64,000 nt of DNA. It comes from Chaetoceros tenuissimus. Its lineage: Eukaryota > Bacillariophyta > Thalassiosirophyceae > Chaetocerotales > Chaetocerotaceae. Shown here one piece after another: positions 1 to 64,000 of this stretch (the first letter of the stretch is position 1; each line of letters begins with the position of its first letter). The stretch is taken from positions 1,054,001-1,118,000 of the forward strand of contig BLLK01000019.1 of NCBI GenBank assembly GCA_021927905.1. Reading direction: 5' to 3'. The notes beneath the pieces are model-generated. The model was given only the letters and a program-made list of their open reading frames with translations. It did no database searches and had not been told where the DNA came from. Both the position numbers and the translations under genes were made by a program.

Positions 1-244
1 ATGTAAAATGAATGGCGAGTGGCAGCACATGGAATTAACAATGACCTTGACGTGTAAAGATGTGACTAAATAGGCCTAAACATGGTCGGATATAGTCGGG
101 TATGTAGGATATTTCCTTTTGAGTAGGACACGTGACATTGGTATCTTTTTTCTTTTTTCATACATCACTCATCACTTTCACTTCTTTCTCATTTGATGCA
201 ATCATATCTCACCTTTGCATTTACATCTGATTGCAACCGAAACA

Positions 245-997
245 ATGACCTCATCAAGGCATATCCTCTACACAATTCTCTATCTTTGTATATTTGGTGC
301 ATCTTGTGCCAAGCCATTTGAAACAAGATCCAACACATCAACAATTCGTTCTCATTCTTTTTCGACAAAACCACGTGGCCAAAAACAAAATTTGGCATTT
401 GCATTCCCGAACCCAATCGCAATCATTGATCGAGACTTTAAAGCCCTCACAAGAAAAGTAACAGCCTATCATATCCTCCTACCAAAATCAGATGAAGTCG
501 CTATATCACTCAAACAGAAAATACGTAATAAAGTGAATCCAGCTCAAGATTCCAACAAAGAACCAATGTATGTAGTCGATGCATTCAAAGCAGCCGCTAG
601 GAAATTTAGTCAAGATGAAGAAACTGCAGTACGAGATGGATTATTGGGTACACTAGTTCCTCAAGGATATTGTCGTGCCAAAGAATTGGACGAGGCTTGT
701 TTTCAAGTACCTCTTGGTGTTATTTCCGGTCCAATTGAAAGTGAATATGGATATCATTTATTATTGGTGGAAGAGAGAACGAACTGTCCCAAACTCGATG
801 GAAATTTTAATAAAATTATGAAAGGTAGTGATGGTTATAGTACAGTTTTTACCAATGATTCAGAAAAGAGTAATGAAGTGGCCAAGGTTGCAATACAACA
901 AGTAGGATTTTGGATCGCTGTGAGTTTGGCTGGAGGAGTAGTTGCTGAAATATCTGCAAAAGCAGCCACTGTTATTACGAAACTTCCTTGGGAGTAA
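245..997 (+). CDS. Secretory or plastid parvulin-type peptidyl-prolyl isomerase with C-terminal membrane anchor
   Basis: 250 aa from the first ATG; the frame is open a little further upstream but has no ATG there. The N-terminus is hydrophobic (about residues 6-22), a signal peptide, followed by a Ser/Thr/Arg-rich transit-like stretch, so ER entry or a complex plastid is likely. Residues about 75-185 form a PpiC/parvulin (rotamase) fold: a TAYHILLP strand at the start, a middle region with DGLLGTL, and the family-typical end GPIESEYGYHLLLVEER. Parvulins catalyse cis/trans isomerisation of X-Pro bonds during folding. After the domain a hydrophobic segment near residues 222-242 could anchor the protein in a membrane. 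Family assignment is from the recognisable C-terminal parvulin signature; the compartment is inferred. Confidence 0.75.
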   Translation: MTSSRHILYTILYLCIFGASCAKPFETRSNTSTIRSHSFSTKPRGQKQNLAFAFPNPIAIIDRDFKALTRKVTAYHILLPKSDEVAISLKQKIRNKVNPAQDSNKEPMYVVDAFKAAARKFSQDEETAVRDGLLGTLVPQGYCRAKELDEACFQVPLGVISGPIESEYGYHLLLVEERTNCPKLDGNFNKIMKGSDGYSTVFTNDSEKSNEVAKVAIQQVGFWIAVSLAGGVVAEISAKAATVITKLPWE

Positions 998-1599
998 GAG
1001 GTTTTGAAAGATATTCATACTGCAGTACACTTCAAGGTGTTGATGTAAAAGGTCAGATCTTTGTATTCTATGAATGTGTTCTTTCAAGTTGAGTCATGGC
1101 ATCGTTGGTGACAGTATTGATCCTGCTTATGTTCATACTGGAAATAAGTACATGAAATTGTATTCTAATTCGGTCTCTAGATAAAAAGCAGAACGTAATA
1201 GCTAAATCATATTTACAATGCATGGATACTCTACAGAACGAAACTTGATCTTATGCCTGTTTCCAGAAATAAAGCAAATTATAAATATTTTACTATAGAT
1301 TAATGACTATCAATTTGTGAATTCTGTTCTTCGATACGTCAAGTAAGTATTGAACAAGGTAGATAAATAGTTACCTTGGTATTGAAGGCAAAATATTCAT
1401 TTAGTTTTTCAGATTAAAAGAGGGGTGGGAACCCCCCCCCTCTCTGCGCCAAAAATCAGCCTGATGAAAATTTCGGCAAACGCGCTCAATTTCATGTCTT
1501 TTTTTCAACTTCCAACACTTGCTGCCTTCTTGTGTTGATTTTGCATGCCTTATCTATTCCAAAGATACCTCAAGTGAGAGTAAATAAATTTCAAATACA
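998..1599. other. Intergenic, no gene seen
   Basis: AT-rich spacer between two genes on the + strand. It contains a run of nine or more C near 1430 followed by a CTCTCTGCGCC stretch, about 160 bp before the next start, which may belong to that gene's promoter. No RNA gene recognised. Confidence 0.5.
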
Positions 1600-2394
1600 A
1601 TGTCTGCTATTAACGAAGCCAACCTCAAGATGCCTGCTGTTGCTGAAGCCATCTCCAAGCCAGCTGAAGCAGGTACAAAGAGAAAAGCAGTGACACCTCC
1701 AAACAAATCTGGCATGATTGAGATTCCAGCAGATCTGAATGCTCTCTCGAAGGAACAATTGATTGCTCTCGTCAATGAACTCGTCAATGAAAGATCTACC
1801 ATGAACCGTGGACTCAAGAAAGCTCGTACAGCTGCTCCAGCAAGTGCAGCCAAGTCAAACGTTCTTCCATTTGCATCTCCTGTGGCATCATCTGCTCCTA
1901 AATTTGATGTAGTAGCAGTAAAGAAACGTATCTCCAAAAACTCAGCATCACTCATCAAAAAGGCGGCACATAATCGTGCCAAGAAACCATTTACAGAAAT
2001 TGTAGAGTGTGTACCGAGCGAAGCTGCAGTCATGACGCTCTTTGACTCCATTCCTACTGTTAGCAACAGTGCTCGTATGATCAAGTGGAAATTGAATGGA
2101 AATGAAGAAGTAATGAATTGGCTTGGAAATCCTTTTGAATATATTCATCCTGTGAAATTTGATGGGAAAACAATGTCGTTGGGAGGAACTAGACCTAAAA
2201 TCTATGCGTTTGCAAATTATGATAGTCTCGAAGCGAAATTTGAGAAAAAGACCAATACTTTGAATCTGAAGTTTAGGTCGAGACTTGCAGGAACTGGAAA
2301 GAATGACGGTGGTGATAAGCCTATGTTTCTTTATGATAAGAATGGCAAGCAAATCATGGGGGACATGGATGCCTTTTTGAGCAGATACATGTAA
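1600..2394 (+). CDS. Hypothetical basic protein, probably nuclear
   Basis: 264 aa, no signal peptide and no membrane segment. The first ~125 residues are Ala/Lys/Pro-rich and low in complexity, with basic clusters (KRKAVTPPNK near residue 27, RGLKKAR near 70) that could be nuclear localisation signals; a short helix ALSKEQLIALVNEL (about 48-61) precedes them. The second half (about 125-264) looks globular, with NWLGNPFEYI and a Lys-rich beta segment LNLKFRSRL. I do not recognise the family. The start is the first ATG in the frame. An antisense ORF covers the first half but is a shadow of the biased Ala/Lys composition. Could be a lineage-specific chromatin or virus-related protein; nothing in the sequence decides. 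Confidence 0.6.
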   Translation: MSAINEANLKMPAVAEAISKPAEAGTKRKAVTPPNKSGMIEIPADLNALSKEQLIALVNELVNERSTMNRGLKKARTAAPASAAKSNVLPFASPVASSAPKFDVVAVKKRISKNSASLIKKAAHNRAKKPFTEIVECVPSEAAVMTLFDSIPTVSNSARMIKWKLNGNEEVMNWLGNPFEYIHPVKFDGKTMSLGGTRPKIYAFANYDSLEAKFEKKTNTLNLKFRSRLAGTGKNDGGDKPMFLYDKNGKQIMGDMDAFLSRYM

Positions 2395-2550
2395 TAAGAT
2401 TGGGGATTGCTTAGTAGATAAAGCAATCAAGAAGTTGGGGATCGAAATTTTCAGTGTTCATTCTAAATTGTAATTACTATTATTTTCCCAAAAGACAAAG
2501 ATATTTTTCTAAATTGATGAACTTTCCTTCTACAAAATCCCACTGGTGGT

Positions 2551-3618
2551 CTAGAAGAAACCAGAGAGACCTGCTTCAAGATCGTATACTCTTGGAGACT
2601 CTTCATGAGTAAGCTTTACAACAACTCTGTCGAAAAAGTCTTCCAAGCCAACATCAGAATTGCCTAAATCTCCCATGTTCAAGATAAATATCACTCCTGG
2701 ATCATTACCATCAGTACCAAGAACACAACCTTCACTTGCTACATCACCAAGATTTTTAATGGTAGACGAGCCATTGAGGAGACATTCCTTAGGAGGGTCA
2801 CTAGTATCTCTTGTTTTAGATGGAGACGTAAGGTCGAAGCGAACAGTAGTCCATCCTGGATTAGATGGATCTCCCCCAGTTGTAGGTACAAAAGGAAAGT
2901 TGCAATCGTAGTAGTTGGTACTTGCAGCACTAGTTCGTGTGTACACGTTCAAGTAGAATTGTTCTGGACAAGGAGATTTAGGACCACAGGAAGTTGCCTT
3001 GAAGCTATACTCAATATATTCGAGTTTGCTTACTGCCAAGTTCTTCATTTCTTTATTGAATCCATCAAATTCGCCAGAGATATAGCGAAGAATAACTTTC
3101 TCATCACCGCTTTTAGGATCTGGATTACCAATGATCTTTCCACGGAAAGAACCGTTTCCAATAAAGGCTTCTGAGTTTGTGAACTCAAATGCAGCAAATT
3201 GACCGTTAAGAATATGGCCAAAAGGAAATGTTTGGGATACGGTTTCCAAGCAATCCGTATTGACGATCCCAAAATCTCCTGTCTTCAATCCGTTCTCAAC
3301 GCCCACACTGAGCTAGAATTGCGAAACCAGTAGTATCAGGAGGATTAGCAGAGCAAGCAGGGTCGCAGCATTTCTGGCAGAAACTCAAAGCATTGATTTC
3401 ATCATTGAATTCAGGCTGGATTAGGAAGCCTTTCTCGATGCAAACTTCATTTTCTTTTTTGATGCATATGGTACTTTCTTTGGATGATCTTTGGAAAATT
3501 TAGGACTCTTTGTTTTTTTAGGACTCTTTGTGTTCTTGGGAGCCTTGGTTCCTTTCAATCTTTTTGATTCAACCAAAACTGAAATGGAAAGAAGAGTCAA
3601 GATTTTGAAGAAGCGCAT
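2551..3618 (-). CDS. Secreted protein with N-terminal K-x-x-K lysine cluster; reading frame broken twice
   Basis: The start at 3618 (MRFFKILTLLSISVLVESKR) gives a clean signal peptide. It is followed by a lysine at every third residue for about nine steps (KGTKAPKNTKSPK and on), the spacing of silaffin pentalysine clusters. That frame stops at 3421. A second frame, open from about 3505 to 3296, encodes a Cys-rich stretch (FCQKCCDPACS). The original frame then resumes at about 3306 and runs to 2551 as a ~250-residue extracellular domain ending VYDLEAG, like beta-sandwich domains with a final DxV...YDxE strand. The two shifts compensate (-1 then +1). No intron of the size used elsewhere here explains both neatly. 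Either two indels (assembly error or decay; the first break lies at a run of A) or unusual splicing. The function as a cell-wall protein is inferred. Confidence 0.55.
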
Positions 3619-3960
3619 GATAGAATAGAGAATGTTTTGCAATAGTAAATAGAAATTTTATGAGAACTAAAATGGTGAACATTCATTGCAAAATAATTTA
3701 TCGCTAAAAAACAGAGTAAGTGAATTATTTATTTCCAATTTACTATTGCTCTCAGCTAATATGGTAGGAGTCGTGCAAAGAGGAAACTCGAATACGGCCG
3801 TTAAATACATAACGGCAAGATCCACATCTGTTCAACTCCGTCCATTTTCATTTTTCACAATTCACAACAAACTTGTTCTTCTCATGAAACCTCTAATGAA
3901 ACGTAGTTGTGTGCTAATAAAATCTTCGTTTCTAGTTCATTCCATGCACATATTCAAACC

Positions 3961-6906
3961 ATGAAGACTGCTGAAGACCTCAAGAACGAAGGTAATAGCT
4001 GCTACAAAGTCTCTGACTTTACAAAGGCCAACAAAGCTTATACAAAAGCACTAGCTGCATTGCAAGAAAACGATCCAAAACTATCCTGTGCCATCCATTC
4101 CAATCGAGGAAATGCTAGATTTGAACTTGGAGACTATCAAGGTGCCATCCAAGACTCTAAAAAGGTGATTCAAATCATTCAGAACGATCTCGATGCTTCA
4201 ACAGAAGAGAATGTACATAAAATTCAAATGAATCAATTTAGACTCGTCCGAGCACTCTTTTACCTCGAAGAAAGTAAAGAAACAATCGAGAAGGAGATGA
4301 CATTGATTACTGATGAATCACTTCGAAAAAAGTGTGATCAGATTCTAGATTCCTTTGAATATACAGAAAATTGTACTAGAGGTAATGGCTTTCAGTATCG
4401 ACCTCAACATGTTCGAAGTAATCTTGCATTTCCTTACTGTGAATACTATCCTTTTGGACATGATGTAAGCGAGTCTGCCTTGGCTGGCTTGAAGCTTCCA
4501 AAAAAGACTAGATTTGATGTACTCTATGGAGGAGTTGGCGATGGGCGTCATGTACTTCATACCATTCTCGAAGCGCATTATAGAAATGTAGTCAAGAAGG
4601 AGGAGCTTACTCTTCATGTCAGTATGAATGATATCAATGCTACTTTGCTTTTGAAGGATATTCTCGTTCTAGTAGTTTTGTATCGAATTGGATCATCGCA
4701 AAGTATTGACATTAGGTCTGAAGATATGATCAAGGACTTGAAAAAGGATAAGGACTCATTTCTTCTCATGGCTGTATTGTACTATGGGACACTTTCGTAT
4801 TCCATGCCTCCGACAATTTATGGCAAGCTACAAAGTCTACTCAAGGAGATTTTCATTGAATCTTCATGTGCTGAATTTCATGCGAAATATCCGTGGTTGT
4901 ATTTACCTGAGTCATCATGGGATCCTTTGGTGCATGTCGCCAAGCATTGGGCAGATATATCCATGTATCAACCACCGCTCAAAAGCCTCAAAGAAAATTT
5001 GGGAATTCATAGACCTAAATGCGACGAGGACAAATTCGACGGTATGATGGAAAAACTAGAAGCTATGGGGGCACCAGCTTCACAAATTAATGAATTCAAG
5101 CGCATGAAGGCTGAGAGGGAAGCACAGACAAGATTGGTAGTTTCTAAAGGTGTTGAAGATATTCTAGCGGGGAATTCATCTATACCAATTCCTGATTTTT
5201 TTAGTGAATTCATTCCGGCGAATGGTTCCAAAGAGGAGATTGAAAAGGGGAAACAAGATCTTATTGACCACATGGTGCAAATGGAACTGGAAGGCGGGGG
5301 AGAGCTTGAAATTGATTCCAAATTCCAAGAGGGAACAAATACCATTTTACCAGTCGCAAAAGCAGGCATCACTGAAATGGAGCAAGAAGTAGAGATGCTG
5401 AAAATGATCAACGAAGCACAGAAAGAGGGAAATCTAGCACAAGGACTCAAAAAGGCAAAAGCATTGATTCATAAGAAATGGACGGTGAACCCAATGAAGT
5501 TTTGTCCAAATTGGAATGAATTTTTCCAGCCAGAAATCAACGATGCAGATGTTACCAACCACGTAAAGGAGTTTCCATCCTACTATTTCCACGATGGAGT
5601 TTTTGACTTTTTGTTTGGGAAAGGGGACGGAAATCCAAAAGAAATGATGTATAGAGGAACTCTCTTTGACATCTTTGCTCTATTTTATGCAAACGCAAGT
5701 ATTGCAATTTCAACACTCGTTGAAAAGAAACAGCTATCTATCGAAATCTCTTTGGCATCAATCTTTGACTTTGCTACTGACATTTTGAATGAAAAGGATC
5801 GACGCGTTCAACTTGGTTTACCAGTATCTTTCAACGAAGTGTTTCTTTCCAATGTTCCCGACTACACTGGCATGCTTCCAGCATTCGTCCAAATCACTCC
5901 AATTCTAAAAGAGACTACAGAGGGATCTCCATCGAATTTTCGAAGCAATGTTTTTTTGAATACAGGGATTTTCAAGAGCTACGACGAATACACTAATGCT
6001 TCGACCGCACTTTCTGTCAAAGATATTGCTAGAATTCTGAAAGTTAAATCATTAGAGAGTCCACCTGATGTTTGGAATGGATTCAACAGATGGACGGTCG
6101 AGAGCAATCAACATCATTTGACATACATTGAGTTCAAGACTTGGATTCATAAACTGTTTCTCAAAACTGTTGTACCTCCTGCAAGAGACAGCTCAAAATC
6201 AGTAAGGGAAGAACATCCCAACACTTGCGCATTATTTCTGTCGACATGTAAGCATTGTATTGAGAATTTAGAGTATCCAGTACACTGGGTAATGAACAGT
6301 ATTGAAAGTCTGTTAGTACCAGAAGGGAAGCTCAAGACAAAGGCAACCATTGTCAATCAGAGTCCATCTGCTCCATTGGTAGACGGGAAGAAGTTAAAAG
6401 TCTGCAATATTTCTGCTTTTCAAGAAGACTTGCGCAATGAGCTATCTATATTCATGAAACAAGGCCTTTTGCCTAGCGTTTGTACTCTTTCATCCAAGTT
6501 GGCTAACGGCGAAGTCAGTGAATATCTATTGGACGTTACAATTGACGAGGATCAATTTACAGGAAATCAAAATATATCTTGTATCGGATTTCTCCTTCAA
6601 AAGGAGCTGAATAATGATTTCGAAATCAGATCTTTAGGAGGTTTCTTCATGATGTTTGGCAACAGTAGTCCAAAGCCTTTAGAAGATATGCGAGAATCTT
6701 TGCTAAAGAAAGGTGATGTTGTGGGACATTTGTTTTCGACAGTAAGGTACAATGTAAAGAAGCACCAACTATCCTTCACCATGTGCAATGACATCTATGA
6801 AAAATGGGGAAAATACTTTGTGTCAATTGTAAGAACAGATTGCTGGGGAACCGTCAAGCATGAAAGGATTAGACTGAAGGGGGCAAGAAAAGTATCATCG
6901 GATTGA
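3961..6906 (+). CDS. TPR and DUF4470 domain protein
   Basis: 981 aa from the ATG at 3961, chosen because MKTAEDLKNEGNSCYKVSDF is the classical start of a TPR solenoid; upstream in-frame residues look like leader sequence. TPR units occupy about residues 3-110 (AYTKALAAL, SNRGNARFELGDYQGAIQD). They are followed by a DUF4470 module, about 154-255 (LAFPYCEYYPFGHDVSE, then YGGVGDGRHVLHTILEAHYR). This domain is usually seen in MYND-finger or TPR proteins of fungi and algae. The remaining ~700 residues hold helical segments, a Glu/Lys-rich region near 370-500, and a C-terminal part resembling the long tails of those proteins. No MYND zinc finger is visible. Probably cytosolic; role unknown, TPRs suggest a scaffold or cochaperone. 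Confidence 0.75.
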   Translation: MKTAEDLKNEGNSCYKVSDFTKANKAYTKALAALQENDPKLSCAIHSNRGNARFELGDYQGAIQDSKKVIQIIQNDLDASTEENVHKIQMNQFRLVRALFYLEESKETIEKEMTLITDESLRKKCDQILDSFEYTENCTRGNGFQYRPQHVRSNLAFPYCEYYPFGHDVSESALAGLKLPKKTRFDVLYGGVGDGRHVLHTILEAHYRNVVKKEELTLHVSMNDINATLLLKDILVLVVLYRIGSSQSIDIRSEDMIKDLKKDKDSFLLMAVLYYGTLSYSMPPTIYGKLQSLLKEIFIESSCAEFHAKYPWLYLPESSWDPLVHVAKHWADISMYQPPLKSLKENLGIHRPKCDEDKFDGMMEKLEAMGAPASQINEFKRMKAEREAQTRLVVSKGVEDILAGNSSIPIPDFFSEFIPANGSKEEIEKGKQDLIDHMVQMELEGGGELEIDSKFQEGTNTILPVAKAGITEMEQEVEMLKMINEAQKEGNLAQGLKKAKALIHKKWTVNPMKFCPNWNEFFQPEINDADVTNHVKEFPSYYFHDGVFDFLFGKGDGNPKEMMYRGTLFDIFALFYANASIAISTLVEKKQLSIEISLASIFDFATDILNEKDRRVQLGLPVSFNEVFLSNVPDYTGMLPAFVQITPILKETTEGSPSNFRSNVFLNTGIFKSYDEYTNASTALSVKDIARILKVKSLESPPDVWNGFNRWTVESNQHHLTYIEFKTWIHKLFLKTVVPPARDSSKSVREEHPNTCALFLSTCKHCIENLEYPVHWVMNSIESLLVPEGKLKTKATIVNQSPSAPLVDGKKLKVCNISAFQEDLRNELSIFMKQGLLPSVCTLSSKLANGEVSEYLLDVTIDEDQFTGNQNISCIGFLLQKELNNDFEIRSLGGFFMMFGNSSPKPLEDMRESLLKKGDVVGHLFSTVRYNVKKHQLSFTMCNDIYEKWGKYFVSIVRTDCWGTVKHERIRLKGARKVSSD

Positions 6907-7411
6907 AGCAATGAAAAGGGGGAATACTTCTAGGAAGTCTTACATAAAATATAAAACTGATCAACACATAGACTAGCATTATTGTAACATTGAACATTAT
7001 ACCAAAACATCATTCGACACACAGAATGGCCTATCTTTTATCAACGGTCGAATAGAGAGGCATTCTGATTTCTGTTCTCACTTCTCATCTTATTTATGAT
7101 ATTCTCATCAGAATGAAGGTAAAAGAATATCAGTAAAGCGCACATGCAATAAGTAGACAACAAGCTCTCTTGTAATTTACGAGAAAAATGGTCTGAATTC
7201 TCAAAAAGTGTCGAACAAGAAAGAGAACGTCTATGGAACTTCTTTGTAATTAGGTTTGTAAAGTTCTTTGGTGACTCGAGTGACGCAAGTTCGACTTCTT
7301 ACTCTTTCCTTCCTTCCGATGTTGTTCCGGCATGCTTGTGAAAAAAACTTCCAACATAAATATAATCGACTTGAGTAGATAGCAATCTTGTCAAATCATA
7401 AAACTGTAAGA
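6907..7411. other. Intergenic, no gene seen
   Basis: Spacer between the TPR-DUF4470 gene and the 7TM receptor gene, both on +. No tRNA, repeat or convincing promoter element recognised. Confidence 0.5.
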
Positions 7412-8986
7412 ATGACCATCCTCTCAGGTATAACTTCATCCATTGGAATACTCTCCACAGCTTCCTGCACTGTGTTCCTTTGGTCAATAGTGACCGGAGT
7501 GGTACTAGGCAGCCGTGCTGCACCGCCTCAAACCGATCTGAATCTCCGAAGAAACAGGAGCATCACCACCATTTCGAAGCGGAAAAAGAACAAAAAGAAT
7601 TGCGCAGAGAATTCATCTTTGGGTAGACATGCTGAACAATTCAGTGCGCAAAATAAGTTGAAAATTCTTCATTCACTTTTTGCAAACGGACGAAAGACAA
7701 GATGCTCGATATTTTTGTCTTTTTCGATGATATTGCTCTCATCAATATGCTTCATATTTGGACCATTCATTCCAGAGAAAATGGCTTATAAAAATGCATG
7801 TTCGTCGCAAGCAATTATATTACTTTTCGCTGGAAACCTTGCCATTGCACAAACTTTCCTCTACTGTCTACATGCTTACTTTCAGACAACAAACAGCGAT
7901 TCAGGGAGACATTTTCGAGCATATGAATTAATTACAAATGTTTCCTTCCTCGCTATTTCCATCATTTCAGGTTCATTTTACCAACACCATAGCAACTTCG
8001 CAAAGGTTGGAGAAATGGTCTGTTTCGTCGACATATCGGCACCTACAAGTGATCTATTCACCACAATTTTCATCTACATCGACGTAGCAACATGCCTCTT
8101 TACAATCATTGCATCAATGTCTCTGCTTTTGGCCATTTATCTTCACGTCCGCAAGACAAATCTAAAGCATATTTACACCTTTCGACAAAGTATTCAACTA
8201 CCAAGTACATTTCAGCAATGTTCTACAAATCAACCAAATAATGACATTGATAGCAGCAATCATAGTGCCACTTCGAGTTCAATTCGAAAATTTGCCGATT
8301 CTTTTGCTCGCATAACAAATCTCAACATCAGTCCAACTATATCTTCGCCATCACGGAAAATGACGAAATCTGAACGAAAACGTATACGTTCCATCCACAA
8401 AACTCGTAATCAAAGTATACTCCATGCTCTCATTTTGTTTGTGGTATACTTTCCACCCTTTCTAGCATTCGTCCTATCATGTATTAATCCCAGCAAAGCT
8501 ACACCTACATGGCTGTTAGTAATCCTATCCATACTGACACCATCACAAGGAATACTCACCCTGCTATTATTCACACGTCCCAATATCCTAGTCGTCCGTG
8601 AACGATTCCCAGAAACAAGTAGAATCAAAGCATTATGGCAAGTCATAAAGGCAGGCAACAAGATCCCTCCTCAATATTACATTCGATCAAGTCGTTCCAA
8701 ACGTAGACTAGGTATCCACAGTGACCGCTCCTCTCTGTATACGAGAAGGAGCAGTCTAGGAGAAGTTAGTTCTCCTATACCAAATCCTCTTATCAAGACT
8801 GATGTTGTTTGTCCTAATCACGATAGTACAATACATGCATCAAATATTCGAGAAGATGAAAATAGCGCAAATAGTACACGTTTACACGGATTAGAAGTGG
8901 AATCTGAAGAGCATATATTATTTGAAAAGAAGAATGTATCCATCAAGCCATCAACACGAAATGAATATCGTATCTTTGGAAAATAG
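7412..8986 (+). CDS. Seven-transmembrane GPCR-like receptor (paralogue of the gene at 51.4 kb)
   Basis: 524 aa from the first ATG. Seven hydrophobic segments can be counted. They are the N-terminal SSIGILSTASCTVFLWSIV, one ending FGPFIPE, one with LLFAGNLAIAQTFLYC, one around LAISIISGSF, one around FIYIDVATCLFTIIASMSLL, one with LFVVYFPPFLAFVLSC and one with ILTPSQGILTLLLF. A long Ser-rich third intracellular loop (about residues 250-330) and a ~130-residue polar tail are receptor-like. TM7 and the stretch after it (TRPNILVVRERFPETSRIKA) align with the TM7 region of the product at 51.4 kb (TRLDIFAFRQRNPEYSRVRA), so the two are paralogues. The layout resembles cAMP-receptor/glucose-receptor-like GPCRs; ligand unknown. 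Confidence 0.7.
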   Translation: MTILSGITSSIGILSTASCTVFLWSIVTGVVLGSRAAPPQTDLNLRRNRSITTISKRKKNKKNCAENSSLGRHAEQFSAQNKLKILHSLFANGRKTRCSIFLSFSMILLSSICFIFGPFIPEKMAYKNACSSQAIILLFAGNLAIAQTFLYCLHAYFQTTNSDSGRHFRAYELITNVSFLAISIISGSFYQHHSNFAKVGEMVCFVDISAPTSDLFTTIFIYIDVATCLFTIIASMSLLLAIYLHVRKTNLKHIYTFRQSIQLPSTFQQCSTNQPNNDIDSSNHSATSSSIRKFADSFARITNLNISPTISSPSRKMTKSERKRIRSIHKTRNQSILHALILFVVYFPPFLAFVLSCINPSKATPTWLLVILSILTPSQGILTLLLFTRPNILVVRERFPETSRIKALWQVIKAGNKIPPQYYIRSSRSKRRLGIHSDRSSLYTRRSSLGEVSSPIPNPLIKTDVVCPNHDSTIHASNIREDENSANSTRLHGLEVESEEHILFEKKNVSIKPSTRNEYRIFGK

Positions 8987-9130
8987 TTTAGAAAATGTTT
9001 AAGTTTGGTAGAATATTCAATATTGATCTAATTATAAAATACACTATATATCTGCTCAAAAAATAGCCCACGAATTATTATGAAATGAATACTCAGATTT
9101 CATAACTCCTAACCCAACAGAGAGAAAAGT

Positions 9131-9202
9131 TTTGGCGCGGTTCGAGTTATTTAGCTCTAAAAGAAATCTGTGCCAAGGTAGGTGAGGTAGACATTGGCGC
9201 GG
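9131..9202. promoter_or_regulatory. Pair of E2F-like sites (TTTGGCGCGG and ATTGGCGCGG)
   Basis: TTTTGGCGCGG at 9130-9140 matches the E2F/DP consensus TTTSSCGC; a near copy ATTGGCGCGG lies at 9193-9202. Both are in the spacer (8987-9665) about 460-540 bp upstream of the small KEN-box gene. Function inferred only from consensus match and pairing. Confidence 0.4.
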
Positions 9203-9665
9203 TAACGACGATTTTCCAGCAATTTTTACAGTTGCCCATCACATCCACTATTACCAGTGTTAGCATTACAGTCTCTCTTGTTTCAATAGAGATTTAACAG
9301 AGATCACCAGTCACAGCATCATCTATTGAATGTGAGTTGCATCGTTCGTCTTGAGAAGAACGGGAGTCGGAGAGAACATGAAAGAGTTCATTGATTGACG
9401 AGCAATCAACAATAGACTACTACCAAGACAAGACAACAAGACAAGAGATTCTTGCATTGAAACTCAGCCAGAGCTTTCAAGTTCTACTCCTTGATGATTG
9501 ACATGTCGGCTCCATGTATACTGAATTCTTATTGAACATTTCATGAATCTAACAGTTTCCTTCTTCAAAAGTAGTCAACCTGTTTCAAATTTGATTTACT
9601 CGTACAATTCAAATTCGATTTATCAAGTGTTGCATCAGCCACTCAACAAGAATAAAATAGAAAAG

Positions 9666-10157
9666 ATGCAAGGAACGAAACGGAAACGGGCACTGAAATC
9701 AATCACGTCCTTGACGAAATCACACTCGACTGTAAGCAAAGTATCATTGGATAAAGAAAATATAGTCAACCAATCGATACCAAAAGAGTCAATTCGAAAA
9801 GAGTCAACAATACCAAAAGAAGATGAAGAACTATCCAGGATATTCCAAAGTCAAGCTATTCGTTCCATTGAAAAAGATGAATTGATCAATGGACGGCACT
9901 GTTTACCGGGTAGGAGTCATGAATCTGTTTCAGAATTTGATTTAGAGTGGGAGTGGTTCAATAGGGGTACGATTTATAAACCGATCGCTACTAGGATTAG
10001 GAATGTAGCAAATGAGACGAGAGATGATGTTGTTGTCACCACTACTGCTGCTACAGCTGATTCTTCTTCTAGTACTGCAGTGACGCAAAATAGTAGACCG
10101 CCTGAGCATGTTTTTTCAAGCGTTGGGTCAGCTTTTGAGCCGAATTTTCCATTGTAG
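9666..10157 (+). CDS. Small hypothetical protein with KEN-box-like motif
   Basis: 163 aa from the ATG at 9666; the frame is open about 40 codons upstream, but MQGTKRKRALKS looks like a natural basic N-terminus. The protein is Ser/Thr/Lys-rich and mostly disordered, with a KEN motif in SLDKENIVN (about residues 28-36), the degron read by the APC/C-Cdh1 ubiquitin ligase. A more ordered aromatic patch follows (SEFDLEWEWFNRGTIYKP, about residues 89-106), and the tail is a Thr/Ser/Ala-rich low-complexity region. No family recognised. With paired E2F-like sites upstream it is a candidate cell-cycle-regulated protein (for example an inhibitor or APC/C substrate), which is inference. It could equally be an unremarkable disordered protein. 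Confidence 0.5.
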   Translation: MQGTKRKRALKSITSLTKSHSTVSKVSLDKENIVNQSIPKESIRKESTIPKEDEELSRIFQSQAIRSIEKDELINGRHCLPGRSHESVSEFDLEWEWFNRGTIYKPIATRIRNVANETRDDVVVTTTAATADSSSSTAVTQNSRPPEHVFSSVGSAFEPNFPL

Positions 10158-11254
10158 ATTGGTATTATTGGGGATAGCTAGCTTTGTATGCTTTTCATTG
10201 ACTTTGGGAACTAGGATAGCTGTATCATGAAATTTTATATGTAGAAATAAGTGGATGTTGTAGTACATGTTGTGTATGCGTAGTGATTTTTCATCTGGGG
10301 AAGAAAATGAAAAACGATGAAAATAAAAAAAGTGGAACAAATTTTGAGGGATAGATGAAGTATTTGCGATTTATTTATCACTCTGCATAATATTTCATGT
10401 ATTCGTATATAAATATAAATAATTGTCTTGAATATTTTTTGTAAAGAAGAAATGATTACTTATATTCATTACAGACTTGCGTAGTAAATGGGTTCGTAGA
10501 ATATTCATTTAATTTGTAAATAGGAATTGATAAAACAATGTTTTTCATTATTTTAATATTATAAATCAGCTTCTTTTTGCAAATAGTTGAAATCTTTGCA
10601 AAGTCAAACCGGGAAAAATAATCAAGCAAAAACAATTACTTCAATGATACCCAGACAGTGACTACCTACGGATCCGTTAGTAGACGTTATAAAGAGTCTT
10701 TTTCACAATTCGGAGTAATTCAGTCCTTTCTGCATTATCGAACTTCCAGCCTCTTTTTTGTTTTTTGAGGTCAAGTTGAAGTTGAAAGGTGGCATGATGA
10801 ACTCATGATGATTCTGACGTGGAAGCAAAAAATCTCTCTAAATTTTGTTTTTCAACTTTTGTGATTTTTAATTTGACAAAACTATATTTTCATCTCCGTT
10901 TGGAAGTACATATATCTATTTTATCACCTATTCTTTAGGCCATCTTGGATGAGAAAGATTTCCTACAGTACTTTCAGAGTTGATAATACAGTTTCCACCA
11001 ACTTCATCCATCGACCTCAAGATTATATTCATTATGAATCGTCTTTTAAACCTCGGCATTGATGTAAGGTTGCCTCCTCTATGTTTATGTAAATATGTAA
11101 TTGGAATCGATTGTAGGCATTTTGTAATAGATCGCAAAATGAAAATTGTGGAAAGAAGAGGATGCTGGGATTCTGACAGTGTTGTTTGACCCACGAGAGG
11201 GGTTGTTGTTCATATATATATTTTCATCTATGTGTGTATTGATTGTGTGCTTTC
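10158..11254. other. Intergenic, 1.1 kb, no supported gene
   Basis: Convergent spacer between the + strand KEN-box gene and the 3' end of the - strand bHLH-PAS gene. Very AT-rich (10330-10620). Two short overlapping ORFs on opposite strands near 10930-11190 have no recognisable content, and I do not call them. Confidence 0.5.
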
Positions 11255-13354
11255 TCATATTGGTGTGAGAGCACAGTTGAAAAATCTAGCGTTGCCAGAA
11301 TTGTATCTCACTAGGCTGATATTCAACTGAAGCTGTAAATGAAAAAAAAAGAAGTGAGCTTCTAGTGTCATGTCAAACACACATCATCCAAATTCATATC
11401 GACGCACCTTTATTGAAGAATTGTAACAGTGACTGATTTCGCTACTCCAGTGATCAGACTTTGAGTTGGAATGCAATTGAATGATACCGCCATCTCCAGA
11501 CTCCCTGTTATTGGCAGCATTCTCAAAGTTGGCCCGCCTTAGCATACTACTCATTGCCTCGTATACTTTTTGCATATCCTCCCTTGCCATTAAATTAAAT
11601 AAACTCATTGGACTTTTACCCGCACTAGCCATTTCGTTTTCATTATTTTCATCGGGCTGTCTCATTCCCGCTCTGATGAGAGTATCCCGATTCAAGCCAC
11701 AAATTCTAACAAACTCATCATTACAATCCAAGAGTCTTCCATCAATGGCTGTGACACAAAGAGCAATTCTCACTTTTGCAAAGACACTCTTGTAGTCAAG
11801 ACCTCGAACAAAGACTAGCAACTCATCCTCTTCCGTCTTGACTGCATTGGATGGAATCACCATACTTCCATTCGCAGACATTTTCAATTCCGCATCACTA
11901 GAACTAGAACTAGGACAGGAATTATGCCCATTGATGGATTTATTCACGAGGTCATCCGATTTAGTAATGGTATCGACAAGTTTACGATGTTCCTCATCCA
12001 AAAGTGCAGCACGCTCTTGTAATGTCTTGATGTACTGATGTACACTGACCAGAGTGGAATATTTATCGGATTTAAAGGATACATTGGATTTAGCAAGTAG
12101 ATTGCGCAAATCTGCAATTTGCTTGGAGATGAGTTGTGATCGATTTTGTTCACGGCGGTTACGGTCCTTTCGTCTCTTTTCTGCGTCACCTTCATCTTCA
12201 GAGATGGAAGAAATGTGATCACCTTGGATGGTAGTTCGTGGACATGGAGCAGTAGAGTCTTTAGTCTTTTTCCTAGATTTTTTAGGTCGGGATGGTTTCG
12301 TGACGGATACTGCTACAGCTGGTGCTGCTGCAGGGGCAGAAACGGGTGCAATTGGCGTTATACTTGACGGATCTTGGAAGAGCTGTTGACTTTGTACTTG
12401 CGGAACAGCAAATTGTGCTTGCCTTTGCTGGGTCTGTTGCTGTAACTGCTGCGCTTGTACAACTTGTTGCTGCTGTGCCTGTTGCTGTAACTGCTGCGCT
12501 TGTTGTTGCTGTTGAAGTTGCTGAAATGCCGTAGCTGCAACTGCAGCCTGTGCCGTCACAGTTTGCAAGTTGACAGGCTGCTGTTGAGCAGCAGAAGACA
12601 TGAGCCAGTTGAGCTGACCTAGGGAAAGGTTGGGTATCGCGTTTCCTAAATTATTAACGAGGGACTGTTGCTGTACGGGCTGCTGTACTGGTTGCTGAGC
12701 GGGAGTAGCTGCAGCAGCATTCACATCAAGGTTGTTACTGGTAACAGCAGCCTGTGCTGGCTGAGCTTGGCTCAATAAATTAGGAGGCAGGTGAAAAGCA
12801 TTCGCATTCAATAGGTGCTGAGGCAACTGAGCAGCTATCGGTGCATTCGTGTGCGACGAAGTAGTCAGGGAGGAGATGTCACTTGAGTTATTAGGATTCA
12901 TTACATTTTGAGTATGCACTGGTCCAAAGTTAGACAAAGAGGTAGCAGCCGAGACTGCAGCTATGGGGCCATTCGTGTATTTCCTAGTTGAATATTTGTT
13001 TCCGCCTGAGCTAGAACTAGGATTACCGCCTCCGCTGCTATCGTCGCCTCCCTTATCAGAGCCACTGTCACTTGATCCAGATGTGCGTTCGAATAACCCG
13101 TCAAGGAATCGGGCATCATCTGAATCTGTGTTGCTTTGTGTAGTTACATTAGAGTCTAGTACAGTTGGACTAGGGTTAGGAAAGTTCATATATGTCATCA
13201 TCTCTCTATCTCCTACACTAGCCGTTTGGGCTGGGCTGCCGCTTCCATCATTCTTTATAGGTTGCATATTTGTTTTAAATTTATTAGAGGCAGCTGATGG
13301 TGCTGCATTTGATGTTTTAGTTGTCATGAGTCGTTCTAGTTGTTTCGTTCTCAT
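11255..13354 (-). CDS. bHLH-PAS transcription factor (diatom RITMO1/bHLH1-type family)
   Basis: Two exons by my reading: 13354-11408 and 11332-11255, with a 75-nt intron (donor GTGCGT, pyrimidine-rich acceptor TTTACAG), giving 674 aa. Exon 2 supplies the last PAS strands (ISLVRYNSGNARFFNCALTP), which an unspliced reading would lose. Residues ~1-350 are Ser/Gly- and Gln-rich activation-type sequence. The basic helix-loop-helix is at about 387-445 (KRRKDRNRREQNRSQLISKQ). One PAS domain follows, about 515-674 (FAKVRIALCVTAIDGRLLDC, DCNDEFVRICG). bHLH-PAS proteins with this order are known in diatoms, where one, RITMO1, regulates diel rhythm; whether this is its orthologue cannot be told here. 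Nuclear. The promoter side carries TGACGT/TGACGTCA elements. Confidence 0.85.
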
Positions 13355-13469
13355 ATGTGTAATGTGTGGTTGAGTGATGTGTTTTTATGGCCGCACAAGA
13401 TTGCTTTCTCGCAAGCTGCTGCTGCCTGACTCTCTCCGAAATTACTTTTCCAAGAGTTTCGGAATGAGG

Positions 13470-13494
13470 TGACGTGTACCATCACATGACGTCA
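13470..13494. promoter_or_regulatory. TGACGT + TGACGTCA elements upstream of the bHLH-PAS gene
   Basis: TGACGT at 13470-13475 and the full palindrome TGACGTCA at 13487-13494, 116-140 bp upstream of the start codon. TGACGT/ACGTCA are the cores of bZIP/CRE sites and of the CO2/cAMP-responsive elements described in diatoms. The close spacing supports a real site; regulation is inferred. Confidence 0.45.
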
Positions 13495-13964
13495 AGTACG
13501 ATAGTTTTGGGAATATTTGACAAGGACAAATTTTCTCGTAATAAATGTCTTGAATCTAGATAAATGTCTTGTGCGTCAGGAAGAGATGCCATATTTGATG
13601 ATTCATGCTCACCCCTGACGCTTTTCAGCTGACTCTTCGCAAATCTTGCTTCTTGCACCTTCGATTTGATGGGAAAATGAAATAAAGACAAGAGATACCG
13701 TGTATCTTTTAGTATTTTTCTCATCTTTTTCTTTTGACTTTAATGCTTAATGTGAATAAAGATGAACTTTAATAAAGTCAATGAATTGAATGAGTGTGAT
13801 CAAGAATATAGAATCAGGAACGATTTATTGGTATGCGCTATTTAGGCTACCGTATGAATTTTGCCATACCGTAGAGCATCAGGAACGAGAAGGTAGGAAC
13901 AACATGACAAGGTATGAGAAATTATGCCGTCCCTTGCTATGTAAGATATGATTGAAACAATTCA

Positions 13965-14170
13965 TCATGACGTCATGACGACCGAAATTAAACCATATTG
14001 CTGTTATAATTTCTAAGAATCCGAACATGACCCTAATCCTGACCGAGATTCAACCATATTTCTATTATAATTTCTAAGAATCCGATCATGACCCAGACAT
14101 CATGATGTCATGATGACCGAAATTTAACTATTTCGCTGTTATAATTTCTAAAGAATCCGAACATGACATT
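13965..14170. repeat. Three tandem imperfect copies of a ~60-75 bp unit
   Basis: The unit GACCGAAATT...TATAATTTCTAAGAATCCGAACATGA occurs from 13979, 14041 and 14115. Copies differ by a few bases and by a short insertion rich in CATGATGTCATGATG before copy 3. Non-coding in all frames I looked at. It lies about 330 bp outside the left terminal repeat of the Mutator-like element. Confidence 0.8.
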
Positions 14171-14349
14171 TCAACATGTTGTTCAGGATGTAGTGACGGA
14201 ACATCAAAAATATCATCTGAATGATTTTCAATTTACTTCAGTACAAATGAGAGAATTTTAAAATTTTTGCAGATCAAAAGAAAGTAAGTTCGAATTATAT
14301 ATTGTAAATGAAAACTTTATTTTACATCATGTTGGAGGAATTTTTACTC

Positions 14350-14396
14350 CGGCAGATGGATTATTCCGGCAGATTGATTATTCCGGCAGATTAAGA
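14350..14396. repeat. Three short direct repeats of TCCGGCAGATtgattat type
   Basis: ACTCCGGCAGAT, ATTCCGGCAGAT and ATTCCGGCAGAT follow each other at about 17-bp steps just outside the left end of the transposon. Origin unknown. Confidence 0.7.
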
Positions 14397-14494
14397 TGAA
14401 AATGTCATTTTCGTAATGTACATACCTGAAACTATCTTGAAAAAGACTTTCGAGGGAATAAAGACCGTATGGACGCAGGAATACTTCATGCATT

Positions 14495-14567
14495 CGAAAA
14501 AATCTGTCACCGATCTCACCGAAATTTCTAATACCACATCCTTCACGGTTAACTCACCTCTGGTACA
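14495..14567. repeat. Left terminal inverted repeat of the MULE
   Basis: 73 bp, exact reverse complement of 21068-21140. Internally it holds two CACCGA words (CTGTCACCGATCTCACCGAA), a possible transposase-binding arrangement. Confidence 0.85.
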
Positions 14568-15362
14568 GAAATAACTCCAAGACATACAATTCACGCTTAC
14601 TAACACACTACGCGCGTTGAAAAGTGATTTATCACTTTTTTCTTTTATTATGTGGAAGCTAGTACACCACAAACGGACAATGGTCAAACTGGAGAGAATC
14701 ACCATGTAATTTTTTGAAAAAAAATCTCTAGGAACATAAATCCATAACACATCTATCTCCTATATGTATATATAAACATATTTTGCATGAGAACAATGAT
14801 CAAATTTTTTATATTACGAGCACTATAGACGCTTGAATTAATGTATTTTCTGGTATGTGTAAGTACGAGAAACTCACGTAGAAAAGTCCACAAAAAAAGG
14901 TTTATTTCCATATGGGTTAGTAGTGTAATAAACGTGCTATGATGACCGTTAATATACTTCTTGAATGTATTTACAAGACTTCTGCAACAGTAGTTTATTT
15001 GAAATTTTTGTATGTTGAGATACGTTGAGGTCTAATTGAGGTATATAAAATGGGACTTCTTTCCAGTTTGTGTGTGATTTCCCGCGTAAAGGGCTGCTAG
15101 TCACTTTTCAACGCTAGTCACTTTTCTTCGCGCGTAGACACAGTCAAGTCACACATAGTAAATATTTGGAGCATACATAACTCTCTCATTCAATTCATAA
15201 CAGAATCATAGAAAAAATGAATGTAACTAAAGAAATATATGCTACCATCATGATGTGTATATGGAATGAGATATGATGGTCGAGCTATTGAACCATTAGA
15301 TCAATAGTTCCGACGAAGAAGAACAGCCGTCTAGTAAATACTGTAGCAGCGATACAAGCAAC
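14568..15362. other. Left arm of the MULE with subterminal repeats and transposase promoter
   Basis: No gene. The motif TGAAAAGTGA near 14618 recurs inverted as TAGTCACTTTTC at about 15098 and again at about 15115, each next to a CGCG-rich word. TATATAAAA at 15042-15050 is a good TATA box. TTTCCCGCG at 15078-15086 matches the E2F consensus. A Ser/Asp/Glu-rich in-frame stretch (SSDEEEQPSS, from about 15305) preceded by a TTAG may be an additional 5' exon of the transposase gene. Confidence 0.45.
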
Positions 15363-18300
15363 ATGAGTAGTACGGATGAACTTGACCCTCCATCAATAAC
15401 AGAGTGTTCAACTGCTTCTATTGAATCTGGTTCTGTGGAAAACGAAAACACATCTAATTCCAATACAGTAAAGAATTTCATTCCGGTTTATGTATACAAT
15501 GAAATCTCGAATCCGAGTACACAGAAAAGTAAGTTATTTCTTTACTATCATCATTCACCTTTTTTCATTTGAAGATACTCACAACCTTCACCATTAGCCC
15601 TTTCATTTCCCACAAAAAATGCAGAATACTTTACAAATCAAAGGAAGACTTTCCTTCAAAAACATGCCCCGAGCAATGATTTATCTGTGAAACCATTAGC
15701 ATTTAAAAAAGCTGTAGATCATGACAAAGAAAAATCTATGACCCTTCAGCAACAGTTTTTTAAAGATTCTCTTGATGGACTTTCAGATATGTCTCCAGAA
15801 GAGGCCTGTTCTTCTTTTTTAGCAAAGAATAGTATATGGAGAAGCCGTGAAGATGTGTACCATGCTGTAAACTATATTGGTTCTATGAAAGGCTTTTCCG
15901 TTCGATTTGAAGAATTGAGGATTTCATGCTCTTTAGCTGGACATGCTCCTAAGGAAAGACAAGGGGGAAATTCCCATAGAGATGACTGTCCATTCAGGAT
16001 CGTGATCAATCCTTTGTATGAAATTCCTAAGGAATTACGAAATAGATTGAGCAAAAACGAAGTAGACGAGCTCACAAGACAAATCAAGTACCAAAGTCTT
16101 TGCGTAATCTCTAAATGCGAAGCATCTCACAACCACCCATGTGATGCTCAAAACCGCCATGAATGTGATAGAAGAAGTGGGAATTTAAGTTCAAAACTCA
16201 ATCCTTCAGTACTTTTTACGTTACTTCAAATTGTCATGGGTGCTCCACAGCTCGATCCTCAAACTATGCGGGGTATTTTAAAAGCTGCTTGCCCTCCAGG
16301 CCAACATTGGGATGCACGACAACTAGATAATTTACGAAAGAGACTAAGGAAAATGGGAGAGGATATGAAATCCAATGACAGACTACTTGATGATATGGAC
16401 CACTTCCTTAAACAATTTCAAGATGATACTGGCTTTTTTGACGGTATGTTTGAAAATGAGGATCTCCAAGAATGGGGTGATAAGATCTTGTTTGATATCA
16501 ATGACTTCTACAAACATGCGAACACAGCCACTTTTGGGAAATCCGAAGACTCTGGTGATAACCGAATCATAGTGAATAGTCAAATGTACAAACTTAGCGA
16601 TGAGAACTTTGACTTTTCAGTTGGAGTGGACGAAGATGATAAAATTGTTGGTATTTTTTGGCAGACTGGTGCACAGAGGGCTGCGTTTGATCGATATGGT
16701 TCTACTCTTTGTGCTGACGGGATGGGTAGAGTCACGAACACTCAAGGCTGGAAAATCTGTTCATTATGTGTCCGAGATGAACATGGTAAAATGCATCGAG
16801 CTGGAGACCTACTCTACTATTTTGATGAAAGCTCAGACGGATTCCTCTTTGGTATTGACAGCCTTCTAGACATGAGCAATAGAACACGTGAAAGTATTTT
16901 AGTTTTTAGTGGTGACTTATTTTTCAATCAGAAAATGATCACCGAAAAATTTAACCTTCCCAACGCAGTGTTTGTTCCCGATCAATGGCATCTTATAAAA
17001 GCAATGAAGGACCAGATCCACGAGAAATATCTTCGCGATACCAACGGTTTCTTTCAAGGTATGGTGTATGCAAAAAATGAGAATGAATTTAAACAGGCAT
17101 CACATTCGTTCATGGAACAAATGAAAAAGAATGGTGCTAACAACGATCACATAGATTGGGTCAAGAAGAATCTTATCAACAAGGAGACAAGACATAACTA
17201 CAGTCAATTTGAATTGAACCAGATCAAAGGGACTTTGAACTTTCACGGCTCTACTGTATGTGAACAGAACCATTCCTCCATAGTTTCTCAATTAGGTGTG
17301 GGATATTATGAAGAACCTCACAAACTCCAAAAAGACCTTATTGAAATGACTAAATTGGCCCAGCATAATTTATACACTCGGTTAACAAAAGAAAGAAGGG
17401 AGCTCACAAACCTTAACCGACAGGCAAGAAATTCAATTTTACAAGCTAGTACAAAAATGGTGGAAAATGAGTCGCTAAACTTAGCTGGTTACAAGCATTT
17501 TGAGTCAGAGTTTGAAAAATCCTGTTATTTTTGTAAGGAAACACTTGATGATGGAAAAATCAAGATTCACAATATAAATTTCCCAGAGAACTTTGTCATT
17601 TTCGATAGTAATGAAGATAGGTGTACCTGTAGTAAAAGTGTGGCTATGATGATCCAGTGTAGACATGAAATTGTACTTTGTAATAATGTGTACGACCCAT
17701 CCCGCTTTGACATTCGATGGAAGTACATGTCGAAAGCTACACTTGCCAAACGAAAGGCTCACCGAGAGGAGTACTATCTTCCAAGTGAAGACGTTGTCCA
17801 AGAATGCAAACGGGTTACCTCAATCATGGAAAGGAAGAGGAATATGAGAATTAGTTCCTCTATAGCCAGAAACACTGCTCATAATGAAGTTTGTGACTCC
17901 ACTTCTCGGTCAGTACTTTATGATTCACCTGCTACCGATCAATTTCAAGGTGAAGATACTACCTCTGATTCACATGACGAATTTCAAGGAGTGGATACTA
18001 CCTCTGATTCACATGACGAGATACAACCTTCTGATATCTTAGAGGCCCAAGGATCTGACCTCTCCTACAATACTGTTTTGGAAAATGCCAAGTGTTTGGT
18101 AAACACTCTAAGTAACCTCGGAGGATCGTATCTCGCGGCAGGGAACATTTTGTTTAATACTCTTACCAAGAATCTACGTCACGGTTCGGAGGTTACTGCT
18201 TCTACATTACTAGAAAAGGGAGAAAAATTAGCGAAGTCATTGGTCCCCTCCGTAAGAATTGTCACAAACATTTCCGAAAATACATCTGTGAACAATGTCA

Positions 18301-19244
18301 CAAATGAATTCAGTCGTACAGGTAGAAGAACACGTATCACAAGTGCCAAAGAGAAAGCTGGAGCGAAAAAGAAGCCGAAGAAGGCGAAAACATGCGATCT
18401 TTGCGGCAGTAATGGTCATAACAAGGGTAGATGTCCTTCGATGAAATTTGGCATTGATATCTCTGTAGATCATATGACACGTCTCAAATGTCAAGCGAAA
18501 AAAGGAGAAGATGTTGGAAAGTTATCGACTCTCACAGATGAATACGAACAAGCACCAGACAAGTTTTTGAAACGCAGTCATCACTATACTCTCCATTGTT
18601 TCGTTACAAAGCTCGAGAGTTTTTCTGGAGAAATTCCTACATCAAATCTATATGCCGTTATGAGTCAGTTAGAATTCGAACCGTTAACAAATGGAGAGAA
18701 ATTGTTGAAACCAGATGAAGATATGTCTAAGAAGTACGTTTCTTTTGCTGAATTTGAAGCGCATATCAGAGCCATGACTGGTACGGGAAACACAGGAAAG
18801 AGAAGATGGCATGTTTTTGATAACATTAAAGGAGATGTGGCAAAAATGATACAAAATGATATGAAGATTGTTACGTCACAACCTCCATCGCAACAAGTAG
18901 TCAATTCTGCTATCCAACCAATGCAAATGTCACAACCTTCATCGCAACATGTACTCGCTTTCCAACCAATGCAAATGTCACAGTCTTCGATGCAACAGGT
19001 GGTCGGTTCTCATGTGCAGATGAGTAATGCTATCCACCCAATGCATACTATGCATATGTCAATGAGTCAATTTCCAATGTTTCCACAGAATGGTTTATCA
19101 CAACAATCGTATCAGCATTTTGGATATGGTCCGTCGTTATCACAGCAACCACCCCAATTTCAGATCCTATCGCAACCACAGTATGTAAATGGTTCTGATA
19201 TGTTTCCACAAGATCAGGATATGTCAGGAGACGAACAATCCTAA
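15363..19244 (+). CDS. Mutator-like (FAR1/MULE-type) DDE transposase
   Basis: Exons 15363-15528 and 15625-19244 (96-nt intron, GTAAGT/GCAG) give 1261 aa in one frame. The N-terminus is acidic and Ser-rich. A WRKY/FAR1-like zinc-binding region follows, with DDCPFRI and EASHNHPC. The catalytic core carries a plausible DDE triad: Asp ~420 (LCADGMG), Asp ~508 (VPDQWHLIKAM) and Glu ~602 (TVCEQNHSS). A SWIM zinc finger is near 722-736 (CTCSKSVAMMIQCRH). A CX2CX4HX4C zinc knuckle is near 979 (CDLCGSNGHNKGRC), followed by a Gln/Met/Ser-rich tail with repeats of QPMQMSQ. The order is that of MULE transposases, which cut and paste the element by its terminal repeats. All key residues are present, so it may be active. 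Confidence 0.85.
17940..18020 (+). repeat. In-frame tandem repeat inside the transposase gene
   Basis: Two consecutive copies of a 42-bp unit encode DEFQGVDTTSDSH-like peptides (FQGEDTTSDSHDE then FQGVDTTSDSHDE), a short low-complexity expansion after the SWIM finger. Confidence 0.75.
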
Positions 19245-19653
19245 TCTTAAGATCTAAGATCTACGGTCAGGTACTTGAATTTGCATACAATAGCATTACA
19301 ATAATTTGAAGAAAGTATAATCTCAATTAGATCAATTTCATTATAATATGTATAGATTACGGTAGAGTACAATCGTAGAGTAGAATTCAAACAAAAGAGG
19401 TAAACTTTACATTAAAACATGTACCGTACCTGTATCTAGGAAATCTTGAGAAAACACGTTGGTTAATTCCTTAGAGAAAATTGATCAAGAAATGACGGTA
19501 ATTATATATCTGTATGTGCATCAGAGAATGAGGGGGTAATCCCAACGTAAATCCCAACGTAGAGGTTTCTCAGCGTGAAATAGCATCGTGTTCACACAAT
19601 ATTCAGAGAATGTATCTTTCAATATAAGCAGAGGTTTTACTCATAAATCAAAG
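19245..19653. other. Spacer between the two transposon genes
   Basis: AT-rich. It holds a short duplication AATCCCAACGTA/AATCCCAACGTA near 19537-19562. It probably contains the promoter of the second gene. Confidence 0.4.
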
Positions 19654-20904
19654 ATGGAGAAATCCAAAAGCATAAAAGTAGAAAAGGAAATTATTGAATT
19701 GCTTTCGTCTTCTGACGAAGATACAGCAAAACCAGATCCACAACAGCAAAAGCGTAAGAGAGTGTTTTCTGATGACGATAGTTTGTTGGATTCACCACGT
19801 CCTTCACCGGAAGTATCTCAACCTATACAAAGAGATCTTTTAGGCCAAACTGGTACTTTCTCAAATTCTCTTTCGACTTCCTATAAAAACAGTCAGAGAT
19901 CTCGTAGTGGTGGTGTCAGACCACTCATACCTACCCAACTTCAATTTAGTAATGCAACACAAGATACGACCAGACTCTCTGCTTTGAGTAATGCATCTTC
20001 AATCGGAAATTCTCTTCAACAGATGCCAGATTACAACACAGATGTCCCTTCATTTCCTTCACTTGCGCAATTGACACCAGGGAGTGGCTTTCTATCTGCT
20101 TCATCTTCAACAACTTCCTCTCGTATTCTCTCAAACTATAATGGGGGTGCCACTGCTTTGCCTTCATTTGCACAGCAGACGCAAATGTCAGGCATAGCAT
20201 CTACTAAACCAAAGAAAAAGAGTAGCCAGAAAAAAACTTATGGCGGGTGGTGGGTTAAAAAGGAATTTTTTGATAGCACCCACTTGGAAGGTGAGTTTCC
20301 AACTATAATTGATTAATACATGTGTTCTTTTTCTCATTATCTTTTTGTTATCATTACAGGTATGCGTATTGATGCAGAAGCGGAAGTTTTGAAGAGAGAA
20401 CATGCAAAATTCCGAGGAAATCTATTTCATGGAATGAAAAACTTTGTATATTCCTACAAGAAAGCTTATACAGATATGGAGAATGAGCTAGTCGAAAGTA
20501 CTCGCGGGATAGTATTTTCTAATACTTGCCGTTACAAGAGAACACAGTGTGATGGGCCAATTGAAATTTTAGATGAGATGGAAAGGGATGGTCTGTGTAT
20601 GTCTGTCTTTTTGAAATCTTTCAATGAGGATGGCACTATCGTTAAAAACTCGGTAGCAAGCAAAAGTAAGAAAACGAAAACTGGATGGGGAATTTTTGGA
20701 TTGAAATGGTTGATGGAAATGTTCTTTGGTTATATTCCAAGAGTACCAAAATTTACTTTTATTGAGTATGGTGGATTTCCGTTGACTAATGGTACTCGTA
20801 GACAAAAAATCTATTCATATCTACGATGTGAGGAACTCATTGCGTACATGAAAGCAAAATATGATACAAAGGCAGAGTCTTTGTTGAAGAATGAAAAATT
20901 GTAG
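19654..20904 (+). CDS. Second gene of the MULE; Ser-rich protein with SUMO-interaction-like motif
   Basis: Exons 19654-20290 and 20360-20904 with a 69-nt intron (GTGAGT...TTACAG); the split Gly codon restores the frame, giving 393 aa. The N-terminus carries KEIIELLSSSDEDT (about residues 10-23), a textbook SUMO-interacting motif: a hydrophobic core followed by Ser/Asp. An NLS-like QQKRKRVF follows, then a ~150-residue Ser/Thr/Pro/Gln-rich linker. The C-terminal ~200 residues are globular (HAKFRGNLFHGMKNFVYSYK, FTFIEYGGFPLTNGTRRQK) and of no family known to me. The gene lies wholly between the terminal repeats, so it travels with the element. MULEs of other lineages also carry an accessory gene (mudrB in maize), but similarity to it is not claimed. 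Confidence 0.65.
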
Positions 20905-21067
20905 AGGATATTGGAAGATGGAATTTCTAGTACAAGGTTGTGTGTTCTTGTTGTTGTAACATACTGTAATAACTATCTAGTAAAGAAGTAAACAAACATT
21001 TTAATTTTTTGAATTCTATTGGCACATTGTAATCCCATGAAAAACAGTGAACAGTGACGTGGTCCCG

Positions 21068-21140
21068 TGTACCAGAGGTGAGTTAACCGTGAAGGATGTG
21101 GTATTAGAAATTTCGGTGAGATCGGTGACAGATTTTTTCG
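21068..21140. repeat. Right terminal inverted repeat of the MULE
   Basis: Exact reverse complement of 14495-14567. The sequence immediately outside (GTGACAGAAC) repeats part of the repeat's own TCGGTGACAG, which blurs the exact border. Confidence 0.85.
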
Positions 21141-21472
21141 GTGACAGAACGAACTCTTAATTTTTTAAGATAAGGTTGAGGCCTGCCTGTTGAGAGTTGA
21201 GAGGAATTTCTGTTTGGGTTTATCAACAATTCCAATTCCTGAAAAGGTTGACTGAGATAACTATGAAATAAACTGGTAAACCTATGAGGTTCTAAAATGA
21301 TTATCTCATAAAAAAGAGTTGTGCATAAGTTTTGCTTTTTATATGATTTTTATTCTAGATATTCATTCTTTATAATATGCATGAAAGTCATGAGAATTCT
21401 ATGACATGAGAGGATTTTTATATGTTCATGAAAACATGTAGATATATTCTGATAACTAGGGATGCTTCATTC

Positions 21473-22369
21473 TTATTCATGTTCACTATCGGAAATGATA
21501 TGCAGATTTCCTCTTCCAGCCATGGCTCTACTTACAACGCTTGCCTCTTGATAGACTTGTACTGTCTTTCTCCTGAGTGCTTCACGAAACCTTTGTCCTG
21601 CAAAACGCTCTTTTTTTGCTTTGTTACTGGTTGGCAAATCAATAATGATATCGTTGACTGATCTTTCAATCCCTGATCTTCTTTGGATTTTCTTTAAGCG
21701 CATGGAAGATGTGGAATGAATGGCAGGGAAAAGAATTTTATGTTCCTTTTCAACCACCCTTGTCATCATAGTTAATTCCTTCTCCGTTTCCCAATAGCAG
21801 CATGAAAGACTCTTTAGGATAGCTTTTCTAACTTCATCAGCATTCGTTATCGTCTGCTTGACTCTTAATGAAGTATTGTTCTTCTTATGAAGAAACTGGG
21901 AGATGAAACCTTTTGACAAAAGGCTATATGGATGAGAAGGAGACTCACCAAAGACTGGAATAAGTGATCGTCTGGTGAATCTGTTTCGTGAATTGTTTCC
22001 AAACAAGGATAGGTGACGAAGAGCGCTTTCTATGTCGTTATACCGCCCAACAATTGTTCGTTCATGGACAATGTAGTAATGGAAGAAATCCATATCGAGA
22101 ACAGCTCCTCCTTTTGGGTTTAAGGTTGTACTAGGCGACATATAAGAGGATGCATTGTAGTCTGCACGACCTACAACTTCATGCTCTTTTCTCCTATAAA
22201 TCTTCATTCCATTTAATTGCAGATGTTTCTTTCTGGATAGTATTAGTACCTCTTGAACATCCTCATGAGATTGAGGATAAGCTTCAGTAGGCAGATTGTA
22301 TTCAGGAAGCTTATGCATGTCTGATACCATAACAGTCGCTTTACGAGTACTCTTCCGGCTTTCCGACAT
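21473..22369 (-). CDS. Hypothetical basic protein
   Basis: 298 aa from the ATG at 22369 (MSESRKSTRKATV). It begins 330 bp outside the right transposon end and is not part of the element. No membrane segment and no known domain. The protein is basic and Ser-rich. Residues ~85-110 hold an aromatic patch (VLDMDFFHYYIVHERTIVGR), and two hydrophobic-acidic patches, NDIIIDLPTS and the extreme C-terminal HIISDSEHE, look like SUMO-interacting motifs, as in the neighbouring transposon gene. Probably nuclear. The 39-bp tandem duplication containing CACGTG lies about 280-360 bp upstream of its start. Confidence 0.55.
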   Translation of the reverse strand: MSESRKSTRKATVMVSDMHKLPEYNLPTEAYPQSHEDVQEVLILSRKKHLQLNGMKIYRRKEHEVVGRADYNASSYMSPSTTLNPKGGAVLDMDFFHYYIVHERTIVGRYNDIESALRHLSLFGNNSRNRFTRRSLIPVFGESPSHPYSLLSKGFISQFLHKKNNTSLRVKQTITNADEVRKAILKSLSCCYWETEKELTMMTRVVEKEHKILFPAIHSTSSMRLKKIQRRSGIERSVNDIIIDLPTSNKAKKERFAGQRFREALRRKTVQVYQEASVVSRAMAGRGNLHIISDSEHE

Positions 22370-22650
22370 TCTGGCTGATTCTTTCAATCTAGTGTTATGT
22401 ATTCTATTAATCTTTCTAAAGTAGATCTTATTTGTAGAGATGATACTTGAAAGTTTGTTGTTTCAGTATTATGACCTAGGTCGGTGATTTGGAAAAGTAT
22501 CGATCGCACAATCACACAGGCTGTAGTTTTGTACATGAAGGCTTTTGTTAGAACCCCTACTAAAACAAATGTTTTTAGTGTGACATCAATATTTTTAGTA
22601 ATGACGACGTTTCTATTGAACCAAAATATCACTTTTCAATCGTATCAGCC

Positions 22651-22728
22651 TAAACACGTGCTACAAATGTTCGCAGAAACACTGCATGCTAAACACGTGC
22701 TACAAATGTTCGCAGAAACACTGCATGC
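22651..22728. repeat. Perfect 39-bp tandem duplication carrying CACGTG
   Basis: 22651-22689 and 22690-22728 are identical (TAAACACGTGCTACAAATGT...). Each copy contains the palindrome CACGTG, the core site for bHLH or bZIP factors. It lies in the 0.7-kb spacer 22370-23053, which otherwise holds no gene. Zero divergence means a recent event. Confidence 0.9.
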
Positions 22729-23053
22729 AGGAATTAGGAGTGACGTACCTTATGAGCCACTTCGTACATTCAGAACGATCACTAACACGTAAGTACGTGT
22801 ACTACTTTCACAGTAAATCGAAGTAACACGAGATAACACCCGTCTCCTGGCTTGCATTTCGATGATTGTTACTAATCTTTTGTACCTCGTTTTGAAATGC
22901 AATCATGTTGTCATCCATCACCACAAAGCAACCAAACTCATAATATTATATATATTATCGTTTTTCCCTTTCTTTTTCCATTTCAGAAAATTCTGCATTT
23001 TTTTTATGTTTGTCCGTTATCATAAAACATCACACTTTATTTAATTTACTCTG

Positions 23054-23989
23054 TCATGTATATTGTACTAAAGAAGGATTGCATGCATCTGGATTCTCAC
23101 GCAGTAATGAATAAATTATACTCGTATTTGCATTTGGCAGTTGAGCTGCTACAACAAACGCAGGATATATTGCAGTAACTTCACCCTCGAACGCACAAGT
23201 TAAAGTTGTAGGTATCTCGTCCAACAAGGTTTTCAACACTTTTTCTTCTCCAAATTTCTTCACTGCATCATCATATCGAGTCACTACCTTTTTGGGTTCA
23301 TTTTCTTCCTCGTAACTTTCAGTATCTAATATCGCTTCAAAGATGTTTCCAAGTTTTTCTGGAAAGCTTTTCAAATCACTCCTGAGCATAGATTGAAATT
23401 CATTGAATAATCTGACTAGTTTTTCTTCTTCCATTTCTTCTAATTCAATCTTGAGTTTGCAATATACTTCATAGATGGTTTCACAATGCTCCCATCCAAG
23501 ATTCTCTAATCCTTCTTCATATAATCCATCTTCACCATTATATGCTTCTTCTGCCTCTAAAGCCATTTGTTCACGATCTTCCTCACTCAATTCCAAATCT
23601 CTCGTCAATTCAATCTTGAATTCTTCTCCTTGACCGTCCCAGCAGGAAATCATCTCCGCTTCATCAGGTAAACAACATGAATCATCATCGTCTACTGGCA
23701 ACGAACCTATCAAACATTCTTCAATCGTCTCACCACCATGATGATCCAAATAAGCTTCCAAGTTCTCAAAAGGCTTGTAAGATAAAAATGCTTCAATTTC
23801 TTCTTCTGTTTCGGGTATATCTATCGTCCATTCTGCCCATCGCCACCAAGATTCTTTTCTTAGTATAGGTCCATTCCAATTGTATCTCCAAGTTGTAGAA
23901 TCTGATTCTTGAATGTCCTCTCTTTTACGCCAGAGTTCTACTTCACAAACAGACTTTTTATATGTTGGTTCTATATGATATGATTTCAT
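23054..23989 (-). CDS. Hypothetical acidic protein
   Basis: 311 aa from the ATG at 23989 (MKSYHIEPTYKKS). An upstream in-frame ATG would add a hydrophobic stretch that reads like 5'UTR. Strongly acidic, with Glu-rich helices (ETEEEIEAFLSY, LEEMEEEKLVRLF). The N-terminal region is Trp-rich (STTWRYNWNG, WWRWAEWTID). The end, TSIIYSLLRENPDACN, resembles ankyrin-like terminal motifs frequent in diatom proteins of unknown function. No catalytic motif seen. Confidence 0.55.
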   Translation of the reverse strand: MKSYHIEPTYKKSVCEVELWRKREDIQESDSTTWRYNWNGPILRKESWWRWAEWTIDIPETEEEIEAFLSYKPFENLEAYLDHHGGETIEECLIGSLPVDDDDSCCLPDEAEMISCWDGQGEEFKIELTRDLELSEEDREQMALEAEEAYNGEDGLYEEGLENLGWEHCETIYEVYCKLKIELEEMEEEKLVRLFNEFQSMLRSDLKSFPEKLGNIFEAILDTESYEEENEPKKVVTRYDDAVKKFGEEKVLKTLLDEIPTTLTCAFEGEVTAIYPAFVVAAQLPNANTSIIYSLLRENPDACNPSLVQYT

Positions 23990-24334
23990 AGTTAGAAGTG
24001 AAGTAACATGTACCTTAATGAGAAAGCTGAAGTACAAAAAGAAATGGTGAAGGAAAAGCAGGAGCGTTATGAAGAACAAATTTTCGAGTAAGATAACCGT
24101 TCTACAACGCCAACTTTTGACACCACGAAAAAATGAAGTGGATCAATTTTTCCTGTGTGGTGATGATTCATTCAGTCGTCATCAAAGATGATCAGATAAC
24201 GTCATCTCATATTCAATAGAGTTAGACTGTTCACACTATCTTGAAGCAAAGTTAACCAGCTACATTTCCTCTTGCATTCATATTCAAGAGAATAGCAGCC
24301 TGACTCATCATTTCATTCATCTCTAGCATTAAAG
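23990..24334. other. Divergent promoter region
   Basis: 345 bp between a - strand and a + strand gene. It contains ACGTCAT (about 24197), half of a CRE-type site. No other feature seen. Confidence 0.4.
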
Positions 24335-25606
24335 ATGAAGCTTGCACATATACTACATCATCACATCATCTTTCTATACACGCTACAAAGCATACAAGCC
24401 AACGAAATAAATTATCCCAAACGAAGAAAAAGAGGAGGATTCTTCAATCGTGATCCCATAGAGCTTTTACCGAAAAAGTACTCCATACCCAATGGCGGCA
24501 ACCTCTACGACGACGATGAAAAGAAATCGTCACAAAGTACCAATCGAATATATCCAATGTCCATTTGTTCCATACAAGGCAAACGACATTATATGGAAGA
24601 TGAATACTTTACCAATCAGAATGGATCTTTTTGTAGTGTTTTTGATGGACATGGTGGCAGTGCTGTGTCAAAGTATTTGAGGCAGAATTTATACGCAAGG
24701 TATTTGCAAGCCAAGGCGAAGTCTATGATGTTGTTGGCTACAGAAAACAAAATAAAGGGTGAAGAAGAAAATCAAGAGGATCAAGATGCTTTAGAAGAAA
24801 TTAATGTAGAAAGTGAAAACGATGTAGACCAAGACCAAGATTCAGCAAAAACACCAATAGATATGCAGAGTCCCAGTCTGATTGCAGTTCGTAATGCTCT
24901 CAAGTCGGCGTTTGAAACAATTGATGCGGAAGTGCAAAAAGTCTCACATTGGAGTTTTCAAGGGTCGACAGCTGTAGCTATCAAATTGCACAAAATTGCA
25001 AACTTGGAAAAGACAGTACTAATATCTGCTAATGTTGGGGATAGTCGAGCAGTTCTTTGTCGGAATGGAGAAGCTATTGAAATCACAAAGGATCATAAAC
25101 CGAATGATCCGGATGAAAGGGAAAGGATAGAAAGTTTAGGTGGGAGAGTTGAATGGTTTGGTCCTGTTGATAAAGATGGGAATCCAATGGATAGTTCAGA
25201 AAGAAGAGCAAATGGAAAAGAAATCGGATTAAGGGGTGTATATAGAATCAATAGAAATCTTGCTCTCTCACGTGCTATAGGAGATAGATCAGAATTACCA
25301 TATGTATGTTCACAAGTAGACATACAGCAAATAGAAGTGGACGAAGAACAAGATGTGTTCATAGTCATTGCTAGTGATGGACTCTTTGATGTATTTAGCA
25401 GTAGTCAGGAGGTTGTTGACTTTTGCCATAACTTTCTAAAGAGGTCGTATCGCAATAAAGATGAAGAATTAGACAAGATAGCTCTGGAAAAGACCAAACG
25501 TAAAATGTCAAAACTATTGGTGAGGGAAGCATTGCGAAGGGGGTCCATGGATAATATCACAGTCATTGTTGTCTGGTTAGACTCGGATGATCATATCCAA
25601 TCATAG
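24335..25606 (+). CDS. Secretory-pathway PP2C-type Ser/Thr phosphatase
   Basis: 423 aa, single exon. An N-terminal hydrophobic segment (about residues 3-20, ending SIQAN) reads as a signal peptide, unusual for PP2C. The metal-dependent phosphatase motifs are in order: GKRHYMEDEYF (82-92), SVFDGHGGSAV (101-111) with the metal Asp, GSTAVAIKL, ISANVGDSRAVL, NRNLALSRAIGD, VIASDGLFDVFSSSQEVV and the last DNITVIVVWL. The Asp residues that bind Mn/Mg are all present, so the enzyme should be active. A Glu/Asp-rich insert sits between motifs 2 and 5 (about residues 138-170). If the signal peptide is real, it acts in the ER lumen or plastid, or is secreted. The last 57 bp of the gene are duplicated in tandem downstream. 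Confidence 0.85.
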   Translation: MKLAHILHHHIIFLYTLQSIQANEINYPKRRKRGGFFNRDPIELLPKKYSIPNGGNLYDDDEKKSSQSTNRIYPMSICSIQGKRHYMEDEYFTNQNGSFCSVFDGHGGSAVSKYLRQNLYARYLQAKAKSMMLLATENKIKGEEENQEDQDALEEINVESENDVDQDQDSAKTPIDMQSPSLIAVRNALKSAFETIDAEVQKVSHWSFQGSTAVAIKLHKIANLEKTVLISANVGDSRAVLCRNGEAIEITKDHKPNDPDERERIESLGGRVEWFGPVDKDGNPMDSSERRANGKEIGLRGVYRINRNLALSRAIGDRSELPYVCSQVDIQQIEVDEEQDVFIVIASDGLFDVFSSSQEVVDFCHNFLKRSYRNKDEELDKIALEKTKRKMSKLLVREALRRGSMDNITVIVVWLDSDDHIQS

Positions 25607-25665
25607 CTTAATATCACAGTCATTGTTGTCTGGTTAGACTTGGATGATCATATCCAATCATAGCT
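25552..25665 (+). repeat. 57-bp tandem duplication across the PP2C stop codon
   Basis: 25552-25608 and 25609-25665 differ at about one base (ACTCGG / ACTTGG). The unit is 19 codons and includes the last motif plus the TAG stop, so copy 2 lies in the same frame but after the stop. Confidence 0.85.
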
Positions 25666-25771
25666 TATGTTTCGTATAATGTACATTTTCGCAAGGAAAC
25701 CTCTATCTAAAGTCGCTAATAAATATGCTTATGAATAAATTTACCTAGCTACCCATCAAACTCTAATGGAT

Positions 25772-27469
25772 TTAAAATGTCATCATTTTGACTGGAATAG
25801 TATTTGAGAATTCTTGCTTGAGTTTCTCTTCATCATCAAAGGCATACTTTTTGTAAACTTCATATTCTTCGTCTGTGAGACAACATTCATTCAATATCCT
25901 TGTAATCTCTTGGCGATTTTGCTCTTCTCCAATCCCTTCACCAATTAATACAACTTCTTGACGTCGATCTCCAACAGACACAAACGAATCAGATTCCTCA
26001 TGATTGTGATTATCAAAATCCACAAGAATATCATCTCTCGCTTCTTCCGGCCATTGTTCTTGTGGAAGAGTAGCCCACCATCGCCCTAAACATTTCAATT
26101 CAAAGGAACTTCCAGCATGGGACCAATAATGTGCTGCAATATGGGAATCTGCCAACCAACAAAATCCTTTACTGCGAATCACATTTTTCAATACACTATT
26201 TGTATTCTCATGAATTTCAGGTAAACCGTGAACGATTGGCAAGTCTCCAAGTGCATGTAACAGACGTGTTGGATGAAATGGTCTTCTCGATCTAAAAATC
26301 ATGGATCCAATCTTTCCCGGTATGGAGGTTTCATTCGCATGTTCATGACTATGAGAGTGACTCTCATCGGTACAAGTTGGATCATTACAAGAACCCTCTC
26401 CATGTTCGTGATCATAAACACTATGATTATGAGTATCATCCAACAATAAATCTTCCATAGCTTCAATGGTATCACGATGATCATCTGTAATACCAGCATC
26501 CACAACACCAAGCCCTTGCGCGGCAGCCAATACATCCGACAAGTTCTCAACATGACCATATTCCGTTTTAATAATTTTCGCCCGTGGATTCAATGCTTCC
26601 ACAATGGTTTCAATATTTTCCAAATCCCTACTATCTTGTATTAAATCAAGTTTATTCACCACGAGTACATCTGCAATCTCTGTCTGTTCCACTAACAAAT
26701 CCGAAACTGAGAATGATTCACCAGTAGTAAAAGTATCCATCATATCCTCATCACGAATGGGATACAATTGTGGTGAATCCTCTTCATTCACCAAATTTCC
26801 ATCTTGATTTTTCACACAAGTTTCAAATGTACTCGCATCCAAAACCGTCACCATGGTATCCAATTTTACCCTGTCCAATAGTGGCATCCCATAATATTCT
26901 GCATCTTGAAACATTGACCTTATAGAATTGGGAGAAGCTACACCCGATAATTCAATCACAATATGATCAAATCCCTCATCATCACCAGCTTGACTTTTTA
27001 AATCACTCAGAGTAATCAATTCACTTATAGAAGGTAATAAATCATCGGACAATTGACAACAGGCACATCCATTACTCAATTCGACAATTCCATCCGGTCG
27101 TAAGTTTGTATTGGAAGGAGATGTATTCCCCACTAGGAGTTTATTATCAATGTTAATTTCCGCCATGTCATTGACAATCACTGCTATTTTCATTGAGGAT
27201 TTATTATTCAACAAGTTTTGCAAAAGGGTTGTTTTTCCTGATCCTAAAAAGCCGGAAAGGATGGTGATGGGTACCTTGTAAGGATTGGAGATTTCTGATT
27301 TTGTAGAAGAGAGTCTTGTACATTTTGATTTTGTTGTAGAGAATGTATTTGTGGATAGAAAGGAGAAGGATCGCATAGATGATATTGAGGAGGAGTGTCG
27401 TGGAGTGAAGCCATGAATTGTGGATGAGAATAAAATGGAAATGATTGAAATTCTTTTGGAAATCATCAT
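25772..27469 (-). CDS. CobW/P47K (COG0523) family metal-chaperone GTPase, probably plastid
   Basis: 565 aa. The precursor starts with a signal peptide (SIISILFSSTIHG) followed by FTPRHSS, a Phe-led ASAFAP-like junction, and a Ser/Thr/Lys-rich transit stretch to about residue 64. The GTPase domain shows Walker A GFLGSGKTT (73-81), the family metal motif GCACC (134-138), and VVNKLDL for guanine recognition. A His-rich loop (HNHSVYDHEHG..SHSHSHEH) precedes the CobW C-terminal domain (RPFHPTRLLHALGD, WWATLPQEQWP). Such proteins insert or store Zn2+, Co2+ or other metals at the cost of GTP. Plastid targeting is inferred from the presequence. Confidence 0.85.
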   Translation of the reverse strand: MMISKRISIISILFSSTIHGFTPRHSSSISSMRSFSFLSTNTFSTTKSKCTRLSSTKSEISNPYKVPITILSGFLGSGKTTLLQNLLNNKSSMKIAVIVNDMAEINIDNKLLVGNTSPSNTNLRPDGIVELSNGCACCQLSDDLLPSISELITLSDLKSQAGDDEGFDHIVIELSGVASPNSIRSMFQDAEYYGMPLLDRVKLDTMVTVLDASTFETCVKNQDGNLVNEEDSPQLYPIRDEDMMDTFTTGESFSVSDLLVEQTEIADVLVVNKLDLIQDSRDLENIETIVEALNPRAKIIKTEYGHVENLSDVLAAAQGLGVVDAGITDDHRDTIEAMEDLLLDDTHNHSVYDHEHGEGSCNDPTCTDESHSHSHEHANETSIPGKIGSMIFRSRRPFHPTRLLHALGDLPIVHGLPEIHENTNSVLKNVIRSKGFCWLADSHIAAHYWSHAGSSFELKCLGRWWATLPQEQWPEEARDDILVDFDNHNHEESDSFVSVGDRRQEVVLIGEGIGEEQNRQEITRILNECCLTDEEYEVYKKYAFDDEEKLKQEFSNTIPVKMMTF

Positions 27470-27911
27470 TTTTGAGTCGACAGTTTTTGATGTGAATAGA
27501 ATGTAAATAGAATATGGGATAGATGAATGATTAGTACAAGAGAGAGAAGATTCGTTTTATATAATTCACTCTTTTAAAATTGTATCTCATCTCTCTGTGG
27601 TGATGTGTTTTCTTTCAGAAAGAAAAAGATCCAAAAACAAAAGTCAAAAGATCTCGTGGCTGTCATTGTCTCTCTGTTTTGGCTATTTGATCTAGCCAAA
27701 AAGTATATGTCAACACGACTCAATTGACATGTCAATGGTTTTGAATTGGATTCGATTCGAGTTGGCAGGTCGCATTGTTGTTCAACATGAAACATGAGGT
27801 GTATGTACCACAGTATGTCTCTAGCTTTAGATACCATACTAATATCCTAACCTTGTTTAAAGAAGTGATCTACATACCTACTTATCCTACCTACTACAAT
27901 AAAACAGAATC
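27470..27911. other. Divergent promoter region
   Basis: 442 bp between the CobW gene (-) and the lipase gene (+). No coding content or distinct motif that I trust. Confidence 0.4.
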
Positions 27912-29560
27912 ATGAGCAGTGACGACAAGAGCCTCTATCCTCCGTTCCAGTTTGCAAGTCTACACGATGAAATGTATCAAACGGCTGTCCAAAGGTAAGA
28001 ACAAGAAAAAGAAGTGTTTCTATCTTATTACTCATACATATGTCTCACTTCTTCTTCTTCTATAAAAGTGATTTAGTTTATACATTTGCATACATTGTAG
28101 ATGCAGCACGTCAAGCTACTCAACAAAATGTAGAATTCAAAGGCATTACCATTGATCCAACCACTAAACGGGCACTTAGTAAACCTATTCCTGAAGTAGA
28201 TGAACAAGATCAAGAGGAAGTAGAAGAGGAACAACTAGAAACGGCATCACGAACCATTTCGAAATTTCCATCTGAAGTGATGGAAGGAGATGATACCATC
28301 ATGGATGAAAATGAAGAAGAACATGCTTACTTCAACTCCATTCTCAATTCTATTCCGGGTTGTGGAACCGATACCACCTATGAAGAGAAAAAGGAAGATA
28401 CAGTAGTAAACAAGATGCTTTGTTGTGGTGGGAATAATAATGTCGATACAGTCATTGAAGAAATGGAATCACGTGATATTGAAATTGTTGAAGAATACAA
28501 GAAGGAAATTCAACAGGTGGATCCATTTGATTTACGTACCTTTACTCCACAAGAAATGAAGGAGATTATCACTTTGAATCAAGAATTTTTGGGGGAAACG
28601 TATCCCAACGCGTTTGGAACTGATAAAATTTCAAGTCTATTGGAATTATTGGATAAATTGCAGAAAAAGGCAGAATTACATTCTGAAAACTCCATTGTGG
28701 TGGAAGAATTTGATGATTCCTTTCAAGAAAAAGAATGTGTCTATGGAATAGTGAGAGATTCCACTACCAACACCATCACACTATCATTTCGTGGAACGGA
28801 AATCGGCATCAACTCTCAAGTGGCAATGAGTAATTGGTTGACCAACGTCAATGTACTCAAAGTATCCGAACCACTGCCAGATGTTTTATCTACCAAGTTA
28901 CCTACTGTTGACAGGGTAGGAATTCACAAAGGATTTCATGATTACTTGAAAGATCCAACTGAAAATCCTTTGGATCAAGAGCAAACTACCAAATTGGATC
29001 AAATCAAATTGGATCTTTTGAGTATCCTATCCAGATATCCAAATCATAAAATTGTAGTCACGGGTCATTCCCTCGGGGGAGCATTGGCAACTCTTGCTTC
29101 GTATTATTTCGCTTTGGATCTAGAGTTTGCAAAACAGACTCCAATTACTTGTATCAATTTTGGTGCTCCGAGAGTGGGTGGGTATAAATTCTCACAAGCA
29201 ATTCATGCACTTCAAGAAATGAAATTATTGCGTATCCTACGTGTGGTGAACAAGAGTGATAGTGTCACTACCCTTCCTCCTGGACCATTCTATCATGTAG
29301 GTTTCCAAATCACTAATTATGATGATATTGAAGTTGCGGATGGAAAGCCTGTTACCGAAATGACGTATTTGGATCCATATGCTGGTTTCTGGAATAAAAT
29401 GAAGAGAAGATGGAGTAATGGTGTTGTATCCAATATTAACCTTGGATATGAGCATGGTATGAATACTTATATTGCTAATATTGAGAATAATGAGTCTGTA
29501 TATGCGGATCATACCTTGAATGAAAACTATGTTGAGAAAGGGGTTGTGGTTGTGGACTGA
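27912..29560 (+). CDS. Class 3 lipase (alpha/beta hydrolase)
   Basis: Two exons: 27912-27994 (MSSDDKSLYPPFQFASL...) and 28069-29560. The 74-nt intron (GTAAGA...AAAAG) splits a Ser codon; the product is 524 aa. An acidic insert occupies about residues 55-110. The catalytic region reads TNTITLSFRGTE (oxyanion strand), then VVTGHSLGGALATLASY with the nucleophile Ser at ~362, then the Asp in VVNKSDSVTTLPPG, and the His in LGYEHGMNTY. This is the Lipase_3 order, so triacylglycerol or galactolipid hydrolysis is expected. No clear signal peptide with this start; the location is open. Confidence 0.85.
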
Positions 29561-30093
29561 ATAGAGATGGAGTCGTAGTCGAGGCATTTCTTGTATGAGA
29601 TGCTGAATGCATGTGAGATAAAAGTTAAACTTATAAAGTGATTCTGTGTGATGCTATTACTTTCTTGAGTCTATCTTTCTAGTAATTGCGTATTTATTGC
29701 TCTTATATCTCTTGTCCGCTTGCTTCCGCAGCATTGTGGCTGGTTGAAGTTCTATATTCACCGCAGTCTAACTACTCTAGTCGCGCAAAGTATTTAAAAA
29801 TAGTTTAAAGGACAGAGTTTAAGGAGTTCTAGCTATACCGCAGTCTAATTACTGTAGCATTGAAAGATGAGCTACCCGTAAAAGTATTCAAAAAGACCAA
29901 GTTTAAAATTAAAGTAGTAACAGGCACTGTACTTCAGTAAAAATGGACTTCCTTGCATCTTTTAAAATCAAGTCCAAACTCAATGTGCTATTAATCATAG
30001 TACTTCTTCTAGTCTCTATCGTCGCTACAATACTTCCAATCTGCCCTTCACTCTTTTTCCTTCACTACTCCAAACGAAACTGGTTCCTTATTT
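29561..30093. other. Convergent spacer
   Basis: Contains two imperfect copies of ACCGCAGTCTAAtTACT (about 29760 and 29838), each followed by an AGTATT(T/C)AAAAA and AGTTTAAA stretch, an old ~79-bp duplication. A 72-codon + strand ORF at 29943 with one hydrophobic segment overlaps the RER1 3' end antisense; I do not call it. Confidence 0.5.
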
Positions 30094-30720
30094 TTAAACC
30101 CCCTTTCTTCCAGCACCAGCACCTCCACCACCCCAAACACCTTCTTCTCTTCCAGCATTAGCATATTTACTCTTTCCAAAACTAAACGGGATATATTTAT
30201 GCTTATACATGTGCGCAATCTGTTTCTTCATGGTCATGAAAAAAAGTACACAAAAGTACATGACCAAAATCGGCCAAAAGACGGGTACATCAAACATTGG
30301 AAAAAACGTCATGAAAAAACTTGTCCCAGTACCTCTGGTACAAGTCAACCAAAATTTAAATTCCGGTAATCTTCTCGTAAACGGTTTGTATTCCTCTTGC
30401 GAAGAGGTTGGCAGAGATGGACCATCGTCATAATCTGCCGTTGCTGGATCTTCCAATGGGGATAAAAATGCGATAAAATTATTCAAGAGAAAGATACCGA
30501 GTCCGTATGCTACGATAAAGTATCCTTGGATTAAGTAGATTCTGAGGAAGAATAGGCAGAAGATGAATGTGAATGCTAGCCAGCGTTGGAGTGGATAGAT
30601 TGTTGATTTGTCGAGCCAGTATTGTGTCGCTCTTTTTACTGTTGTAGCATTGAGTGTTGGTAATGGTTCATGATGGCGGTGATGAGTTGGTAGCATTGGT
30701 TGAGTTTGCAAGATTTGCAT
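30094..30720 (-). CDS. RER1: RER1 family ER retrieval receptor
   Basis: 208 aa from the ATG at 30720. Near-complete RER1 architecture: ATQYWLDKSTIYPLQRW at the start, four membrane segments in two hairpins (first around FIFCLFFLRIYLIQGYF and YGLGIFLLNNFIAFLSP), the acidic DDGPSLPT loop, RRLPEFKFW, and FFPMFDVPVFWPILVMYF followed by MKKQIAHMYKHKYIPFSFGK. RER1 sits in the early Golgi and returns ER membrane proteins by recognising their transmembrane helices. The last ~20 residues are a Gly-rich tail. Confident assignment. Confidence 0.93.
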   Translation of the reverse strand: MQILQTQPMLPTHHRHHEPLPTLNATTVKRATQYWLDKSTIYPLQRWLAFTFIFCLFFLRIYLIQGYFIVAYGLGIFLLNNFIAFLSPLEDPATADYDDGPSLPTSSQEEYKPFTRRLPEFKFWLTCTRGTGTSFFMTFFPMFDVPVFWPILVMYFCVLFFMTMKKQIAHMYKHKYIPFSFGKSKYANAGREEGVWGGGGAGAGRKGV

Positions 30721-31558
30721 TTTTAGAGAGAGAGAGATGAAGTAAAGAGATTGATTCGATTGCAATGAAAAGGAAAGAGAGAAGGTGAGATTTCGAATGA
30801 GTTCAATTTCAATTTTTCGAATTTGATTTTTCGAATTTCATTAACTACATAATAAGTCAGTAGAGTAGCATATTGCTCTAACTATTCTATAGTTCCCTTC
30901 TACCACTGATAACCTCAATAGGTACAAGCAACGAGAGGAAGCCAAGTCCCTAGCATGGATCCTATTATATATATGAAAATGACTTACAATTGGCTCTTGT
31001 TTGATCGAACCCAGACGGCTCATCGTATTCTGATCCTTCCATCATCTTTTTATTTATTATTGTATATAATGTGAGAGTCTTGACTAGCCCTTCAATCTAA
31101 GTACAGATAGCTCTGTTGAAAATGCTACTACGAGTATTGGCATTAGCTCTGTGTGTTGGTACTTTTGGCTTCGTTGCTCTTCTCCCTCAACGCCTCTTTA
31201 CCTCGTTTTGAATACGGTTATTTCTTTATAACGTCTTTGAGCGATCTCACATTTTTGAATTTTATCTTTGCTCCATTCTTTTCCATTTGCTCCAGATCAA
31301 TTCCAGAAAGATTGCATGAAAGTGATAGAGTCAAGATTAATTTATATTATTTGTTTATAGTAAAAGAAAGCATAGGAAAAAGAATATAAAGCAAGCAATG
31401 ATTCAAGATGGGTTGTCTGCCAGGTTGGTAGATTCCTTCCTCGCTGAAATTAGAACTGTAGTACCACTCTAGCTAGCTAACACTAAAATATGACTTATAT
31501 AATTTGCATTCACAGCAGTTCCTATGTCTTTGGCAAATAGATCTATTTCTTAGAGATC
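30721..31558. other. Spacer holding the left copy of the sulfotransferase-flanking repeat
   Basis: Upstream part (30721-31070) has no recognised content. The repeat copy at 31075-31450 is listed separately. Confidence 0.5.
31075..31450 (+). repeat. Left copy of a ~370-bp diverged direct repeat flanking the sulfotransferase gene
   Basis: Shares GAGTCTTGACTAG, TATTGGCATTAGCT, TGTGTGTTGGTACTT, GATCTCACATTTTT and CAGGTTGGTAGATTCC in the same order with 32885-33247. Its ATG at 31122 opens a 29-codon ORF with signal-peptide character (MLLRVLALALCVGTFGFVAL), possibly the relic of a lost secreted protein's first exon. Confidence 0.75.
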
Positions 31559-32776
31559 TCAAGAGATTGTTGTTGTAACGAGCCAAGCTTCATTTCTTTG
31601 TTCTTCCCTCTCATCATTAGCTCCAACACTATCGTTTCTTGCCCACGAAGACCATGAGAACTGCTTCCCAACGAGACTTTCAAGTAATAGTACATCTTGA
31701 CGAAGTGCATTCCGTAAAATCTCAGTGGTGTCTTGTGTCAAGGTAACATACTTGTACTTTTCTGTAACAACGTCTCCTCGATTCATTATCGCATAGCCAG
31801 GATTTGCAGCTTCAGTTTCATTTCTCTTCCATCTCTGCCCACCAACATGGTCCATGACCGCGTCAATAACCCCTTGAGTATCTAGGCTGATGGACTCCAT
31901 GGGAATAATCAGTATTTGTTTTGGATCTTTGACAACAGAGAGCAAGTTTTGCAGTGCCTTTCCTTGTTGGACCAACGTCAAGCCTGTTCTTCCAAGCCCT
32001 CGCTTTCTTGCTTCTTTTTCAATGTCCATCTTGGACCCACCTCGACGTACATTATCATTGAGTAGAGAGACTAGCCGATCTACTGGGTCCCTAAGCAACA
32101 TTAAAAACTTGGGCTCATCGCTGAGCGATAGGACATTTTGGGCATATTTCACGGAAGTCATTCGTGGACATCCATTCAGTATATGCGTAAAGGTATTGGA
32201 ATTGTTTCCAACTTGGCACAGATTGGTATCTTGAGTCAAAGTTGTCCATTTCTGCCATGGCCGTCCACTGCAAGGTTCCTTTTCAATTGCTTGAACAAAA
32301 GGACCTGTATTTTGGAGGTTTCCAAGTCCACCCGGCCCACGAGTCAGAAGGAAGAAAAGAGATGTAGACCCAGCCTTACCACCACCCCAGAAGTACACTT
32401 GACGACACTTGGTAGTTGTCTTTGAGGTCTTAAGAGTGACATCGACACCTGAACTGTTGATTGATATTGGTAAATCTTTCCTTTGTTTCTCATCGAACCG
32501 CGGCAAATCAATATGAAACTTGTCATCATCCTGTCCATCACTGCCATTAGAATCATCTCTATGATTGACATCAAAGTTTTCATATGTGGTAGGATATGTA
32601 TACGATGAAGCATCTACATTGTCTTCTGGTGACGATAAGAAAGCTTTCTTCAAGTCATTTTCTATTGTATTAGGTGTATCTGGCTTGCTCAAGAATAGGT
32701 AAACGGTTACAAGTAGACAGAAAGAGATGGAGAGAAAAGGAACGGGTTTCCTCTTTTTACTTGGTCCTCTTCTCAT
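31559..32776 (-). CDS. Golgi type II membrane sulfotransferase
   Basis: 405 aa: a basic N-terminus (RRGPSKKRKP), one membrane anchor (about 13-30), an acidic stem to about residue 125, then a sulfotransferase domain. The PAPS-binding loop is FWGGGKAGSTSL (129-140); the 3'-phosphate motif is FLMLLRDPVDRLVSLLND (225-241). This is the layout of carbohydrate (heparan/NDST-like) sulfotransferases, which move sulfate from PAPS onto glycans or proteins in the Golgi lumen. Acceptor unknown. The gene sits between two diverged direct repeats. Diatom cell-wall glycans and silica proteins are sulfated, which gives a plausible role. Confidence 0.8.
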   Translation of the reverse strand: MRRGPSKKRKPVPFLSISFCLLVTVYLFLSKPDTPNTIENDLKKAFLSSPEDNVDASSYTYPTTYENFDVNHRDDSNGSDGQDDDKFHIDLPRFDEKQRKDLPISINSSGVDVTLKTSKTTTKCRQVYFWGGGKAGSTSLFFLLTRGPGGLGNLQNTGPFVQAIEKEPCSGRPWQKWTTLTQDTNLCQVGNNSNTFTHILNGCPRMTSVKYAQNVLSLSDEPKFLMLLRDPVDRLVSLLNDNVRRGGSKMDIEKEARKRGLGRTGLTLVQQGKALQNLLSVVKDPKQILIIPMESISLDTQGVIDAVMDHVGGQRWKRNETEAANPGYAIMNRGDVVTEKYKYVTLTQDTTEILRNALRQDVLLLESLVGKQFSWSSWARNDSVGANDEREEQRNEAWLVTTTIS

Positions 32777-33416
32777 TGTAGTATGTGGGTTGAGGAGATT
32801 GAAGCTGGCTTGAGATTAAACAAACATTTAGTTCATACACTGTCATGCAACAGCCTCTGATAATCGGTTCGACGGCACTACATGCGAGTCTTGACTAGAC
32901 CTTTATTGTAAGTAAGTAGAGTAGAAGCTCTATTGAACATGCTATGCTATCTATTGGCATTAGCTGCTGTGTGTTGGTACTTGTTGGGTTTTGTTGCTCT
33001 TCCATTTTCGATACGGTTATTTTGGATAACGTCTTGAACGATCTCACATTTTTAATTTTATTCTTTGCATCCATTCTTTTTCATTAGCTTTATTCTTCAT
33101 TTCCATTGTCACTTGAATAATACTGACAGCCTAATGTTTCACTTAAATTAATGCTTTGTTGCAATGGAAAGAATATGAACAAGAAAATATAGCAAACAAT
33201 CTTTCAAGATGGGTTTGTCAGGTTGGTAGATTCCATCCTCACTGACATCTTTCATCGCCAACGAGCACCTGGCTTGCTCGCTCTCCAAAAGAAAAATGAG
33301 AGAAGCCATCTGTTCATTCCAATCCTATTCTATTGGATACATATCTTTATCCTGTCTTTATTCATTCTATTATTATATACTGTACATATATCTATACTCT
33401 AGCACATATATAAATC
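32777..33416. other. Divergent spacer with the right repeat copy
   Basis: Between the sulfotransferase start (-) and importin alpha (+). It holds the right copy of the ~370-bp direct repeat (listed separately). TATATAAAT just before 33417 may be a late TATA-like stretch but is very close to the ATG. Confidence 0.4.
32885..33247 (+). repeat. Right copy of the ~370-bp direct repeat
   Basis: Counterpart of 31075-31450, offset about 1.81 kb. Its ATG at 32939 also opens a signal-peptide-like ORF (MLCYLLALAAVCWYLLGFVA), so both copies keep the same hydrophobic coding trace. Confidence 0.75.
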
Positions 33417-35345
33417 ATGATTCAAGCCAAAGATCGACCTCGAAGAAAACACAAAGCTGGCATCGATCAAGATGAAAATCGACATAGGAGAAATCATACA
33501 ACTCTTCAAATTAGAAAACAAAAACGAAAAGCTGGTCTTGCCATGAGAAGAAATTTGACTTCGGACAATGGATCATCGTATAATACAGCTATGGATACTT
33601 CTGCTAATGCTTCTGCTACATCTGCTAATACATCTACACCTGCAGCACCTCAATGTCCACTTCCTTCCTTTCTCAATCGAAAAGATTTAACATTGACATC
33701 TGAATTGATTCAAGTATTGACCACCATTCCAACAAGAACAGATAACAATGGACAAGATCCACATACCAATACATCATCCTCATCCACCGATATGAACATG
33801 GAGGATCAAGAGACATTACTCGTGACACAAATGAACAACTCAAATCTAATACCCATCTTACTCCAAACCATTAATTCCTATCATGAAATGTCCGAATCAT
33901 TTATGAAGAATGTAGAAGATGGCGGTGATGAAATTTCTTATGATGATTCGTTTCAAACGGATATTCAAGAACAGGCCATCGTCTGTTTGGGGAATATAGC
34001 GGGTACTTCTCAAGAAATGAAATTGTTTTTGTTGAATACAAATTACAAACACATGTCTGTCATTACTTCACTTGTATCTATCATGACACAAGTACAAAAG
34101 CATATTCAAACAATGGCGAAGGAGGATTGTTTCAATGATCGGAGTCACATGTTCTTTCCAGAGATTAAAATGTGTTGGAATCTTTTGGAGAAATTGACAT
34201 GGACGTTATCGACATTATGTCGTGGTAAAGTGGATTTTGATAAAGTATCAATCATGATTCCGAGTTTGTTGGATTTGTATCAAGTCAATTTGGAATATTT
34301 ACGAGAACATGCTGGAAATCATACACATGCCAAAATTGTGTTGCAGATTTTAACCAATGTGATTTGGACCTTGGCATACATGACGAATGATGCGACGGAG
34401 GATCAATTGATGGGATTGCATTGTGAAGCGTTTCGACATTTGGACGATGCCATTTTTGAATCTTTGGAGGAGACATTGGCTTTGAAATATACCTATGTGG
34501 CGAAAGCTATTGTCGAAGCTGTCAATCGTGGTGAAGCGTTTTCGATGCAGCATGAAGACAAGTCGGATTTACACATGACTTTGACCAATTTGCAATTGGG
34601 GGCTTTGAGGATCTTTTCGAATTATACCATTGGGGATTCGACTCATGATTATTATGAAGAGAAGTTGACGAGGTACTTTTGTACTGATTCGTTAGTTCAG
34701 ACTTTATGTAGTATCCTGGTGGCGAGTTTAAATGGAACGTCTACTTCCAAAGATGTTGCTATGGAGGCTCTGTATCTATGTTCAAATCTTGCAGATCAAG
34801 GAGAAAGATTCTGTGTAAATTGTATCATGAACAATGCATCGTTTTTGAAAATATTGTTGGATATTATTGAAAATGGACAACGAGATTTAAAGATTGAAGC
34901 TTTGTGGGTGATTGGGAATTCCATGGAATGGTTGTATACTCGTGAAATACATGAACTTGTTACGAAACATGATTTGCTAAAGTATCTATGTCTGAATTTA
35001 GAGTTTTATGATACAAAGACTACATTAATGGTATTGGATAGCATTGATTCTTCATTACAAGCTGGTGAATCGCTCGAACAGAGTCCGAATTACCAAAGTC
35101 GGTTGGAAGAAGTGGATGGGATTGATAAAATTGAGTCTCTGCAGACACACGTCGATGATTCAATCTATCAACGAGCTTTGCAAATTATTGAAAACTACTT
35201 TGAAGTAGACAAGGAAGAAGAATACGAAGATGCAAATGTTCATGATCAATGGAGAGATAATTTTCCTGCTACTGAAGAATGGAGAAAGGAACACGAAGAA
35301 GGTGAGCCATTTGTAGAAAAGCACTTTAATAGTGGCTTTGCATAG
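33417..35345 (+). CDS. Importin alpha-like (karyopherin alpha), divergent
   Basis: 642 aa. The N-terminus is an importin-beta-binding domain: RRKHKAGIDQDENRHRRNHT followed by LQIRKQKRKAGLAMRR. A Ser/Thr/Asn-rich linker follows, then armadillo repeats from about residue 180: QEQAIVCLGNIAGTSQEMK, VIWTLAYMTND, ALRIFSNYTIGD, ALYLCSNLADQ, IEALWVIGNSMEW. Several carry the W..N ladder that holds nuclear localisation signals, but less regularly than canonical importin alpha. It should bind cargo NLSs and importin beta for nuclear import. The acidic C-terminal part is longer than usual. Either a fast-evolving importin alpha or a second diatom isoform. Confidence 0.8.
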   Translation: MIQAKDRPRRKHKAGIDQDENRHRRNHTTLQIRKQKRKAGLAMRRNLTSDNGSSYNTAMDTSANASATSANTSTPAAPQCPLPSFLNRKDLTLTSELIQVLTTIPTRTDNNGQDPHTNTSSSSTDMNMEDQETLLVTQMNNSNLIPILLQTINSYHEMSESFMKNVEDGGDEISYDDSFQTDIQEQAIVCLGNIAGTSQEMKLFLLNTNYKHMSVITSLVSIMTQVQKHIQTMAKEDCFNDRSHMFFPEIKMCWNLLEKLTWTLSTLCRGKVDFDKVSIMIPSLLDLYQVNLEYLREHAGNHTHAKIVLQILTNVIWTLAYMTNDATEDQLMGLHCEAFRHLDDAIFESLEETLALKYTYVAKAIVEAVNRGEAFSMQHEDKSDLHMTLTNLQLGALRIFSNYTIGDSTHDYYEEKLTRYFCTDSLVQTLCSILVASLNGTSTSKDVAMEALYLCSNLADQGERFCVNCIMNNASFLKILLDIIENGQRDLKIEALWVIGNSMEWLYTREIHELVTKHDLLKYLCLNLEFYDTKTTLMVLDSIDSSLQAGESLEQSPNYQSRLEEVDGIDKIESLQTHVDDSIYQRALQIIENYFEVDKEEEYEDANVHDQWRDNFPATEEWRKEHEEGEPFVEKHFNSGFA

Positions 35346-35734
35346 TGTAGAGCTAAAAGATAAACATATTCAAGGGGGAGTGAAGTGATGCACTGGGTGC
35401 AGTATTCCAGTCAAATTTATAATGAGAGAAATAATAGCTTTTTATGACCTTTTTTGAAACCGTTAAAATGCTATCGCATATAGTATGTACGTACGTCTCA
35501 ACAATTTCAACATGAAGTAGGGTAGTAGGGTTCCTCGTTCCTCCACGATCGACCCAAAGGTCAAACAAAAAGGCAAAGAGGCAAAAGAAACTCTCTCAAA
35601 AGATACGAAGGTCTAACATCATTGAAGAAGTTGATAAATAAAACACCATCCAAGCTTGAAGTCTGAGAGAGAGCAGTGAAGAAGTTCATTCTTCTCATTA
35701 TCTCCAACTCTAGTACACTGACACCACCAACAAA
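35346..35734. other. Intergenic, no gene seen
   Basis: Promoter region of the FAD monooxygenase gene; a CT-rich stretch precedes its start. Nothing else recognised. Confidence 0.4.
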
Positions 35735-37486
35735 ATGAAGATCTCCACTACCACTCTCACCTTGGTGATCCTAAAGGTAGCTACCCCCCTCACAATGCTC
35801 TCCGATGCCTTTATCCACCCTACAAATACAAACATAATCAAATCTAGCTCCTGCACTACAGCCAAAACTTCCATGGCTTCTCCCTCGTTGTCATCTTCGG
35901 CCCTCAAATATAAAAATTCAGGTGACGATACCCCCGCCAAAAATGCAAATATCACTAGTCGTATTGCTCCTGCAGACTCAGCCGCCTTCACAACCGTAGA
36001 TAAGGATATCAGCATTGCAATCGTCGGCGGTGGTATTGGTGGAATGGCCTTAGCATTATCACTAGCTGATGCTGGATTGACTAACCTTGATATTTACGAA
36101 TCAGTTCCAACTATATCAGAATTGGGAGTGGGTATTAACATTCAACCACACGCAATACGAGAATTATACGAGCTAGGCTTGGGAGAAGAATTGGCAAAGA
36201 CGGGTATACCGACACGTGAGATCTTGTATTATCATAAAAATGGTCAGTTCATCTATGGCGAACCTCGAGGCTTAGGCGCAGGATATAATTGGCCACAGTA
36301 CTCTATGCATCGAGGAAATTTACTTGGATTATTATATAGAGCTGTCAAATCTACGTTGGGAGAAGATCGAATTCATACTGGTCATAAGGTCGTTGATTGT
36401 GGCAGCATCACAGGGAGCTTACACACTGACGCTGGTAAGAGAAGCAGTGGAGATGGGAGTAGTAATGATGAACAAGCAGCCTGGGCCGAATTCCTAATGA
36501 GGAAAGAGGGCAGCAATGAAGTGGATACCAAGAAAAGGATTACTGCCGATTTGATTATTGGTTGTGATGGAGTACATTCCAATGTGAGAAAAGCACTTAC
36601 TAAGGAAGGTGCACCAACATGGATTGGTATTACAATGCTTCGTGGGCTAACGAGAATGAAACCGTTCAAAACTGGCCGTACCATGACTATCATAGGACCC
36701 ATTGAGAATGAAATGGTGTGAGTCTTATTTATGCTGCAATCAATTCCATTCACATATGAACCTTTATTCAGTCCTCATTAATCAATATCCTTTCCTCCTT
36801 CTCATAGGATCTACCCAATCTCAAAAGAAGCAGAGGACGAGGGAGAATCTCTCGTAAACTGGGTTGCGCTAATGAGAACAAACAACGATGAGCAAGACAT
36901 ATCGAAGGAAAGGTGGAATGTACGGGTAGAAAATCTCGAAGAAGCAATTCAACCATTTTTAGATTTCAAGTACGATTTCATTGATGTACCAAAAATGATC
37001 CGAAATGCAGATGACGTCTATCAGTATCCCATGATTGATCGACCTCCGCTTGACACGTGGGTGTATGGTAATATTGCACTTCTCGGTGATGCTGCACATC
37101 CAATGATACCAATTGGCGCAAATGGAGCCACACAGACCATCATTGATGCACGTATTCTTGCCCTCGCACTTTCTTCTAAGGCGACGATACCAGATGCATT
37201 GGAATGGTATGATGAACACCGAAGAGATGCAGTGAATCGGATCGTGCGCGCAAATCGCGAGGAGAGTGAAACTAGATTCCTAGAACTTATTCACAGTGAG
37301 GCACCAGATGGCTTTGATGATTTGGATGACATTATCACCACGGAAGAATTGGATGACATTAGTAAAAACTACAAGAAATTGGCCGGCTTTGACCCTGATG
37401 AACTGAATGCTAGAGAATCTTATTCTGTTGAATCCTGGCAAAGTAGCAAATATGATAGCAGTAGACCAGGGACGGCAACAGATTGA
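35735..37486 (+). CDS. FAD-dependent monooxygenase (salicylate hydroxylase-like, class A flavoprotein)
   Basis: Exons 35735-36717 and 36808-37486 (90-nt intron, GTGAGT...CATAG) give 553 aa; the junction reads EMVIYPIS, as in the family. A signal peptide followed by SDAFIHPTNT (Phe at the cleavage junction) indicates plastid targeting. The FAD Rossmann motif is AIVGGGIGGMALALSLADAG (96-115); the second FAD motif GDAAHPMIPIGANGATQTI starts at 421; a DLIIGCDGVHSNVRKAL motif lies between. Such enzymes hydroxylate or epoxidise aromatic or isoprenoid substrates with NAD(P)H and O2; zeaxanthin epoxidases share the fold. Substrate not determinable. Confidence 0.85.
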
Positions 37487-38027
37487 TTCCTACCTCTAGT
37501 AGCAATTTACACACTTGCGTACAATGATTACTTTTATTAGACTATCTACTACCCAATACGGAAATCGCACATTCTCTTTTGACGCCAGATATATGAATAG
37601 ATTTTATTTTAAAAAAAGAATTTACTATGATGAACAAATAAAAAGATCCCGCAAAAGTCAATTATGCACCAGATTAGTTTATTCAAAGTTGTCTCGAGCA
37701 TCCTTGTTCACCAATTAAATGATACAAGGGCTGATTTAGCTGCAAAAACTCATGTAGGTAACTCATCAATTTGAATTTGTTGGACTTCCTCTACTTAAGC
37801 ATGTTTTATTTTTTATTTTACGAACTTTTTTTTGGCTGTGCCAATGTCATATGTTCATGGGATTGAACCATTTGACTCTGTACACAGGACCGGGGCTTAA
37901 GTAAAAAGTTTGGCGAGAATTCTAGAATCAATCTCAAATCATCATACTAACGAACTTCAAGGAGCTCACAATAAAAGCTTCCGATCAACCAGGCTGACAT
38001 TTTAACTTCTTGTATTCAATCCTCAAC
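37487..38027. other. Intergenic, no gene seen
   Basis: 541 bp, AT-rich, with short ORFs lacking any recognisable content. Confidence 0.5.
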
Positions 38028-39104
38028 ATGAACCTCAGAGGCTTTAATCTCCTTCTATTCATTGCAACAGCCAAAGGAGCAGTTGCAGATAACATGCTTG
38101 GTTTCGATATCTATGGAGACTCTTCAAAATTCGACCCATCTGATTACATCACTGTAGACCCAGATACTTGCGAATATCACGCTGAAGTTCATATTAACTT
38201 TGGTGCTGCTGATCCTCCTTTCCCATCAGGAGAGGCCGATTGCACTACAATCGAATCAACAGCATGTAATGGTCAATCCTGTTTGTTTGAAGTTCGCAAT
38301 GTGTACAAGTTGTCAAAGTCTTTCAAGAAGTATACCGGTTTCAATCATATCGGTTTAGATTGGAGTCCGTGTGGTCATCCTCCTGCTGAGGTAAGTAATC
38401 CTTGACGATTGAAGAAGTCTTGTGTTGTTTGATATCCACTAACATTTGATTTGACATCGCATCAAAGAAATTTGGAAAGCCTCATTGGAATATGCATATT
38501 TTTCGTGTTTCTCCAAAAGAACGTGAGCAGGTATATTGCGAGAATATGCCCAACCCTTTCATTTGTAACTTCGAGGAAGAACAGCCTAATATTGAGGGGA
38601 GAAAGTTTTTCGTTCATGGAACAAATAAAGATGGTAACCTTGCCAATGTACCTTCGAGCTTTTCAGCTGCACTTGATACAGCTGTGCCAGGAGAAGGTGT
38701 TCATGCTTGGGATATTGAAAACACTGCAAATGTAACCGATTGGAACGAGCCTCTCTTGATTGAGGGACTATACGACGGTATGAATGTATTTTGTTATTTA
38801 CTTCAACAACAAGGAAACACTTGAACTCATATTTTTTCATTCATCGTTTGTAGGAGGAATTCAATTCTGGGAACCAATGTTTCCTGTCGAGTTTGTAACT
38901 GGTGATAGTGAGAAGTTTTATGAATCAAATGAAACATATGCATCCCAGACTATCGTCTCTCTTCCATCTTATTGGTCAATGACATACAATCCAGATACAG
39001 GAGTCACAACATTGGTACTCGAGGGAAAAGCTCAGAAATGTCCAAAGAATTCAAAGAGTGGTAAATCTGCAAAAACAGGAAAGGCGAGAAGAATTAGAAA
39101 GTAG
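38028..39104 (+). CDS. Secreted DUF5602-like protein with C-terminal K-x-x-K lysine cluster
   Basis: Three exons: 38028-38390, 38468-38777, 38854-39104 (introns 77 and 76 nt, GTAAGT and GTATGA donors), 307 aa. Signal peptide MNLRGFNLLLFIATAKGAVA. The core (about 20-280) resembles the DUF5602/TTHB210-like fold, with NHIGLDWSPCGHPP, then GKPHWNMHIFRVSPKERE with paired His. The tail reads KAQKCPKNSKSGKSAKTGKA, lysine at every third residue over seven steps: the pentalysine-cluster spacing of silaffins and cingulins. A secreted or silica-associated location is inferred. Its neighbours include a second K-x-x-K protein and a membrane SET protein. Confidence 0.8.
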
Positions 39105-39675
39105 ACTTGGTTGTAGAGTTGTTGAGCCCTTGCACTTCACCACCAATATAGCATATTGCTATCTCATAGACAACAATGTAATGGCTATGAGTGCCAGAAT
39201 ATAACATACATGTATGAAAGATCCAATACTAGACCATAAGGATAATATTATGTAAAGCAGTAAATAGTCAATTCTCCTCTCTTGTTCAATCGTTACATCA
39301 AATCACCCTCGATAGTGATATTTTATGATAAGCAAAGCAAGGATGAAAAGGTCAAGGTTGCAAATCATTAAATTTCCATAATGCCTTCTAGTCAAGTTTA
39401 CAATCATGCCAAATGGCACCTTATTCTTTTCCAATAATTGTATATGACGTCAAATTTCTCTCTCCCTCAAGGTGTTTCATCTACGTCTATTGGAGCGAGT
39501 TTAGGCCTTGTTGTGGTTGTCGGAAATTGTAAGTTCAGTTTGGAACCATCACTCCTATACTTCACTTTTGATTGATAGCAAAGGATCCATATTTACTGCA
39601 CAAATGAATATGAATAAAGTCTATCTGAAAGCAACAGGAACTTATCACACATGCAAGAAAGAAAGTAAGAATATC
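39105..39675. other. Convergent spacer
   Basis: 571 bp between the K-x-x-K gene and the FAH gene 3' end. TATGACGTCAAAT at about 39446 contains a full TGACGTCA. No gene seen. Confidence 0.4.
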
Positions 39676-40386
39676 TTAATCCTTCTCAGGTTCACCAACA
39701 GTAAAGACACATGGCGGCAAATCGCCACATTCAATCTTGATTTCATCTCCAACATGGATTGCACCAACGCCTGCAGGCGTACCAGTAAAGATCAAATCAC
39801 CAGGCTTTAATCGAAAATACTGACTCAATATGGAAATCATTTCAGGTATACTCCAAATCATATGATCAATAGTAGAATTTTGCTTCATCTTTCCATTGAC
39901 ACTCAAGGAAATCTTTGCATCATTTTGCAAATCCATGTCATCCTTTGGAACAATTGGACCACATGGAGCAGAATAATCAAATCCTTTTGCGACTGCCCAT
40001 GGTTTGCCCTGTTTCTCAGCTTGAGATTGTAAATCTCTTCGATTGAGATCTGCACCAATGGCATAACCGTATACATATCGCATAGCATCTTGTTGTGTTA
40101 TATTAAGACCTTGTTTTCCTATTGCTACAACTAGCTCTGCTTCATGATGTACATCCTTTGTCATGGGAGGATATGGTATGGAAGCTTGTATGGTAGTGTC
40201 AACGATTGCATCACTGGGCTTTTGGAAGATGCAAGGAGAGTCTTTATCTGAATGTCCCATTTCAATTGAATGTTCTTTGTAATTTCCTCCTATGCAGTAA
40301 ATTCTATTGACTGGAAATCGAGCAGACTTTGTTCCTAGATTTGTTGAGAGGATCGTCAGTGTCGGAGATGTTACTACTATGTTCAT
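39676..40386 (-). CDS. Fumarylacetoacetate hydrolase family protein (FAHD1-like acylpyruvase)
   Basis: 236 aa, single exon, covering just the FAH fold. Signatures: IYCIGGNYKEHSIEMGH at the start, IFQKPSDAIV, the metal-binding VHHEAELVVAIG (His/Glu/Glu set), GYAIGADLNRRDLQ, KGFDYSAPCGPIVP, and GDLIFTGTPAGVGAIHVGD. FAHD1-type enzymes hydrolyse acylpyruvates or decarboxylate oxaloacetate with Mg2+. No obvious targeting presequence at this start. Confidence 0.88.
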   Translation of the reverse strand: MNIVVTSPTLTILSTNLGTKSARFPVNRIYCIGGNYKEHSIEMGHSDKDSPCIFQKPSDAIVDTTIQASIPYPPMTKDVHHEAELVVAIGKQGLNITQQDAMRYVYGYAIGADLNRRDLQSQAEKQGKPWAVAKGFDYSAPCGPIVPKDDMDLQNDAKISLSVNGKMKQNSTIDHMIWSIPEMISILSQYFRLKPGDLIFTGTPAGVGAIHVGDEIKIECGDLPPCVFTVGEPEKD

Positions 40387-40969
40387 TATTATTATTGAAT
40401 GGATGTTAATGATGTAATGGATGTTACATTACAATTAAAGAGGTGATGCTACGTGAAAATGCATACAAAATCTCATCACTCCTGTCTGTGGTGTCTGGGA
40501 AAGATCTTTTTTGATCTCTCGTAATATAAGTACGTACATCGTATCTTTTCGAATGTAGCTAGATAGCTATTGCTTATGTAGCTATCGAAATATGAAAATA
40601 TCTTTTGAACAATGACGTATTCAATAGATCACTAAGTACTCTTGTGCATCATACGGTACCTTAGCTATTATGTACTGTGTGTCTGCTGAGATTGCTGATA
40701 GGCGATGATGCTTCGTTTTGCATTGACTTCATGAAGAATCAATTCTTATTGGCATTTAGTGTAATGTGAGAATTATGCACCAAGAGGAACTGTCGAGATA
40801 TCGGGTTCGGGTTCTTTTAAGAGTCAAAAGACGTAGCACGAGTGAACCGCACAGTAATTCTGGCAGAGAGAGGTAAATAGATAGCAGCAGATCACATAGT
40901 TCCTTCTATAGACCGATCCTTACCTCATCATTTGAATGAAACAAAAGCATCTTTTTAAAGACAGTATGA
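40387..40969. other. Divergent spacer
   Basis: 583 bp between the FAH gene (-) and the SET gene (+). Contains short palindromes (GTACGTAC at about 40530). No gene recognised. Confidence 0.4.
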
Positions 40970-41785
40970 ATGGTGAAGTTTGGCCAATACTACAGATTCC
41001 AAAGGAGAAGAAAGAAGAATGCAAGCCATGGTCTTTCCCATTTCTCGTCACCAGTCATCAAGATTGCATTCTTGATTTCATTCTCTACAATGATACTTCT
41101 TTTCCATTCACAATGGACAATTGAAACTTTGATTCGTCAGCATAGTTCCAAAAGCGTGAAAGAAATGGACGAGATTCAAAACATGACGTATTCAGAATTG
41201 TACAATTACTTTGATTGTGATCAAATATTTAGTGAGAAGCGTCCTTTGCCTCGAGAAGAAATATGGATTCATGCACAACAGACATTTGAAAACATTCTAA
41301 ATGATTTCTCCAAGAATACAAACGTAAAAGCTACTAGAAGAGACGGCTTTCATGTTGCACATGAGGCAAAATATACAATATCCAAGGGACGTGGCATATT
41401 TGCAGCTCAGGATATACCAAAGGGTACTTTGGTTTGGTCTACAAGACGAACAATCTTTTTTGCATCTGGAAGTTTATATCGCAAGTTTTTAATTGACATC
41501 AATCGTAATTTTGTATGTGATTTTATAGAATGGTCATGGGTACAAACATTTCAAGATGGTACGAGTCGAATAGCGATTGCATTGGATGATGGATCATTGT
41601 GTAATGATGCGGGTGATACTGCCAATATTGGCTGTAATGAAGAATTCTCGAAGTTATATAAAGGTGGTTGTGTACATAATTATATTGCTCTACATGACAT
41701 CAAGTTTGGAGATGAATTATTGTGTGATTATAGTTCTTTCGTAACTAGTGGTCCAGATGCTGGATGGAAACAGTTTTCGTTATAG
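40970..41785 (+). CDS. Membrane-anchored SET-domain protein, predicted lumenal lysine methyltransferase
   Basis: 271 aa. The N-terminus is strongly basic (RFQRRRKKN) followed by one hydrophobic helix (about 31-47, IKIAFLISFSTMILLFHS), a type II anchor placing the rest in the lumen. The SET domain runs from about 138: KGRGIFAAQDIPKGTLVW, FIEWSWVQTF, then DGSLCNDAGDTANIG in place of the usual NHSxxPN, and FGDELLCDYSSF at the end. The AdoMet-binding GRG and final Tyr region are present. Most SET enzymes are nuclear or cytosolic; a secretory one is unusual. It sits between two K-x-x-K proteins, and silaffin lysines are methylated, so those are candidate substrates (inference). Confidence 0.75.
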   Translation: MVKFGQYYRFQRRRKKNASHGLSHFSSPVIKIAFLISFSTMILLFHSQWTIETLIRQHSSKSVKEMDEIQNMTYSELYNYFDCDQIFSEKRPLPREEIWIHAQQTFENILNDFSKNTNVKATRRDGFHVAHEAKYTISKGRGIFAAQDIPKGTLVWSTRRTIFFASGSLYRKFLIDINRNFVCDFIEWSWVQTFQDGTSRIAIALDDGSLCNDAGDTANIGCNEEFSKLYKGGCVHNYIALHDIKFGDELLCDYSSFVTSGPDAGWKQFSL

Positions 41786-41920
41786 TTTATATAATATACG
41801 TACGGTACGTAGAATAGAATCATAGAAGGAAATTAAATGAAATAATAAGCCTATTTGAGAGACCAATAAAAATCTTGCTGACCTCTGAGAGATAGATTCA
41901 TAAAAAAGCTCGAATCCCAA

Positions 41921-42355
41921 TCATTCTTTGACATCAATAACATCTTTACAATCAACAATTCGTTCCGCTTTGACAACCTTTGGGCCTTTAGTTTGTTTTG
42001 GAGATTTTACACCTTTGGGAGCTTTTGCTGAAAGTCTTCTTATTGCTTTACCTGATGAAACTTGAGGTTTTCCATCACGGTGAGCTCTCAAACCTCTTTT
42101 GGGCACATTACCAGTAGTTTCTTGCTTGTTAGGATTACAAGTACAACCTTCAATATCATCATAGGTACAATCATTGTAATATACCCACGCCTTTGCATCA
42201 TAATTCCAGAACTGGTATCTACAGGAACCGTCATCGTGATAGTAATACAATTGATCATTGTTATTGAAGCAATCCTCTCCAGTACATGGTTGCCAGTTAG
42301 GTTCTTCCTCATTGTACCAGATCTTAGGGCACAAGGATTGATCCGTGTAGACCAT
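41921..42355 (-). CDS. Cys/Tyr-rich protein with C-terminal K-x-x-K lysine cluster, possibly 5'-truncated
   Basis: 144 aa. The N-terminal half is rich in Cys, Trp and Tyr (CPKIWYNEEEPNWQPCTG, QLYYYHDDGSCRYQFWNYD). An RGLRAHRDGK linker leads to RRLSAKAPKGVKSPKQTKGP, again lysine at every third residue for about seven steps. Such Cys pairs imply an oxidising secretory location, yet this ORF has no signal peptide. Only 45 bp separate its ATG from the stop of the upstream glycosyltransferase gene on the same strand. A pyrimidine-rich TTTTTTTATGAG just before the ATG could be a splice acceptor. So the first exon may be missing, or the gene may be co-transcribed with or spliced to its neighbour. 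Confidence 0.6.
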   Translation of the reverse strand: MVYTDQSLCPKIWYNEEEPNWQPCTGEDCFNNNDQLYYYHDDGSCRYQFWNYDAKAWVYYNDCTYDDIEGCTCNPNKQETTGNVPKRGLRAHRDGKPQVSSGKAIRRLSAKAPKGVKSPKQTKGPKVVKAERIVDCKDVIDVKE

Positions 42356-42400
42356 TAGTCTCTCATAAAAAAATTTGGAGTATTAAAAACCTCAACAGCA

Positions 42401-43761
42401 TCATTCACCGTGTTGCCCGAGAAGTTTGTGAAGAGGACCTTGAAGAATCGCAGCTTCAAATGGCTCACCCAATCGACTGCAAAGGACAAAAAGATTAGTG
42501 AAAGAAAGTTCGTTCTGCACTTTAGATGCTTTATGTAAACTTACTCATACTGATGGACAACTCTTGACCTAGCTCCGTCAAAATCAACAAAATGCCCTTC
42601 ATCATCGATCAGATCGAAGCCAGCACCTATCCACCTTTTTCCTTTTGCTCCAACAAAAGGTGTTTCCTCTGCTTGTGATTCATCCGATTCTTGCTTTGCC
42701 TTCAAATGAGCATGATGATCATCTAGAATTTTGGCTCCTTGCACTCCTACAGTGTTTACTATTCCCATTCGATTGGGCACTGAAATGGCATTTTGCAATT
42801 TGTTTGTGTAAAACAAGTAATTATGTATAGATTGATCATCACCATTGATTTCAAACCAACACTTTGGATCTTTCATCCAAAGAATCATCTCTTGATGCAT
42901 ATCGTTCAAGTATGCAATCATTGCATCTCTTGTTCCTACTGTAGTTCCACTACAGAGCATTGTAGATTTATACGGTGCTTGTGCAAAATCTATACCTTTG
43001 CAATCTTTGATAGGCCACTGTGTCAACCAATGCGCAGTAGTTTGTGTCTTGTGTTCTTGAAATACTTGCAATCCTGTAACTTCAGGCGCACCTTTTTCAA
43101 ATGGATCCCTTTGGAAAAAGACATCTCTTGCATCAGTGACTAAGACAGGTCCGGTGCAAGTTTCACATTCTTGCAGCCAATCTCTCATTAATGGAAATCT
43201 ACTCCATCGAAGTTTGATATCATTGTATGGATGTGCACAAGTCTTGCGTTCCAACTCATGACTATCAATTTCTTTCTTCTCTTCCTCTGACCATGTACCA
43301 AAGGAGCAGTCGACAAGTTTCAAATATTTAAAAGTCACATTTTGCTCTTGGAAATATTGCTTAATTTCTTTCTCGAGAGGTTCTTTGACTCCTAATATAA
43401 TGTTTCCTTCAAAGCCCGTTTTCCGTAAGCTTCCTACAAATCGTTTGTAGGTATTTAATTCGTAGCCAGATGCCATTGCCATAACTGTTGCATATTGACT
43501 TCCTTCCGTTCGTAGTTGTCCAAGATATGTCCCATCTACTTTTCTTTGATTCAAAGTCTGTTCATTGTTTGTATTTGATGTGGCAGATTGGTTCACAGAA
43601 TGACGAATATCATGTCGCTCGTTGGTGCTGGTCGTGAAATAACAAGACGAGGAGGTAGAATATGCATACACTAAAAATACAAGCAAAAATACACTTTTGA
43701 AAACAGCAGTGAATCTATTTCCAGCATGTTTTGACCTTTTCCTCTTTATTCTATCTATCAT
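42401..43761 (-). CDS. Golgi type II membrane glycosyltransferase with DxD-type motif
   Basis: Exons 43761-42545 and 42476-42401 (68-nt intron, GTAAGT...TTTGCAG), 430 aa ending KLLGQHGE. A basic N-terminus (DRIKRKRSKHAGNR) and one anchor (about 21-37) are followed by a Ser/Thr/Asn-rich stem. The catalytic domain, from about 85, has YKRFVGSLRKTGFEGNIILG, a metal-binding VLVTDARDVFFQRDPF (the DxRD variant of DxD), CSGTTVGTRDAMIAYL, and GDDQSIHNYLFY. This matches nucleotide-sugar transferases of plants and algae with the RDvxFQxDPF signature. Donor and acceptor sugars unknown. Confidence 0.78.
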
Positions 43762-44080
43762 GGTGTTTGAGGTTCGTGTACCATCACATCATTATGAAGG
43801 TAATTGCATTCTGCATATTATTTCTTGTTTCTTGTTCTTGAAAAAATAACTTGCACCTACTGATGGTACGTATTAGAAACAGAGAGAAAATAGGTTGAGA
43901 GCTTGAATATAGTCTTGACAATGACAGGTGCCAGAAGAAGCGAAAATGAAAATTTTTTAAAAAGGTAGTCAATTGCAAAGAGGACAGATTAGATAATGCA
44001 ATATTCAATAAGAAGACAGTCTCCTTATTTATTATAATATATCTCTACATGCCAAAACCATGCACGGTGTAATTATTTCC
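43762..44080. other. Spacer, no gene seen
   Basis: 319 bp upstream of the glycosyltransferase gene and downstream of the fibrillin gene, both on -. Nothing recognised. Confidence 0.4.
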
Positions 44081-44893
44081 TTACTCACTACCCACCTCTT
44101 CTTCTTCTACATCATCTTCATCATCATCTTCCTTTACCAAAACAAAGGTAGTACCCTTATTCCCTTTACTAATTCGAACCCTATCACTCAAATAAATAAC
44201 ATCAATCCAACCCTTGACAGCATCTCTCAAAAGCGGCAAACGAAAAGGAACAGGATAAGGAACTTTGAACCCCTTGAAATTAAAATTTCCTTCATCAAAT
44301 ACAAAATCAATTCTACGATTAGGTTTGGTAGGATCTTCCATTGCCTCTTCCCCAACGATGGATTCACCCAAAATCGTCAATCCTAATGTACCCTTGCCCT
44401 GTCGTGCTGTCAATTCTTCCAATGGATATTCCGCAGTGGAAGCTAGAGCATCTACCGTCAATATAAAGTCATTAGAAAATTTGACAACTTGGGATACAAT
44501 CAATTTTGAATCTTTTAAAAGGATATCTTGATATATATTGTATTTGGAAGCGTCGACTGCTTTACGTTGAATTGGCGAGGCTGTACTTGCATTATTTGTA
44601 AATAGTAGTTTCCATCTTCCCTTGATTTGTGGGGATATAGCCGGTTCTTGGATGGAATAACTTGATTCTTCCAGTTGGGATATGAGGGATGTGATTTCTT
44701 GTGAATTATCGAGTCTTTTGGAGTTTGAAGAAATAGCTTCTAACAATTGATTTTCGAGTTGGAGTTGTTGAGATGGTACTTGGGGTGTAGTTGGTGCTTT
44801 TGGGAAAATGTTTGTGAGAAAGCTTTGGAAGGCGACAGATGATTGAATCATCATCGTCAGTTGGAATAGAAGGAAATGAGAGTAGGCTTTCAT
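44081..44893 (-). CDS. PAP/fibrillin (plastoglobulin) family protein, plastid
   Basis: 270 aa. Signal peptide followed by SSVAFQSF, a classic diatom ASAFAP plastid cleavage motif with Phe at +1. The mature part begins with a helix (QLENQLLEAISSNSKRL), typical of fibrillins. The PAP_fibrillin lipocalin-like domain follows: IKGRWKLLFTNNAST, DILLKDSKLIVSQVV and VIYLSDRVRISKGNKGTTFV near the end. Plastid fibrillins bind lipids at plastoglobules or thylakoids, often under light stress. A very acidic tail (KEDDDEDDVEEEE) ends the protein. Confidence 0.85.
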   Translation of the reverse strand: MKAYSHFLLFQLTMMIQSSVAFQSFLTNIFPKAPTTPQVPSQQLQLENQLLEAISSNSKRLDNSQEITSLISQLEESSYSIQEPAISPQIKGRWKLLFTNNASTASPIQRKAVDASKYNIYQDILLKDSKLIVSQVVKFSNDFILTVDALASTAEYPLEELTARQGKGTLGLTILGESIVGEEAMEDPTKPNRRIDFVFDEGNFNFKGFKVPYPVPFRLPLLRDAVKGWIDVIYLSDRVRISKGNKGTTFVLVKEDDDEDDVEEEEVGSE

Positions 44894-45288
44894 CTTTGCA
44901 GAATTTCGGCAGTAAAGTAATGGGTTGAAGTGTTTATTTATATAGAATAGATTGTCAAGAACAGAGTTGGCAGTGATAAAAGAATTGAGCTAAACAATTG
45001 CATTAGAAAAAAAACATGTTGCGCTCAAAACGATGATGACGGATGACGAGAAGAGAGAGACGATGATGTGGTGTTGAATTCAAGTAATTTGTAGCTAGAG
45101 AGTGTTTCTAACGTGGCTAGTTTTGTCATATCGGTCACTACCGTCTGTCTGTTGTCCTGTTCCTCTCCACAAAGATTCTTTTTCGGAAGCGTCGATCTTA
45201 TTCTCATTTTTAAGTGAACTAGTTCGTTCCGAATACAACTGCTGTATCTAATTCAAAGTCTACCCCACAACCTACCTAACTGCCAAAG
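44894..45288. other. Divergent promoter region
   Basis: 395 bp between fibrillin (-) and CSN7-like (+). No distinct motif seen. Confidence 0.4.
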
Positions 45289-46245
45289 ATGTCATCCTCA
45301 AAGGAATCAAAGTCTCTGCATCATCCGGTTCAAAAGTATCTGGACATGCTTTCCACTAGTAACGACGCCGCCTCCATCAATGCGATTGTCATGAAGGCCT
45401 TTTCCGACCCGAAACTATTTTCAGGCTTTCATCAAATCAAATCACTGATTGAATCGAAATCTCAAGACAAGCATCTCTTGAATACTCTCGATTTATTCTC
45501 TTTTGGAACTCTACAAGATTATTCGAATCAAGAGCCAGGAACCTATGTCAACCTCACCTCTCAACAAATGGACAAACTCAAGGCACTGAGCGTAGTCACC
45601 ATCATTGACACCGCCATGAATTCTCATCTAGATAAGTCGAAACCAAAGAGATCATCTAGACGCAACAAACATGAAATTTCAAATTCAAATTCTTGTAATG
45701 TTGTTCCCTATTCACTCCTTTTCGAGAAATTAGGATACAATAGTCAAGACATTCGTTCACTCGAAGATTTACTCATTCACTGTATATACTCTAACCTACT
45801 ACCAAATGGTACCAAACTCAATCAACAAAATATGCAACTGTCATTAAATCTGACATCTTCCTCCACCCCTACACTAGTACGAGATGTCTCACAGCAAGAT
45901 GTAAATGATATGATATGCCAATTGGAATCCTTTCTTTCAACTTCTTCTGGGATTCAAGCACAACTACAGAATTCTATAAAAGATTTGAAACAGAGACAAG
46001 GGGAGGAGAAACAATCTTGGAATGAGATTGATGTACAGATTCAATTGTCCAAGTCAAAAGTGACGAGTGATAAATTTGAACAGTCGAGTGGGAGTTTGGA
46101 GGATGTGATTAGTACTACTGTTGGTAGTTTGGGGGAGAGTATGGAGTGGAGTAAGAGTGGTGTGAGTGCTGGTGTCGATGTCAAGAGAGCGAGAAAGGAT
46201 CGTGGGGATAAAAAGGTTTCCTTGTTGGGATTCAAGAGAAAGTAA
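45289..46245 (+). CDS. COP9 signalosome subunit 7-like PCI protein
   Basis: 318 aa. Region ~60-190 carries the CSN7 PCI pattern: LDLFSFGTLQDYSNQEPGTY, then LTSQQMDKLKALSVVTI, YSLLFEKLGYNSQDIRSLED, IHCIYSNLLPNGTKLNQQN, and LVRDVSQQDVNDM. A C-terminal helix and a basic tail (VKRARKDRGDKK, LLGFKRK) follow. CSN7 is a structural subunit of the signalosome, which removes NEDD8 from cullin-RING ubiquitin ligases. An insert of ~20 basic and Ser-rich residues splits the PCI region (KRSSRRNKHEISNSNS). Identification rests on motif order. Confidence 0.72.
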   Translation: MSSSKESKSLHHPVQKYLDMLSTSNDAASINAIVMKAFSDPKLFSGFHQIKSLIESKSQDKHLLNTLDLFSFGTLQDYSNQEPGTYVNLTSQQMDKLKALSVVTIIDTAMNSHLDKSKPKRSSRRNKHEISNSNSCNVVPYSLLFEKLGYNSQDIRSLEDLLIHCIYSNLLPNGTKLNQQNMQLSLNLTSSSTPTLVRDVSQQDVNDMICQLESFLSTSSGIQAQLQNSIKDLKQRQGEEKQSWNEIDVQIQLSKSKVTSDKFEQSSGSLEDVISTTVGSLGESMEWSKSGVSAGVDVKRARKDRGDKKVSLLGFKRK

Positions 46246-46516
46246 GAATGTGAGGTGGGAATAGAGCGAGTTGAGAGTATGTGATATGGATGGAATTTGG
46301 GATTGAAGGAGCGAACGTAAGCGGAATAGCAGTAGCGAGGGATTACTGCATGGCGAGAAGTGAGACAGCATAGGAATATACATAACTATAATAGTGTAAT
46401 TTACACATAAGTATTCTTTATTACATGATAAGCTACCCCGAGCATATCCGAGTACGAGTATAAATAAACTACGGACCTACCCTTGTCATGACCATTTCAT
46501 ATACTATCAATACTAC

Positions 46517-47845
46517 TTACAGCTCTGGGCCCAATTCCAAAGCACCATGAGCACGCAAATACTTGTAGAGCCTATTATCTTTGCCAAGGAAATCGGCAAC
46601 AATAGACAATACACTTTGACCACCACCAGTTTTGGCATTGATATCAGCACCTTGATCCAATAAAAATTTAACAATGTCAACATATCCTTCTCGTGCACCC
46701 TCATGGATAGGTTGCCAGCCATTCACATCTGGTGCATACAGTGATGCTGGATCTTCTTTGGCGATTCGTATCAAGGCATCTAAATTGCCATAAACTGCTG
46801 CATCGTGAGATTTACGACGGCTATGTTTTTCTTGAATGGATTTCATATATTCCAAAGATGGAATCGTATCTTTATATTCTCCAGCTAGAAACTTGTATGC
46901 TTCTTTACTCCCTTTTTGAATATAGGGTGGTAGACCAGTATACGAATTTGGATCTAGCTCAAAATGAATCATGAGATTGGCATAATATGTTCCTTGAAAA
47001 GGAAACGGTCTTCCATGCATTAATGAATGAGATTCATACAAAATCATTTCTCCAACATTCATTGTGACATTATGTGCGATACCATCATGACCAATCACTT
47101 CCAATGGCCATGGTTCTGCATCGGGATCTTGATCAATATTAATAATTGCAGATGCAATTAGCGGTAATCGATCGACATGAGGAGCGAGTATCGATCCTTT
47201 TTTGTAGACTCGAATTCCATAGAGGGAAGAAGGGAATAAAGGCTGTCCTGTCCATGTTTTCATAATTTCAAGCGTAGATTCCCACAATTGATTTAATATT
47301 GGTTCTCCACCACCTGGTAAATCTTCTCTCGTAATGTCTACAAATTTGGAAGGATCGTTCCAATAATTGATAAATGTACTACCTGGAAAAAAACTCTCAT
47401 CGGTTTCCTTGTCTTTATTCTTGATCCAGAAATCATATATTGGTTGAAAGACATGTTGCGGTAGACGAACTTTTTGATAGCCAAGGTCTGTGTAATTCAC
47501 CATGGATGCAATTTGTGTATTGTGCTTTAATCGCTTCAAATCTGTTTCGTCGCAAATTTTCTCTCCGTGAGAATCTCGCCAATAGTCTCTACACCCTTGT
47601 ATAAAATCTTGATAGAATGATTCTCGATCTCCAAGTGGTTGCAAAGACATGTTTTTATATTTTTCAGGAGTTGGAATGCTGGATTCTATGTTATGTGGTA
47701 GCCATGGATAGTTTGTTGATACATGAACTGAATCTCCAAGCATCGGAAAGGAGATGTCATAACCATAGTCTTCTCTTTTTTCTGCAGAAGCTAGAGAGAA
47801 AGATGTTGAAAACAAAATAATGGAAATAATTCTGGTCAAGTTCAT
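46517..47845 (-). CDS. ER 2OG-Fe(II) prolyl-4-hydroxylase-like protein with C-terminal ankyrin repeats
   Basis: 442 aa. Signal peptide MNLTRIISIILFSTSFSLAS. The dioxygenase core (about 205-300) has the iron ligands in APHVDRLP (His223, Asp225) and SLMHGRPFPFQG (His277), with FPSSLYGIRVYKKGSIL before and TYYANLMIHFELDP after. Residues ~345-435 are ankyrin repeats (DAAVYGNLDALIRIAKED, GWQPIHEGAREGYVDIVKFL, DINAKTGGGQSVLSIV). P4H-type enzymes hydroxylate proline using 2-oxoglutarate and Fe(II). Ankyrins in a secretory protein are unusual and may recruit substrates. Hydroxyproline is a known modification in diatom wall proteins. Confidence 0.82.
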   Translation of the reverse strand: MNLTRIISIILFSTSFSLASAEKREDYGYDISFPMLGDSVHVSTNYPWLPHNIESSIPTPEKYKNMSLQPLGDRESFYQDFIQGCRDYWRDSHGEKICDETDLKRLKHNTQIASMVNYTDLGYQKVRLPQHVFQPIYDFWIKNKDKETDESFFPGSTFINYWNDPSKFVDITREDLPGGGEPILNQLWESTLEIMKTWTGQPLFPSSLYGIRVYKKGSILAPHVDRLPLIASAIINIDQDPDAEPWPLEVIGHDGIAHNVTMNVGEMILYESHSLMHGRPFPFQGTYYANLMIHFELDPNSYTGLPPYIQKGSKEAYKFLAGEYKDTIPSLEYMKSIQEKHSRRKSHDAAVYGNLDALIRIAKEDPASLYAPDVNGWQPIHEGAREGYVDIVKFLLDQGADINAKTGGGQSVLSIVADFLGKDNRLYKYLRAHGALELGPEL

Positions 47846-48409
47846 CCTTTTCAGTTCTTTAGGGTCGCTTTATACATAGCACATATATTATGGTGTTGGT
47901 GGAATCAAGACGTGTTGAGAAATGAGAAGCACTGTTCCATTAGATTGATGTACTTTGAAAAGAAGTGTTCTGTGATGAATTGATACTTTTCATCTGTGAT
48001 CTGCATGCATTTTTCTGTCCATTCAAAAATCCAACGCGTGCGCGCCGAAATAATTTAGCTACAATAAGGACTCAATAAGACATAAAAAAGTGTCCTACAT
48101 TTGATTTTACACTATAATTTCAAATATTACACTTAATTCTTTCAAATTCTTTCCCCTTTGCTTTCAAAATGTGTACGCTTGATTTTATGGATATTTGATC
48201 TGCCCCAACAAGTTTCAAGTCATCATTCGCGGATCAAAGTTTTTCACTTGGCCCGCAGATAATTTAAAAGTCTCTGTTATTTGCTTTCCTTTTTTCATCA
48301 TGAACAGAACCTATTCAATACTTATTTACACATTTCAAGTTTAGAAAGTCTTTAAAGAATATGGTTATATAAAGACTATCTCATGTAGCATGTGTACACT
48401 ATGTTAACA
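47846..48409. other. Spacer with the left copy of the glycosyltransferase-flanking repeat
   Basis: 564 bp. Most of it (47990-48395) is the left copy of a diverged direct repeat listed separately. Confidence 0.5.
47990..48395 (-). repeat. Copy A of a ~400-bp diverged direct repeat flanking a glycosyltransferase gene
   Basis: Shares TTTTCTGTCC.TTCA, ATCCAACG, TTCCCCTTTGCTTT, GTACGCTTGATTTTATGGATATT, TCTCTGTTAT and GAACAGAAC-type words in the same order with 50135-50555, offset about 2.13 kb. Confidence 0.75.
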
Positions 48410-49954
48410 CTATTCTATTGATATACTTTCGTTTTGCTCTAGCGACCAACTATTATTTGCAATATCTACGTACATAGGTACTTCGATGGTGCACTTGGAT
48501 GGTACACCTGTGTATCTCCTATGTAGCGCTCTGCAACGATTGCCAGCCAACCCAGCACCAAATGCACCAAATGACCCTACGCCATGCGCTACACATTTGC
48601 TTCCTCCCATGATGAGTAAGTCTTCAAACAATGAATAGTAACTTTCCTCCGTTGATGAAGAGTTGAATACATCTATATGTTTGATGATTGGTCTTTGTCC
48701 AACTCCTACCGCTTGCACGTTCGTGTTGTTTACTGCAATCTCATTAGATATAACATGATTCACAAGATCAACACTATCTGAAATGAAGAAAACAGGATTC
48801 TTCTTATCTAGTGATAATCCACATTCCAAAGCATTACTTGTCAAGTTCAACAAGTACGACTTGTATTTGCCATCAAAAGCTTCCACATAAGTGCCTTCAT
48901 CATGACTTTGGAGATTCTCTGGTTCAACAAATTGTGCCATATGTTTTGTAGGATAACGTGCTCTCAGATGCACAGACGTATATCCACCTTCGACGAGATT
49001 AAGTCTCGTCATTGTAGCATTGACATTCCTTGCAATGGAAGGTACAGGTTTGAACATTACTCGAAAAATATGTTCCATGAGATCAATATGCATCCATTTC
49101 GATGCAACTGGCATATTTTCTTCATAAGAATAGGCATTAAAGATATTGTTGAAGAAATTCACTCTTGATATTGATCGAATTGTAAATATGCTAACGTATT
49201 GCTTAGACGATGCATTCATTTCATCAATAATTTGGTTGAGTATAGAGAAAAAGCCAGGTTTTGATTCTTTTGGAACCCTAGTATTCATGCCTAAACTTTG
49301 TTTCCCTTCAAAATCGGCAGGACATGTCCAGTCCAAACCACCCTTTGGTACTTCGAGAAAAGATTCTAATCTCATGGGGGTTTCCCAATAAATACATAGG
49401 ACTCGGTTCGTCCTTGCAGCCATGAAAACATAGAATGGCAAGACTCGCAATCGATCACTGATACCTCCGCATCCTTCATTCTTTACGCACTTGACAACAA
49501 AGAATCTAATATCTTTGACGTCTTTTGTAGCTTGTTCATTTTGATTCCAACTGATATATTCTTGAAGCCAGTTTGGTAGAGCAGCTATTGAAGACTTAAC
49601 TCTGTGGTCACCGTACATTGTAAGATACGTGCTTGAATTCTGATCAACCAAGGTACTGGATCTATTTGTTGTATTGAAGATATGTTTCGACAAAGAATTG
49701 TTCCTATCCCTTGTATTTATATCCGTTCTATTCAACAATACATCTTTTTCACTTTGATTGTATATGCCATGTAAGTGGTCTACCTGATGTTCTGTGCTTT
49801 GCTTTAGTAGTGAATTTTGTAGTATTATTTCAACATCCTTCCATTTTGATGCCAGATTATGAACTATAAAAATTACAAAGGCAACAATTAAGATTCTACT
49901 TCTCAGCAATCTACTATGGAGTGCTGGGGATGCTTCGCTTGTCATCTCAGTCAT
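48410..49954 (-). CDS. Type II membrane glycosyltransferase, fucosyltransferase-like (paralogue 1)
   Basis: 514 aa from the ATG at 49954. One anchor near the N-terminus (RILIVAFVIFIVHNLA), then a polar stem to about residue 115. The conserved core opens with STYLTMYGDHRV and ALPNWLQEYISWNQNEQATK. It continues with CGGISDRLRVLPFYVFMAAR and TNRVLCIYW, the shape of the G-x-x-R-L donor loop of fucosyltransferases. YTSVHLRARYP resembles their H-x-R motif. The end has MGGSKCVAHGVGSFGAFGAG and GNRCRALHRR. Two paralogues follow at 55.6 and 57.4 kb with the same blocks. Golgi location and transferase activity are inferred; the donor is a guess. The gene is flanked by ~400-bp direct repeats. Confidence 0.7.
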   Translation of the reverse strand: MTEMTSEASPALHSRLLRSRILIVAFVIFIVHNLASKWKDVEIILQNSLLKQSTEHQVDHLHGIYNQSEKDVLLNRTDINTRDRNNSLSKHIFNTTNRSSTLVDQNSSTYLTMYGDHRVKSSIAALPNWLQEYISWNQNEQATKDVKDIRFFVVKCVKNEGCGGISDRLRVLPFYVFMAARTNRVLCIYWETPMRLESFLEVPKGGLDWTCPADFEGKQSLGMNTRVPKESKPGFFSILNQIIDEMNASSKQYVSIFTIRSISRVNFFNNIFNAYSYEENMPVASKWMHIDLMEHIFRVMFKPVPSIARNVNATMTRLNLVEGGYTSVHLRARYPTKHMAQFVEPENLQSHDEGTYVEAFDGKYKSYLLNLTSNALECGLSLDKKNPVFFISDSVDLVNHVISNEIAVNNTNVQAVGVGQRPIIKHIDVFNSSSTEESYYSLFEDLLIMGGSKCVAHGVGSFGAFGAGLAGNRCRALHRRYTGVPSKCTIEVPMYVDIANNSWSLEQNESISIE

Positions 49955-50552
49955 CTCAAGATGATTTACGAATATTTGTGATACTGGCAACTGGGCATTT
50001 CTAATGGTCAGTTTACAGATCGCGCAAATATGTTTTTGGTAGAATCGACACTATTATGAGTAAATAGAAGCACTCTTCGAACCGTTTGATTGTGATAAGG
50101 AAAGGTATGTCTCTGTTTGTTTTGTTGTATCTGATCTCTCTGATCTCCGTTTTCTGTCCGTTCATAATCCAACGGCTGCATTATAATGACTTACTAGGAC
50201 AAATATGCATATCCAAATACAATACTAACATACGTACTTAGATACAATTTCAAAAATATAATTCTTTCGAACTCTTTCCCCTTTGCTTTTAAACAAAGAT
50301 TGTACGCTTGATTTTATGGATATTGGTACTGTCTAACAATGTTTCTAAGACAAGTAATCATTCTTGGATCAAATATTGCCAATTTGCCCGAAGATATGTG
50401 AAATTCTCTGTTATAAAAAACAAATCAAGCACTAACGTGGTTTGCTTTCGTTGCTTTGTTACATCACAAACAGAACTTATTTACTACAGTACTTATTTCT
50501 ACATATATCGTTTAAAAACTTATTATGAGTAGCTATGATTATATCAAGTCTC
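49955..50552. other. Spacer with the right copy of the flanking repeat
   Basis: 598 bp between two - strand genes. Copy B of the repeat (50135-50555) fills most of it. Confidence 0.5.
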
Positions 50553-50555
50553 TCA
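50135..50555 (-). repeat. Copy B of the ~400-bp diverged direct repeat
   Basis: Counterpart of 47990-48395. The best block is CTTTCCCCTTTGCTTTTAAA at about 50274 followed by GTACGCTTGATTTTATGGAT. Confidence 0.75.
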
Positions 50556-51017
50556 CGTAGTTCTAAATTTGCCCTTCATTGTTCTTGATTCATTCTCAAA
50601 ACTCTGTAAAAGTGGCAAGAAACCAAATAAAATCTGACAAATGAATCCAACAATTTTCGCCATTGATGATATCAACTCTCTGACAAACTCCAAGGGCGTA
50701 CTATTGAATAATTTCATTGCGAAAAAGAGTTCGGCCATCATTAACAGTCCAAATGCGAACAAACCCATGATTAATCTATCCATATAATTAGAGGAAATAT
50801 GATGATGTTTTACAATCCATTTGGAAGCCTTACATGATATCCTCAAAACCAATGGTACTTCAATGAGGACTGCGATGAGTTCGGATCGTATTATTCCTTT
50901 TGTTAGGACTATGGTTCTGATTATTCCCAAGACGAAAGCAGATGAGAATACAATGATGAAATACAATGTGGCAGCGAGAATTAGTTGTAAATACGATTTA
51001 TTCCGCGTGGAATACAT
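50553..51017 (-). CDS. Small four-helix membrane protein of bacterial-like type
   Basis: 154 aa with four hydrophobic helices: LQLILAATLYFIIVFSSAF, LIAVLIEVPLVLRISCKASK (weaker), RLIMGLFAFGLLMMAELFFA and IVGFICQILFGFLPLL. The pattern YF.IVF...FVLGIIR..., then E.P...., then MG..A..LL..AEL recalls a small integral membrane protein family common in bacteria (from memory, no name known to me). No targeting peptide. Function unknown. It sits 3' to the repeat copy B and divergently to the 7TM gene. Horizontal origin is possible but unproven. Confidence 0.6.
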   Translation of the reverse strand: MYSTRNKSYLQLILAATLYFIIVFSSAFVLGIIRTIVLTKGIIRSELIAVLIEVPLVLRISCKASKWIVKHHHISSNYMDRLIMGLFAFGLLMMAELFFAMKLFNSTPLEFVRELISSMAKIVGFICQILFGFLPLLQSFENESRTMKGKFRTT

Positions 51018-51407
51018 TTTGAATAATACTGTAAATTTCTAGATTATTGATTCAGTTCTTATATAAAATAAGACAATCACCTCCTCTCGAAAACCATTCT
51101 TTGGAGGTGCAAAAGGAAATGAAAATGTGTAAGTAGGATAAAGGGTTCGCATATGTATCCGGGTTGTATTTGAGAAATAGTTTAATGACACCGTGGTTGA
51201 CTACTGTCATTTGTCGTGTTTCTATACTTACGTACGTACACATTCGATTTGGAACAGCGAACAGCGAGAAGGCAAATCTATGTTCTATGTTTTATTCTTC
51301 AACATGTTCTTCAACTTGATGATGAGATTGCTCACAGTTGGTTTTTATATATTCTGCAAATTAATAACTAACCCTTCTAAGAATTACATCTTTCAAGCAT
51401 AGAAGAT
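51018..51407. other. Divergent promoter region
   Basis: 390 bp. TACTTACGTACGTACAC at 51225-51241 is a small palindromic TACGTA cluster. No gene seen. Confidence 0.4.
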
Positions 51408-52901
51408 ATGAATTCTACCAATCAAGAACTCGAATTTAACTTAAAATCAGGATATGTTTTTATACCTATTCCAGATTCTTCCATAGAGAAGGGTCAAGCT
51501 TGGGAATATGCAGCAGCAATTCAAATAACAACAGCTTCGATATCCTTCATAGCTTCGGCAGCAATGATAATCAGTATTGCTCGAAATCGAGAAAATCTTC
51601 AGCAGAGTCCTTATATAAGACTGATTTTCTCACTAGGAATAGCCGACTTGATTCAATCCCTTCTATTCATCATCGGACCATTTACTCCGCCATCCTCATT
51701 TGTACCAGCTCATTGGGCCATTGGGAACCAGACTAGTTGTCGGATATCAGGAGCATTCATGACCCTTGGCTCAGTGCTCTCTGTATTGAACTATTCAGTT
51801 CTATCATTTTATTACCTATGCAAGCTCAAGAAAAAATTTTCAGATCAGCAATACTCCATTCGATTTGAGAAAAAGATTTATATCGTCATTTACCTCTTTT
51901 CCATTGCATGTGTGATTGCTGCGGGTAGTCTCAATATTATTGGTCCAGAACGAAGTGGCTTCACATGTGTAGCGGGTACAGTGATGAAAACTATATGTCG
52001 ATCGGAACCAGAACAAGCCTGTGCATGGGACATTGCCGTAGTAGATCATGCCAAAGTATTTCTACTCATGATGAATGGTTTACTTTGTTTCTTATTCTTA
52101 TCCATTATCATTTCCATGGGATTACTTTGCTGGCATGTCATTTTGCAAGATCGGATATATAGAAAATTATCAGCTAGATCTTCTGCCATACCCGACTCTT
52201 TGAGGGATGATCGGAGACGAGTGATTGCAGAACAACTTCGAGCAATGTTTTTGAGGCAAACTTTGGAACAAGGATTTTTATATTGTTCCAGTGTGATTTT
52301 ATGCTATGCACCTACATTTGTGTACATCATCATGGTTGCAAAGAACAAGTGGGCTTATCCATCGGTATTGCATCAAATCATGGTGTCACTATTACAACCG
52401 CTGAGTGGACTTTTGAATATCATAATTTATACAAGGCTTGATATTTTTGCATTCCGACAACGCAATCCTGAATATTCCCGAGTTCGCGCATTCATTGAAG
52501 TTTTAAAATCAGGAGGAAAGATTGGAAATGATGGTAATGGTGAAAGTGGAACACCAAGTAAAGAATTGAGTATGATGAGTGTTCCTTTCGGAGTTATTCA
52601 ACCAGAAGTATTGGATTCTGTGGGATGTGAAAATCTTGGAAGTTATCAAGATTTAAGTTCGAGAGATGCACGCTTTGTAAAAAAGAGTGAATGGTCTTAC
52701 ATCAAGGCATCAAATTCCAATATTATATTTTTCAGTGAGGACCAAGTATTTGATGACGAATTCTTAAATCGTGATACAACGCTTGATTTTCCAATTTCTC
52801 TATCGCAGCAGCAGCAGGAAGAAGAAGAATCTCCTTCCATTGATATGGGTGGATTGGAGATGAATGTTTTGGATGTGAAAAGTGAATCCATTGACAGGTA
52901 A
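51408..52901 (+). CDS. Seven-transmembrane GPCR-like receptor (paralogue of the gene at 7.4 kb)
   Basis: 497 aa. Seven helices: TTASISFIASAAMIISIARN, LIFSLGIADLIQSLLFIIGP, ISGAFMTLGSVLSVLNYSVL, IYIVIYLFSIACVIAAGSLN, LLMMNGLLCFLFLSIIISMG, SSVILCYAPTFVYIIMVAK and MVSLLQPLSGLLNIIIYTRL. Extracellular Cys are placed as in class A/E receptors (NQTSCRISG and FTCVAG), and there is an N-terminal N-glycosylation site (MNSTN). The ~130-residue tail is acidic and Ser-rich with a QQQQEEEE run. Arrangement recalls cAMP-receptor-like/GPR1-like GPCRs; ligand unknown. Confidence 0.75.
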   Translation: MNSTNQELEFNLKSGYVFIPIPDSSIEKGQAWEYAAAIQITTASISFIASAAMIISIARNRENLQQSPYIRLIFSLGIADLIQSLLFIIGPFTPPSSFVPAHWAIGNQTSCRISGAFMTLGSVLSVLNYSVLSFYYLCKLKKKFSDQQYSIRFEKKIYIVIYLFSIACVIAAGSLNIIGPERSGFTCVAGTVMKTICRSEPEQACAWDIAVVDHAKVFLLMMNGLLCFLFLSIIISMGLLCWHVILQDRIYRKLSARSSAIPDSLRDDRRRVIAEQLRAMFLRQTLEQGFLYCSSVILCYAPTFVYIIMVAKNKWAYPSVLHQIMVSLLQPLSGLLNIIIYTRLDIFAFRQRNPEYSRVRAFIEVLKSGGKIGNDGNGESGTPSKELSMMSVPFGVIQPEVLDSVGCENLGSYQDLSSRDARFVKKSEWSYIKASNSNIIFFSEDQVFDDEFLNRDTTLDFPISLSQQQQEEEESPSIDMGGLEMNVLDVKSESIDR

Positions 52902-53331
52902 AGTGAAGCAAATAGTTGATAAATTCTACTTATAAATTGAATATAGCAGTCATTCTATTCGCATTCGTAGAACAAACGAGTAATGGACTTTGTAACAACG
53001 AGTTCTCTCTTTATTTTTCGGTAAAACAAAACAATGACAGACCGGAAACTGAGAAGTACACCTTCGTCGTAGTTCAAATAATAGGTAATTACCTGATAGC
53101 TAATTGACATGAGAAAATGCATGTCAAAATGACGTAAGTTCTAGTCAGATGTTCTCAGTTCTCAGTCTTGTTGAAGAAAAATGAACGTCGTTCTCCCGCT
53201 GTTGAAGTAGAAGCTCCACACATAACTTATTGTAATTGCATTGCAACTCCTTCACAATAGTTCCTATCCCTCTACATTTGACTGATTCGAACTACGAACG
53301 TACTTACACATAATCTAAGCGTGATTGCAAT
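52902..53331. other. Intergenic, no gene seen
   Basis: 430 bp between two + strand genes. AATGACGTAAG at about 53130 includes a TGACGT core. No gene recognised. Confidence 0.4.
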
Positions 53332-55476
53332 ATGAAGAGAGAAAGAGAAGAGGACGAACAAGAGTCTGCTGAAAAGGAACCAGCCACGACTAGACCTAGG
53401 CCATCGTCTAATGATACAACTGTAACTACCAGCAATGGAAGCAGCACGAGAAGTGAAAGCCCTGAAACAGATACCTACTCTACTTCTACACAAGAAAAAA
53501 AGGGTAATTTAAAGAATGAAGACGAAGATTGCAGTGAAGAAGAGGAAGAGATTGTCAGACAGACAAACGTTGCATGGATATCCCCAAAAGGTGAATCATA
53601 CACAGCATCCATCAAGATTCAAAGTGATTATGAATACGATGAAGTAAATGTAGTCACTGCCAAATTATTCTTTCAAAAGAAACAAGTTGGAAAATTCAAA
53701 GGTACCATTTTGAAAAGAACATCTTCTCGATTCTTTGAAGTTGCAGAATACATTAGTGATGAATTGAAAGATTTATCAACCATGTTTTGCGATAGCCGAG
53801 GTAATGCCAATCGTATCACTACCAATTTAGATGAGGAAGGGATTTCATCTGGGGGATTCTTTCAAATATATGTTGTTTCGGTGAATGCTGCTCATAAAGG
53901 TCAAGATATAGGCTTGGAATTTGTTCATCAGATTCTTTCCTATTGTGAAGATTTATGGTCTCTGGCAGTCATGAAACCAGGTATATTGCGTGAATCTTGG
54001 AAGGATAGACTTGGAATAAATCCTAACAAAGAAAGCAATATGATTACTGAAGAACAGAAAGCAAATATGAAACTTGCGCATTTAAAAATATGCAGACATT
54101 TTGCTCGTTTGGGGTTTCAACAAGCAGGTAGATGTCCTGGGGAATGCGATACTTGGTACTTGACGAGAAATACGTTTTCTTCCATGCCTACTAAATGGAA
54201 GTCAAAGCAAGAAACCAATGAATTGGATGTATATGTAGAACCTGAGTCTCATGTCGTCAAAGGTGTTGATAAGGATCTAGTGAATCTTTTCTATACGGAG
54301 GACAATCCTCTTATTCCAGATTTGAGAACGTTCGTAGACGACCATCTTCCATCGCTGTTTAAAAAGATTGAAGAATTGGTACAGAGTCAGGGAGCAAGCG
54401 TTCACGGGGCACGTCTATACTATTTGATTGTTGCAAACCCAAACATACAAAGAATGGATACCTATATCAAAATCATGATGAAACTCCATAGTTTAGCTCC
54501 TGAGGCAATTAATAGTGTAGATGAGTTTGGAAATACTCCTCTACATTGTGCAGCTAGTGCCAAAAATCTTAAAGCTATGGTATTTCTCATTCAACATGGG
54601 GCACAAAGATTTGTACAAAATATCAGTGGTATGACTCCACTCATGGTTTTAGAAAGGTCGAGACGTGATGCTGAAGATACGGAAGAGATGTATTCTCTTA
54701 CATCTCCGAAAATGCCTGCTACAATCATAAACTATCATTGTTCTGCAAAGCTCCTCATGAATGATTCCCTGAGAAGGTCACTTATCGATGGATGGATGTC
54801 GTCAAGGATGCATTATATGCTCAAGTTGACAGCGGAGTACATTGTCGATTTAAAAGAATGTGAGCCTGTGACATTTGAAGAGGCAAAGCCCATGCCTTAT
54901 TCAAAGTGCTTCAAAGAGATTTATGGGTTTGTACAATTTGAGCATGGATTTCCGCGTTTCGAATACATACCGACAGAGGTATTTCTCAGAAATACAGAAG
55001 GTATCCCCGAATCTTTTCTAAGCGCATGGTATATGATTTGGGAAGCTATAATGAATTTACTTCGGAAAAGGATGAGTCCATCAAAAACAAATATTCAAAA
55101 CGAACTTGGTCATGCTTCAACCAATGGAACGATACAGGACTTTGACATGAATAAGATTCAGACATTTTACGCAATGGGGGGTAAAATTGATTTTGCGATT
55201 GACGCACTGATCAACATATCTAGAAATACTCTGATTCACGGAAGTGATGAGTGGGAGTATGATATCTTCAAAGACGATATTGATAATATGCCTGCAACAC
55301 CATTCGATGACTACTTTGAATTGGCTAGATTGAAATGCTTGGAGATTACCAATGGAAATTATAATGCTCAGCCAAATGGTCCATATACTCATAAAGAACT
55401 CAGTAGGAGAGGGAATTTGACTATTCCAACTTCTGTAGACCAGCAACAACTGCCGCCGCAGTGCGTCATTAGTTAA
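53332..55476 (+). CDS. GNAT-like plus ankyrin-repeat protein
   Basis: 714 aa. The acidic and Ser/Thr-rich head (KREREEDEQESAEKE...) is disordered to about residue 80. A region at about 175-205 has the shape of GNAT acetyltransferase motif A (FQIYVVSVNAAHKGQDIGLE), continuing to CRHFARLGFQQAG, typical of motif B. An ankyrin unit follows at about 400-440 (VDEFGNTPLHCAASAKNLKA, then HGAQRFVQNISGMTPLMVLE). The C-terminal ~200 residues are helical with no recognised fold. Acetyl-CoA binding is plausible since the Q/R-x-x-G-x-G/A loop appears as KGQDIG. Probably nuclear or cytosolic. Fusions like this recur in diatoms; function unknown. Confidence 0.6.
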   Translation: MKREREEDEQESAEKEPATTRPRPSSNDTTVTTSNGSSTRSESPETDTYSTSTQEKKGNLKNEDEDCSEEEEEIVRQTNVAWISPKGESYTASIKIQSDYEYDEVNVVTAKLFFQKKQVGKFKGTILKRTSSRFFEVAEYISDELKDLSTMFCDSRGNANRITTNLDEEGISSGGFFQIYVVSVNAAHKGQDIGLEFVHQILSYCEDLWSLAVMKPGILRESWKDRLGINPNKESNMITEEQKANMKLAHLKICRHFARLGFQQAGRCPGECDTWYLTRNTFSSMPTKWKSKQETNELDVYVEPESHVVKGVDKDLVNLFYTEDNPLIPDLRTFVDDHLPSLFKKIEELVQSQGASVHGARLYYLIVANPNIQRMDTYIKIMMKLHSLAPEAINSVDEFGNTPLHCAASAKNLKAMVFLIQHGAQRFVQNISGMTPLMVLERSRRDAEDTEEMYSLTSPKMPATIINYHCSAKLLMNDSLRRSLIDGWMSSRMHYMLKLTAEYIVDLKECEPVTFEEAKPMPYSKCFKEIYGFVQFEHGFPRFEYIPTEVFLRNTEGIPESFLSAWYMIWEAIMNLLRKRMSPSKTNIQNELGHASTNGTIQDFDMNKIQTFYAMGGKIDFAIDALINISRNTLIHGSDEWEYDIFKDDIDNMPATPFDDYFELARLKCLEITNGNYNAQPNGPYTHKELSRRGNLTIPTSVDQQQLPPQCVIS

Positions 55477-55555
55477 CTCTAGACTATGATGTAGAATATT
55501 TGCACAGTACAAATGTAACTTAAGAGATAACAATGGGGAATGCTACTGTTATGTC

Positions 55556-57085
55556 TTAGTCCAGTATCAATTCATTATTTGTAATTGGAACAAACTCTAT
55601 TGATGTATCATTGTTTGGGCACTTGTTCGGTGCACCTGTGAATCTCCTATGTAGCGCTCTACAACGATTGCCAGCCAGTCCTGCACCGAATGCTCCAAAA
55701 GATCCAAGCCCATGAGCCACACAATAGCCTCCTCCCATTATGAGCAAATCCTCAAACAATGGATAGAGAGTGTCCTCTACATTCGTATCATCATATTCAA
55801 TATGAATTACATTGGGCCTTTGCTTTACACCCAAAATATGCACTTGCGAACCTCTTATATTCATTTTATTTTCAATGACATGATCTACAAGGTCGGCACT
55901 GTCTGAGATAAATACTATTGGTCTCTTTGTGTCAAGTAAATAGCCGCATTCCACAGCATTGTTTGCAAGTTGCGTTAGATATTTTTTATACTTTCCATCA
56001 AATGTTGGTGTAAAGTGACCTTTATCAAGCGCACTCATTTGTGTCTGACCCAAGATATACATTAATCTTGATGTTGGATATCGTGCACGGAGATGTATAG
56101 ATGTATAATTCCCCTCTACCAAACCAAGATTAGTCATGGTAACATTGATGTTTCTCGCTATGGCAGGTATAGGTTTGAACATCACTCGAAAGATATGCTC
56201 CATCAAATCAATATGTATCCATTTCGACACTTTTGGCATATGTTCTTGATACGAGTTGGCATGGAAGATATTATTTAAACAATTGATCTGTTCAAGAGAT
56301 TGTGAAGGTATCAATCCAGTGTATGTCTCGTTTGAAGTTTTGATCTTTGAAACTAATTCAAGGGCATGTCTTTTCACTTTTTCATTCATATGGATAATCA
56401 GCTTCAATTTCATGATCGAATCTTGACTATCTCCTGCAAAGTCCGAAGGACATGTCCAATCTAATCCATTCTTTGGGACTTGTAGAAATGATTCCAGTCT
56501 CATGGGCCGATCCCAGTAGATACAAAGAATTCTATTTGTCTTTTGAGCCATTAACAAATAAAAAGGCAAAGGTCTAAGTCGATCACTGAATCCACCACAT
56601 CGTTTCTGACTCTTTGTACATTTCATAACTAAATATTTCAAATCTTTTGGATCTTTGGTCGCTCGTTCATTTTGATTCCAGGCTATATATTCTTGTAGCC
56701 ATGGAGGTAATGCAGCCAAGGCAGAAGGTACTCTATGATCACCATACATTGTGAGATAAGTGCTACTGCTGCCTTCTCTATTGTATCTTCCTTCTTCTTC
56801 TATTGTTACATTATTATATACATGATCATCTGAACTATGGACTGTTTCTTCTTTTTGAATAGAAGATTCATTCGCATCATTAGAAACATCATTTGATTTA
56901 TCTGAATGTAAAGACGATGAAAGAACATTGTCATCATCTTCTTCCATGGAAAACATACTTGTACTTTTGTAATCGCTGCTAGAAGTGATATCCATGTAAT
57001 TCACATATCGTCCTCTGTTTGAAAAATACGAACTTGAAAGAAGAAATATACCAATGACAACGAATCGATATGTATTATTGGCCAT
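55556..57085 (-). CDS. Type II membrane glycosyltransferase, fucosyltransferase-like (paralogue 2)
   Basis: 509 aa. N-terminal anchor YRFVVIGIFLLSSSYF, polar acidic stem to about residue 108. The core blocks are the same as in paralogues 1 and 3: STYLTMYGDHRVPSALAALP, WLQEYIAWNQNERATKDPKD, CGGFSDRLRPLPFYLLMA, IHIDLMEHIFRVMFKPIPAI, YTSIHLRARYPT, IVFISDSADLVDHVI, and MGGGYCVAHGLGSFGAFGAG. It faces away from paralogue 3 across 362 bp, so the pair probably arose by inverted duplication and may share regulation. Golgi role inferred. Confidence 0.7.
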   Translation of the reverse strand: MANNTYRFVVIGIFLLSSSYFSNRGRYVNYMDITSSSDYKSTSMFSMEEDDDNVLSSSLHSDKSNDVSNDANESSIQKEETVHSSDDHVYNNVTIEEEGRYNREGSSSTYLTMYGDHRVPSALAALPPWLQEYIAWNQNERATKDPKDLKYLVMKCTKSQKRCGGFSDRLRPLPFYLLMAQKTNRILCIYWDRPMRLESFLQVPKNGLDWTCPSDFAGDSQDSIMKLKLIIHMNEKVKRHALELVSKIKTSNETYTGLIPSQSLEQINCLNNIFHANSYQEHMPKVSKWIHIDLMEHIFRVMFKPIPAIARNINVTMTNLGLVEGNYTSIHLRARYPTSRLMYILGQTQMSALDKGHFTPTFDGKYKKYLTQLANNAVECGYLLDTKRPIVFISDSADLVDHVIENKMNIRGSQVHILGVKQRPNVIHIEYDDTNVEDTLYPLFEDLLIMGGGYCVAHGLGSFGAFGAGLAGNRCRALHRRFTGAPNKCPNNDTSIEFVPITNNELILD

Positions 57086-57447
57086 TATTACATTTCAATG
57101 AAATGAAGGGAATGATATGCATCTGTAAGTCTTTCTACTACTCTTATTTGGGCCTTTGGTTGTTTCGAGTAACAGCATGACTGCCCTCTCTTTTAGTCTT
57201 GGTCTGTGTTGTGTGAAAAAGAGAAAAGAACAATTCCACTCTATCGCCGAATCTTTTCATTGACGTGTCATTAAGACTGGATTAGTTTTGACAGATGTCG
57301 CAATATAATTAACGGTCATTTTTTTATGAACCGTTGGCTTTGCAAAACGAGAAACATGCAAAACGTTGAAACAAACAACAAACAACAAACAACATCGTCG
57401 AAAGAACCATACCTAGTAACATTCAATAAAGAAATCTAATGCAATAA
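57086..57447. promoter_or_regulatory. 362-bp bidirectional promoter between two paralogous glycosyltransferase genes
   Basis: Head-to-head spacer. A run of AACAAAC/AACAACAAAC at about 57370-57390 and TGACGTG at about 57261 are the only notable words. Sharing of regulation is inferred from position. Confidence 0.45.
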
Positions 57448-59103
57448 ATGAAGAAGATACGGAGATCTCAATCGAACAATGCTAATAAACTATGGGTCCC
57501 AATTTTGGCATGGGTGATTCTTACTGGTTTCAGTACATTCTATTTCCATCGAAATGTTATTTCTGCACATATAGACAATGACATTACGATAACGATTACC
57601 AAAGATGAAGTTTCTACGATTCTAGAAATTGAACAAGAAGATAATGTAGAAAATATAAAGAGTGAGAAACAGGTTGACTTGAATTTAAATGATGAGATTG
57701 CTGGCAATGCATCAACTGTTGATTTCTCGGGAAAACAAATACAAGACGAACAAAATAGCACATCAAGAAAAGAGGACGGAAGCACAAATCAGAATGCATT
57801 AAACGAAACTGTTTTCTCTAGAAATGAAACAAAACAGGAGCAAAATAGCACAGCTATACTGGACGAATACGGAAGCACTTATCTTACAATGTATGGAGAC
57901 CACAGAGTACCTTCATCCTTGGCTGCTTTACCTCCATGGCTACAAGAATATATAGCCTGGAATCAAAATGAACGAGCTACCAAAGATCCAAAAGATTTGA
58001 AATTCTTTGTCATTAAATGTGGAAAAAAAGATTCACATTGTGGTGGATTCAGTGATCGACTACGACCTGTACCCTTTTATCTACTCATGTCCAAAATGAT
58101 TAATCGAGTATTTTGTATCTACTGGGAACGACCCATGAGACTGGAATCATTTCTGCAAGTACCAAAAGGTGGTTTGGACTGGACATGCCCCTCAGACTTC
58201 AATGGTGAATTTGGTCATGCCTCCACTCTGTACTGGGGAGAAGTGAATACACCTGAAGCAAAAGAATCCATGACGAATCGAATAGAGTATATCAAAGAAT
58301 TATCCGATCAATTCGTAACTGTCAAGACCAAAAACAATGATTTTCAACATATCAATTACTTGAATGCTATTTTTGCGGGATATTCCTATGAAAACCAAAT
58401 GCCAAAAGTGTTTCGATGGATGCATGTATATTTGATGGAACATATTTTTCGAGTCATGTTCAAACCTATACCTGCTATAGCGAGAAATGTGAATGCAACC
58501 ATGAAAGAACTTGGTTTGGTAGAAGGGAAGTATACATCGGTACATTTTCGAGCTAGGTATCCGACTGCAATGTTGAAAAAGATTTTAGGGGGGCAGAATC
58601 AATTTATAGACCATGACAAGGGAAAATTACAAACTCCATTTGAAGGACAGTATAAAAGCTATCTATTGCGTGTTGCAAAGAATGCTATTGGCTGTGGTGC
58701 CAATATAGATCCAGACATGGACAAAATCTTTTTCAGTTCCGACGATGTCAATCTCGTAGACTATGTAATTAGCAACAAGATTCAAACGACACATGGTAAT
58801 GTCCAATGTGTAGGAGTTGGAGAACGATCTCATGTCAAACATATGGAATATCATAAAACAAATTCAGATGAAGACTTTTATCCACTGATTGAAGACTTGT
58901 TAGTCATGGGTGGAAGCAAATGTGTAGCTCATGGTGTTGGAAGTTTTGGTGCATTTGGTGCATCTTTGGCGGGTAATCGATGTCGAGCGATGCATCGAAG
59001 ACATAGTGGAAAGCCTTTGGAATGTCCAAATTATGAAGGAGCTACTCACTATCACAACATTACTGATGAACATCGTCTTTTCGGCCCAGATCCCTTTAAG
59101 TAA
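57448..59103 (+). CDS. Type II membrane glycosyltransferase, fucosyltransferase-like (paralogue 3)
   Basis: 551 aa. N-terminal basic patch (KKIRRSQSNNANK), anchor LWVPILAWVILTGFSTFYF, and a long Asn/Glu-rich stem to about 140 with a duplicated EQNSTS/EQNSTA element. The core begins STYLTMYGDHRVPSSLAALP, nearly identical to paralogue 2 through NQNERATKDPKDL. Later blocks are CGGFSDRLRPVPFYLLMS, YTSVHFRARYPTAML, SSDDVNLVDYVI, and MGGSKCVAHGVGSFGAFGAS. Compared with paralogue 1, the middle (about 255-300) is variable, as expected for acceptor binding. Golgi location and activity inferred. Confidence 0.72.
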   Translation: MKKIRRSQSNNANKLWVPILAWVILTGFSTFYFHRNVISAHIDNDITITITKDEVSTILEIEQEDNVENIKSEKQVDLNLNDEIAGNASTVDFSGKQIQDEQNSTSRKEDGSTNQNALNETVFSRNETKQEQNSTAILDEYGSTYLTMYGDHRVPSSLAALPPWLQEYIAWNQNERATKDPKDLKFFVIKCGKKDSHCGGFSDRLRPVPFYLLMSKMINRVFCIYWERPMRLESFLQVPKGGLDWTCPSDFNGEFGHASTLYWGEVNTPEAKESMTNRIEYIKELSDQFVTVKTKNNDFQHINYLNAIFAGYSYENQMPKVFRWMHVYLMEHIFRVMFKPIPAIARNVNATMKELGLVEGKYTSVHFRARYPTAMLKKILGGQNQFIDHDKGKLQTPFEGQYKSYLLRVAKNAIGCGANIDPDMDKIFFSSDDVNLVDYVISNKIQTTHGNVQCVGVGERSHVKHMEYHKTNSDEDFYPLIEDLLVMGGSKCVAHGVGSFGAFGASLAGNRCRAMHRRHSGKPLECPNYEGATHYHNITDEHRLFGPDPFK

Positions 59104-59243
59104 ATGGATCAGAATAAAAATTGAACTCTGGTTTTATAGTAATATATAATTCTTGCTAAGTAGGTTTAAGTATAGTCTATAGCATATCTCGTGTATGAAG
59201 TTGTATGTGCATAAGTAAGTAAGTTCCAATCTAAGTATATCCT

Positions 59244-59780
59244 TTACTCTTGTTGTTGACTTCTAGATTGGTAGGAAATGTAACTAGACCTGTTTGGTGC
59301 ATTCTCAGAATTCCCAAACACAATAGCATCAAAGAGCTTATCCTCACTTTGATAAAAGGAAGGAGGTTCTTCTCTTCGAAAGGCCCAAGTTGCATTCCGT
59401 TTGCATACTTTAGACTGTGAACGGTCTAAAAGGCTTTTGGAATCAGTAGCTTGTAGTAGCGATAGCGAAGAAGAAGTACGGCGATATTTTCGTTTGCGGC
59501 CTTGAAGCCGTGTCACAAGAGGGTCTGGTATCAAGCCGACTCTATTCTTTCTGGAAGTAGAGTTACCGTTGCTCCCAGCAGCGGTAGCTTCTGTGGAAGA
59601 ATCTTCAAGATTAGGAAACTTTGGAAGAACATGAGAAAGGATAACTCTTGTCGAGTTAGCGGTCCTCTGTTCCATGTCTGTTGGATCATCTCTGATCCGT
59701 TCCTCTTGATGCCTGTCTAAGATTGGCAGCCTTGCCAAAGACTTTGAGCTGAGCTTGTTTGCAGATGAGGTAGAAATCAT
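59244..59780 (-). CDS. Hypothetical Ser/Arg-rich protein
   Basis: 178 aa from the ATG at 59780 (MISTSSANKLSSKSLARLP); an upstream in-frame ATG at 59951 would add 57 residues of doubtful quality. Low-complexity Ser/Thr/Arg-rich with a basic cluster LQGRKRKYRRTSSSLS, likely a nuclear localisation signal with phosphosites. The end, YQSEDKLFDAIVFGN, is more ordered. No known domain. An E2F-like site lies about 460 bp upstream. Confidence 0.45.
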   Translation of the reverse strand: MISTSSANKLSSKSLARLPILDRHQEERIRDDPTDMEQRTANSTRVILSHVLPKFPNLEDSSTEATAAGSNGNSTSRKNRVGLIPDPLVTRLQGRKRKYRRTSSSLSLLQATDSKSLLDRSQSKVCKRNATWAFRREEPPSFYQSEDKLFDAIVFGNSENAPNRSSYISYQSRSQQQE

Positions 59781-60598
59781 TTTGAAAATATGTGGAAAGA
59801 TTAGTATTAAAATACAATTGTTCAAAGCTTGTTCTCTTGGAAATAATATAGGAATAGGCAATGAAGAAGTGATAGGTGATACACTAGCTTCTTCTTTTTC
59901 ATGTCGCTTCAATGAAAAGAGAAGTGGGAGATGCTTCTTCATACGTGGCAAAAAGAAGAGTTCCTTTCTTCAAGATCAACATACTGTTTCAATTAGGTAG
60001 AGAAGCATCTGACGCAAAGAAAAAAGAGAAAAAGACATTTCGACAGGTTTCGAAGGAGGCATTCATCCTACGTGTCATGCAGCTAAGATTCTTAGACGTT
60101 TTGATCATCATGCAGTACACACCTTTATTCCATGCAGACGGAATGAAAACATGATATTCCATATTCAACTTCGAGTAGCAGTTGAAGTTGCAAAATAGAA
60201 TCGTGAGGTTAGTTTCCTCACCTCTGTTTGAAAAAAGGCGCGAAACTTTTGCAAAAGTGTGCCACGTTGTTCTTGAAGCATATCCTGAACCAATCAATGT
60301 ACAGCAGCCCAGGAGATTTTACACATAGATCAAGTCGTATAAAGAGTGTCTAGAAACCCCTTTGGACAAGTTGAGGTACGAATCAGTTGAAAAAACATGT
60401 ATTTTGAAACCGTTGATTTTTCTAACTGAAATTTTGAGCAGAGTGTATTTTGATTGGCCGGCTGTTCCTCCCTTTGTGTTGATGTTTGATGTACCTTCCG
60501 CTTGCTCGCTTGATTGAAATAGAGAACTTGTGTTTGAATAATCAAAATCGAATGCAATCGAATTCCATCGATTGAAATATAAGAACTAATAAAAAAGA
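59781..60598. other. Divergent spacer
   Basis: 818 bp between two hypothetical genes on opposite strands. It holds the E2F-like site at 60237-60245. Short ORFs on both strands have no recognisable content. Confidence 0.45.
60237..60245. promoter_or_regulatory. E2F-like site (GGCGCGAAA)
   Basis: Reverse complement TTTCGCGCC matches the E2F/DP consensus exactly. Lies in the divergent spacer, able to serve either gene; third such site in the window. Confidence 0.35.
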
Positions 60599-61180
60599 AT
60601 GATAGAAGCGATACTCAAGTGGCTCCTGTACTACTGTGCTTTGCCTTGTGCAGTAGTCGCCTTTTTACAATACATTTCCAGCAAACCTAGAGGTACAAAT
60701 ACTGATGCTGCTAATCAAATGAACTCGGAAGCGGAATGCTTTCAAGAAAAGATTACTCTCGACATTTCGAAAGTGAAACAACTCAAAGGCCAGCACAAGA
60801 AGAGCAACAGTCAACCGTCTCTCGAACAGATTGCTTCCGTCAATACATTTTCAAGTGAGAGCGAGGCACAAGAAGATACCTCGAATGCAAGAGATGCTTT
60901 TGAAAATGAAAATGACTCGGATGAAGAAGACTATGACTGTGATTCAGTCGATGACGATGATGAATGGCGTTTGAGGCTATTGAATGATTACTATGAGAAT
61001 GATACGGACTTCCTAAGACCCGCTGCTGCGGAAGAAGAATCGATTGGTTCACTCGAGCCAAAAGAAAGTATCAATGGGATCAAGGGATCTTTGAATGATG
61101 ATGAGAATGATGGTAATGGGGTCTGGAGGGACTTTACTTCTCCTGAAGTGGCAGCATCTGTGCAAGTCATGGCCATGTAA
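60599..61180 (+). CDS. Hypothetical acidic protein with N-terminal signal anchor
   Basis: 193 aa. N-terminal hydrophobic helix AILKWLLYYCALPCAVVAFL (about 4-23) is a signal peptide or anchor. The rest is polar and acidic with Asp/Glu runs (NENDSDEEDYDCDSVDDDDE) and Ser. No domain recognised. The start is the first ATG in the frame. Confidence 0.55.
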   Translation: MIEAILKWLLYYCALPCAVVAFLQYISSKPRGTNTDAANQMNSEAECFQEKITLDISKVKQLKGQHKKSNSQPSLEQIASVNTFSSESEAQEDTSNARDAFENENDSDEEDYDCDSVDDDDEWRLRLLNDYYENDTDFLRPAAAEEESIGSLEPKESINGIKGSLNDDENDGNGVWRDFTSPEVAASVQVMAM

Positions 61181-61526
61181 AGAAATTGATTTTATTGAAA
61201 GCGAGGAACAAGTGAAAAGAGACAGACAGTAATACACAGCCACAGCAAAACAGAGAGTGAAAGCTGAGTCAAACTTGAAAAAAGCACTACCAGAAGCAGA
61301 TCTAAGAAAAAATATCGCGCTGCAATTCATATTTACATTTTTGTTTGAAATTCTCATGGCATCCATTATAGAACAAGAAAACGCACTCGCAAAAAAGGCA
61401 TCCGTACATTTTGAATTTGAAGAAGAAAGATGCAAATCAGAGCCGAACACAATAACATGCAGAAATACATTGTAAACTTATATATTTTTATTTCTTACAA
61501 AAGGAATGTACAAACAAGTCTTGTTT
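61181..61526. other. Convergent spacer, no gene seen
   Basis: 346 bp between the acidic-protein gene and the 3' end of the TPR gene. A 72-codon frame here lacks an ATG and is not called. Confidence 0.4.
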
Positions 61527-62672
61527 TCAAACTTCACTCTGTATTTCTTCAACATTATCAAGATTCTCTCTGATTGCAATACTAAGACCATCATCCGGTC
61601 CTAATAAAGTCTCACAATTCTTGAGATGAAGCTGATACAATGGCTCTGCCTCATCGAATTTGCCTTGGTCTACATATAACTTGACAAGTCCATACATTGC
61701 CCGCAAAGTATTCGGATGATCTGAGCCTAGTATCGTCTTCTGCTTTGCTAGAGATTCCTTGAACAAAGGCTCTGCCTCGTCAAATTTACCTTGTTTGCGA
61801 TAGAAAACAGCAAGATCATTCATTGACATCAAAGTATCAGGATAATCTGATCCTAGTCTCGCCTTATACTTTTCTAGACATGCCTTATACAATGGCTCTG
61901 CTTCACCATATTTTCCTTGACTATTAAAAAATCCAGCAAGATTGTTCAGTGATGCCAAAGTATTAGGATGATCTGATCCTAGTATCGTCTCATGCTTTGC
62001 TAGACATTCCTTGTACAATGGCTCTGCCTCGTCATATTTACCTTGACTTCTATACAATCCAGCAAGATTGTTCATTGATGTCAAAGTATGTGGATGATCT
62101 GATCCTAGTATCGTCACACGCTTTGCCAGACAATCCATGAATAATGGCTCCGCTTTATCGTATTTACCTTGACTTCTATACAATCCAGCAAGATTGTTCA
62201 TTGATGTCAAATTATCTGGATGATCTGATCCTAGTATCGTCTTCTGCTTAGCTAGACATTCCTTGTACAATGGCTCTGCCTCGTCATATTTACCTTGACT
62301 TTCATAGAATGCAGCCAGATTGTTCATTGATGTCAAAGTATCTGGATGATCTGATCCTAGTATCGTCTTCTTCTTTGCTAGACAATCCTTGTACAATGAC
62401 TCTGCATCATCATATTTTCCTTGACTTTGATACAAATAAGCAAGATTGTTCATTGATGTCAAAGTATCTGGATGATCTGATCCTAGTATCGTCTTCTGCT
62501 TTGCTAGACATTCCTTGTACAATGGCTCTGCTTCGTCATATCTACCTTGACCTCCATACAGATTTGCCACTAAATAAATCAAGTCTGCCTCATCTTTGGT
62601 ATCTTCTTTGACTTGTTCTAATTCTACACGTGCAACAACCAAAACCCAATCACGCAGCTGCTCAAACACCAT
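61527..62672 (-). CDS. Kinesin-light-chain-type TPR part of a split gene
   Basis: 381 aa from its own ATG at 62672 (MVFEQLRDWVLVVARVELEQ). About eight 42-residue KLC-type TPR units follow, each like ANLYGGQGRYDEAEPLYKEC and TILGSDHPDTLTSMNNLA. At DNA level the units repeat with a 126-bp period and high identity, so they have been homogenised recently. TPRs of this class bind peptide partners. It lies in the same frame as the upstream ORF 62703-63965, separated by one TGA and ten codons without ATG (NEVGFAKINS). The whole is probably one gene, in which this part follows a TIR-like domain. As annotated separately it may be a truncated product or a downstream pseudogene fragment. Confidence 0.75.
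   Translation of the reverse strand: MVFEQLRDWVLVVARVELEQVKEDTKDEADLIYLVANLYGGQGRYDEAEPLYKECLAKQKTILGSDHPDTLTSMNNLAYLYQSQGKYDDAESLYKDCLAKKKTILGSDHPDTLTSMNNLAAFYESQGKYDEAEPLYKECLAKQKTILGSDHPDNLTSMNNLAGLYRSQGKYDKAEPLFMDCLAKRVTILGSDHPHTLTSMNNLAGLYRSQGKYDEAEPLYKECLAKHETILGSDHPNTLASLNNLAGFFNSQGKYGEAEPLYKACLEKYKARLGSDYPDTLMSMNDLAVFYRKQGKFDEAEPLFKESLAKQKTILGSDHPNTLRAMYGLVKLYVDQGKFDEAEPLYQLHLKNCETLLGPDDGLSIAIRENLDNVEEIQSEV
61700..62560 (-). repeat. 126-bp tandem repeats encoding KLC-type TPRs
   Basis: About seven units with the recurring block GATGATCTGATCCTAGTATC (on +) at 126-bp steps, some neighbours almost identical over more than 80 bp. Typical of unequal exchange or gene conversion within a repeat array. 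Confidence 0.85.
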
Positions 62673-62702
62673 GGAATTTATCTTTGCAAATCCAACTTCA
62701 TT

Positions 62703-63965
62703 TCAGATCACAGAATGAATACGCTCTTTATCCATAGGATTCCAAGCTTCACTCTTTTCCGCATTCACAATACTCAGCATCTTGTTGATAACATCTGTAG
62801 AACCAAGCTTGCATTCCTCAATGAAAGCTCGATGTTCATTGTTACTCATTGCAATCTCAAACTTTGCATCTGTAACAGATGTACAATATGCTTCAAAGAT
62901 ACACCAAGCTCTCTTGTAAGGAATAGGATCATTCCAAGGAGCCATAACCATCACTGTGTGACCGAGCTGTTCAATAGCATCTTTGAAAGTCGTAGCCCAC
63001 CATTCATACGGTAACACCCCAGCTTTATGTTGATTATTGGACACTAAATCAAACCAAACAATCTTGTCTGGTTCATTTTTGAAATGATCTTCCAGTGCAT
63101 CGAGGACATCTAAGAACTTGTATTTCCATGCGTGAGAAATGAATACAGTGGCAGTCTTGACAACTCCATCGAGTCTCCTTTTTGTTTTTGATTTCTCGAG
63201 AATCATGTCACAATAGGAAAGTCCATATTTATTTGTTTTTCGCTTGACGATTCTATCGCATACTTGAGTTGTCGTTTTATTCTTGAGAGCCCTTCTCCCT
63301 CCGCATTCTTTCACAAAGTCATTCAAAAGATACGATAGCTTGATTCCATTCTTTGGAAATGGAATTGTTTCGTGAGCAGCAGCTTCATTTAAATTCGCTG
63401 GAGATGAAGTTGTTTCATGAGCAGCTTTGACGTTTTCATGAGAAGTAGATGCATTCGAATTCAAAAGAGAAGAAGTAGCTTCAGTAGGCTTGACATCTTT
63501 CTTTGTATCAATCACAACATCAGCTTCATTCGGGTTCCATGCCATCCTCTCTTGACGAATGCCTGATCCTCTACTGGTTGCATCTTCGCTTGCACAGTTG
63601 CCCATTGTCTTGGTAGAAGTATCACCTTCATTAGTGTTCACTTCTATCTTTTGAACAATTGAATCAGCTTCATTCGGGTTCGTTGTCATCTTCACTTCTG
63701 TACGAATGTCTGATGCTTCACAGGTTGCCGCATGTTCGCTTGAGCAGTTGATCACTTGATCAAGACCCGATAGCTTGATTCCGTCTTCATGAGCAGCTCT
63801 GATTCGTTCATCCTTTTTCTTTACAATTTCTTTGAGTAAATCAAAAAGAATCAGAATGAAGTAGGAAAGTGCAATTGAGAAGATGAAAGTGACTATAAAG
63901 ATCAAATGCCCTTTGATGGGAATAATGAATGTATTCCACGCAGTTCTTTCCATATACATCCTCAT
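62703..63965 (-). CDS. Membrane-anchored TIR-like domain protein (N-terminal part of split gene)
   Basis: 420 aa. A hydrophobic helix at about 19-44 (HLIFIVTFIFSIALSYFIL) anchors the protein. A linker with two related blocks follows (NCSSEHAATCEASDIR..NPNEAD and NCASEDATSRGSGIR..NPNEAD). The domain at about 270-400 starts TATVFISHAWKYKFLDVLDA and continues VWFDLVSNNQHK, WWATTFKDAIEQLGHTVMV, and YKRAWCIFEAYC. This is a TIR-like, TIR/SEFIR-shaped fold in a family abundant in diatoms and usually joined to KLC-type TPRs. The ORF ends at a TGA at 62703, after which the same frame stays open into the TPR part. The stop may derive from CGA (Arg). The role is unknown; signalling or NAD-hydrolysing activity is possible for TIR folds. 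Confidence 0.75.
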   Translation of the reverse strand: MRMYMERTAWNTFIIPIKGHLIFIVTFIFSIALSYFILILFDLLKEIVKKKDERIRAAHEDGIKLSGLDQVINCSSEHAATCEASDIRTEVKMTTNPNEADSIVQKIEVNTNEGDTSTKTMGNCASEDATSRGSGIRQERMAWNPNEADVVIDTKKDVKPTEATSSLLNSNASTSHENVKAAHETTSSPANLNEAAAHETIPFPKNGIKLSYLLNDFVKECGGRRALKNKTTTQVCDRIVKRKTNKYGLSYCDMILEKSKTKRRLDGVVKTATVFISHAWKYKFLDVLDALEDHFKNEPDKIVWFDLVSNNQHKAGVLPYEWWATTFKDAIEQLGHTVMVMAPWNDPIPYKRAWCIFEAYCTSVTDAKFEIAMSNNEHRAFIEECKLGSTDVINKMLSIVNAEKSEAWNPMDKERIHSVI

Positions 63966-64000
63966 TGTATTTATATATAAATTTATTGTTGAAGATACTT

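Follow-up and report, generated by a model that had tools for sequence, protein, structure and literature searches.

The window analysed here is a 64-kb stretch of the genome of the diatom Chaetoceros tenuissimus, and it is the segment at 38-44 kb which is of principal concern. A sequence-only reading had described in this segment a secreted K-x-x-K protein, a membrane-anchored SET-domain protein, a cysteine-rich K-x-x-K protein and a Golgi glycosyltransferase, viewing these together as a locus for making and methylating lysine-rich wall proteins. All of the named genes are found, i.e., gene A, the SET protein, the Cys-rich ORF and a glycosyltransferase-like (GT-like) gene, and the lysine periodicity stands as well. 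The step count, the direct nesting and the glycosyltransferase label require amendment. The features are as follows, in window coordinates.

3424-3618, minus strand: third K-x-x-K frame, with a signal-peptide-like start (best 19-residue mean hydropathy 1.22) and nine lysines at period 3 at 3490-3564
38028-39104, plus strand: gene A, 307 aa with a signal-peptide-like start, exons 38028-38390, 38468-38777 and 38854-39104 (splice model and translation)
39027-39083, plus strand: K-x-x-K tail of gene A, seven lysines at period 3 (coordinates read off the sequence)
39676-40386, minus strand: FAA_hydrolase gene (PF01557, E 1.8e-54), separating gene A from the SET gene; outside the set of genes claimed earlier
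40970-41785, plus strand: SET-domain protein, 271 aa, with a basic N-terminus and a single anchor at about residues 27-45 (PF00856, hydropathy)
41921-42355, minus strand: Cys-rich ORF, 144 aa with 8 Cys and, by hydropathy, no signal peptide
41969-42025, minus strand: K-x-x-K chain of the Cys-rich ORF, seven lysines at period 3 (residues 111-129)
42401-43761, minus strand: type II GT-like gene, exon 1 at 42545-43761 and last exon at 42401-42476

The FAA_hydrolase gene and the nine-lysine frame 37 kb off had both been overlooked earlier. As the former separates the SET gene from gene A, the SET gene does not have a K-x-x-K gene as its immediate neighbour on both sides; its gaps are 1.9 kb to gene A and 0.14 kb to the Cys-rich ORF. 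Similarly, the seven K-x-x-K 'steps' ascribed to gene A count as six, as do those of the Cys-rich ORF, since each chain consists of seven lysines. The N-terminus of gene A is moderately hydrophobic (best 19-residue mean 1.38, by hydropathy only), and relatives of the gene are present on C14 and C34 of the same genome. Pfam searching gave no match for gene A at E 0.1, nor for one exon of the C34 relative.

The Cys-rich ORF does carry the K-x-x-K cluster that had been seen in it, but hydropathy indicates no secretory signal, with the best N-terminal 19-residue value being -0.85. Its codon use is coding-like, topping 52 of the window's 53 open frames of 90-160 aa (its own frame among the 53). It begins 45 nt past the stop of the GT-like gene, on the same strand, and matches nothing else in the genome at E 0.01 nor any Pfam family at E 0.1. 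A fusion to the GT-like gene via another splice acceptor was considered, the frame fitting by eye, but the acceptor and last exon of the GT-like gene are kept in its C43 paralogue. The Cys-rich ORF may be an independent gene, but also an alternative exon or a remnant.

That C43 paralogue is 79% identical to the GT-like protein and has the same intron and exon, the last exon (42401-42476) falling outside of the ORF given in the program list. For the GT-like gene the type II topology holds, that is, the ORF carries a type II anchor. The identity as a Golgi glycosyltransferase does not hold equally, being a reading of a DARDVFF motif and of topology with no Pfam match (at E 0.1, or at E 1 for the paralogue). 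Nor did solved structures, searched by sequence at E 1, supply a match, and a model from the single sequence was unusable (mean pLDDT 37.2).

Strict lysine periodicity, as had been claimed for both K-x-x-K proteins, is beyond chance expectation. For gene A and for the Cys-rich ORF alike, none of 100,000 whole-protein shuffles reached seven lysines at period 3. Chains having at least five lysines at that spacing, here termed 'strict' chains, were seen in 0 of 10 first-order Markov windows. The 64-kb window holds three strict chains, versus a single one, lying in a frame of 26 aa, among 12 random stretches of 10 kb, which does not support the notion that such chains are commonplace genome-wide. 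The longest chain of the window is that at 3490-3564 on the minus strand, 37.4 kb from the SET gene, and frames down to 2551 may belong to the same gene. A targeted query found a fourth K-x-x-K frame on the same contig, 19 kb upstream of the window. A looser pattern, the pentalysine cluster of five non-consecutive lysines in 12-14 residues, is present as well in gene A and in the Cys-rich ORF (5 in 14), but discriminates poorly, as 25 stretches match it when the 12 random 10-kb pieces are read in six frames.

The SET protein itself matches PF00856 at E 3.3e-7 (31.1 bits versus a Pfam cut-off of 22.4) and has one hydrophobic stretch, of 19-residue mean 1.95 at residue 27. In NCBIfam, three of the four proteins had nothing better than matches far below cut-off, and the Cys-rich ORF had no match at all. 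A SET model from a 5-row alignment (mean pLDDT 46.1) is too poor for judging pocket or disulfides. The genome holds seven loci of this SET family, the window gene included, and the N-terminus is clearly hydrophobic in six of the seven: besides the 1.95 of the window protein, five paralogues have best 19-residue values of 1.29-2.33 over the first 60 residues. The remaining paralogue reaches 0.86, a weak case of a sort which this measure does not separate, since the FAA hydrolase gives 0.87 in the same test. In all ten of the 15 family pairs for which an estimate exists, dN is below dS (e.g., 0.277 versus 1.083 for L002/L003), with dS near saturation, i.e., above 1.5, in nine of those ten.

In SET domains, GxG is the S-adenosylmethionine motif and a C-terminal Tyr is catalytic. 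Within the family alignment the former (as GRG) is kept in 7 of 7 rows and the latter in 6 of 6 covering rows; in each of the six rows which cover the NHS motif, its His has given way to another residue (CND, CNG or CNN). The Asn of that position is matched in the profile alignment to PDB 5h6z and unmatched where bacterial relatives were aligned without gaps. At six positions cysteine is nearly fixed. C83 and C183 are present in 7 of 7 rows; C211, C252 and C222, each with six covering rows, are present in 6, 6 and 5 of these, respectively; C234 is present in 6 of 7, or in 5 of 6 if L007, with its broken end, is set aside. Member L006 lacks both C222 and C234, a joint loss in keeping with a disulfide and hence with an oxidising lumen. 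The lumenal topology proposed by the sequence-only reading is in this way supported, by hydrophobic N-termini at six of seven loci and by the cysteines, and the SET protein may be viewed as a putative lumenal enzyme.

Outside of the diatom, the best solved relative by profile is 5h6z (SET domain-containing protein 7; E 1.8e-4), the SET core being aligned over the span bounded by the GRGxFA motif and the C-terminal Tyr. The NHS-type His is present in the solved protein but absent from the diatom family, and the N-terminal anchor and the cysteine set are additions of the diatom proteins. Viral contigs searched with the SET family or protein yielded no confirmed relative. Genome contigs yielded one bacterial relative (L026, a Hyphomicrobium MAG), and viral contigs searched with that bacterial protein yielded three (IMG/VR contigs L043-L045). 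These four small SET proteins are 25-34% identical to the window SET protein over the 118-131 aa compared and have in common with it GxG and the final DY. Unlike the diatom family, all four retain an intact NHS or NHA motif; all lack Cys at four of the six diatom Cys columns, and lack the C83 region, with C252 present in two.

The best explanation, to which we give a probability of about 0.45, has two components which are to be taken jointly. The SET gene would encode a single-pass type II membrane protein, its SET domain facing the ER/Golgi lumen, which most likely would use S-adenosylmethionine for methylating lysines of passing secreted proteins. Natural candidate substrates would be K-x-x-K proteins regardless of where in the genome they are encoded, gene A and the 3.4-kb frame among them. 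The neighbourhood, by contrast, would be mostly chance or mild regional clustering rather than a dedicated locus.

Two alternatives to that function may be entertained, each of them improbable. Lumenal SET proteins might instead methylate long-chain polyamines or other amines, against which it can be said that SET enzymes as characterised elsewhere act on protein lysines. From a different perspective, the family might be a catalytically weak or inactive fold having a binding or scaffold role in the secretory pathway, an idea that would account for the loss of the NHS His and for the weak scores obtained with solved SET enzymes (E 1.8e-4 at best, as above), and which we consider about as doubtful as the first: GxG and catalytic Tyr are retained in all covering rows, and, as in PRDM-type SET domains, a protein without the NHS His may still be active.

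Less probable again is a dedicated locus, that is, SET enzyme, two K-x-x-K substrates and Golgi glycosyltransferase co-located and co-regulated for wall-protein maturation. The rarity of strict chains elsewhere, the further frame upstream and the small gaps at this SET gene all point in its direction: at one chain per 120 kb, four chains in 62 kb have a Poisson probability of 0.002, and, for about 70 SET loci, a SET gene having chain genes on both flanks at 3 kb or less has an expected count of 0.04. With the rate set at its upper 95% limit, however, these values become 0.23 and 0.87, respectively; the region was picked after the fact, the fourth frame came from a targeted query, and the FAA_hydrolase gene intervenes. 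Linkage, moreover, is not seen among paralogues of SET, gene A and GT in the stretches read. The 10-kb stretches around the six SET paralogues contain no convincing K-x-x-K gene, their one chain being in a frame of 48 aa at L040. The gene A copies on C14 and C34 have no SET match at E 0.01 inside a distance of 100 kb, and for the GT paralogue on C43 the closest such match is at 35 kb. Thus, while the lumenal topology of the earlier interpretation survives, its locus for making and methylating wall proteins is weakly supported. No better placed is a version in which four K-x-x-K genes, with a lumenal SET enzyme among them, make up a loose cluster over about 62 kb, the SET family being the lysine methyltransferase that makes dimethyl-lysine in silaffin-type proteins and is stabilised by disulfides in the Golgi lumen.

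Returning to a lumenal methylase in a largely chance neighbourhood, the SET family, being small and secretory and having nearly fixed cysteines, offers a concrete candidate for an enzyme modifying K-x-x-K lysines. Should the family act on K-x-x-K peptides, then it would be a gene family linked to wall-protein methylation; if it does not, then the neighbourhood is ordinary.

An ER-targeting N-terminus reportedly served Nemoto as a criterion for diatom-specific SET methyltransferases, and the N-terminus of the window SET protein, at 1.95 by hydropathy only, is likewise of an ER-targeting or anchor type. The literature invoked earlier, on such enzymes, on methylated K-x-x-K lysines and on pentalysine clusters in silica targeting, does exist, at least as excerpted or described in the sources cited here. 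Diatom-specific SET methyltransferases tied to wall formation are already published (Nemoto 2020, Mar. Biotechnol. 22:551-563, as cited in PMC11554505 and PMC11151724). Common to that set and to the present one, as likened by description, are a diatom SET family, several copies and secretory-type N-termini, and the SET protein probably is one of this known group of secretory-pathway methyltransferases. A C. tenuissimus transcriptome paper (PMC12305248) gave no SET or methyltransferase passage.

Lysines in KXXK of tpSil3 are dimethylated or alkylated, with the motif possibly a recognition sequence for modifying enzymes, which the review, in the portion cited, leaves unnamed (PMC4557024). Pentalysine clusters act in silica targeting (Poulsen 2013, as described in PMC9650480 and PMC5501833), and a screen for silaffin-like proteins is described as employing an N-terminal ER signal peptide and repeated KXXK with X = S or G (PMC5501833). 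Neither gene A nor the Cys-rich ORF has repeated KXXK so spaced. In contrast to Thalassiosira pseudonana silaffins, most spacers are other than S/G, which account for 1 of 6 spacers in gene A and for none of the 6 and 7 found in the Cys-rich ORF and at 3.4 kb, respectively. By hydropathy, a signal-peptide-like start of the T. pseudonana silaffin type may be present in gene A and in the 3.4-kb frame, and there is no sign of one in the Cys-rich ORF. What is shared with the silaffins, cingulins and silaffin-like proteins of T. pseudonana is the clustering of K-x-x-K, with five lysines within 14 residues.

The SET protein encoded at 40970-41785 plausibly represents a known kind of SET enzyme and acts in the lumen, as the sequence-only reading had proposed from its topology; its activity and its substrate we infer. 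The gene lies among the following, within a window of G+C 0.35-0.44, mostly about 0.38 (2-kb steps):

38028-39104, plus strand: gene A, a secreted-type K-x-x-K protein gene; three exons, GT-AG introns, 307 aa
39676-40386, minus strand: FAA_hydrolase gene, between gene A and the SET gene
40970-41785, plus strand: SET gene
41921-42355, minus strand: Cys-rich ORF
42401-43761, minus strand: glycosyltransferase-like (GT) gene; last exon backed by a paralogue on contig C43, 79% identical

The genes previously named here are real; left unmentioned was the FAA_hydrolase gene.

Within the genome as searched (41.03 Mb, 68 contigs), SET matches at E 0.01 number 73 (matches, that is, not genes), and six relatives of the window protein score E 0.01 or better. 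The window protein's best hydropathy over the first 60 residues is 1.95, with relatives at 1.75, 2.33, 1.47, 1.29 and 1.82. The remaining one, L007, has a broken reading frame and reaches 0.86 versus 0.87 for the FAA hydrolase, and thus is not established as secretory. GRG, C83 and C183 are found in all seven family rows, C234 in six of seven, the C-terminal Tyr, C211 and C252 in all six covering rows, and C222 in five of six, with one relative, L006, missing both C222 and C234. Where pairwise estimates were obtained (10 of 15 pairs, the other five giving none), dN is less than dS throughout, with most dS high. Hydropathy, kept motifs, Cys pattern and dN < dS, taken together, fit a constrained protein and an oxidising lumen.

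Further genes noted in the window are:

31559-32776, minus strand: N-terminally anchored protein, hydropathy 2.16; sulfotransferase matches sub-threshold (E 0.012)
46517-47845, minus strand: ankyrin-repeat protein, signal-peptide-like start (hydropathy 1.51), repeats C-terminal
48410-49954, minus strand: first of three related genes
55556-57085, minus strand: second, 52% identical to the first
57448-59103, plus strand: third, 49% identical to the first

The three related genes (best N-terminal hydropathy 1.93, 0.97 and 1.67) appear to be locally clustered members of one family of type II Golgi-type enzymes; the two scanned gave no Pfam match over cut-off. In the ankyrin-repeat protein one region resembles, by eye, a 2-oxoglutarate/iron hydroxylase; Pfam and the 60 of 400 solved-structure matches listed indicate ankyrin repeats only.

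Gene A and the Cys-rich ORF each carry 7 lysines at exact period 3, i.e., six K-x-x-K steps, against the seven initially counted for gene A. Whole-protein shuffles reproduced neither chain (0/100,000 each), and with only the tails shuffled the chain of gene A recurred 16 times in 100,000, that of the Cys-rich ORF 0 times in 100,000. Relatives of gene A occur on contigs C14 (463-470 kb) and C34 (660 kb), their lysine-rich tails having 4 lysines at period 3 (all three readable tails) versus 7 in gene A; of another C14 copy the first exon alone was detected. The Cys-rich ORF is without a hydrophobic start by hydropathy and has no other genome match at E 0.01; its codon use is coding-like, since among 53 open frames 90-160 aa long, 52 score below it. 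It shares the strand of the GT gene and starts 45 nt past the GT stop. Through an alternative acceptor the GT exon could continue into it in frame (41921-42382, minus strand), as a putative GT-Cys-rich fusion.

K-x-x-K chains may be enriched in this region, given their counts there and in random stretches. Five or more lysines at period 3 occur in 3 of 1121 window open frames (at least 30 aa), and twelve random 10-kb stretches held one chain, inside a 26-aa frame. Two further chains are:

3490-3564, minus strand: longest in the window, 9 lysines, downstream of a signal-peptide-like start, 37.4 kb from the SET gene
C13:1034.4-1034.8 kb (2428-2844 of L042, the stretch upstream), 19 kb upstream of the window: Cys-rich frame, 6 lysines at period 3

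The latter (1034.6 kb) surfaced through a targeted K-x-x-K segment query, and carries a K-G-T-K/T-P-K linker resembling that of the 3.4-kb frame. Four chains in 62 kb, a region picked after seeing it, have a probability of 0.002 at 1 per 120 kb and 0.23 if the rate is set to its upper 95% limit. Among some 70 SET loci, the expected number flanked on each side by a chain gene no more than 3 kb away is 0.04, or 0.87 with the rate at that limit.

The proposal of one locus for making and methylating wall lysine-rich proteins exceeds this evidence. Stretches around SET paralogues (L023-L025, L039-L041) hold no convincing K-x-x-K gene, the one chain in L040 being in a 48-aa frame unlike a wall-protein tail. 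By the PF00856 list, no SET match lies within 100 kb of the gene A copies on C14 or C34, and on C43 the GT paralogue, which has no strict chain within about 1.5 kb either side, has its closest SET match 35 kb away. Kept linkage is therefore not seen among paralogues inside this genome.

Diatom-specific SET methyltransferases tied to wall formation, mentioned in the sequence-only reading, are indeed in print (Nemoto 2020, as cited in passages of PMC11554505 and PMC11151724). In tpSil3, KXXK-motif lysines are dimethylated or alkylated, with KXXK suggested as a recognition sequence for lysine-modifying enzymes (excerpts of PMC4557024), and pentalysine clusters and lysine-enriched regions are described in sections of PMC9650480. 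The chains here fall within a definition of five lysines in 14 residues, which is loose. Unlike in the published silaffin-like screen (portions of PMC5501833), few if any of their spacers are S or G (1 of 6 in gene A, 0 of 6 in the Cys-rich ORF, 0 of 7 in the 3.4-kb frame). Four bacterial or viral-contig SET relatives lack Cys in the C183, C211, C222 and C234 columns as well as the C83 region, two of the four keeping C252. All four have NHS or NHA intact, whereas the NHS His is present in none of the six covering rows of the diatom family.
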